Positions 1 through 32,855 of a stretch of DNA of 32,855 nt are shown piece by piece. The DNA is taken from the NCBI GenBank assembly GCA_019242155.1, contig JAFAWA010000409.1:1-32855 (forward strand), given 5' to 3'. The DNA is from Terriglobia bacterium. Its GTDB lineage: Bacteria; Acidobacteriota; Terriglobia; Bryobacterales; Bryobacteraceae. The notes beneath the pieces were generated by a model. The model saw nothing but the letters and a program-made list of their open reading frames with translations. It had not been told where the DNA came from and ran no database searches. Position numbers and translations under genes: made by a program. Each line of letters opens with the position of its first letter. Position 1 is the stretch's first letter.

Positions 1-859
1 TGCCGTGTGCCACTCTGATTCGCTCAAGTAACTCTTCGCGGAGCGGCACTACCAGTTCAGCGGCAGCGGAAGGCGTCGGCGCGCGCAGATCGGCTACAAA
101 ATCCGCGATGGTGAAATCGGTCTCGTGCCCTACGGCTGAAACAGTAGGTACAAGGCTTCCCGCGATGGCGCGCGCTACCGCCTCCTCATTGAACGTCCAC
201 AGGTCTTCGAGCGAACCCCCGCCGCGCCCCACAATCACGAGATCGGCCCAGCGCGTCCGGCTGAAATATTCGATTCCGCGGCGGACCTCCTCGGCCGAGC
301 CCTCGCCTTGCACGAGCGCCGGAAACAGGCGAATGTGCAGTCCCGGAAATCGTCGGCAGAGGATATGAATCAGGTCGGCGATCACGGCTCCGCGGGGAGA
401 GGTGACGATGCCGATGCGGCGCGGAAACCGCGGCAGCGGGCGTTTCCGCTCCGCTAGAAATAGGCCCTCCGCAGCCAGTTTCTTTTTAAGTTGTTCGAAC
501 GCCAGTTGCAGCGCTCCCAAGCCCTGGGGCTCCAGCCCCTCCACTAGGAACTGGTATTCGCCGCGCGCCTCATACACGTCCAAACGGCCGCGCGCCAGCA
601 CTGCCAATCCATCCTGCGGTTTGATCTTCCAATAACGATGCGCGGAACGGAAGGCCACGCAGCGAATCTGGGCCTCCCGTTCTTTCAAAGTGAAGTAGTA
701 ATGGCCGCTGGTGGCAAGGCGGGTTCCCGAAATCTCGCCGCTCACCCAGATTCCGGTAAACTCCGCCGCAAGCACCGCCCCCACAGCGCTGTTCAGTTCG
801 CTCACCGTGTAGATCCGCCGCTCGGGCGAGAGATCGAAATCGAGGGCGAACTGTTCCAC
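1..859 (-). CDS. xseA: Exodeoxyribonuclease VII large subunit (3' part cut by window edge)
   Basis: Nuclease subunit that, with XseB, degrades single-stranded DNA in mismatch and recombination repair in the cytoplasm. 286 codons are visible and the C-terminal coiled-coil part lies outside the window. Seen: an N-terminal OB-fold region (ISGTRLATSGHYYFTLKE and the following strands), then GIVTSPRGAVIADLI, IVGRGGGSLEDLWTFNEE and SAVGHETDFTIADFVADLRA, the family's core motifs with the catalytic Gly-His-Glu-Asp block. The start is the GTG at 859, the only usual start codon between the in-frame upstream TGA and the conserved domain. It lies 21 bases after the stop of the secreted-protein gene, so it is probably the last visible gene of the repair-rich minus-strand operon. 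Confidence 0.95.
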   Translation of the reverse strand, partial: MEQFALDFDLSPERRIYTVSELNSAVGAVLAAEFTGIWVSGEISGTRLATSGHYYFTLKEREAQIRCVAFRSAHRYWKIKPQDGLAVLARGRLDVYEARGEYQFLVEGLEPQGLGALQLAFEQLKKKLAAEGLFLAERKRPLPRFPRRIGIVTSPRGAVIADLIHILCRRFPGLHIRLFPALVQGEGSAEEVRRGIEYFSRTRWADLVIVGRGGGSLEDLWTFNEEAVARAIAGSLVPTVSAVGHETDFTIADFVADLRAPTPSAAAELVVPLREELLERIRVAHG

Positions 860-880
860 CGAGCCTATAGTACCGCGGGC

Positions 881-2266
881 TCAGTTCTTTATCGTCAAAG
901 TGTATGTCGGCGATTGCACACCGTTCACGATCACCACCAGCGGATAATTCCCATCCGCAAGAGGCTTCGGTAGAGTCACATTGATCTGGTAATCGGCTGC
1001 GAATTGACTGATGAAGCCCGAAGCCTGAAGAGCGTTTCCATTCAGCATCACAGTCACGGCGTTGGCGAGAGGAGATCCGCTCTTGGGGCCGGGTTCCTGA
1101 CCTGCGGCCACGGCCGGGCTCGAGGGTCCGAAGCCGGTTCCCCATATAGAAATCGTTTCTCCGGGCTTCGGGGCCACGGTGTTCACTCCAGCGAACGTTC
1201 CGGGTGCCGCGGCAAACGAAAAATCGCCATGCGTAGCGCCCGGTTGATTGTTCGGCCACGGCACCAGCGCCGGGCCGGCGAGATTTACCTGGGTCGAAAA
1301 AGGATCGCTCGTTCCTGCCGCGGTGGTCACCACTACTTGTGCCGGGCCCGCGGGGATATCCGGGGCCTGAACGTTGATCTGGTTCGGACTGATCGCGAAG
1401 ATGTATGCCGGAGCGCCGCCGATGGTTACACTCGTTACATCATCGAGCTCGGTGGGAAGCTTGCCGTCCGGCGTGATGGACTTGCTCCAATCGTCAAACT
1501 GCGTGCTGGTCAGGTTGCTGCCTTTGATCGCTATGAAAGAACCGGGAACAACTCCCGCTATCGAATCGGAAACGGCATTCGAAACACTTGTTATTACCGC
1601 TCGCCCTATGGAAGCGGCGGGTGTGAGGGTATAAGTTGTGGCGTAAATGTGATCACCATTCGGAGTAAGATCCCCGTTGGCCGCGTTCCCCGCTACATAG
1701 AGGGTAATGTTGCCGACGTTAGTTGCAGGCGGTGTCCAATTAAACGAGTAAGTAGCGGAACCGTGGGTCCCCTTGGTAGTTGTGTAACCGGTCAGGCTGT
1801 GCTCGATATACTGCACCGTGTACCCGTCGGGGCAGGTCTGAGGGGTCGAACTTACGTGCTGAAAAACGAAGAGGTTGGGCTGCGAACACATGAGCGTTGT
1901 AAGAGCGTCGCTCGAAGCGAAGGTGCCGGCCATGGTAGTGGGATCGGAACTGAGGCGGGCGCTGAGCTCAAATCCCCATGCGATTTGCGTGCCGGCGGGA
2001 TCCGCGATAGTTACTGTCAAATGCTGTGTTACTCCGGGAGAATAGGTCTGCCCATTCGGAAAATTTACACTTACACTGCCTTGGTGACTTGGATCGTTGG
2101 TGGTTCCCGTGTGGCAGCCGGAGGTGGCGCAGGTCGCGCCGGAGTGCTCCGAGGGCACAGCCACGTATCCGGGATCGGGCCCGAACTCATATGCCCAAAC
2201 CACCACCGGCACTAAACCTAAAAGCACGCCCGCTTTGGCCAGCAGGATTTTACGATTCCTTTCCAC
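881..2266 (-). CDS. Secreted choice-of-anchor/Reeler-like protein with TIGR03437-type C-terminal domain
   Basis: Predicted exported protein of 461 residues; function unknown. The start chosen is the GTG at 2266, preceded by AAAAGGGGAAAAGA and giving a clean signal peptide (basic RNRK, then LLAKAGVLLGLVPVVVWA). The longer open frame to 2584 overlaps mutY and is rejected. After the signal peptide comes a Cys-X4-Cys-His block (CATSGCHTG) of the kind seen in choice-of-anchor V/Reeler-like domains, followed by a beta-rich region of about 170 residues. The second half (from about GRAVITSVSNAVSD to the end) holds IPT-like repeats. It closes with WGTGFGPSSPAV and a YQINVTLP strand, typical of the TIGR03437 C-terminal domain abundant in Solibacter. 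Domain assignment is by recall of motifs. Its position between mutY and xseA looks incidental to repair. Confidence 0.8.
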   Translation of the reverse strand: MERNRKILLAKAGVLLGLVPVVVWAYEFGPDPGYVAVPSEHSGATCATSGCHTGTTNDPSHQGSVSVNFPNGQTYSPGVTQHLTVTIADPAGTQIAWGFELSARLSSDPTTMAGTFASSDALTTLMCSQPNLFVFQHVSSTPQTCPDGYTVQYIEHSLTGYTTTKGTHGSATYSFNWTPPATNVGNITLYVAGNAANGDLTPNGDHIYATTYTLTPAASIGRAVITSVSNAVSDSIAGVVPGSFIAIKGSNLTSTQFDDWSKSITPDGKLPTELDDVTSVTIGGAPAYIFAISPNQINVQAPDIPAGPAQVVVTTAAGTSDPFSTQVNLAGPALVPWPNNQPGATHGDFSFAAAPGTFAGVNTVAPKPGETISIWGTGFGPSSPAVAAGQEPGPKSGSPLANAVTVMLNGNALQASGFISQFAADYQINVTLPKPLADGNYPLVVIVNGVQSPTYTLTIKN

Positions 2267-2361
2267 TCTTTTCCCCTTTTCTAAGAACACTCGATGGAAT
2301 AAAAGCACTCGATCTGAAGTCTTAGATGGATCGCTCTCCGCGGCTGTTACGGAGACAAATG

Positions 2362-3348
2362 TTAAAGAATCGCGGCCAATCTCAATGCTTTTCGGGCGGT
2401 AGTGCTCAACGGAACTCCGCCGATCTCGACTGGTGGGAACCACCGGAAACAATCGCATGCGGCAACAGCCGAGGCGCGCGCCACCGCGAAGGTATAGCGA
2501 TGATGAGTAATGCTGTGCCGGAATGTTCCAATCGTCTCCCGCACCCGCGCGCCGGGAAGATGTTCGGGTGTGGGCAGTTCCCAAAAACCGGCCATCAAGC
2601 GCGCATTCGCTTCCCTGCGCCGCAGCAAGACGCGGCCTCGCCGGCAGATCAACAGCAGAACACTGTCGATGCGCACCGGCGCGGTTTTACGGAGCTTGAC
2701 GGGCAACTGCCCGGCCGTGCCTGCCTGCCGCGCCCGGCACCACGTCGCAATGGGGCAAAGCAGACATAAGGGGTTCCGGGCCAGGCACACAGTAGCGCCC
2801 AGTTCCATCACTGCTTGGTTGAAGGCGGCCGGCTCATGAGGGTCCAACCACCCTTGAATGACGCCGCGAAAATGTTCCCGAATCCGCTCAGAGCTGATGT
2901 CGGCAGCATCGTTTTCAAAGCGCGCGACTACCCGCAGAACGTTCCCGTCGAGCACTGCGTGGGGCAGGCCGAAGGCGATACTGGCAATGGCTGCGGCCGT
3001 ATAATCGCCCACACCGGGGAGGTCGCGAATCGCCTCGTAGCCGCTTGGAAACGCTCCCGCGGCCTGTATCGCGATCGCCGCGCGCCGGAGGTTTCTAGCG
3101 CGCGAGTAGTAGCCCAGGCCGCTCCATACGGCCAGAACATCCTCTTCGCCGGCGTTTGCGAGAACCTCGATGGTGGGAAACCGCGAGAGGAACTTTTCGT
3201 AATAGGGGATCACCGCCTGCGCCCGAGTCTGCTGCAGCATGATCTCGGAAACCCAAATATGATAGGGATCATTCGTGCGACGCCAGGGAAGGTCGCGATG
3301 ACCCTGCCGGTACCACGCAATCAGCGCCTTCGCAATGGGCGGCTTCAC
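2362..3348 (-). CDS. mutY: A/G-specific adenine DNA glycosylase MutY
   Basis: Removes adenine mispaired with 8-oxoguanine or guanine in base-excision repair. From the GTG at 3348 the protein is 328 residues. Seen: catalytic Glu35 in SEIMLQQT, helix-hairpin-helix LPGVGDYTAAAI, catalytic Asp134 in VLDGNV, and a [4Fe-4S] loop C188-X6-C195-X2-C198-X5-C204. A C-terminal NUDIX-like recognition domain follows (LLLRRREANARLMAGFWELPTPE, FRHSITHHRYTF). The GTG at 3348 overlaps the upstream stop by four bases (GTGA), which favours coupled translation. An ATG at 3366 would add six residues and is the alternative. All catalytic and cluster residues are intact. Confidence 0.96.
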   Translation of the reverse strand: MKPPIAKALIAWYRQGHRDLPWRRTNDPYHIWVSEIMLQQTRAQAVIPYYEKFLSRFPTIEVLANAGEEDVLAVWSGLGYYSRARNLRRAAIAIQAAGAFPSGYEAIRDLPGVGDYTAAAIASIAFGLPHAVLDGNVLRVVARFENDAADISSERIREHFRGVIQGWLDPHEPAAFNQAVMELGATVCLARNPLCLLCPIATWCRARQAGTAGQLPVKLRKTAPVRIDSVLLLICRRGRVLLRRREANARLMAGFWELPTPEHLPGARVRETIGTFRHSITHHRYTFAVARASAVAACDCFRWFPPVEIGGVPLSTTARKALRLAAIL

Positions 3349-4163
3349 TCGATGACGCGCAGCCATTCGGCCACGACCGCAAAATCCTGCGGTTCTACGT
3401 CCCAAGGTTCGAACTCGGGGTTCAGCGGTTCGAGCCTTATGCGCTCGTGACGCCACTCGGACTGGTCCTCTCCCCAACCGCCCGAAACCTTTTTACTCGT
3501 GTAACGCTTCACGGTGTAGCGCGCCGTCTCGTCCAGTACGCCGAAGCGCTGGATCAGCAGAATTTTGCCCTGGCGCGAGCCCACCGGATTGAGCCGGAAC
3601 AGGTTCAGGCTGCCATCCGGAATACGAGGCTCCATTGACCGGCCCACCACGTGCGCCACGAAGAGATCCGGGCCCAAACGCAGGCCTTCGGGCGCGCGCA
3701 CCCAATCCTCTTCGGCCGATTCCATCTCTTCTCCCAGGCTGCCGGCCGCTGCACGCAGGCTGTACAGAGGAAGGTGAGTCACGTAGGGCTTTACCTTGAT
3801 AGGCTCCACGTGCTCCGAATAGAGCCGTTCCAACACTCGCGTAAAAGAATCGACCGAGATGGCCTGCCGTTCGCCGATGCGCAGAACGTTGGAGAGGGAA
3901 TCCTCAAGCCCCGCCAAGTATGCCATGGCGCCCAGTTCGTCGACCTGCTCCCGTATGTGCTGCTCGAGCAGTTCGAAGACTTCGGCATCATCCGGGTCGG
4001 CGATATCGGCATAGCTCTGCCGCATTCGGAGCCAGAGGCGGTCATTCGCCACATCCACCAGAAAAACTCCAATGGTTTGCGGCGGCTGACCCGGTAGTGC
4101 GGCTTCGAGAAGAACGTATTCGCCCTCCCGGACCGCGCGAAACGGTACGACGCTAGCCGGCAT
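3345..4163 (-). CDS. LexA/S24-type serine autoprotease with a non-HTH N-terminal domain
   Basis: 272 residues. The C-terminal half is a LexA/UmuD-like (S24) peptidase: Ala140-Gly141 in LRAAAGSLGEE looks like the self-cleavage site, Ser176 in GRSMEPRIPDG is the nucleophile and Lys219 in ARYTVKRY the general base. Spacings of 36 and 43 residues are close to those of LexA. The first 130 residues have no winged-helix or other HTH pattern. They contain IGVFLVDVANDRLWLRM and a later LERLYSEHV, loosely reminiscent of DUF3037 proteins (tentative). ATG start at 4163 with GGAC upstream. It sits directly upstream of mutY with a 4-base overlap, 20 bases after the VWFA gene. It could be a damage-triggered switch acting through protein partners rather than DNA; this is inference. 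Confidence 0.8.
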   Translation of the reverse strand: MPASVVPFRAVREGEYVLLEAALPGQPPQTIGVFLVDVANDRLWLRMRQSYADIADPDDAEVFELLEQHIREQVDELGAMAYLAGLEDSLSNVLRIGERQAISVDSFTRVLERLYSEHVEPIKVKPYVTHLPLYSLRAAAGSLGEEMESAEEDWVRAPEGLRLGPDLFVAHVVGRSMEPRIPDGSLNLFRLNPVGSRQGKILLIQRFGVLDETARYTVKRYTSKKVSGGWGEDQSEWRHERIRLEPLNPEFEPWDVEPQDFAVVAEWLRVIE

Positions 4164-4183
4164 TCAGTTGTCCTATGACTTGC

Positions 4184-5302
4184 TTATCGGGTCGAAATGT
4201 CGGTTCCGTTAGCGGCCGGTACGCCGGAGGGGTAGTAGCCTTTGCGCGCGCGGATGAGCACATCGGGTACATCCACCTCGACTTTGATTCGCCGGAACTG
4301 GCGCGGCTTCTCATCCTGACCCACGTCCGGAATGTAGCGTAATACGTATTGTGTGCTGATGTCTCCCGATAGCGATCCGACCGCATTGATAATGCTTTTG
4401 GAAATCGCCGCTTCGTATCCGCCGGTGCCGACGGTGAACGAGTAACAGCCATCATCGGAAGGATTGCAGAAGTAAGTTCCGACAGCAGTGTCCTTATAAA
4501 TGTTCAGCAGCGGATACTCCACTTTGCCGCCGGTATCCGCCGCTAAGCGCTCGAGCACCGCCCGATCGGGGTTATCGAATCCGTAGGCCGAAGTGCTGAT
4601 ACCGTAAATCGTCACGAGATTGCGCTGGGCCAGCTCGACCACCTCTTCCAGGCTCTTCTTACTCGCGCTATCGTGTCCATCGCCGACGATAACGATGACT
4701 CGCCGCGGCTCGTACGGTTCGCCCTTCACCAGCTCACGCCGCGTGCAGGCCATGTAGATCGAATCGAACAAGGCAGCGCCGCCGCCCGGTTTGAGGTTGC
4801 GGATCTTGTCGGTAATCTTGTCGCCATCCCAGGTTGTGTTGACGGCCAGCTCCGCGTCATTCGCGTACGAGATCAGGTATCCGGTGTATCTCTTATCACC
4901 GGGCAGAAGGTTCCAGACCAGTTCCATGATGGAATCCTGGTACCTCTTCCAGTGAATACGCGTGTTGTTGCTCATATCGAGCAGAAAGCCGATGACTACG
5001 GGCTGCTTTTGCGAGTGGCTGAAAAATTCTATGCGCTGTGGTTTGCCCTCGTCGAGCACGCGGAAATCCTTCGCAGTCAGGTTGGACAGGAACCGGCCCT
5101 TTTGATCGGTCACCGTCACCGGGATGATGACTTCGTTTACGTTTACCTGAATGCGGGTGTCCGGCTGCTCTACTTGCCCGCTGGTTTGCGGCGCGCTCCC
5201 CTCTGGCGTGCCCGGCGCCGGCGCCTGTTGCGGAACCGCAGGCAGAGAAAACAGCAAGGCGCAAAGTAACAGAACCACGGATATGCGAATCATCGTAGAC
5301 AC
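4184..5302 (-). CDS. VWFA-related acidobacterial-type exported protein
   Basis: 372 residues with an N-terminal signal peptide (MIRISVVLLLCALLFSLPAVPQQ). Then comes a beta-sandwich segment typical of the family (VNEVIIPVTVTDQKGRFLSNL, KDFRVLDEGKPQRIEFF) and a von Willebrand A domain from about residue 100 (VVIGFLLDMSNN, GGGAALFDSIYMACTRRE, RVIVIVGDGHDS, TIYGISTSAYGF). It ends in RARKGYYPSG, as TIGR03436-type proteins do. The usual MIDAS DxSxS is DMSNN here, so the last serine is replaced. The start is GTG at 5302 with AAGG upstream; ATG at 5293 is equally possible. It likely works in the periplasm or at the surface in protein contacts; the partner is unknown. It lies 50 bases downstream of the Rid gene. 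Confidence 0.88.
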   Translation of the reverse strand: MSTMIRISVVLLLCALLFSLPAVPQQAPAPGTPEGSAPQTSGQVEQPDTRIQVNVNEVIIPVTVTDQKGRFLSNLTAKDFRVLDEGKPQRIEFFSHSQKQPVVIGFLLDMSNNTRIHWKRYQDSIMELVWNLLPGDKRYTGYLISYANDAELAVNTTWDGDKITDKIRNLKPGGGAALFDSIYMACTRRELVKGEPYEPRRVIVIVGDGHDSASKKSLEEVVELAQRNLVTIYGISTSAYGFDNPDRAVLERLAADTGGKVEYPLLNIYKDTAVGTYFCNPSDDGCYSFTVGTGGYEAAISKSIINAVGSLSGDISTQYVLRYIPDVGQDEKPRQFRRIKVEVDVPDVLIRARKGYYPSGVPAANGTDISTR

Positions 5303-5352
5303 CGCGTTGCCTTATTCTACCTCGCGCCGGCGGGAAGCTGGCAAAGGCAAGC

Positions 5353-6513
5353 TCAGTCCTTGGCGGCGACGGCATCCACGGCGAAACCCGCGTCGGCGGA
5401 AGGAAGCCCTTCAAATTGGAGGGCCGTACCGGCGGGAAAGCTCTCCGGGGTAAAAAACAGCGGAATCTGCCGGCGCACCTGGTCCTCTATGCTGCGGGAC
5501 AAAGGATAGACGCGCAGGAACGCAACATCCTTCAACGATGCGCCCGCAGGCTCTAAGGACTTGCCGAGGCGTTCGAGGGCTAAATGGGCGTCCGAGTCTT
5601 CGAAACCGAACGAAGCCTGCGAGCCCGTCAGGATCACGCGAGGCGAAGCTAAGAGGCTAACCTCGGATGTTTCCCGCGCCGAAGCACCAGGTCCGTTCCG
5701 GAAGGCTAACCGGCGGCCGCTTTCGCGAAGGCCGGCCACAGCTTCACACGCGGCCATGGCGCGCTGCGGCGCACGCTGCGGCTGTACGTAATCCAATGCC
5801 GCCTTCGGGTATTCCGACTGCACGCTATCGCGAATGCCGTTTAACTTATCGAGCGAGCTCAAAAAACACGTGACTCGCAACACGTCCCCGGGGGCCGCGG
5901 CCGCGAGCTGAACCGCGTTTTTCAAATCCGCGAGCGACTTTGCAAGCAGCGGCGCCACAGGCTCCTGGGGGTCGTCCGAAAACGCCGGCTGGGCCGAGAA
6001 GAAGGCGAGCCCTCCAGGATAGAGTTCTCTTTTGCCGTTGGCCACCGCTTCCAGTTCGATTTGAGCACCGGGCAGCGCAAGCCCGCCGGCCAAAATCAGG
6101 CTCAAAGCGGGTAACGGCTGGTGCCGCTCGGTGAACATTTCACTTACCAGTTCGCGCACGCGCCGCAAGTCCCCGGAGCCGGCCACAAACGCTCGGATGT
6201 GCAGAACGGGGTTGCCCGCGCACTCCCGCTCCAGGCTGCGCAGGGCGTCGCGGACCTGCTGGGAAAGCAATCCCTTGGCCGCGAGCGGCGTTACGTGAAA
6301 GGTTAAGTGCCGGGTCTCGCCGACAACCGCGGCAGGAAGGTCTTTGGGAAGCGGAAGAGCTTGCGTCTCCTCTTCCTTCTTCTTCCTGGCGGCGAGTCCG
6401 GTAGCCGCTGCGAGAGATGCCACTAGGGCCAGCGCCAGCAGCTTTCGCGTATTCGCCGATAATTCCCTAACCCGCCACGTACAACCGATTATACCGGACG
6501 GTGCGCCGGCCAA
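5353..6513 (-). CDS. Exported protein with three tandem Rid (YjgF/YER057c)-like domains
   Basis: About 386 residues from the TTG at 6513; the true start is uncertain. No ATG or GTG precedes the hydrophobic segment KLLALALVASLAAATGLA, and a perfect TATAAT lies inside the 5' part of the open frame, so a shorter start is possible. Three Rid-like modules can be traced. The first runs from HLTFHVTPLAAKG to IELEAVA, the second from ELYPGGLAFFSAQPAF to MAACEAVAGL, the third from PRVILTGSQASFGF to FAVDAVAAKD. Each shows the alternating long-helix and strand pattern (DLKNAVQLAAAAPGDVLRVTCFLSSLDKLNGI is the clearest). The arginine that binds the substrate carboxylate in RidA seems to survive only in the second module (APQRAMAACEAV). 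Deaminase activity is therefore doubtful. It is divergent from pdxR. Confidence 0.72.
   Translation of the reverse strand: MAGAPSGIIGCTWRVRELSANTRKLLALALVASLAAATGLAARKKKEEETQALPLPKDLPAAVVGETRHLTFHVTPLAAKGLLSQQVRDALRSLERECAGNPVLHIRAFVAGSGDLRRVRELVSEMFTERHQPLPALSLILAGGLALPGAQIELEAVANGKRELYPGGLAFFSAQPAFSDDPQEPVAPLLAKSLADLKNAVQLAAAAPGDVLRVTCFLSSLDKLNGIRDSVQSEYPKAALDYVQPQRAPQRAMAACEAVAGLRESGRRLAFRNGPGASARETSEVSLLASPRVILTGSQASFGFEDSDAHLALERLGKSLEPAGASLKDVAFLRVYPLSRSIEDQVRRQIPLFFTPESFPAGTALQFEGLPSADAGFAVDAVAAKD
6488..6493 (-). promoter_or_regulatory. Candidate -10 box (TATAAT) for the minus-strand operon
   Basis: Reading on the minus strand gives a perfect TATAAT. The -35 region is weak (AATTTG or ATTTGG at 16-17 bases, TTGGCC at 14), so an activator may be needed. 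It lies just beside the direct repeats between this operon and pdxR, and transcription would start near 6480, inside the longest open frame of the Rid gene. Confidence 0.45.
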
Positions 6514-6520
6514 ATTACGA

Positions 6521-6573
6521 AACGAACTCAAACACTGAGGAGCGAACCAAAATCTGACGAGCAAACCCAAATC
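6521..6573. promoter_or_regulatory. Direct repeats in the rid/pdxR divergent region, candidate PdxR operator
   Basis: GAGCGAACCAAAATC (6540-6554) and GAGCAAACCCAAATC (6559-6573) match at 13 of 15 positions with a 19-base period. A weaker third copy (CGAACTCAAAC, around 6523-6533) continues the series upstream at a similar step. Repeats spaced by about two helical turns suit a dimeric MocR/PdxR regulator, whose known operators contain direct repeats. The site lies between the divergent -10 candidates at 6488-6493 (minus) and 6601-6606 (plus). Binding by the neighbouring regulator is inferred. Confidence 0.5.
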
Positions 6574-6601
6574 GAGCCGAGGCCGCCGCTCCCCATCCAA
6601 T

Positions 6602-8089
6602 ATGGTACGCTTTTTGTCAATGGACGTCCTGCCGCTGGATCATCAGTCCGAAGCGCCGCTCTACCGGCAACTCTATGATCAGATAGTAGAACAGATTCAA
6701 TCCGGCCATTTGGCTAAGGGGGAAAGACTGCCGGCCACCCGCGAATTGGCTGGCCACCTTGGACTGAACCGAACCACGGTTTCCGCAGCCTATGAGCTGC
6801 TGGAAGGGAGAGGGTTGATCTCGAGCCACGTCGGGCGCGGAACATTCGTGACCGGTAGCCCGGAGACGGCCGGATCCGGTTTGAACTGGTCCGCGCAACT
6901 GGAGCGCGAAGGTGCGCCGCTGCGCAATTCCTTTCCATCCGCGGGCAAGGGACTCATCAGCTTTGCGGTGTCGCGGCCGGCGGATGCGATGTTTCCCCTG
7001 GACGAATTTCGTGCCGCGGGCGCCGCGGTAATGGGGCGGGCCGACTTGGCGGAGATTCTGCAGCTGGGCTCTCCGAGCGGCTACGAGCCTCTGCGGCGAA
7101 GGCTCCTCGAAGATGCCCGGCGGCAGGGTCTGGCGTCATCCGGCGATGAGCTGATAGTTACCAACGGCTGCCAGCAGGCACTGGATTTAATTTCGCGGGT
7201 TCTCTTGCGTGCCGGCGATAGGGTGGTGATCGAAGACCCCGCTTACACGGGCCTGAAAAATCTTCTGACCGGATCAGGCGCCGAGTTGATCGGAATTCCA
7301 GCCGGTCCGGAGGGCATGGACATCTCGCATTTGCGCCGCGTACTGGTTCGCGAACGGCCGCGGTTCCTCGTGGTGACGCCCAACTTTCAAAACCCTACGG
7401 GAACCACCTTGCCGCTGGCTTCACGGCAGGCTCTGCTGGAGTGTGCCCGCGCGGTGAATGTGCCTGTGATTGAAAACGACCCGTATTGCGAACTCCGGTA
7501 CCACGGCCAGGCGCTTCCGGCGCTCAAGCAACTGGATCAGCATAACGGCACTGTGTTGCTGCGCAGCTTCTCCAAGGTGAGCTTCCCGGGGCTGCGCGTG
7601 GGCTGGGCCCTCGGACCGAAGCCGGTAATGGAACGGCTGCGGCAAGCCAAGGAGGCTTCCGACCTTCACACCGACCAGCTCTCGCAGGCCATACTGCTCG
7701 AGTTTGCCGAGTCAGGACGGCTCGAGGCACACCGCGCACGCATCCTCCAAGCGGGAGCCGAGCGGCTGGCGGCCACAATCGCGGCCTGCCGCGACTACCT
7801 ACCGGACGGAACGCGCTGGGTCGAGCCGCAGGGCGGCATGAATCTATGGGTGCGGCTGCCGGATCCATTCGATACCGTCGAGTTGCTGGCGAGAGCGCAA
7901 AGGCAGGGCGTCACGTTTCTGCCGGGCCGCTACTTTGAAGTGGCGCGGCGCAATCCGGGCGCGCTTCGTTTGAGCTTCGCGGACCTCCGGCCGGATGAGA
8001 TCCGCAAAGGCCTCGAGATTTTGGGGCAGGTGGCCGCGAGCGAGAGCCAGAAGGCGATCGCCGGCGGGCCGGTTCCGGCCATGGTTTGA
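6602..8089 (+). CDS. pdxR: MocR-family regulator PdxR (GntR HTH fused to class I aminotransferase domain)
   Basis: PLP-sensing transcription factor that controls vitamin B6 synthesis. Up to 495 residues: an N-terminal winged HTH of GntR type (PLYRQLYDQIVEQIQSGHL, LPATRELAGHLGLNRTTVSAAYELLEGRGLI, GRGTFV), then a full aminotransferase fold. Visible parts include NGCQQALDL, EDPAYTG, TPNFQNPTGTTLP, ENDPYCELRY and the PLP-binding lysine in LLRSFSKVSFPGLRVGW (Lys325 from the first start). An ATG at 6602 and another at 6620 (MDVLPLDHQSEAPLY) are both possible. The second fits other family members better, and TATGGT at 6601-6606 could then be its -10 with a very short leader. Position directly before pdxS and pdxT supports the name PdxR over other MocR regulators. 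Confidence 0.9.
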   Translation: MVRFLSMDVLPLDHQSEAPLYRQLYDQIVEQIQSGHLAKGERLPATRELAGHLGLNRTTVSAAYELLEGRGLISSHVGRGTFVTGSPETAGSGLNWSAQLEREGAPLRNSFPSAGKGLISFAVSRPADAMFPLDEFRAAGAAVMGRADLAEILQLGSPSGYEPLRRRLLEDARRQGLASSGDELIVTNGCQQALDLISRVLLRAGDRVVIEDPAYTGLKNLLTGSGAELIGIPAGPEGMDISHLRRVLVRERPRFLVVTPNFQNPTGTTLPLASRQALLECARAVNVPVIENDPYCELRYHGQALPALKQLDQHNGTVLLRSFSKVSFPGLRVGWALGPKPVMERLRQAKEASDLHTDQLSQAILLEFAESGRLEAHRARILQAGAERLAATIAACRDYLPDGTRWVEPQGGMNLWVRLPDPFDTVELLARAQRQGVTFLPGRYFEVARRNPGALRLSFADLRPDEIRKGLEILGQVAASESQKAIAGGPVPAMV

Positions 8090-8142
8090 GACGGCGCACG
8101 AGTAAGGTGCAAGAGCAATTACTGAATAGAGGAGAGCCTTAG

Positions 8143-9033
8143 ATGTTTGATTTCAAGAGCGAGCAGTTTCGAGTGAAGGTTGGCCTGGCGGAGATGCTCA
8201 AGGGCGGCGTGATCATGGACGTCACCAACGCCGAGCAGGCAAAGATCGCCGAAGATGCAGGCGCTTCGGCCGTGATGGCGCTCGAGCGCGTGCCGGCGGA
8301 TATCCGCAAAGAGGGCGGCGTCGCGCGCATGGCAAGTATCGCCAAGATTGAAGAGATCATGCGAACCGTCTCGATTCCAGTGATGGCCAAAGCGCGCATA
8401 GGTCACTTCATGGAGGCCCGCATTCTGGAGGCTTTGGGGGTGGACTACATCGACGAGAGCGAAGTATTGACGCCCGCCGATGAAGAGCATCACATAGCCA
8501 AAACCGACTTTCGCATACCGTTTGTCTGCGGCGCGCGCAATCTGGGTGAAGCCCTGCGCCGCATCGCCGAAGGCGCGGCGATGATTCGCACCAAAGGTGA
8601 AGCCGGCTCGGGCAATATCGTAGAGGCGGTGCGCCACATACGCACCATCGTGAAAGAGATGAAGCAGCTTACGGTTCTCGGCCAGGAAGAGCTGGTACAC
8701 GAGGCTAAGCAGCTTCAGGCGCCGCTTGAACTGGTGGAACTGGTCGCAAAACTCGGTAAGCTGCCTGTGCCCAACTTCTCGGCCGGCGGCATCGCCACCC
8801 CCGCCGACGCCGCGCTTGTGATGCAACTCGGGGCCGAAGCGGTGTTCGTGGGTTCGGGAATTTTCAAATCGTCCGATCCCGCCGCGCGCGCCAACGCAAT
8901 CGTGCAGGCGGCCAAGAACTACAACAATCCCGAGAAACTGCTCGAGGCCAGCCGCGCGCTCGCAGACGCCATGACCGGACTTGATATCGCTAAGATGGAG
9001 CGCTCTGAACTGTTGCAGACCCGGGGCTGGTAA
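8143..9033 (+). CDS. pdxS: Pyridoxal 5'-phosphate synthase subunit PdxS
   Basis: Builds PLP from ribose 5-phosphate, glyceraldehyde 3-phosphate and ammonia supplied by PdxT; forms a dodecamer in the cytoplasm. 296 residues, the normal length. Seen: Asp26 in GGVIMDV, the Schiff-base lysine Lys83 in VMAKARIGH, the second lysine Lys151 in [12 protein letters not shown], and the phosphate loop with [12 protein letters not shown] and [10 protein letters not shown]. The ATG follows a strong AGAGGAG about 8 bases upstream. It starts 53 bases after pdxR and is followed directly by pdxT (TAA then ATG), so the three genes most likely share a transcript. Confidence 0.98.
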
Positions 9034-9612
9034 ATGAAACGAGCCGGCGTGCTGGCATTACAGGGTGATTTCGCAGCCCATGCGGATGCGCTCCGGAGAG
9101 CCGGCGCCGAACCGGTCCTGGTGCGTGAGGCCGGTCAATTGCAGCAGATCGATGGTCTGATTATTCCGGGCGGGGAGAGCACCACTATGCTCAAGCTGCT
9201 TCACCTGGATAAGCTGTTCGATCCGCTCGCGCATTTCGCCGCTACCAGACCGGTCTTCGGCACCTGCGCGGGTGCGATTCTCCTGGCCCGGCAAGTCTCC
9301 AATCCGGCTCAGGAGAGCCTCGCCGTGATGGATATCGACGTAGAACGCAACGCCTACGGCCGGCAACTCGACAGCCGCGTTGCGGAGATCGAACCGGAGC
9401 CTGAATTTCGCGACCGCACCGCGCCAGGCAAGCTGGAGACGGTGTTCATTCGCGCTCCGGTTATACGGCGCACCGGCCCCCGAACTAAAGTCCTGGCGCG
9501 ATATAATGGCGACCCCGTGCTGGTCGAAGAAGGACGCCACATGGTCGCCACGTTTCACCCGGAGCTTACGCCGGATGCCCGGGTACACTCGTTGTTCCTG
9601 GAGAAGTTGTGA
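9034..9612 (+). CDS. pdxT: Pyridoxal 5'-phosphate synthase glutaminase subunit PdxT
   Basis: Class I glutamine amidotransferase that hydrolyses glutamine and channels ammonia to PdxS. 192 residues. Seen: GVLALQGDFAAH at the N-terminus, IIPGGESTTM, nucleophile Cys78 in FGTCAGAI, and His175 with Glu177 in TFHPEL completing the triad. The ATG is the first codon after the pdxS stop, so translation is probably coupled. The stop overlaps the next gene's GTG by four bases. Confidence 0.98.
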   Translation: MKRAGVLALQGDFAAHADALRRAGAEPVLVREAGQLQQIDGLIIPGGESTTMLKLLHLDKLFDPLAHFAATRPVFGTCAGAILLARQVSNPAQESLAVMDIDVERNAYGRQLDSRVAEIEPEPEFRDRTAPGKLETVFIRAPVIRRTGPRTKVLARYNGDPVLVEEGRHMVATFHPELTPDARVHSLFLEKL

Positions 9613-10034
9613 GCCGGAAGAAGCGAGTACTGTTTTTGTGCATAGGAAACGCCTGCCGCAGCCAGATGGCGGAGGCGTTTGCGCGGTCGTACGGCAGCGA
9701 TGTGCTGGTGCCGTTCAGTGCGGGGTTTGCGCCCGCGCAGAGAGTACCGGACGACACACTGCGCGCGATGGACGAAAAAAATCTAACTTTAGACGGCCAG
9801 TTTCCGAAGAGCGTGGCCGATCTGGCCAAGGAAAAATTCGACTTCGTCATCAACATGAGCGGGTTCGCCGCGCCGCATGTTCAGGGGACTACGGTCCGGG
9901 AGTGGACGGTGCCCGATCCGGTGGGGATGAACTATGAGAATCATTGCAAGGTTCGCGACCAGATCGAAGACCTCGTGATGAAATTCATTCTCGAATTGCG
10001 GCGCGAACAGAAACACCTCGCGGGCCGAGGCTGA
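9609..10034 (+). CDS. Low-molecular-weight phosphatase/arsenate reductase family protein
   Basis: 141 residues with the family P-loop at the N-terminus, Cys11-X5-Arg17 (LCIGNACRSQMAEAF), and the acid loop Asp103-Pro104 (TVPDPVG). These are the catalytic residues of LMW protein tyrosine phosphatases and thioredoxin-linked ArsC. Whether it acts on arsenate or on phosphotyrosine cannot be decided from the sequence. The AEAFARSYG and DFVINMSG segments resemble the ArsC side more. The GTG start overlaps the pdxT stop (GTGA), so it is translated as part of the pdx operon. A role in PLP metabolism would be new and is not shown. Confidence 0.85.
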   Translation: MSRKKRVLFLCIGNACRSQMAEAFARSYGSDVLVPFSAGFAPAQRVPDDTLRAMDEKNLTLDGQFPKSVADLAKEKFDFVINMSGFAAPHVQGTTVREWTVPDPVGMNYENHCKVRDQIEDLVMKFILELRREQKHLAGRG

Positions 10035-10157
10035 AGTTTTTTCGCTCACGGGAGAATATACATCCACCCGCCCCCGCCGCTCTGCCCGGCAACTCATATT
10101 AATGCTTCGTTAATGCGTGGTCCCTGGATTGCACTCTCTAGCGATGGAGGTTTTCAA

Positions 10158-10643
10158 ATGGCAAGAGACTACGAAGGTGGAACAACTATGGCGACCTCGC
10201 CAGTAGATCTTCCTCCAGGAGATACCAGCAGCGGACGGGAGCGCTACCGGCGTGTACTTTCGGCCGGCACACTCACGGGCGATGCTGTAAAAAACACAGC
10301 CGGCGAAGACCTGGGCAAAATCGAAGACATCATGATCGATGTACCCACGGGCAGAGTGGCGTATGCAGTCCTTTCCTTCGGCGGTTTCCTAGGAATGGGC
10401 AATAAGCTGTTCGCTGTGCCGTGGCAAGCCCTTACCGTCAATGAGCGGGATCATGAGTTTGTTCTCAATGTAGACAAGACAACTCTCGAGAACGCTCCCG
10501 GTTTCGATAAGGATAACTGGCCGGATATGGCCGATCCCACTTGGAGCACTCAAGTATACGGACACTACGGCTATAAGACCGATTGGAGGGAGGCAGGCAG
10601 CACGCGGCCTCCGTTTGATGAAGGCAGAAACCCGAATCTGTAA
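10158..10643 (+). CDS. PRC-barrel domain protein
   Basis: 161 residues from the ATG at 10158, which has GGAGG seven bases upstream; the open frame runs further up to 10113 without a ribosome site. The domain is visible as LSAGTLTGDAVKNTAGEDLGKIEDIMIDVPTGRVAYAVLSFGG, then NKLFAVPWQALTV and EFVLNVDKTTLENAPGFD. PRC-barrel proteins of this size are often stress-associated soluble proteins; the ligand is not known. The C-terminal tail is rich in aromatic residues (YGHYGYKTDW). The gene stands alone between the pdx operon and the sugar cassette, and has a terminator behind it. Confidence 0.88.
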   Translation: MARDYEGGTTMATSPVDLPPGDTSSGRERYRRVLSAGTLTGDAVKNTAGEDLGKIEDIMIDVPTGRVAYAVLSFGGFLGMGNKLFAVPWQALTVNERDHEFVLNVDKTTLENAPGFDKDNWPDMADPTWSTQVYGHYGYKTDWREAGSTRPPFDEGRNPNL

Positions 10644-10677
10644 CCAATATTAGGCAGGGCTCGAAGGCCGGCCTCCT

Positions 10678-10722
10678 GCGGCGGTTTTCGCGGACTACCC
10701 GTTCGTGAGAGCCGCCGTTTTT
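10678..10722 (+). terminator. Candidate rho-independent terminator after the PRC-barrel gene
   Basis: CGGCGG (10679-10684) pairs with CCGCCG (10712-10717). A symmetrical 3/3 internal loop separates it from an inner 5-bp helix (TCGCG with CGTGA, one G-U pair), and five T follow at 10718-10722. It would separate the PRC-barrel gene from the cassette that starts at 10856. Confidence 0.55.
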
Positions 10723-10855
10723 GTGTTTCAGTTGTTTTACAGACAAATGGCCGCTTCGAGTGTTCATAACAAAACAGGAATCATTTGATTTTTCGCACTA
10801 TGCGCCGCTGTCATGAAAAGGTAAGTACCTTCAACCGGGGGACGCGAAAAAACGA

Positions 10856-11980
10856 ATGTCTGGAAAACAGATTTTAGTAACGGGCGGTGCCGGGTTCATC
10901 GGTTCTCATGTATGCCGTGAACTGCTCCGGCACGGACACCGCGTGCGTGCGCTCGACAGTCTCTCCGTGCAGGTTCACGGGCCCGACCGCAACCGGCCGG
11001 CGTATCTGGATCCTGAGGTGGAGCTCGAGGTGGGCGACGTCCGCAACGCGGCCGATGTGAGGAAGGCGCTTCGGGGAGTGGATGCCGTGTTCCACTTCGT
11101 CGCGGCGGTAGGCGTCGGTCAAAGCATGTACCAGATCCGCGAATACTCGAGCGTGAACAACATCGGAACCGCGGTTCTGCTCGAAGCGCTGGTAGAGAAG
11201 CCGGTCGAACGGCTGGTTGTGGCTTCCAGCATGAGTATCTATGGCGAGGGATTGTATAAGGCCGGTGACGGCAGTACGCGCGTGGTAGGCGAGCGCTCGA
11301 TCGACCAGCTCCGTGCCGCGGATTGGACGGTGCGGGATAGCTCGGGCGAAGAACTGACGCCCATTCCTACTCCGGAAAGCAAGCAGCCGAGCCTGGCCTC
11401 GGTTTACGCGCTGCACAAGTACGATCAGGAGCGCACGTGCCTGATGATCGGCCGCGCCTACAGTATTCCGACGGTCGCGCTTCGATTCTTTAACGTTTAT
11501 GGCCCCGACCAGGCATTGACGAATCCGTACACCGGCGTGCTGGCCATCTTCGCTTCCCGCTTAATGAATGGTCAACCGCCGGTGCTTTTTGAAGACGGCT
11601 TTCAGCAACGGGACTTCGTCAGCGTGTATGACGTGGCCAGGGCCTGCCGGCTCGCCATGGAGACGCCCCGCGCGGAAGGAAAGGTCTTCAATATCGGCAG
11701 CGGGCACCGCTACGCGATTCGTACCGTAGCGCAGCGCATGGCAGCGGTTTTAGGAAAGCCGCGCATTCGTCCGGAAATTACGGGCCAGTATCGGGTGGGC
11801 GACATCCGCCACTGCTTCGCCGACATCTCACTAGCTCGGGAGGTCTTGGCCTATAAGCCGCAGGTCAGCCTGGAAGACGGACTGGCCGATCTCGCTCGTT
11901 GGCTCGACAAACAGGCCGTGATGGCGCGCGTACCCGATGCGCGCGCGGAACTTGCGGTTCGCGGTTTGATGGTCGGATAG
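10856..11980 (+). CDS. NAD-dependent nucleotide-sugar epimerase/dehydratase (extended SDR)
   Basis: 374 residues. Rossmann motif GGAGFIG at residues 10-16, a Ser in SSMSIYGEG and the catalytic pair Tyr184-X3-Lys188 (YALHK). The C-terminal half reads NVYGPDQALTNPYTGVLAIF, FEDGFQQRDFVSVYDVA and VFNIGSG. These segments resemble the dTDP-L-rhamnose 4-epimerase/UDP-glucose 4-epimerase branch, so it probably makes an epimerised NDP-sugar donor in the cytoplasm. The exact substrate is not readable. First gene of the glycosyltransferase/radical-SAM cassette; the next gene starts 6 bases on. The ATG has only a distant GGGGGA, so initiation may be modest. About 210 bases of non-coding DNA before it hold the terminator and probably the cassette promoter, which I could not define. 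Confidence 0.9.
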   Translation: MSGKQILVTGGAGFIGSHVCRELLRHGHRVRALDSLSVQVHGPDRNRPAYLDPEVELEVGDVRNAADVRKALRGVDAVFHFVAAVGVGQSMYQIREYSSVNNIGTAVLLEALVEKPVERLVVASSMSIYGEGLYKAGDGSTRVVGERSIDQLRAADWTVRDSSGEELTPIPTPESKQPSLASVYALHKYDQERTCLMIGRAYSIPTVALRFFNVYGPDQALTNPYTGVLAIFASRLMNGQPPVLFEDGFQQRDFVSVYDVARACRLAMETPRAEGKVFNIGSGHRYAIRTVAQRMAAVLGKPRIRPEITGQYRVGDIRHCFADISLAREVLAYKPQVSLEDGLADLARWLDKQAVMARVPDARAELAVRGLMVG

Positions 11981-11986
11981 GCCGCC

Positions 11987-13279
11987 ATGCGTTTCGCCCT
12001 GATCAACCCGTTCTGGACATTTGACCGCAGTATCTACTTCGGCTGCCGCGAGCCTCATTTTCCACTCGAGTACGGATATGCAAAGGCGCTTCTAGAAAAG
12101 GCCGGCCACGAGGCGGAGATTTTCGATGCGCACCTGGAGGATCTTGCGCCCGAACAACTGTACAGCCGCATTCGTGAATTCCGGCCGGACTTTCAGGTAA
12201 TCACTTCCGCACCCAGTTATCTCTTCTGGCGTTGCGCGCCTCCGGAACTGCGAGTGCCGCAGGAGACCGTTGAATTGCTGCGGGACGCGGGAGGAACTCT
12301 GGTCGCCGTGGGCCCGCATGCTTCGACCACCCCCCGCGCTACCCTACGCAAGCTCGGAGCCGATGTTGTGGTGCTCGGCGAATGCGAGGAGGTGCTGCCC
12401 GAACTCACAGGTGATTGGAGCCGCGTGCCCTCCCTGTGCTTCTGGCGCGATGGAGAACCGGTTATTACCGGGACACCGCACGCGAGCAACATGGAGCGCT
12501 TACCCGCGCTCCGGTGGCCTCCCGGAACGATTGCGCGCCATGTACATCATCATCACCGCTTCGAGGCTCCGGCCGAGGGCCCCGGAGCGGAAATGGAAGC
12601 GTCGCGCGGATGCCCCTACCATTGCACTTTTTGCGCGAAGGACAACTTTCGGGATGATTACCGGAGACGCCCTCTGGCAACGGTTCTCGAGGAGATCGGC
12701 GGACTGATTGAGGCCGGGGTCGAGTACGTGTATTTCATCGACGAGATCTTTCTTCCCAACCGGCCGCTGCTGGAAGCGCTCATTCCATATCGCCTGAAGT
12801 TCGGCATTCAGACGCGCATCGATCTGTGGAATCCGGAGATGTTGGACCTGCTGGGACGCGCCGGGTGTGTTTCGGTCGAGGCCGGTGTGGAAAGCATTAC
12901 CGAAGAAGGCCGCGCCCTGCTCGACAAAAAATGTAAGCTCTCGACAGGCCAGTTGGCCGAGCGCCTGATCTTCGCCAAGAGCCGCATTCCCTTTATACAG
13001 GCGAACCTCCTCGAAACGGCTGAAGACGATAACGAAGCAGTGGAGGCGTGGCGTGCCTATCTCGAGCGGCACGGCGTGTGGGCGAACAGGCCTGTGCCGC
13101 TATTTGCTTATCCCGGCTCGCCGCAATATACGCGCCAATGGGGTGCTACGGAGGATGACGCCTGGGAGCGCGCCCATTCGGATTACCTCGCGGCCAATTC
13201 GGTCTTCAGCGACATTCAGGAGCAGCGGCCGAGTCCGCTGGTTCACCTGGAGTTGCCGTCGCCCCATGGAAATTCCTGA
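11987..13279 (+). CDS. B12-binding-domain radical SAM enzyme of a glycan-type cassette
   Basis: 430 residues. The N-terminal third is a Rossmann-like cobalamin-binding domain (RFALINPFWTF, EYGYAKALLEKAGHEAEIFDAH, TLVAVGPHASTTP, DVVVLGECEEVLPEL). The cobalt-ligating DxHxxG is only partly recalled by DAHLED, so base-off B12 binding is uncertain. The radical SAM core has Cys209-X3-Cys213-X2-Cys216 in SRGCPYHCTFCAKDNF, then EAGVEYVYFIDEIFLPN and VEAGVESIT. A HVHHHHR stretch precedes the core. The protein matches my memory of the TIGR04295 group, which occurs in saccharide cassettes. The reaction is unknown; methylation or rearrangement of a sugar or carrier is possible. Its 3' end overlaps the next gene by 14 bases. 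Confidence 0.88.
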   Translation: MRFALINPFWTFDRSIYFGCREPHFPLEYGYAKALLEKAGHEAEIFDAHLEDLAPEQLYSRIREFRPDFQVITSAPSYLFWRCAPPELRVPQETVELLRDAGGTLVAVGPHASTTPRATLRKLGADVVVLGECEEVLPELTGDWSRVPSLCFWRDGEPVITGTPHASNMERLPALRWPPGTIARHVHHHHRFEAPAEGPGAEMEASRGCPYHCTFCAKDNFRDDYRRRPLATVLEEIGGLIEAGVEYVYFIDEIFLPNRPLLEALIPYRLKFGIQTRIDLWNPEMLDLLGRAGCVSVEAGVESITEEGRALLDKKCKLSTGQLAERLIFAKSRIPFIQANLLETAEDDNEAVEAWRAYLERHGVWANRPVPLFAYPGSPQYTRQWGATEDDAWERAHSDYLAANSVFSDIQEQRPSPLVHLELPSPHGNS

Positions 13280-14384
13280 ACGCATACTCCTTACGACCGA
13301 TACTGTAGGCGGCGTTTGGACGTATGCCATCGAACTGATCCGCGGGCTTACGCGGGCGGGTATTTCGGTCGCGCTGGCCACCATGGGCGCCCCGCTGAAT
13401 GCCGACCAGCGCCGGGAGACGGCAGGGATTCGCGATCTGCACCTGTTTGAGAGCGCGTTCCGGCTAGAATGGATGGCAGACCCCTGGGATGAGATCGAGC
13501 AAGCCGGTTCGTGGCTGCTCGCAATCGAGAGACAGTTTCAGCCGCAATTGGTTCACCTGAACCAATATTGCTTCGGCGCGCTGCCCTTTCAAGCCCCGGT
13601 GGTGATCGCCGGCCATTCGTGCGTTCTCTCCTGGTGGCAAGCCGTTCATGGATGCGAAGCCCCCGCGGAATGGAGCCGCTATCGCGACGCAGTCACCCGA
13701 GGTCTTCGGGCCGCGGCCCTCGTGGTTGCGCCAAGCGAGGCGATGCTCGATTCGCTCGCATATTATTACGGGCCTCTCGGCCGGCGGATGTCCATTCCCA
13801 ACGGCCGCGAACTGCCGGCTTTACCGGCTGTACCCAAGGAGCCGTTCCTATTCGCGGCGGGGCGGTTTTGGGATGAAGCCAAAAACCTGGGAGCCCTAGA
13901 ACAGGCGGCTCCGGAGTTACCCTGGCCTATTTATGTGGCGGGCGATGTGAGCCATCCGGACGGTGCCGCAGGGCCTTGTTCGCACTGCCGCTCGCTGGGC
14001 AGAATCGACCCGCGGGCAATGAGTGAGTGGATGAATCGCGCCGCTATTTACGCATTGCCGGCGAAGTATGAGCCGTTCGGCCTGTCCATTCTGGAGGCGG
14101 CGCTTGCGGGCTGCGCTTTGATTCTCGGCGATATTCCAAGCTTGCGAGAAAACTGGCGGGATGCTGCCGTGTTCGTCGCGCCGGAAGATCGGGAAGGGCT
14201 TCTGGCGGCGGCGCGGGCATTCATAAACTCGCCCGAACTGCGCATTGAATTTGCGCAGAGGGCACGCGCGCGGGCCCAGAATTTCTCGATTGCCCGTATG
14301 ACCGGCGGCTACCTCGAGGCGTATCGCACGGTCCTGGAATTGCGGGCACCGCGTGCGCTTGGCCACTCGTTTGCAGGCACATAA
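13266..14384 (+). CDS. GT4-family glycosyltransferase
   Basis: 372 residues from the ATG at 13266, inside the end of the radical SAM gene; the open frame back to 13053 is a shadow of that gene. GT-B fold: N-terminal domain ILLTTDTVGGVWTYAIELIRGLTRAG with the glycine-rich acceptor loop, linker VVAPSEAMLDSL, and C-terminal donor domain FAAGRFWDEAKN. The retaining GT4 signature E269-X7-E277 is intact (KYEPFGLSILEAALAG). Expected to move a sugar from an NDP donor, probably that made by the epimerase two genes upstream, to an unknown acceptor at the inner face of the membrane. The next gene starts two bases after the stop. Confidence 0.92.
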   Translation: MEIPERILLTTDTVGGVWTYAIELIRGLTRAGISVALATMGAPLNADQRRETAGIRDLHLFESAFRLEWMADPWDEIEQAGSWLLAIERQFQPQLVHLNQYCFGALPFQAPVVIAGHSCVLSWWQAVHGCEAPAEWSRYRDAVTRGLRAAALVVAPSEAMLDSLAYYYGPLGRRMSIPNGRELPALPAVPKEPFLFAAGRFWDEAKNLGALEQAAPELPWPIYVAGDVSHPDGAAGPCSHCRSLGRIDPRAMSEWMNRAAIYALPAKYEPFGLSILEAALAGCALILGDIPSLRENWRDAAVFVAPEDREGLLAAARAFINSPELRIEFAQRARARAQNFSIARMTGGYLEAYRTVLELRAPRALGHSFAGT

Positions 14385-14386
14385 CC

Positions 14387-15298
14387 GTGAATCCCCGAAC
14401 TCTCTGGCAGACGCTGAAGCAGGCTGTCGCGAGCTGGAGTGATATCAATGCATCGCATTTGGGCGCGGCTCTGGCCTTTTACTCAATGCTATCGATGGCG
14501 CCGCTGCTGGTGATTTCCATTGGAATTGCGGGCCTGGTGTTCGGCCGCGCCGCGGCGCAAGGGCAGATCGTGTGGCAGATTCAGAACTTAGCTGGAAATG
14601 AAGGCGCGCAGACGATTCAATCGCTTTTGCAGCACGTCGGCAATCCCTCTTCTGGAGTTTTGGCCACACTCGTCGGCCTGATCGTGCTGCTGTTCGGTGC
14701 CTCGGGAGTGTTCGCCGAGTTGCACGATTCGATGAATGCCGTGTGGGGGGTAAAGGTGGTTCAGGGAGGCGGGATCTGGGCGATGATCCGCTATCGATTC
14801 TTCTCCTTTGCGATGGTGCTGGGCATTGGATTTCTGCTCCTCGTTTCTCTGGTGGTGAGTGCCGCGCTGGCTGCCGCGGGAAAGTATTTGGGCGGGTGGC
14901 TGCCGGTTCCCGCCGCGATCCTGGATGGCCTCAATTTGCTGATCTCGGTTGTCGCAATTACGATCCTGTTTGCTCTACTGTTCAAGATAGTCCCGGATGT
15001 AAAGATTGAATGGGGGGATGTTTGGATCGGCGCGGCGGTGACTTCGCTGCTGTTTTCCACGGGCAAGCTACTTATCGGCCTTTACCTCGGCAAGGCCGGT
15101 GTGGGGTCGGCTTATGGAGCGGCGGGATCGCTGGTAGTGTTTCTGGTGTGGATCTACTACTCCGCACAGATCTTCTTTCTGGGCGCGGCGTTCACGCGAA
15201 TCTTCTCGGAACGCCATGGCTCCCGCTCACCTCAAAGGAGAGCAGCGCTGAAACGGACGCCGTGGATCCATCGCCTGCATCGTCCCGAGCCCGCCTAA
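14387..15298 (+). CDS. YihY/BrkB-family inner membrane protein
   Basis: 303 residues. Family N-terminus LGAALAFYSMLSMAPLLVISIGIAGLVFG, then several hydrophobic segments: LATLVGLIVLLFGASGVFAELHDSMNAVW, MVLGIGFLLLVSLVVSAALAAAG, LISVVAITILFALLFKIVP and SLVVFLVWIYYSAQIFFLGAAFTRIF. That gives about six membrane spans. Function of the family is unsettled; transport or envelope roles have been proposed. GTG start two bases after the glycosyltransferase stop, and the DUF1003 gene starts one base after its own stop, so it is firmly inside the cassette. In that setting it could help export or flip a product, which is inference. Confidence 0.92.
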   Translation: MNPRTLWQTLKQAVASWSDINASHLGAALAFYSMLSMAPLLVISIGIAGLVFGRAAAQGQIVWQIQNLAGNEGAQTIQSLLQHVGNPSSGVLATLVGLIVLLFGASGVFAELHDSMNAVWGVKVVQGGGIWAMIRYRFFSFAMVLGIGFLLLVSLVVSAALAAAGKYLGGWLPVPAAILDGLNLLISVVAITILFALLFKIVPDVKIEWGDVWIGAAVTSLLFSTGKLLIGLYLGKAGVGSAYGAAGSLVVFLVWIYYSAQIFFLGAAFTRIFSERHGSRSPQRRAALKRTPWIHRLHRPEPA

Positions 15299-15299
15299 A

Positions 15300-15830
15300 A
15301 TGGACCTTTCGACGTTAGACTGCCAATCGAGTGACGTCTGTGACGCCATTCGAAGAAACATTGATGCCGTAGCCAAGCTCGATGAGGACTACATTCGCAG
15401 CCGCACGGTTCCCGATCGCATCGCGGACGTGATTGCTAACTTCTCGGGAAGTCTAACGTTTGTCGTGCTGCACCTCGCAGTTTATGGCGGCTGGATATTA
15501 ATCAATTTGGGCCTGTTTCCCGGAGTCCCGGTGTTTGATAAGTTTCCTTTTCTGTTATTGAGCGTCGTGGTTTCGCTCGAGGCGATTTTTCTTTCCACCT
15601 TCGTTCTGATTAAACAGAATCGAATGAGCCGCCGCGCGGAGCAGCGCGCTCACCTGGACCTGCAGATCAATCTGTTGGCGGAACGCGAAATGACTCTGGT
15701 TCTGCAGCTTCTGCAACAGATCTCGCATCGTCTCGGGGTTCCATCGGCGAACGAAGAGTTGAAGGAATTGGCAGCGGAGACATCGGTAGAAGCGCTGGTA
15801 AGTGAGATCCAGCAACGCTTACAGGAATAA
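15300..15830 (+). CDS. DUF1003 membrane protein
   Basis: 176 residues. Two neighbouring hydrophobic segments (SLTFVVLHLAVYGGWILINLGL and FLLLSVVVSLEAIFLSTFVLI) are followed by the family's QNRMSRRAEQRAHLDLQINLLAEREMTLVLQLLQQISHRLG, a long cytoplasmic helix likely to form a coiled coil. The substrate or partner is unknown. It begins one base after the BrkB stop, which implies coupled translation. Confidence 0.9.
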   Translation: MDLSTLDCQSSDVCDAIRRNIDAVAKLDEDYIRSRTVPDRIADVIANFSGSLTFVVLHLAVYGGWILINLGLFPGVPVFDKFPFLLLSVVVSLEAIFLSTFVLIKQNRMSRRAEQRAHLDLQINLLAEREMTLVLQLLQQISHRLGVPSANEELKELAAETSVEALVSEIQQRLQE

Positions 15831-15867
15831 CGGTTGGAGTTATCAAGTGCCCATTCGAGGGGATTTC

Positions 15868-15883
15868 TGTTCGCATGCGAACA
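15868..15883. promoter_or_regulatory. Perfect 16-bp palindrome TGTTCGCATGCGAACA
   Basis: A perfect inverted repeat lies in the 84-base gap between the DUF1003 stop and the likely SRPBCC start. It is one of the few gaps inside the cassette. The half-site TGTTC/GAACA recalls LexA-type boxes of some phyla but with six rather than four central bases. It is a candidate operator for an internal promoter; the regulator is unknown. Confidence 0.45.
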
Positions 15884-15914
15884 CTTTCGGCGGCATGAAC
15901 TTGTAAAGGGATTT

Positions 15915-16769
15915 ATGGTTGTTAGGGAGGCCCGAGGGCAAGTCTTTCCTATGGAAGTTATTACGCACAGAAAACACGGCGTGAATATCAGCGACATGGA
16001 GCGTGCCTTATCCGTAGCCGCCGGTGGAGCATTGGCGATTGTCGGCCTGAGTAAAAGGTCAGGCGTAGGGCTGGGGCTGGCCGCGATAGGCGGTGATCTC
16101 ATCCGCCGCGGCATTACAGGCCACTGCTACGCTTATGAGCACTTAGGCATTCGCACCGCGCCGCGGGGCCAGGGAGCTGATACGACGAGCGTCCCTTACC
16201 AACTGGGAATACGGGTCGACCGCTCGGTGACGATCGATAAGCCCCGTTCGGAGGTATTCGCCTTCTTCCGCAATTTCTCAAATCTGCCCCGGTTCATGAA
16301 GCATCTGGAGTCCGTTACACAGGACGGGGAGCGTTCCCACTGGGTGGTCAAAGCACCGGTCGGAAAGACGGTGGAGTGGGATGCAGTGGTTCACAATGAA
16401 CGTCCGGATGAGTTGATCGCGTGGCGCACGCTGCCGGGCGCCGATGTGCCGAATGCGGGCGCGGTGCTCTTCCGCGATGCTCCCGGCGGGCGCGGCACGG
16501 AAGTCAGAGTGGAGATGCAATACAATCCGCCCGCGGGCACGGTCGGAGCATTTCTTTCGAAGCTTTTCGGCGAGGAGCCCAGTCAGCAGATCGAAGAGGA
16601 CCTGCGCCACCTGAAGCAGATTCTGGAAGTAGGCGAAATCGTAACCACCGAAGGTCAATCGAGCGGCCGCCGGTCGGATACCGAGCGCCCGGAGCGCAAA
16701 GAGTGGGCGGTGCAGCATGCGTCGGAAGCCTCTTTTCCGGCTAGCGACGCGCCGTCGTACACCAGGTAG
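15915..16769 (+). CDS. YgaP-like membrane segment fused to SRPBCC (polyketide cyclase/COQ10-like) domain
   Basis: About 284 residues from the ATG at 15915 (AAAGGG four bases upstream); an ATG at 15951 is also possible. The frame back to a TTG at 15834 has untypical codon use and is probably non-coding. N-terminal part [22 protein letters not shown] and [28 protein letters not shown] is a short two-helix YgaP/DUF2892-like membrane segment. From about residue 95 comes an SRPBCC domain ([67 protein letters not shown]). Such proteins bind small hydrophobic ligands. Ligand unknown. The zinc dehydrogenase begins 13 bases downstream. Confidence 0.85.
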
Positions 16770-16782
16770 CCGCGGAGGAACC

Positions 16783-17952
<1,170 letters not shown>

Positions 17953-17957
17953 GCCTG

Positions 17958-19046
17958 ATGCGCGTAGCTCTGTTTTGCCACTCGATCATTTCCGATTGGA
18001 ATCACGGCAATGCGCATTTTTTGCGGGGAGTCGCAACAGAACTGCTGGCGCGTGGGCACGAGGTCCGCGTCTTTGAACCACGCGATTCGTGGAGCCTGGC
18101 CAACCTCACCGCCGAGTACGGTGAGCAGCCCATCTCCAACTTCCAGGCTGCGTTTCCGCAACTGAACCCGCTTCGCTACGACTTACACACGTTAGATCTG
18201 GATGATGCCCTGGATGGGGCTGCGCTGGTGATGGTACACGAGTGGAATGCGCCGGAACTGGTGGCTCGCATCGGCTGCCATCGCCTCCGCAATGGCCGTT
18301 ACCGGCTCCTATTTCATGATACGCACCACCGTTCCGTAACCGAGCGGGACGCGATGGGCCGCTACGACCTTTCTGGTTATGACGGCGTGCTCGCGTTTGG
18401 TGAAGTGATCCGCGAGATTTACCAGAGCCGGGGCTGGAGCCGCCGAGTCTGGACCTGGCATGAAGCCGCGGATACGCGCATTTTTCGTCCGCTTCCGCAA
18501 CAGGCTCAGGGCGATCTCGTCTGGATTGGGAACTGGGGAGACGAAGAACGTACGGCCGAACTGAACGAATTCCTGCTGGAGCCCGTGCGGCGCCTTGGTA
18601 TTCGAGCACGCGTGCACGGGGTCCGCTATCCTCAGGCAGCGGTGCAGGAACTGACCGCCGCGGGTCTAGAATATGCAGGCTGGATCGCAAACTATGAGGT
18701 GCCGCGGGTCTTTTCGGGTTTCCGCGCTACGGTGCACATCCCGCGCAGGCCCTATGTGCAGGCGCTCCCAGGGATCCCGACCATTCGCGTTTTCGAGGCG
18801 CTCGCGTGCGGCATTCCGCTGGTCTCCGCGCCTTGGGAAGATGCCGAGGCGCTATTCACTTCGGGCCGCGATTACCTCACCGCCGGCAATGGGACTGAAA
18901 TGGAGCGTAGTCTGCGCTCACTGCTTGCCGACGCGGACCAGCGTGCCGCGCTCGCCAAACACGGGCTTGAGACGATCCTCGCGCGCCATACCTGCGCCCA
19001 CCGCGTAGACGAACTGTTTCAGATCCTCGAATGCCTGAACAACTGA
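17958..19046 (+). CDS. CgeB-like glycosyltransferase, copy 1 of 3
   Basis: 362 residues from the ATG at 17958; the longer frame overlaps the dehydrogenase. N-terminus RVALFCHSIISDWNHGNAHFLRGVATELLARGHEVRVFEP is shared in pattern with the next two genes. It holds VWTWHEAADTRIFRPLP and WIGNWGDEERTAELNEFLLEP. The donor-domain end IPTIRVFEALACGIPLVSAPWEDAEALF is typical of CgeB/GT-B proteins with a terminal Glyco_trans_1-like half. Retaining GT4-like chemistry is likely but not proven. No ribosome site is visible, so it probably depends on coupling. It overlaps the next gene by 16 bases. Confidence 0.85.
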   Translation: MRVALFCHSIISDWNHGNAHFLRGVATELLARGHEVRVFEPRDSWSLANLTAEYGEQPISNFQAAFPQLNPLRYDLHTLDLDDALDGAALVMVHEWNAPELVARIGCHRLRNGRYRLLFHDTHHRSVTERDAMGRYDLSGYDGVLAFGEVIREIYQSRGWSRRVWTWHEAADTRIFRPLPQQAQGDLVWIGNWGDEERTAELNEFLLEPVRRLGIRARVHGVRYPQAAVQELTAAGLEYAGWIANYEVPRVFSGFRATVHIPRRPYVQALPGIPTIRVFEALACGIPLVSAPWEDAEALFTSGRDYLTAGNGTEMERSLRSLLADADQRAALAKHGLETILARHTCAHRVDELFQILECLNN

Positions 19047-20131
19047 ACATTGCATTCTTTGCTTCGAGCCTGGTTTCCGCTTATTGGAACGGCGCCGCCA
19101 CATACTATCGAGGCATTGTCAGCGGACTTGCGGCACGCGGGCACCGGATCACTTTCTATGAACCCGATGCTTACGAGCGCCAGAAACACCGCGACATTCC
19201 CGATCCCGATTGGGCCCGCGTCGTGGTCTATCCCGCGGCGCAAGAGTCCGATGCTCTCGCGGCGCTCGATTCGATAGGCCCCACCGATGTACTTATCAAG
19301 GCGAGCGGGATAGGCGTCTTCGACCGTCTACTTGAAGAGGCCGTGCTCGAGCGAAAAGCCCGGAGTACCGCGGTAGTTTTTTGGGACGTCGACGCGCCGG
19401 CGACCTTAGACCGCGTACGCGCCGACCCCGGCGACTATTTCGCCTCGCTAATTCCTCGCTACGATGCAATCTTTACGTACGGCGGTGGCGAGCCGGTGGT
19501 CACGGCCTATGAGGCATTGGGCGCGCGCCTCGCGGTGCCGATCTATAACGCGCTCAATCCCGCCACCCATCATCCGGTACCGCCCGACTCGCGTTTCGAA
19601 GGAGAGTTAGGATTCCTCGGAAACCGGCTGCCCGATCGCGAAGCACGCGTAGAGGAGTTCTTTCTCAAAGCCGCCGCTCTTTCCACCGGCCGGTTCCTTT
19701 TGGGCGGGGCCGGATGGGGCGACAAGCCGATGCCCGCGAATGTTCGCTATCTTGGACATATTTACACACGAGATCATAATGCGTTTAACTCAAGCCCGCT
19801 CGCGGTCTTGAACATCTCGCGGGAGAGCATGGCGCGCTATGGCTTTTCGCCCGCGACCCGTGTGTTTGAAGCGGCCGGCGCGGGCGCCTGCATCCTGACA
19901 GACGAATGGGTGGGCATTGATCAGTTTCTTGATCCCGAAACGGAGATCCTGGTGTGCCGTAGCGGCGAAGAGGTCGCCCAGCGGGTTCGGGAACTCGATC
20001 CGGCCCGCGCCCTCTCGATCGGCCAGCGCGCGCGCCACCGCATTCTCGACCAGCACACGTACGCCCACCGCGCCGCCCAGGTCGAGGCTCTTTTGACCGG
20101 GAAAAATGTAGAGGCCGGAGTAACGCCGTGA
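19031..20131 (+). CDS. CgeB-like glycosyltransferase, copy 2 of 3
   Basis: 366 residues. N-terminus NIAFFASSLVSAYWNGAATYYRGIVSGLAARGHRITFYEP is followed by VVFWDVDAPATLDRV, YDAIFTYGGGEPVV and LGFLGNRLPDREARVEEFF. The donor end RYGFSPATRVFEAAGAGACILTDEWVGIDQFL carries the acidic residue and small-residue loop expected in a GT-B enzyme. It looks like a diverged copy of its neighbours. The ATG lies inside the end of copy 1, and its stop overlaps the GTG of copy 3 by four bases, so the three are very likely made together. Donor and acceptor are unknown. Confidence 0.86.
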   Translation: MPEQLNIAFFASSLVSAYWNGAATYYRGIVSGLAARGHRITFYEPDAYERQKHRDIPDPDWARVVVYPAAQESDALAALDSIGPTDVLIKASGIGVFDRLLEEAVLERKARSTAVVFWDVDAPATLDRVRADPGDYFASLIPRYDAIFTYGGGEPVVTAYEALGARLAVPIYNALNPATHHPVPPDSRFEGELGFLGNRLPDREARVEEFFLKAAALSTGRFLLGGAGWGDKPMPANVRYLGHIYTRDHNAFNSSPLAVLNISRESMARYGFSPATRVFEAAGAGACILTDEWVGIDQFLDPETEILVCRSGEEVAQRVRELDPARALSIGQRARHRILDQHTYAHRAAQVEALLTGKNVEAGVTP

Positions 20132-21219
20132 AGATCGTGGTCTTCGGCCTTTCGATCACTTCCTCCTGGGGCAACGGGCACGCTACGACTTATCGTGGGC
20201 TGGTGCGGGAGCTGAGCCGCCGCGGCCACGATGTGTTGTTTCTCGAGCGGGACGTTCCCTGGTATGCAGAGAACCGCGATCTGCCCCGCCCGCCTTACGG
20301 GCGCACCGAGCTTTACGGCTCAGTCGACGAGATGCAGCGCCGCTTTTCCCGTGAAGTCAGAGACGCCGATCTGGTGATCGTCGGTTCTTTCGTTCCCGAA
20401 GGCGTTGCGGTCGGAGAGTGGGTATTCGAAACCACACGGGGCCTGCCGGCCTTCTATGATATCGACACGCCGGTTACGCTCGGCAAGCTGGGACGGGGCG
20501 ATTTCGAATACCTCGCGCCGCACCTCATTCCGCAATACCGCATCTATCTTTCCTTCACCGGCGGACCGCTGCTGGCTTACATCGAAACCCACTACGGCTC
20601 CCCAATGGCTCGCGTCCTCTACTGTTCCGTGGATCCCCAGCTGTATTACCCGGAGCCGCTCCCGAATCGATGGGATCTGGGATATCTCGGAACCTATGCG
20701 GATGATCGCCAGCGCTTTCTTGACTGCCTGCTGATGGAGCCCGCCCGGCGCTGGCGGGAGGGCCGCTTTATCGTAGCCGGTCCGCTGTACCCACCTACGA
20801 TCGAGTGGCCTGACAATGTCGAACGTTTGGATCATCTGGCGCCTTCCGATCACCGCGCCTTTTACAACGCGCAGCGCGTCACGCTCAATTTGACGCGAGG
20901 TGAAATGAAGTCGGCCGGTTACTCACCGAGCGTCAGACTTTTCGAGGCGGCGGCGTGCGGCGCAGCCATAGTGAGCGACTACTGGCGCGGCTTGGAGGGA
21001 TTGTTTGAAATCGGGCGTGAGATCCTGGTGGCCGGTAGCCCGGAAGAGATTCTTCGGCTGCTGAGGGAGACCTCGCCTGACGAGATCGCGCGCCTCGGCC
21101 AGCGCGTACGCGAACGCGTGCAAGCGGAACATACGGCGGCGCAACGCGCGCTCCAGCTCGAGAGCTACTATAACGATGCCGTGCGGAACCAGACAAGGGC
21201 GGGAAACGTGCTCCCTTAG
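20128..21219 (+). CDS. CgeB-like glycosyltransferase, copy 3 of 3
   Basis: 363 residues, GTG start within a GTGA overlap. N-terminus KIVVFGLSITSSWGNGHATTYRGLVRELSRRGHDVLFLERDVPWY, then PAFYDIDTPVTLGKL, YLSFTGGPLLAYIE, LGYLGTYADDRQRFLDCLL and KSAGYSPSVRLFEAAACGAAIVSDYWRGLEGLF. The overall architecture equals copy 2 (FWDVDAP against FYDIDTP; YGFSPATRVFEAAGAG against AGYSPSVRLFEAAACG), which shows tandem duplication. The -RGHDVLFLERDVPWYAENRD- segment is characteristic of this CgeB group. Last enzyme gene of the cassette; a tiny DUF3309 gene follows after 18 bases. Confidence 0.88.
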   Translation: MKIVVFGLSITSSWGNGHATTYRGLVRELSRRGHDVLFLERDVPWYAENRDLPRPPYGRTELYGSVDEMQRRFSREVRDADLVIVGSFVPEGVAVGEWVFETTRGLPAFYDIDTPVTLGKLGRGDFEYLAPHLIPQYRIYLSFTGGPLLAYIETHYGSPMARVLYCSVDPQLYYPEPLPNRWDLGYLGTYADDRQRFLDCLLMEPARRWREGRFIVAGPLYPPTIEWPDNVERLDHLAPSDHRAFYNAQRVTLNLTRGEMKSAGYSPSVRLFEAAACGAAIVSDYWRGLEGLFEIGREILVAGSPEEILRLLRETSPDEIARLGQRVRERVQAEHTAAQRALQLESYYNDAVRNQTRAGNVLP

Positions 21220-21237
21220 GCATAGGAGGAGGGCAAG

Positions 21238-21387
21238 ATGATTTTACTGCTGATTATTTTGGTGATTTTGGCTGCGGCCTCGGCGCCCACTTGGCCGTAC
21301 AGCCGTGGATGGGGCTACTATCCGAGCGGCGGTCTCGGTTTAGTTCTCTTGATCCTCGTTGTACTGCTTCTCATGGGACGCATCTGA
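21238..21387 (+). CDS. DUF3309 small membrane protein (49 residues)
   Basis: A 49-residue peptide: hydrophobic stretch MILLLIILVILAAA, central PTWPYSRGWGYYPSGGLG, then hydrophobic LVLLILVVLLLMGRI. This two-hydrophobic-arm form with the WPYSRGWGYYPSGG centre is the DUF3309 family as I remember it. AGGAGG lies eight bases before the ATG, the best ribosome site in this part of the window, which supports real and strong translation. Function unknown; members are often induced by stress. It follows copy 3 of the glycosyltransferases by 18 bases and is probably on the same transcript. Confidence 0.88.
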   Translation: MILLLIILVILAAASAPTWPYSRGWGYYPSGGLGLVLLILVVLLLMGRI

Positions 21388-21459
21388 TCGAGCGGGGCGG
21401 CGGACGCCGCCTCGTACGAATCGGCCGTTCGAAAATTAAGTCCTGTCAAATTGCCGTTG

Positions 21460-21465
21460 TAGAAT
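21460..21465 (+). promoter_or_regulatory. Candidate -10 box TAGAAT, near-leaderless start of DUF1844 gene
   Basis: TAGAAT matches the -10 consensus at five of six positions and lies six bases before the ATG at 21472, so any transcript would start at or next to the start codon. No good -35 is seen. Weak support only. Confidence 0.25.
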
Positions 21466-21471
21466 TGGGAC

Positions 21472-21798
21472 ATGAGCGAAGTGGAGCGCCCCGAGTCCGA
21501 AATGGCGGAGTCCCGTATTCCGTTGCCGCCCGCCACATTCGAGTTCCTCATCATGTCGCTGCGCGCCCAGGCGGAAATGCAGCTCGGTTTAATGCATTTC
21601 GGCCCGGAGGAGAAACCGAAGCCGGAGCTCGATCTGGCGCGGCACTCCATCGATCTCATGGGTGTCTTGCTTGAGAAGACCAAGGGAAACCTTCATATCG
21701 AAGAGCAGCGGCTATTAGAAAACTCCTTGACGGAGCTTCGCTTCCGCTTTGTGCAGGTTTCCGAGGAAACCGCCAAAAGCGCCTCCCAGAACTCGTGA
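21472..21798 (+). CDS. DUF1844 protein
   Basis: 108 residues. The family core PPATFEFLIMSLRAQAEMQLGLMHFG is followed by DLARHSIDLMGVLLEKTKGNL and ENSLTELRFRFVQV. All-helical and probably cytoplasmic; no known function. Its stop touches the ATG of the metallo-hydrolase (TGA then ATG), so translation is coupled. The gene opens a small unit that continues through ribF and the TerC-like gene. Confidence 0.88.
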   Translation: MSEVERPESEMAESRIPLPPATFEFLIMSLRAQAEMQLGLMHFGPEEKPKPELDLARHSIDLMGVLLEKTKGNLHIEEQRLLENSLTELRFRFVQVSEETAKSASQNS

Positions 21799-22593
21799 AT
21801 GGCGGGGCCATGCTTCAAAATCACGGTACTGGGTTCGGGAACCAGTGTCGGGGTCCCGACCGTCGGCTGCCATTGCGCCGTGTGCAGCTCTTCGGACCCG
21901 CGCGATGAGCGCCTCAGGCCCTCCATACTGATCAGCTATCGAGACCGCCAGATTCTGATCGACACCACGCCCGATTTCCGGGCGCAAGCTCTGCGGGTGC
22001 ATCTCGAACGCCTGGATGCGGTGGTATATACGCATTCGCATGCCGACCATATTATGGGGCTCGATGATGTCCGGCCCTACAATTTCCGGCAAAAGGGCAA
22101 GATCCCCATCTATGCTTCGAGCGACACCATGCAAGCGATCCGGCGCGTGTTCCAATACATCTTCGACGATAGAGAGAAGGAGTCGAGCGTGCCGCAGTTA
22201 GCCACGCACATCATCAACGGCGCGGCTTTCGACGTCTTCGGACTGGAGTTCGTGCCGATTCCGATTCTGCACGGCAGCGCGAGGATCCTCGGTTTTCGCT
22301 TCGGCGACGCGGCGTATTTAACGGACCACAGCGAAATACCGGAGTCGTCGATGGAGTCTTTGACCGGCCTCGATGTCCTCTTTTTGGACGCGCTGCGGCA
22401 CAAGCCGCATCCCACGCATTCGACCGTAGACCGCTCCGTGAAGACCGTCGAAAAGCTGGCGCCGCGGCGCGCTTTCTTCACACACATCTCGCACGACCTT
22501 GCGCATGAGCGCACCGAGAGCATGCTGCCGTCCAATGTCCGCCTGGCCTATGACGGCTTGGAACTGACCATCGGAAACGCGGAGCCGGAATGA
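21799..22593 (+). CDS. PhnP-like MBL-fold metallo-hydrolase
   Basis: 264 residues. N-terminal ITVLGSGTSVGVPTVGCHCAVCSSSDPRDERLR carries the Cys24/Cys26/Cys29 structural metal knuckle seen in PhnP and relatives. The metallo-beta-lactamase metal motif is H79-S-H81-A-D83-H84. Further ligands are likely in IPILHGS, YLTDHSEIP and FTHISHDL. Probably a phosphodiesterase for a small cyclic or nucleotide-like substrate; there is no phosphonate operon here, so the PhnP reaction itself is not implied. It overlaps ribF by four bases (ATGA). Confidence 0.93.
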   Translation: MAGPCFKITVLGSGTSVGVPTVGCHCAVCSSSDPRDERLRPSILISYRDRQILIDTTPDFRAQALRVHLERLDAVVYTHSHADHIMGLDDVRPYNFRQKGKIPIYASSDTMQAIRRVFQYIFDDREKESSVPQLATHIINGAAFDVFGLEFVPIPILHGSARILGFRFGDAAYLTDHSEIPESSMESLTGLDVLFLDALRHKPHPTHSTVDRSVKTVEKLAPRRAFFTHISHDLAHERTESMLPSNVRLAYDGLELTIGNAEPE

Positions 22594-23558
22594 ACGTTTA
22601 TCACAGCCTCGCGGAAGTTCCCGCGGACTTCGGCCCCAGTTCGCTTACGATCGGCAATTTCGATGGCGTACACCTGGGGCACCGGCGAATTCTGAAGCGA
22701 GTTACGGCGCTGGCCGCCGAACACGGCTGGAAATCATCCGTACTGACTTTTCATCCCCATCCCACGCATCTGGTTGCGCCGGAGAGGGCTCCGCGGCTGT
22801 TGACCACTCCCGAACAGCGGGCGGAACTTATGGGTGAAGAGGGGATCCAACAGGTCTTGATCCTGCCGTTTACTACCGAACTCTCCCGGCTCACGCCGGA
22901 AGAGTTCGTGGGGGAACTGCTCGTGAGCCGCCTGGGCGCGCGGGCCGTGGTGGTGGGGGACAACTTTCGTTTCGGAAGAGGACAGGCGGGCAATGTTCAC
23001 TCGCTCCAAGAGTTCGGGCGGCAGTTTGGCTTTCTCACAGAAGTGATTTCCGCCGCAAAGTGCCGCGGCCGTATGACGAGCAGCAGCGCCATCCGCCAGG
23101 CGATCGAGAAGGGCCGCGTGGCGCTGGCCGCCCGTATGCTGCGCCGCCCGTACGCGCTGGAAGGCGAAGTAGTGAAAGGCCAGGGCGTAGGCACAAAACG
23201 CACGGTACCTACATTAAACCTCTCCACCACGGCGGAAGTCATTCCCGCGAGCGGCGTCTATCTTACGAGGACATACGATTCCGATACAGCGCGCAAGTGG
23301 AACTCAATTACGAACGTGGGATACCGGCCCACATTCGGCGCCGCGAATGAACGCACGATCGAAACGTTTGTTCTCGACCCGCTCGAAGGCGAATCCCCGA
23401 AACACATTCGCGTGGCGTTTCTGTGCCGCGTTCGCGATGAACGAAAGTTCGATACACCGGAGTCCTTAAAGGCGCAGATTCTTAGCGACGTGAGGGTCGC
23501 GCGCAACTACTTCCGCCGCTTGCAGAGCTGGTCAGGCGGTCGCCTCACGACGGCGTAG
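22590..23558 (+). CDS. ribF: Bifunctional riboflavin kinase/FAD synthetase RibF
   Basis: Makes FMN and then FAD from riboflavin. 322 residues. The N-terminal FAD synthetase half shows LTIGNFDGVHLGHRRIL, LTFHPHPTH, FVGELLVSRLGARAVVVGDNFRFGRGQAGN and the SSSAIRQAI signature. The C-terminal flavokinase half shows LEGEVVKGQGVGTKRTVPTLNL (here KRTVPTLN where many members read RxLGFPTAN), GVYLTRTY, NVGYRPTF and ETFVLDPLEG. ATG overlaps the previous stop. Full length, no missing part. Confidence 0.96.
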   Translation: MNVYHSLAEVPADFGPSSLTIGNFDGVHLGHRRILKRVTALAAEHGWKSSVLTFHPHPTHLVAPERAPRLLTTPEQRAELMGEEGIQQVLILPFTTELSRLTPEEFVGELLVSRLGARAVVVGDNFRFGRGQAGNVHSLQEFGRQFGFLTEVISAAKCRGRMTSSSAIRQAIEKGRVALAARMLRRPYALEGEVVKGQGVGTKRTVPTLNLSTTAEVIPASGVYLTRTYDSDTARKWNSITNVGYRPTFGAANERTIETFVLDPLEGESPKHIRVAFLCRVRDERKFDTPESLKAQILSDVRVARNYFRRLQSWSGGRLTTA

Positions 23559-23563
23559 CGTCC

Positions 23564-24256
23564 ATGCCCGCGCACCTTCTCCTGAGCGTTGTATCGATTA
23601 TCGTCATCGATCTGCTTTTAGCGGGCGATAACGCTCTGGTAATCGCGATGGCTGTCCGGGCGCTGCCCCTAAGCGACCGGAAAAAATGTATCGCCTACGG
23701 GGCCGGCATGGCGGTGTTGCTTCGGGTAGCGCTCACCATCGTGGCCGCGCGCCTGTTGACTCTGCCCTTTCTGGAATTGGCAGGTGGACTACTTGTGCTG
23801 TGGATTGCCTTCAAAGTTCTGGTCGACGCCAGTGATCCGCCCGAAGCCGCACCCGCGCCCCGTCGGCTGCTGCAGGCTATCTGGTTCATCGCCGTGGCTG
23901 ATATCACCATGTCGATCGATAACATACTGGCGGTCGCGGGGGCTTCGAACGGCAATTTAGCGTTGATTCTTTTCGGACTGTGCCTGAGTATTCCGTTCGT
24001 GATCTTCTCGAGTAACTTACTGGCCAACCTGATGGACCGCTACCCCGTAGTGGTCTATATCGGGGTCGCCATTCTGACCAAAGTGGCCGGAGACATGATG
24101 CTTGGTGACCCTTTCATCGTGAGAACTCTTCACCCCTCAACGGGTGTGCGTTACCTGGCGGACGCGGCGCTGATCACAGCCCTACTGGTGGGAGGATTGC
24201 GGGTTACTCGGGGACGGCGCAAACGGGTACCGCAGGCCGGGCAACGAAGCGCGTAA
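23564..24256 (+). CDS. TerC/YjbE-family integral membrane protein
   Basis: 230 residues, about seven hydrophobic segments. Acidic in-membrane motifs VIDLLLAGDNALVIAMAV near the N-terminus and ADITMSIDNILAVAG in the middle are the TerC signature and are thought to bind metal ions. Related proteins act in manganese export or metal loading of secreted proteins. ATG five bases after the ribF stop. The stop codon overlaps the T-run of the terminator of the opposite-strand gene. Confidence 0.93.
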   Translation: MPAHLLLSVVSIIVIDLLLAGDNALVIAMAVRALPLSDRKKCIAYGAGMAVLLRVALTIVAARLLTLPFLELAGGLLVLWIAFKVLVDASDPPEAAPAPRRLLQAIWFIAVADITMSIDNILAVAGASNGNLALILFGLCLSIPFVIFSSNLLANLMDRYPVVVYIGVAILTKVAGDMMLGDPFIVRTLHPSTGVRYLADAALITALLVGGLRVTRGRRKRVPQAGQRSA

Positions 24257-24291
24257 AAAAGAGCCCGGCGAGAGGTTTGTCCCGCCGGGGC
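24255..24291 (-). terminator. Rho-independent terminator for the cyclophilin gene
   Basis: On the minus strand a 7-bp GC stem (24264-24270 with 24283-24289) with a 12-base loop is followed, after three bases, by six T (24255-24260). It lies between converging genes and would stop minus-strand transcription about 75 bases after the cyclophilin stop. The T-run sits on the last bases of the TerC-like gene. The rest of the gap holds TATAAT at 24313 with no partner box. Confidence 0.7.
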
Positions 24292-24364
24292 CGCGTCGTT
24301 CCAATTTGACCCTATAATTGTAACTTCTTGGTCCCCTTCGCACGGGGGTTGGGTCTCTTCTATC

Positions 24365-24949
24365 TTACTCGATTGCCGCTTTCTTGATGTAGTCGAGCCG
24401 TGGAAACTGGCTCTGCAGGTAGGAGTTGCCCTGCGCCTCTATCAGGTTCTGTTCCGGGCGCTCCCCGTATTCGTTGCTGATCATCTGGACGGCTTCCATC
24501 CCCGAAATTATTTTTCCGAACGGCGCGAAGCCCATGGCATCTAGCCTTGCGTTATCGGCCAGGTTGATGAACAGTTGCGTAGTGCGCGTATTCGGCCCCG
24601 CGGTCGCATAGGTTACGGTCCCCGCGGTATTGCTCTGTTTCACCGGATCATCCTGAAGGTTCATATCCTTCCACTTGGCGGTAACGGCAGGATCGCCGCT
24701 CAGGCCGAATTGCACCACGAACCCCGGCACCACGCGGAAGAACCGGTCGCCGTCATAGTATCCGGACTTGATCAGCGTGTAAAAGTGGTCCGCTCCCACC
24801 GGCGCCCAGTCGCGATGCACTTCGATCACAACGGGACCCTTCGAGGTATCCAGGTTGACTTTGAAGATTCCCGGAGCCTCTCCCCCGGCCGGCTTAGACG
24901 AACAGGCTATACCGATCAGACACGCCAGGCTAAACAGAATAATCCGCAT
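24365..24949 (-). CDS. Lipoprotein cyclophilin-type peptidyl-prolyl isomerase
   Basis: 194 residues. Short signal peptide with lipobox LIGIAC, Cys16 being the lipidation site, so it is expected to be membrane-anchored in the periplasm. Cyclophilin fold: KGPVVIEVHRDWAPVGADHFYTLIKSGYYDGDRFFRVVPGFVVQFG, then GTVTYATAGPNTRTTQLFINLADNARLDAMGFAPFGKII. The catalytic FFRV arginine is present. ATG at 24949, only 17 bases from the divergent methyltransferase start, so promoters of both must lie inside coding DNA or in this short gap. Confidence 0.94.
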   Translation of the reverse strand: MRIILFSLACLIGIACSSKPAGGEAPGIFKVNLDTSKGPVVIEVHRDWAPVGADHFYTLIKSGYYDGDRFFRVVPGFVVQFGLSGDPAVTAKWKDMNLQDDPVKQSNTAGTVTYATAGPNTRTTQLFINLADNARLDAMGFAPFGKIISGMEAVQMISNEYGERPEQNLIEAQGNSYLQSQFPRLDYIKKAAIE

Positions 24950-24966
24950 CGTTCCATTAGTATGCC

Positions 24967-25713
24967 ATGCTGAACCAAGTGGCCGCCTACGATGATTTCG
25001 CCTGGTTTTACAACCGTTATTGGAACGAGGAGTTTCACAGCCTGGCGTTTCCCATTCTGGAGCGCATCTGGCTGCATCGCTTGCCGGCGGACGCCCGAAT
25101 ACTGGATGTCTGCTGCGGAACCGGTTACCTGGCGGGTCTGTTGACCCATCGCGGCTATCGCGTTTTCGGCTTCGATACCTCTCCGGAAATGATTCGATAT
25201 GCTTGCGAAAACGTGCCGACGGCGGAGTTTTCGGTCAGTCCGGTCTCCTCATTTCGCGATTCCCGGCGCTTCGATGCGGCGGTCTCCACCTTCGACAGCC
25301 TCAATCACATCCTGGACGAGGCGGAATTGGAAAATAGCTTTCGAAGCGTAGCCGCGGTCCTGAAACGGGGCGCGCCGTTTGCTTTCGACATGCTGCTGGA
25401 GGCAGCCTACCAGACCCACTGGGGGGAAGATTTCGCCCTTGTGAAGGACGATCATGTGCTCACCATTACCGGCTCCGGTTATGATTTCCGGACGCGCATC
25501 GCAGCTTGTAAGATCACGATGTTCCGTCTCAAGCAGGGGCAATGGTGCCGTTCGGACACCGTCGTCCGGGAGCGTTGCTATTCAGCGCAGGAGGTGGCGG
25601 CTGCCGCGCAAAAGGCCGGGTTTACGGAACTGGAGTGCTATGACGCAAGAGATCTGGGGATGGCCGGGCAGCTAGGCGAGGGCCGGACGTTCTTCATACT
25701 GCGCGCCCCATGA
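24967..25713 (+). CDS. Class I SAM-dependent methyltransferase
   Basis: 248 residues. YDDFAWFYNRYWN at the N-terminus is typical for this group. SAM motif I is ILDVCCGTGYLAGLL, motif II carries FGFDTSPEMIRYA, and FDAAVSTFDSLNHI follows. A small beta insert comes after FDMLLEAAYQTHWGEDF. The substrate cannot be told. Divergent from the cyclophilin gene; TAGTAT just upstream of the ATG might be a -10. The Crp/Fnr gene follows after 64 bases. Confidence 0.92.
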   Translation: MLNQVAAYDDFAWFYNRYWNEEFHSLAFPILERIWLHRLPADARILDVCCGTGYLAGLLTHRGYRVFGFDTSPEMIRYACENVPTAEFSVSPVSSFRDSRRFDAAVSTFDSLNHILDEAELENSFRSVAAVLKRGAPFAFDMLLEAAYQTHWGEDFALVKDDHVLTITGSGYDFRTRIAACKITMFRLKQGQWCRSDTVVRERCYSAQEVAAAAQKAGFTELECYDARDLGMAGQLGEGRTFFILRAP

Positions 25714-25777
25714 TTGTATACTCTTATCGGGACGAATTGAACGTATTTTTGCGCGCATTTTCTAAGCAAAAAGGCTG

Positions 25778-26518
25778 ATGTTGATATCTGGCTGGACAGA
25801 TACTATTCACCTGGGTACTCACATGACGAACAACTTAGTAAACCATCCAAACGATGCGTTAAATTATCTGCCACGGAGGCCACTGCTCGAATACCCAAGA
25901 GGCCACGTGATCTACTCCGGTTCAAGCGATGCTTTATATCTGGTAGCCTCCGGTAGGGTTAAAGTGTCCAACGTAGCCATGGACGGCTGCGAAGCGATTC
26001 TCCGAATTGTGCCTTCCGAAGGTCTCTTCGGTGAAGCGTGTCTAATCGATCATATGGGCACGGAGCGCGCCGTAGCCCTGGAGCGGGTGCAACTCATGTC
26101 CTGGAAACGCCCTGAAATCGAGCAGCAGATTGAAAAGGAACCGCGGCTCGGCTTGGCGCTCATGGAAGAGTTGATTCTCTCTTCGTTAGAAATGGAGGAG
26201 CGGATGCAAGCTATGGCGACCTGCAAAACGCCGCAGCGGGTAATGCTCTCTCTAGTGCAACTGGCCAGGCGCCTCGGAGAACCCCAGTCCGATGGAGCCT
26301 TGCGCATGGCCGCACTCACTCACCACGCGATTGCGGAGCATGTGGGGACATCACGTGAAATAGTCAGTTCCCAGATGAGCCGGCTTCGCCGCCTTGGCCT
26401 CGTGAAGTACTCGCGAAAGTACATTGAAGTTTACTGCGATGCGGTCGAGGACTCGTTCCGTAGTGAAGGTTTGAATGTGCGAAACACCGCGGCCTTTTCC
26501 GCAAGCCGCGGCTATTAA
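25778..26518 (+). CDS. Crp/Fnr-family transcription regulator
   Basis: 246 residues from the ATG at 25778 (AAGG five bases upstream); an ATG at 25823 would remove 15 residues. Cyclic-nucleotide-binding fold: LLEYPRGHVIYSGSSDALYLVASGRVKVSNVAMDGCEAILRIVPSEGLFGEACLI. Long dimer helix LGLALMEELILSSLEMEERMQAMATCKTPQRVMLSLVQLARRLG, then the winged HTH LTHHAIAEHVGTSREIVSSQMSRLRRLGLVKY. No Fnr-type N-terminal cysteine cluster is present, so it is not an oxygen sensor of that kind. The cAMP phosphate-binding arginine pattern is not clear either. A terminator follows. Confidence 0.93.
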   Translation: MLISGWTDTIHLGTHMTNNLVNHPNDALNYLPRRPLLEYPRGHVIYSGSSDALYLVASGRVKVSNVAMDGCEAILRIVPSEGLFGEACLIDHMGTERAVALERVQLMSWKRPEIEQQIEKEPRLGLALMEELILSSLEMEERMQAMATCKTPQRVMLSLVQLARRLGEPQSDGALRMAALTHHAIAEHVGTSREIVSSQMSRLRRLGLVKYSRKYIEVYCDAVEDSFRSEGLNVRNTAAFSASRGY

Positions 26519-26525
26519 GAGGGGC

Positions 26526-26546
26526 GGGGCCGTTTTCGGCCCCTTT
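26526..26546 (+). terminator. Rho-independent terminator after the Crp/Fnr gene
   Basis: GGGGCCG (26526-26532), loop TTTT, CGGCCCC (26537-26543), then TTT. A perfect 7-bp stem eight bases after the stop; the T-run is short. Confidence 0.75.
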
Positions 26547-26631
26547 GCCCTGCGAAGCCGGATGTCCCCGGCCCGTGCGGCTTACGACGAGCGGCATTTA
26601 AAGGCTATCCTGCGCTGCGATTGGCCCAGCT

Positions 26632-27075
26632 TCAAGCCGGATAACTGCTTGCGATATACGTGTGCAGTTGATCGATGGTGTGGGCCTGATCGCTGATTAC
26701 GGCATTCACCAGATCACCGATCGACACCATGCCGGCGAGCGAACCCTGGTCGATCACGGGAAGGTGGCGAATGCGTTGGCGAGTCATCAGCCGCATACAT
26801 TCGTCGACCGTACTATCCGGGCCGACGGTCACCAGTTCCGCCGTCATGATCTCCCCGACTCTCGTGTCCTTGGACGAACGGCCCTGGAGAATCACTTTCC
26901 GGGCGTAGTCGCGTTCGGTCACGATGCCTACCAACACGCGGTCCGAAAGAACCAGCACCGCGCCGATGCTCTTTTCAGCCATAAGGGCGATCGCATCGTA
27001 AACAGTCGCCTCAGGCGCTACGGACCAGATCTCGCGACCTTTTGAACCGAGAATGGAACCGATTCTGTCAACCAT
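26632..27075 (-). CDS. Two-CBS-domain protein
   Basis: 147 residues from the ATG at 27075, which follows GGGGAGGG; a longer frame to 27147 has no better start. Two CBS motifs: VAPEATVYDAIALMAEKSIGAVLVLSDRVLVGIVTERDYARKVI and VGPDSTVDECMRLMTRQRIRHLPVIDQGSLAGMVSIGDLVNAVI. Stand-alone CBS pairs usually bind adenine nucleotides and act as energy or redox sensors. The ending TIDQLHTYIASSYPA is common in this group. It lies 112 bases after the hydratase gene in the same direction. Confidence 0.93.
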   Translation of the reverse strand: MVDRIGSILGSKGREIWSVAPEATVYDAIALMAEKSIGAVLVLSDRVLVGIVTERDYARKVILQGRSSKDTRVGEIMTAELVTVGPDSTVDECMRLMTRQRIRHLPVIDQGSLAGMVSIGDLVNAVISDQAHTIDQLHTYIASSYPA

Positions 27076-27889
27076 GGCACCCTCCCCTGTTGACGTTGTA
27101 CGGCGGTACCGGGCCGCCTGTGAACAAGAGAATGGCACCGAAAACAACCGAATGCAACGGGGTGAGTGTCAGGTTCCGAACGAGTTTTTATCTGCCTGTC
27201 CAGCACGCCCGGCGCTTCTCCAAAAATGCGGCGATTCCCTCTTGCGCATCTGCCGCCATGGCGTTTAGGGACATCACCTCTTTCGCATATCCGTACGCTT
27301 TCTGCTGGTCCAAGTCGATCTGCGTGTAGAAAGCCTGCTTATCGAGTCCTACGACCATCGGGCTCGCGGCCGCAATCTTCTCCGCCAGCCGAAGCGTGGC
27401 GCTCTCCAATTCTCCTGCCGGGACCACCTGGTTCACCAGCCCCCACTCCGCCGCGGTGCGCGCGTCTACCGGTTCTCCTGTGAGCAGCATCTGCATCGCG
27501 CGCTTGCGGCCCACCGCCCGGGTTAACGCCACCATGGGCGTGGTACAGAACAGGCCGATCTTTACACCCGGCGTAGCAAACGCAGCCTCCTCCGAGGCCA
27601 CCACCAGGTCGCACGTAGCCACAAGCTGGCAGCCGGCTGCCGTAGCAGTTCCCTGTACTTCGGCAATTACCGGTTGCGGTATGGCCTGCAGCTTCAGCAT
27701 CAACTCCGTGCACACGTCGAAGGTCCGCCGGTAAGTGGCTATGTCACGCCCAGTCATTTCCGTGAGGTCGTGCCCTGAGCAAAAGACTTTGCCCGCTGCC
27801 CGCAAGATCACTACGGAAATCTCCTGCTCGCGTCCGACTTCGTCCAGGCAGGCGGTCAATTCCTGCATCACTGGTCGCCGAGTAGTTTG

Positions 27890-28459
27890 TCAGCGTTTGA
27901 GCTGGGCGTCTACTTGGGACCGGTCTTCGGTGCGGGCGTCGAAGAGGCCGCGTTGTTCGGCACCAGAACCTGCGAGTAACTCTCGCGGAACGGTCCGCCC
28001 ATGGAGACTCTGTGGAGCCGGCCGCGAGCGGATGGATGAATCCGGTTCAACTCTTCCGCCAGGCCCGCCTCGCCCTGCCGGTCGTACGCCTCCAGACACC
28101 GGGATAGGTTGCTCTCCGCTTCCTCGACCTGGGCGACGGAAGGCCTCGAAGACTCGTCTGGCGATTTCTCTTGGTGGGACACTACCGTACTCCTTCCTTA
28201 ACGTTCGCACATAATCCGCAGCATGGGAACGGGCTTCCTCCAGGGTGAGGTTTAATTCCCGGTACCGGCCCGGCCGCATCAGGCGCACGCCGGTTTCCGC
28301 CGCCGCTTCTCCATGCGTGGTGAATCCGTAATACGCCAGGGCCGCAGTGGCTTTTCGCCCAACTGCCGTCGACCCTGTAAAGCGCTGGGAAACCGCCTCG
28401 TTCAGGTGTGTCTTGGCTGCCCGACCGCCGGCCAGTACCGACTGCAAAGGATGGTCCAA
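27890..28459 (-). CDS. Doubtful ORF in the insertion; 5' half looks coding
   Basis: A frame from a TTG at 28459. Its first 90 or so codons (QSVLAGGRAAKTHLNEAV, TAALAYYGFTTHGEAAAE, RELNLTLEEARSHAADYVR) have GC-rich third positions like real genes here. After about 28150, where it overlaps the 90-codon gene, third positions become random. The frame stays open upstream of the TTG into the hydratase N-terminus without another start. This looks like a gene fragment or a frameshifted gene rather than a 189-residue protein. Family not recognised. Confidence 0.3.
   Translation of the reverse strand: MDHPLQSVLAGGRAAKTHLNEAVSQRFTGSTAVGRKATAALAYYGFTTHGEAAAETGVRLMRPGRYRELNLTLEEARSHAADYVRTLRKEYGSVPPREIARRVFEAFRRPGRGSGEQPIPVSGGVRPAGRGGPGGRVEPDSSIRSRPAPQSLHGRTVPRELLAGSGAEQRGLFDARTEDRSQVDAQLKR
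27910..28182 (-). CDS. Small unknown protein inside the insertion (90 residues)
   Basis: GTG start at 28182 with AAGGAAGGAG seven bases upstream, one of the strongest ribosome sites in the window, and GC-rich third codon positions. Composition suggests a helical, charged N-terminal half (SPDESSRPSVAQVEEAESNLSRC, AYDRQGEAGLAEELNRI). A low-complexity tail follows (VLVPNNAASSTPAPKTGPK). No signal peptide, membrane span or known motif. I do not recognise the family. It could be a passenger of the insertion or its functional core. Confidence 0.6.
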   Translation of the reverse strand: MSHQEKSPDESSRPSVAQVEEAESNLSRCLEAYDRQGEAGLAEELNRIHPSARGRLHRVSMGGPFRESYSQVLVPNNAASSTPAPKTGPK

Positions 28460-28574
28460 CTCTTCATTGAGAGCCAGTGTCTTAATAAAGTAAGGAGAGG
28501 GCGTTGCGGCGCTCCGGCCGGTTCAGCATAATGCGCGCCACCGAGCCCGCGCGGGTATAAGACAGGTTCTCCAT

Positions 28575-28976
28575 GCTCCACCATCGTACCGGCTACGGCT
28601 GTCCCGTTGTACCGGTACTTTCGGCCTCTATGCAGCCGCCGCCGAAGCCCGCAAAATCGAATTTCAATGCGAGGTGCCTGGCTTCAATCGGCGGGCATCG
28701 CGGTGGTTCCCCTTACGGATTCCGCCGCTGATGCCCGCGCGACTCTGGTTGTTTTTTCTATCCGTGCTCTGCACACCGGTGAGCGACGGGTTCAGCGAAC
28801 GCTAACCGCAGTCACAGATAAATGCAACCGCGTCCAGGCATCCGCATTGAATAATTACGGCACTTTCGCGCGCTTTCGTTTGCAATCGGCTTTCTGTCTC
28901 TGATACCATCTATTTGGCAACGGATCCTTCCTTGAAGTGCCGCCAATCCCACACAACGGAGTAAATAATCAACTGA
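28575..28976. other. 402-base stretch with no supported gene
   Basis: Between the start of the split hydratase and the RRM gene. A 98-codon plus-strand frame exists at 28607-28903 but has irregular codon use and no ribosome site. TTGCAA near 28880 and GATACC 16 bases later are a weak promoter candidate for the RRM gene. Two GTACCGG copies occur at about 28586-28615. Nothing else stands out. Confidence 0.5.
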
Positions 28977-29393
28977 ATGAGCTTTACCGTATTTCTTGGT
29001 AACCTGCCCACTTGGGTCACGGCTGACGACATTAAACAGTGGCTCGCCGCCGAAGACCTCGTCGCCGATGGCGTCAAAGTAATTCGCAACCACGAAACAC
29101 AAGAGTCCAAGGGTTTCGCTTTCGTCGAAGCGCCCACGCCGGATGAAATGCAAGCGATCATCCGCCGCTTTGACCGCGCACCTCTCGAAGACCGCCTCCT
29201 GCGAGCCAACCCTGCCCAGCCCCCCAAGGGCAAAGATGCTCGCGGCACAAGCGCGCCGCCGGTAGCCGCTAATTCCAGCGCCGCACAGCTTCCTCAAGAA
29301 CAACGGCCGGCACAGCGGCGTAAACGCGGCGGCAAAGATCGGGACCGCGCCCCCCGCAGTGCATTTGCGACTGAACTGGCCAAGGTACTCTAA
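28977..29393 (+). CDS. RRM-type RNA-binding protein
   Basis: 138 residues. One RNA recognition motif: RNP2 VFLGNLP (residues 5-11) and RNP1 KGFAFVE (45-51), with the aromatic residues at the expected places. The chain then turns into a low-complexity basic tail (RPAQRRKRGGKDRDRAPR) likely to bind nucleic acid. Bacterial single-RRM proteins of this shape are found in cyanobacteria and others, often as cold- or stress-linked RNA-binding proteins. The target is unknown. Ribosome site GGAG is 15 bases from the ATG, farther than usual. Confidence 0.92.
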   Translation: MSFTVFLGNLPTWVTADDIKQWLAAEDLVADGVKVIRNHETQESKGFAFVEAPTPDEMQAIIRRFDRAPLEDRLLRANPAQPPKGKDARGTSAPPVAANSSAAQLPQEQRPAQRRKRGGKDRDRAPRSAFATELAKVL

Positions 29394-29407
29394 CCACACG
29401 CTCTCCG

Positions 29408-29443
29408 GGTGTAGTCGCGCGAAGCTTCGCAAGCTTCCACACC
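29408..29443. repeat. Nested inverted repeats after the RRM gene
   Basis: A perfect 12-bp palindrome GCGAAGCTTCGC (29419-29430) lies within an outer pair GGTGT (29408-29412) and ACACC (29439-29443). AAGCTTC(G) occurs twice in a row. There is no T-run, so it is not a classic terminator; it may be a transcript-end stabiliser or a protein site. Confidence 0.35.
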
Positions 29444-29505
29444 TGTGAACAGCAGTCACATCGATTCTCCCCTTATCTACTCTCGTTTCTTCTCTTTACA
29501 TGTGG

Positions 29506-29526
29506 CCCGGGGCGTGCATCCCGGGG
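29506..29526 (+). promoter_or_regulatory. Possible ribosome-site-masking hairpin before the BamA-like gene
   Basis: CCCGGGG at 29506-29512 recurs at 29520-29526. CCCGGG is self-complementary, so the two copies can pair as a 6-bp GC stem with an eight-base loop. The downstream copy is also the only Shine-Dalgarno-like sequence (GGGG, four bases before ATG 29531). Confidence 0.4.
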
Positions 29527-29530
29527 ATTC

Positions 29531-30802
29531 ATGAAATCCGTTCGGGCCGGATGTTTCCTCCTCGGCGTCTGCCTCTTTGCCGGGACACAGGACTCCGAAT
29601 TTAACGTCAACACTCGGTACACCGTGGAGGCCGTTCTGGTTTCCGGAGATGGTTGGACCACCAATCTCGCCGCCGATCACGATAGTGAAGAGCGCCTCAG
29701 TCCCAGCTTGCGAAAGCAGATCCTAGGGCTTATCGGTGACAAGTTGAATCCTTCCGAGCTTGACGACCTGGCATCCAAACTTCGTAGGGAGCTCCGGGCC
29801 CGCACCGTTACTCACCGCGTCCTCCGCGGTCTGAAACCGCAATACGTTCAGGTGCTTTTCGAAGTGAAGATGCGGCCTGTCCGTTTTGATGTTTCCGTAC
29901 CGCAGTTACTTTACAGTTCTTCGCAAGGGTTTTCGGGCAGCGCCGAAGCCATCGCAACGGTTGCCGAACATCATGTTTTCTCATTTGGGGTGCTGAGCGA
30001 CGGCGATCAGCTCGTGGAACGGTCGAGCGGGATAACCGCCCGTTACGAAGACACGCACGCGCTCAGTGAACGGGTGCGCCTGGGTTTTGAATTTGCGAGC
30101 TATCAGGAACTCTGGAATCGTTCTACCCGAAATGCCTGGACCGCCGCCGGCAATTCCGCTTCGGATCTCTACCGGACGCGTCAGGTTTTCCAGCCCGAGG
30201 TAACCTTTGTGCTGGCGCGGCCGCTTACTTTGAGCCTCGGCGCAAGCTTGGAACAGCTTGACGAAGCTGCGCCAGGCGGACAATCCGAAAGCGCAAATGC
30301 GCTGGCCTCGACTCTGCGGTATCGCCGCCGCCTGGACGATTCCGATTTTCAGCAGGACTTCGACGCCGATTACAGCCTGCGCGCCGCGTCCCGGTTGTGG
30401 GCCAGCGATTTCGTTTACCTGCGCCACTCCTGGGCCTTCCGTTATACCTTGCTGCACGGAAGGCATTCCGTTTCCGACCGTGCCTCCGGGGGCCTGCTGC
30501 TCGGCCACGCGCCGCTGTTCGAAAGATTTGTGCTCGGTAACAGCACAAGCTTACGGGGCTGGGATCGATACGAGATCGATCCCCTCGGCGGAAACCGCGT
30601 AGTCCACAATTCCGTCGAATACCGGTACAGGTTATTCGAGAGTTTTTACGATTCTGGAGCAGTCTGGAATGCAGGGGAACCGGTAATTCTGAGGCATTCT
30701 ATCGGTATGGGGCTGCATCAGGGTCCTCTGTTCGTTGCCGTGGCCTTTCCTGTAAGAAAGGGGGCGGCGGACCCGGTCTTTATGGTGGGCATGAATTATT
30801 AA
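29531..30802 (+). CDS. BamA/TamA-family outer-membrane beta-barrel protein
   Basis: 423 residues with a signal peptide (MKSVRAGCFLLGVCLFAGTQ). The N-terminal 110 residues contain one POTRA-like segment (TVEAVLVSGDGW, LSPSLRKQILGLIGDKLNPSELDDLASKLRREL, YVQVLFEVKM). The rest is beta-strand rich with the surface-antigen signature FERFVLGNSTSLRGWDRYEIDPLGGNRVVHNSVEYRYRL. It ends on Tyr (VFMVGMNY), as barrel proteins do. It is much shorter than BamA (about 800), so it is a specialised relative or a porin-like barrel. Its stop shares one base with the next ATG (TAATG), showing coupling with the DUF4390-like gene. Confidence 0.85.
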   Translation: MKSVRAGCFLLGVCLFAGTQDSEFNVNTRYTVEAVLVSGDGWTTNLAADHDSEERLSPSLRKQILGLIGDKLNPSELDDLASKLRRELRARTVTHRVLRGLKPQYVQVLFEVKMRPVRFDVSVPQLLYSSSQGFSGSAEAIATVAEHHVFSFGVLSDGDQLVERSSGITARYEDTHALSERVRLGFEFASYQELWNRSTRNAWTAAGNSASDLYRTRQVFQPEVTFVLARPLTLSLGASLEQLDEAAPGGQSESANALASTLRYRRRLDDSDFQQDFDADYSLRAASRLWASDFVYLRHSWAFRYTLLHGRHSVSDRASGGLLLGHAPLFERFVLGNSTSLRGWDRYEIDPLGGNRVVHNSVEYRYRLFESFYDSGAVWNAGEPVILRHSIGMGLHQGPLFVAVAFPVRKGAADPVFMVGMNY

Positions 30803-31419
30803 TGGCGCAGGGCGCGCCCGCAAAATTTAGCCGCAGGGGATGGCTTCTGGCCGGCATAGCCATTCCTCTGTTCCGCGCCCGGGCCACTCCCTCCCTCAAC
30901 GTAACCTTCGACGGCGATGATCTGCATGTGCTTGCTCCGGAACTCCATTTCCTGACCGGAAAGCCTCTGGCCAGGCTCAAAGACGCCGATACGGTGGTCT
31001 TTGTCTCCCAATTGACTCTGTTTGATTTTCGCCACGCGCCCCTGCGCCGCGCTCCCGAGCGTCTCACCATCAGCTACGATCTCTGGGAAGAGAAGTTCAA
31101 AGTCGTACTCGCGATCGATCGGCGGTCCGTGGAGGGCCTATCCGCCGCCCAGGCCGAAGCGTGGTGCGTGGATAAGCTAGCCATTAGCGCTCTCGGCATC
31201 GATCCGTTCCGGCCTTTTTGGCTTCGTTTGGAATTACGTACTGCCAACCCGCGGGAAATCTCCTCGGTGGCGGGCGATACCGGTATCAGTATCCGCGGGC
31301 TGATCGAGCTTTTCGGGCGAAAGGCGGGAGCGGATGAGTCCCGCTGGACGCTGGATGCCGGTCCACTGCGTCTGGCGGATCTGCCGCGCAAGCCTGGATT
31401 CAGGACGCGAAACGAGTGA
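30802..31419 (+). CDS. Exported DUF4390-like protein
   Basis: 205 residues. N-terminus FSRRGWLLAGIAIPLFRARA carries a twin-arginine followed by a hydrophobic run, so export by Tat or Sec is likely. The body (LNVTFDGDDLHVLAPEL, ERLTISYDLWEEKFKVVLAI, PFWLRLELRTANPREISS) resembles DUF4390 proteins, which in other bacteria also sit directly upstream of an NtrY kinase; the match is from memory and tentative. The stop overlaps the kinase GTG (GTGA). A role as periplasmic partner of the kinase is inference from position. Confidence 0.65.
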   Translation: MAQGAPAKFSRRGWLLAGIAIPLFRARATPSLNVTFDGDDLHVLAPELHFLTGKPLARLKDADTVVFVSQLTLFDFRHAPLRRAPERLTISYDLWEEKFKVVLAIDRRSVEGLSAAQAEAWCVDKLAISALGIDPFRPFWLRLELRTANPREISSVAGDTGISIRGLIELFGRKAGADESRWTLDAGPLRLADLPRKPGFRTRNE

Positions 31420-32831
31420 ATCGGCTTCGTAACAGGTTAATCCTTATATTCGTTGCCGCCACGCTCGCGCCGCTGGCCGCAACCGTCTGGATTACCAACT
31501 CTCTTCTCGAATACAGCCTGGAATATTCGTCCACCGCCCAACTCGATGAGTTGGCCGATTCTCTGCGCGTCGCCACCCGCGAATACTATCAGCACATGCG
31601 CGACGGACTACGCAAATCGGCCGAGCGCGGCGAACTCAAACCGGAACAATACGCGTCCAAGGATCAGGCCCACTGGCCGGAGCGCGTCAAAGCGTTTGCC
31701 GCCACCGGCAAAACGGAGTGGTTTGAGCCGGCCGGAACAGAGGGCGACCGCCTGCAATACCTCGTGCGCCGGGGCGATGATGTTTGGGTCTATTCGGTCG
31801 CGCTGGGTGAGGTCGCTTTGGACCGCGTTACCCGACAGATACGCGCAGCCAACGCCCTGGTCGAGCGGATCGGGGCGCTGGATCTTCGCCGCGGCTTCAA
31901 GCTGGTATATGTGCTGCTCGCCGCGTCTCTCTGGTTGGTGGCTTTAGGGCTGCTCGTCTTTCTTGCTCACCGTATCAGCCGTCCCATCCAGCAACTCACA
32001 GCCGGTCTGACCCGCCTCGCTTCCGGTGATCTGAACGCGCGCGTATCCGGAGCGCGCGATGACGAGATCGGCCGCGCCATTCGGGCCTTCAACGAGATGG
32101 CGGAACGCCTCCAGGAGAGCACCGAGCGGCTGGTATATTTGCGGCAGCTATCCAGTTGGCAGACCCTGGCGCGGAAGACCGCTCACGAAGTAAAGAACTC
32201 GCTGACTCCCATCCGGCTCACGGTGGAAGAGATGGTCGCGCGCTTTGAAGGGTCGGACCGTGCCTTTATCAGTCAAGCGGCCGAGATTGTTGTTGACGAA
32301 ATCGAGACCCTGGAACGGCGGATCCGTGCCTTTTCGCAGTTTGCCGCCGAGCCTCCGGTCAGCCCGTGCCCGCTGGATGTAAATTCGCTGCTGCAGGAAC
32401 GCGTCGCGTTTCTCAAAATGGCCCATCCGGAGGTGGCTTATGATTGCCGCCTCTCAGAGTCGGTGCCCAGCGCTATGGCCGATCAGGACCTGCTCAAGGG
32501 CATCCTCACTAATCTTCTCGAAAATGCGGCCGAAGCCGCCGGCTCGGGCGGGCACATCCTTGGCCGGACCTTCGCGCAAAACGGCCACGTTGCCATAGAA
32601 GTCCACGATTCGGGCCCCGGTCTGAGCGAACAGGCGCGTTCGTCACTGTTTCAGCCCACCATTTCCTTCAAGAAGCAAGGCATGGGTTTGGGGCTTTCTA
32701 TTGCCCGGAAAAGCGCCCTGCTTTCCGGTGGAGACATTGTTTTGGTGAAAGGAGAACTGGGCGGCGCAGGTTTTCGCGTGCTGCTGCCCGTGGCTGCTCA
32801 TGCCTTCCAGGCGCATACTGATCGTGGATGA
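31416..32831 (+). CDS. NtrY-type membrane sensor histidine kinase
   Basis: 471 residues. First membrane helix LILIFVAATLAPLAATVWIT, a periplasmic sensor region of about 130 residues, a second helix LVYVLLAASLWLVALGLLVFL, and a HAMP domain (RISRPIQQLTAGLTRLASGDL, DDEIGRAIRAFNEMAERL). The dimerisation domain has the phospho-acceptor His257 (ARKTAHEVKNSLTPIRL). The ATPase has the N box (LTNLLENAAEAA), D398-SGPGL and GMGLGLSIA. All catalytic residues are present. GTG start in a GTGA overlap; it overlaps the response-regulator gene by 32 bases. Confidence 0.93.
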   Translation: MNRLRNRLILIFVAATLAPLAATVWITNSLLEYSLEYSSTAQLDELADSLRVATREYYQHMRDGLRKSAERGELKPEQYASKDQAHWPERVKAFAATGKTEWFEPAGTEGDRLQYLVRRGDDVWVYSVALGEVALDRVTRQIRAANALVERIGALDLRRGFKLVYVLLAASLWLVALGLLVFLAHRISRPIQQLTAGLTRLASGDLNARVSGARDDEIGRAIRAFNEMAERLQESTERLVYLRQLSSWQTLARKTAHEVKNSLTPIRLTVEEMVARFEGSDRAFISQAAEIVVDEIETLERRIRAFSQFAAEPPVSPCPLDVNSLLQERVAFLKMAHPEVAYDCRLSESVPSAMADQDLLKGILTNLLENAAEAAGSGGHILGRTFAQNGHVAIEVHDSGPGLSEQARSSLFQPTISFKKQGMGLGLSIARKSALLSGGDIVLVKGELGGAGFRVLLPVAAHAFQAHTDRG

Positions 32832-32855
32832 CGAGGAGAATATCGGCCGCTCGCT
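32800..32855 (+). CDS. Response regulator, start only (NtrX/NtrC type likely)
   Basis: Eighteen codons are visible: MPSRRILIVDDEENIGRS. This is the first strand and the acidic Asp-Asp-Glu pocket of a receiver domain, cut by the window edge. Its ATG is inside the end of the kinase gene, so they form a two-component pair. The DDEENIG wording and the NtrY-like partner suggest an NtrX/NtrC-type sigma-54 activator, but the output domain cannot be seen. Confidence 0.85.
   Translation, partial: MPSRRILIVDDEENIGRS

Follow-up and report, generated by a model that had tools for sequence, protein, structure and literature searches.

What does a bacterial protein do that joins three Rid modules in one chain, carries them behind a signal-like segment, and is encoded beside the genes for PLP synthesis? 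The question is raised by an open reading frame (ORF) in the window, by which we mean the whole stretch of 32,855 nucleotides analyzed here, a contig of a Bryobacteraceae genome. The frame and the coordinates of the ORF that an earlier note had given proved correct, and its parts are as follows.

5353 to 6513, reverse strand: triple-Rid ORF, 386 amino acids counted from a TTG at 6513
6488 to 6493, reverse strand: TATAAT, a perfect –10-like hexamer, within the ORF as listed
6388 to 6444, reverse strand: signal-peptide-like segment KLLALALVASLAAATGLAA (residues 24 to 42)
6331 to 6387, reverse strand: charged low-confidence linker, RKKKEEETQ... (residues 43 to 61)
6034 to 6330, reverse strand: Rid module 1 (residues 62 to 160), the most conserved, with invariant Arg107, Asp115, Arg117, Arg118, and Glu155
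5722 to 6033, reverse strand: Rid module 2 (residues 161 to 264), with invariant Thr215, Cys216, Arg247, and Glu257
5356 to 5721, reverse strand: Rid module 3 (residues 265 to 386), with invariant Gly297, Phe302, and Arg315

The proposal of the earlier note that one chain holds three Rid modules was borne out by both profile search and structure prediction. The Pfam profile PF01042 matched the whole protein in three stretches (E = 1.6e-13, 51.2 bits, cut-off 27.3), and this match together with the predicted Rid fold places the protein in the Rid (YjgF/YER057c/UK114) superfamily. Modules 1, 2, and 3, cut out as residues 56 to 160, 161 to 264, and 265 to 386 and searched singly, scored 24.2, 19.5, and 17.3 bits, respectively, each below the cut-off of 27.3. 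The NCBIfam Rid hydrolase model TIGR00004, which has a cut-off of 106.25 bits, scored 23.2, and no NCBIfam model reached its own cut-off on the protein. The three-module layout is not a product of chance, because all three modules are kept in the 32 relatives (40 to 61% identical to the window protein) that were aligned with it; this 33-row alignment omits weaker matches without a locus, L035 to L037, whose contigs were already represented, and L041 and L042, which are partial or duplicated. From the same alignment, AlphaFold2 predicted three complete α/β units, and not fewer, with a mean pLDDT of 90.8 and a pTM of 0.84; the pLDDT is mostly 93 to 98 over residues 61 to 386, with one block of ten at 84, and the N terminus is disordered.

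The structural neighbors of this model are informative about how the three units may be arranged. Its top match in VIA-align was the chorismatase 4bps (Z 12.8, 2.8 Å, 185 residues, model positions 66 to 384), whereas single Rid chains gave Z values of 8 to 9.5 over about 105 to 119 residues. The first rows of the Foldseek search were orotic or cyanuric acid hydrolases and chorismatases, followed by single Rid chains; the TM-scores of these first rows were only 0.2 to 0.28, so they are to be read as topology-level matches. Many structural alignments with Rid proteins span model positions 56 to 386, as judged by their end points only, a hint that in the model the N- and C-terminal segments may both contribute to a single Rid unit, as would be expected of a ring that is closed. 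The suggested pseudo-trimer therefore gains partial support from the pTM and from the chorismatase match, and the modules may close into a ring. The chorismatase likeness is one of fold only, since no chorismatase occurs among the 59 PDB sequences at E ≤ 1 in a family-profile search, and PF01042 was the only Pfam profile at E ≤ 1, that of the cyanuric acid hydrolase family being absent. Pancreatic RNases, which appeared in the same PDB search at E values of 0.1 to 0.9, were taken as chance.

The idea of a pseudo-trimer of Rid units is itself already established by published systems. The 3x-RidA proteins, of which EF_0115 of Enterococcus faecalis is an example, are described in the available text of Niehaus et al. 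2015 (PMC4433059) as presumed covalently linked trimers of three tandem Rid domains, and are counted there among the RidA subfamily, whose defining feature is the catalytic Arg. The window protein likewise strings three Rid domains together in a single chain, but, compared by description, it differs from 3x-RidA in that its modules lack Arg105 and in that it carries an apparent export signal, the term “signal peptide” having no occurrence in the available text of PMC4433059. The earlier view of an exported triple Rid as unusual is overstated as regards the triple form itself, which is published. Chorismatases of the FkbO/Hyg5 type (PDB 4bps, 5a3k, and 5ag3) resemble the window protein in being single chains with a pseudo-trimeric Rid-like core, a likeness from fold alone, with no detectable sequence match. 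Cyanuric acid hydrolase consists of three concatenated YjgF-like units, with a proposed origin by concatenation and three Ser-Lys pairs in its central barrel (Peat et al. 2013, PMC3758960, available part); the cyanuric acid hydrolase/barbiturase group, or Toblerone fold (PDB 4bvq and 5hy0), shares the three-unit plan of the window protein but has neither a Pfam nor a sequence match to it. The FIST domain of FBXO22 has three repeats, pseudo three-fold symmetry, and a Rid-related plan, and chorismatases and cyanuric acid hydrolases are named as having the same plan (2024 preprint PMC11185555, available part); it stood at Foldseek rank 26 for the window model, but it serves in protein recognition, lacks an obvious pocket, and has no sequence match to the window protein. 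The RidA/YjgF/UK114 homotrimers agree with it in module fold and in the PF01042 match, but they consist of a single module and carry Arg105 and Glu120.

The functional residues of RidA are Tyr17, Arg105, and Glu120, and Arg105 is essential in the RidA assays cited in the available text of Niehaus et al. 2015 (PMC4433059). A plausible carboxylate-binding arginine had been assigned to the middle module, an assignment that has to be given up: in three alignments this residue, Arg247, falls on RidA Arg112 (“ARLPK”) and not on Arg105. An HMM alignment with solved RidA proteins sets “alnlvqtqRap” over “aRsaVEVARLPk,” with the invariant Arg247 on the Arg of ARLP and the catalytic Arg of RidA on a variable position, and a MAFFT alignment with the Rid paralogues of the source genome has an identical register. 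The position of Arg105 is occupied in the window protein by Leu137, Leu240, and Gly362 in modules 1, 2, and 3, and 97 of the 99 module positions over the 33 rows are without arginine (33/33, 31/33, and 33/33, respectively). Module 1 has Leu, Val, Ile, or Phe at this position, and module 3 has Ser in 14 rows, Gly in 11, and other residues in 8. At the position of Glu120, a glutamate is present in 1, 16, and 0 of the 33 rows for modules 1, 2, and 3; the window protein has Glu153 (the sole module 1 Glu of the 33 rows), Ala255, and Ala378. Two residues further on, modules 1 and 2 each have Glu in 33/33 rows and module 3 has Asp or Glu in 33/33. Conservation is centered on module 1, where 13 of 95 columns are at least 97% conserved, compared with 4 of 102 in module 2 and 4 of 124 in module 3, and where the five charged residues listed above are invariant.

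These residues bear directly on whether the protein is an exported imine/enamine deaminase, that is, an ordinary secreted 3x-RidA in which another residue replaces Arg105. It has the same fold and superfamily as RidA, the Glu120 equivalent is kept in module 2 of 16/33 relatives, and about 10% of RidA proteins have Ser in place of Arg (Niehaus et al., PMC4433059, available text), a residue found in module 3 of 14/33 rows; because such Ser-bearing RidA proteins exist, the loss of the arginine alone is no proof that activity is lost. However, the essential Arg105 is missing from all three modules of the window protein, Glu120 is gone from its modules 2 and 3, the NCBIfam Rid hydrolase score falls short of its cut-off, and the source genome has a separate signal-bearing single Rid (L002) with both Arg and Glu. 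We consider the deaminase quite unlikely, and some relatives could retain weak residual deaminase activity (Glu in 16/33 and Arg in 2/33 rows of module 2). With the catalytic arginine gone from all three modules, the classical reaction is probably not what the triple Rid performs.

Where this would take place depends on the N terminus, and the start of the listed ORF is doubtful although its frame is right, the TATAAT at 6488 to 6493 lying inside it. This hexamer suggests that transcription of the window gene starts near 6480, which would leave the TTG at 6513 upstream of the mRNA. The motif TANAAT occurs within 30 nucleotides upstream of the start in 19/29 relatives, compared with a shuffled mean of 0.7 (29 of the 33 alignment rows were counted; the window, L008, L020, and L039 were left out), which suggests leaderless mRNAs for this gene across the family. 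The window gene, too, probably has a leaderless mRNA, and the TTG is unlikely to be the true start. From 6513 to the hydrophobic segment, the reading frame of the window copy offers no further ATG, GTG, or TTG. Translation may begin at a non-standard codon, or the assembly may contain an error of about one base near the start. A search of the window with Rfam at gathering thresholds returned no match.

The earlier note had placed the modules behind a signal or anchor segment, and a hydrophobic N-terminal stretch is indeed found in 33/33 rows (a 12-residue window with a mean Kyte-Doolittle value of at least 1.7 in a simple hydrophobicity scan), although the sequence of the first ~45 residues is unconserved. 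The refuting case named in the earlier note, a cytoplasmic protein once the start is corrected, did not arise, as relatives with a clear ATG still start with the hydrophobic segment. The N-region is net positive in 31/33 rows, and the hydrophobic segment is mostly followed by a small-residue or Ala junction, a Lys run, Glu/Asp, and Thr-Gln, with junctions such as PAQ|RKKK, LSAQ|KKK, and PLAA|KKKK that look like Sec cleavage sites. By the hydrophobicity scan only, nearly all 33 rows show the Sec-type pattern of positive N-region, hydrophobic core, and small residues, and the triple Rid is apparently exported, to the periplasm or the outer face.

A Lys run straight after the hydrophobic segment is unusual in Sec substrates, and it could mark an uncleaved anchor or even a reverse orientation. 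In the latter case the protein would be membrane tethered but cytoplasmic, held by a reverse signal anchor with N-out/C-in topology, and Rid chemistry would take place inside. The Lys/Arg run directly follows the hydrophobic segment in nearly all rows, and the next 15 residues are often as positive as the N-region; however, the N-regions are positive too in 31/33 rows, the junctions commonly read Ala-x-Ala or Ala-Gln ahead of the lysines, and the stretch after the lysines is strongly acidic. Two cysteines of module 2, Cys216 (33/33) and Cys256 (31/33), are conserved in a mature protein that is otherwise cysteine-poor; they are possible disulfide partners or functional thiols, and a disulfide, which they would fit without proving one, would speak against the reverse anchor. 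We regard this topology as very unlikely.

The reading that we lean towards, and hold to be somewhat probable, is that the triple Rid is an exported non-deaminase single-chain pseudo-trimer with one remodelled site. According to this reading, the three modules would close into a RidA-like ring, and the three inter-module clefts would no longer be imine-deaminase sites. The pattern of conservation suggests one differentiated site, mainly of module 1, that would bind an anionic small molecule, either a carboxylate or a phosphate, and the bound ligand might be sequestered or turned over by a different chemistry. The 33 rows show strong conservation of the residue set that would lie behind such a site, namely, the five of module 1 together with Thr215, Arg247, and Glu257 of module 2. 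The protein would then have taken the path on which cyanuric acid hydrolase and chorismatase arose from concatenated Rid trimers. When the three subunits of a symmetric enzyme are fused, each site is free to evolve separately.

Within Bryobacteraceae the gene is nearly universal. A family profile matched 218/237 Bryobacteraceae genomes at E < 1e-40 and 228/237 at E ≤ 1e-3, and 143 of the 148 nearly complete, clean genomes of the family at E ≤ 1e-3. Among 61 genomes around the source, all 37 of the same family had a match, compared with 1/24 outside it, at 9.9e-4. In a search of the phylum, 181/396 genomes matched at E ≤ 1e-3, mostly with one module of ordinary Rid proteins; matches of that kind were excluded from the relatives of the triple. 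Exported triples are also found in the acidobacterial families coded f26 and f64 (L046 to L052) and f36 (L060). In a module tree of modest resolution (63 rows, 119 columns), the first modules of the window family and of f26/f64 cluster with one another (95/85), as do the third modules (99/97), while module 2 has no clear placement; this colinear pattern supports one shared ancestral triple for the window family and f26/f64, two distant families. The modules of L060 group together (100/98), which argues that this triple arose independently. One phylum thus offers a comparison between an old exported triple with diverged sites and a younger exported triple with modules still alike. Module 3 lies near the exported single Rids L054, L055, and L058, which likewise lack Arg105. 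The L060 protein (1102 to 2343, reverse strand) has Ser, Ser, and Ala at the Arg105 position and keeps Glu120 in all three modules. A model of one f64 exported triple, built from 6 sequences, is of low confidence (pLDDT 57.6, pTM 0.54), and its geometry was not used. The source genome itself encodes L002 (G000:C125:4190-4516, a frame of 149 amino acids), a single Rid with a signal-like N terminus that keeps the Arg and Glu of RidA; an exported, apparently canonical Rid thus coexists there with the triple Rid. A plasmid collection held no match to the window protein, and gave two weak partial Streptomyces matches, annotated as RidA family, to the f64 relative.

The triple Rid does adjoin PLP-synthesis genes, as the earlier note had it, and profiles confirmed PdxR, PdxS, and PdxT. 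The neighboring features are as follows.

6620 to 8089, forward strand: pdxR, MocR-like pyridoxine-biosynthesis regulator, divergent (NF052282, 338.5 bits, cut-off 320, equivalog)
8143 to 9033, forward strand: pdxS, PLP synthase lyase subunit
9034 to 9612, forward strand: pdxT, PLP synthase glutaminase subunit
6596 to 6611, forward strand: conserved box TCCAATATGGTACGCT at the promoter of pdxR, whose coding start (6620) is downstream of it
4184 to 5302, reverse strand: acidobacterial VWA-domain protein (TIGR03436), downstream neighbor with the same orientation as the triple Rid

The PdxR-pdxST neighborhood of the triple Rid is old and recurrent. In 19/35 family loci Rid has a divergent PdxR no more than 7.3 kb away, and in 17 of those no more than 2.8 kb away. 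Among the matches listed (150 Rid and 149 pdxS places, with 94 genomes in common, of 237 searched), Rid and pdxS are within 10 kb in 35/94 genomes, divergent in all 35; they are on different contigs in 57/94 and far apart on one contig in 2/94. A 16-base box, CCAATATGGTATG, is present in 19/19 pdxR upstream regions, about 8 to 15 or more nucleotides before the pdxR start, with scores of 14.7 to 28.9. It overlaps the likely pdxR promoter and is a candidate site for self-control by PdxR. Upstream of Rid the box is absent (best ≤1.7 bits) at the 16 loci without a PdxR match and the 7 separated loci. A shared PdxR operator for Rid was rejected, as the box stays with pdxR and not with Rid when the genes are apart; no candidate PdxR operator thus precedes Rid there as it would in a PdxR regulon, and control of Rid by PdxR outside the shared intergenic space is not supported.

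It is against this background that a role in vitamin B6 homeostasis has to be weighed, in which PdxR would control Rid together with pdxST and the protein would act on B6 vitamers or aldehyde adducts outside the cytoplasm. The divergent PdxR-pdxST neighbor and the 35/94 linkage, 35/35 of it divergent among the matches listed, are in its favor, as are the RidA-family genes in five MocR regulogs of a published survey (PMC5320631, available part). However, Rid is kept although the two genes are on different contigs or far apart in the 57 and 2 genomes given above, the box is absent where they are separated, and exported triples of other families have no pdx neighbor (0/4 loci). We give this role a small chance; the link of the triple Rid to vitamin B6/PLP is positional only and unproven, because the box does not accompany Rid when the genes are apart.

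A bolder version of the pseudo-trimer reading, which we consider rather unlikely, is that the concatenated Rid trimer was put to yet another use, here outside the cytoplasm. An ancient exported pseudo-trimer would predate at least three acidobacterial families, its three imine sites would have been dismantled in favor of a single new site, located in module 1 or in the central barrel, and it would now act in the periplasm, as a receptor or an enzyme, and in essence belong to the core proteins of Bryobacteraceae; its ligand might be a B6 vitamer or a reactive aldehyde. Neither an exported triple Rid nor the triple-Rid gene of Bryobacteraceae was the subject of any paper in the open-licence literature searched. 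As far as that literature goes, it is new that a triple Rid carries an apparent export signal, that none of its modules keeps the catalytic Arg, that it is retained throughout a family, and that its ancestry is shared between acidobacterial families. As a near-universal protein of a large family of soil bacteria, the triple Rid is also tractable, with a soluble predicted domain, named candidate residues, and the RidA assay as a negative control.

Further genes of these neighborhoods were noted. The VWA protein is downstream of Rid in 13/35 family loci and a PfkB-type sugar kinase in 15/35; in L086 (9058 to 10173) and 14 other loci from many genera, this kinase is on the same strand and resembles KDG kinases. 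In the window, positions 11987 to 13279 encode a B12-binding radical SAM protein, with an NAD-dependent epimerase and a glycosyltransferase next to it.
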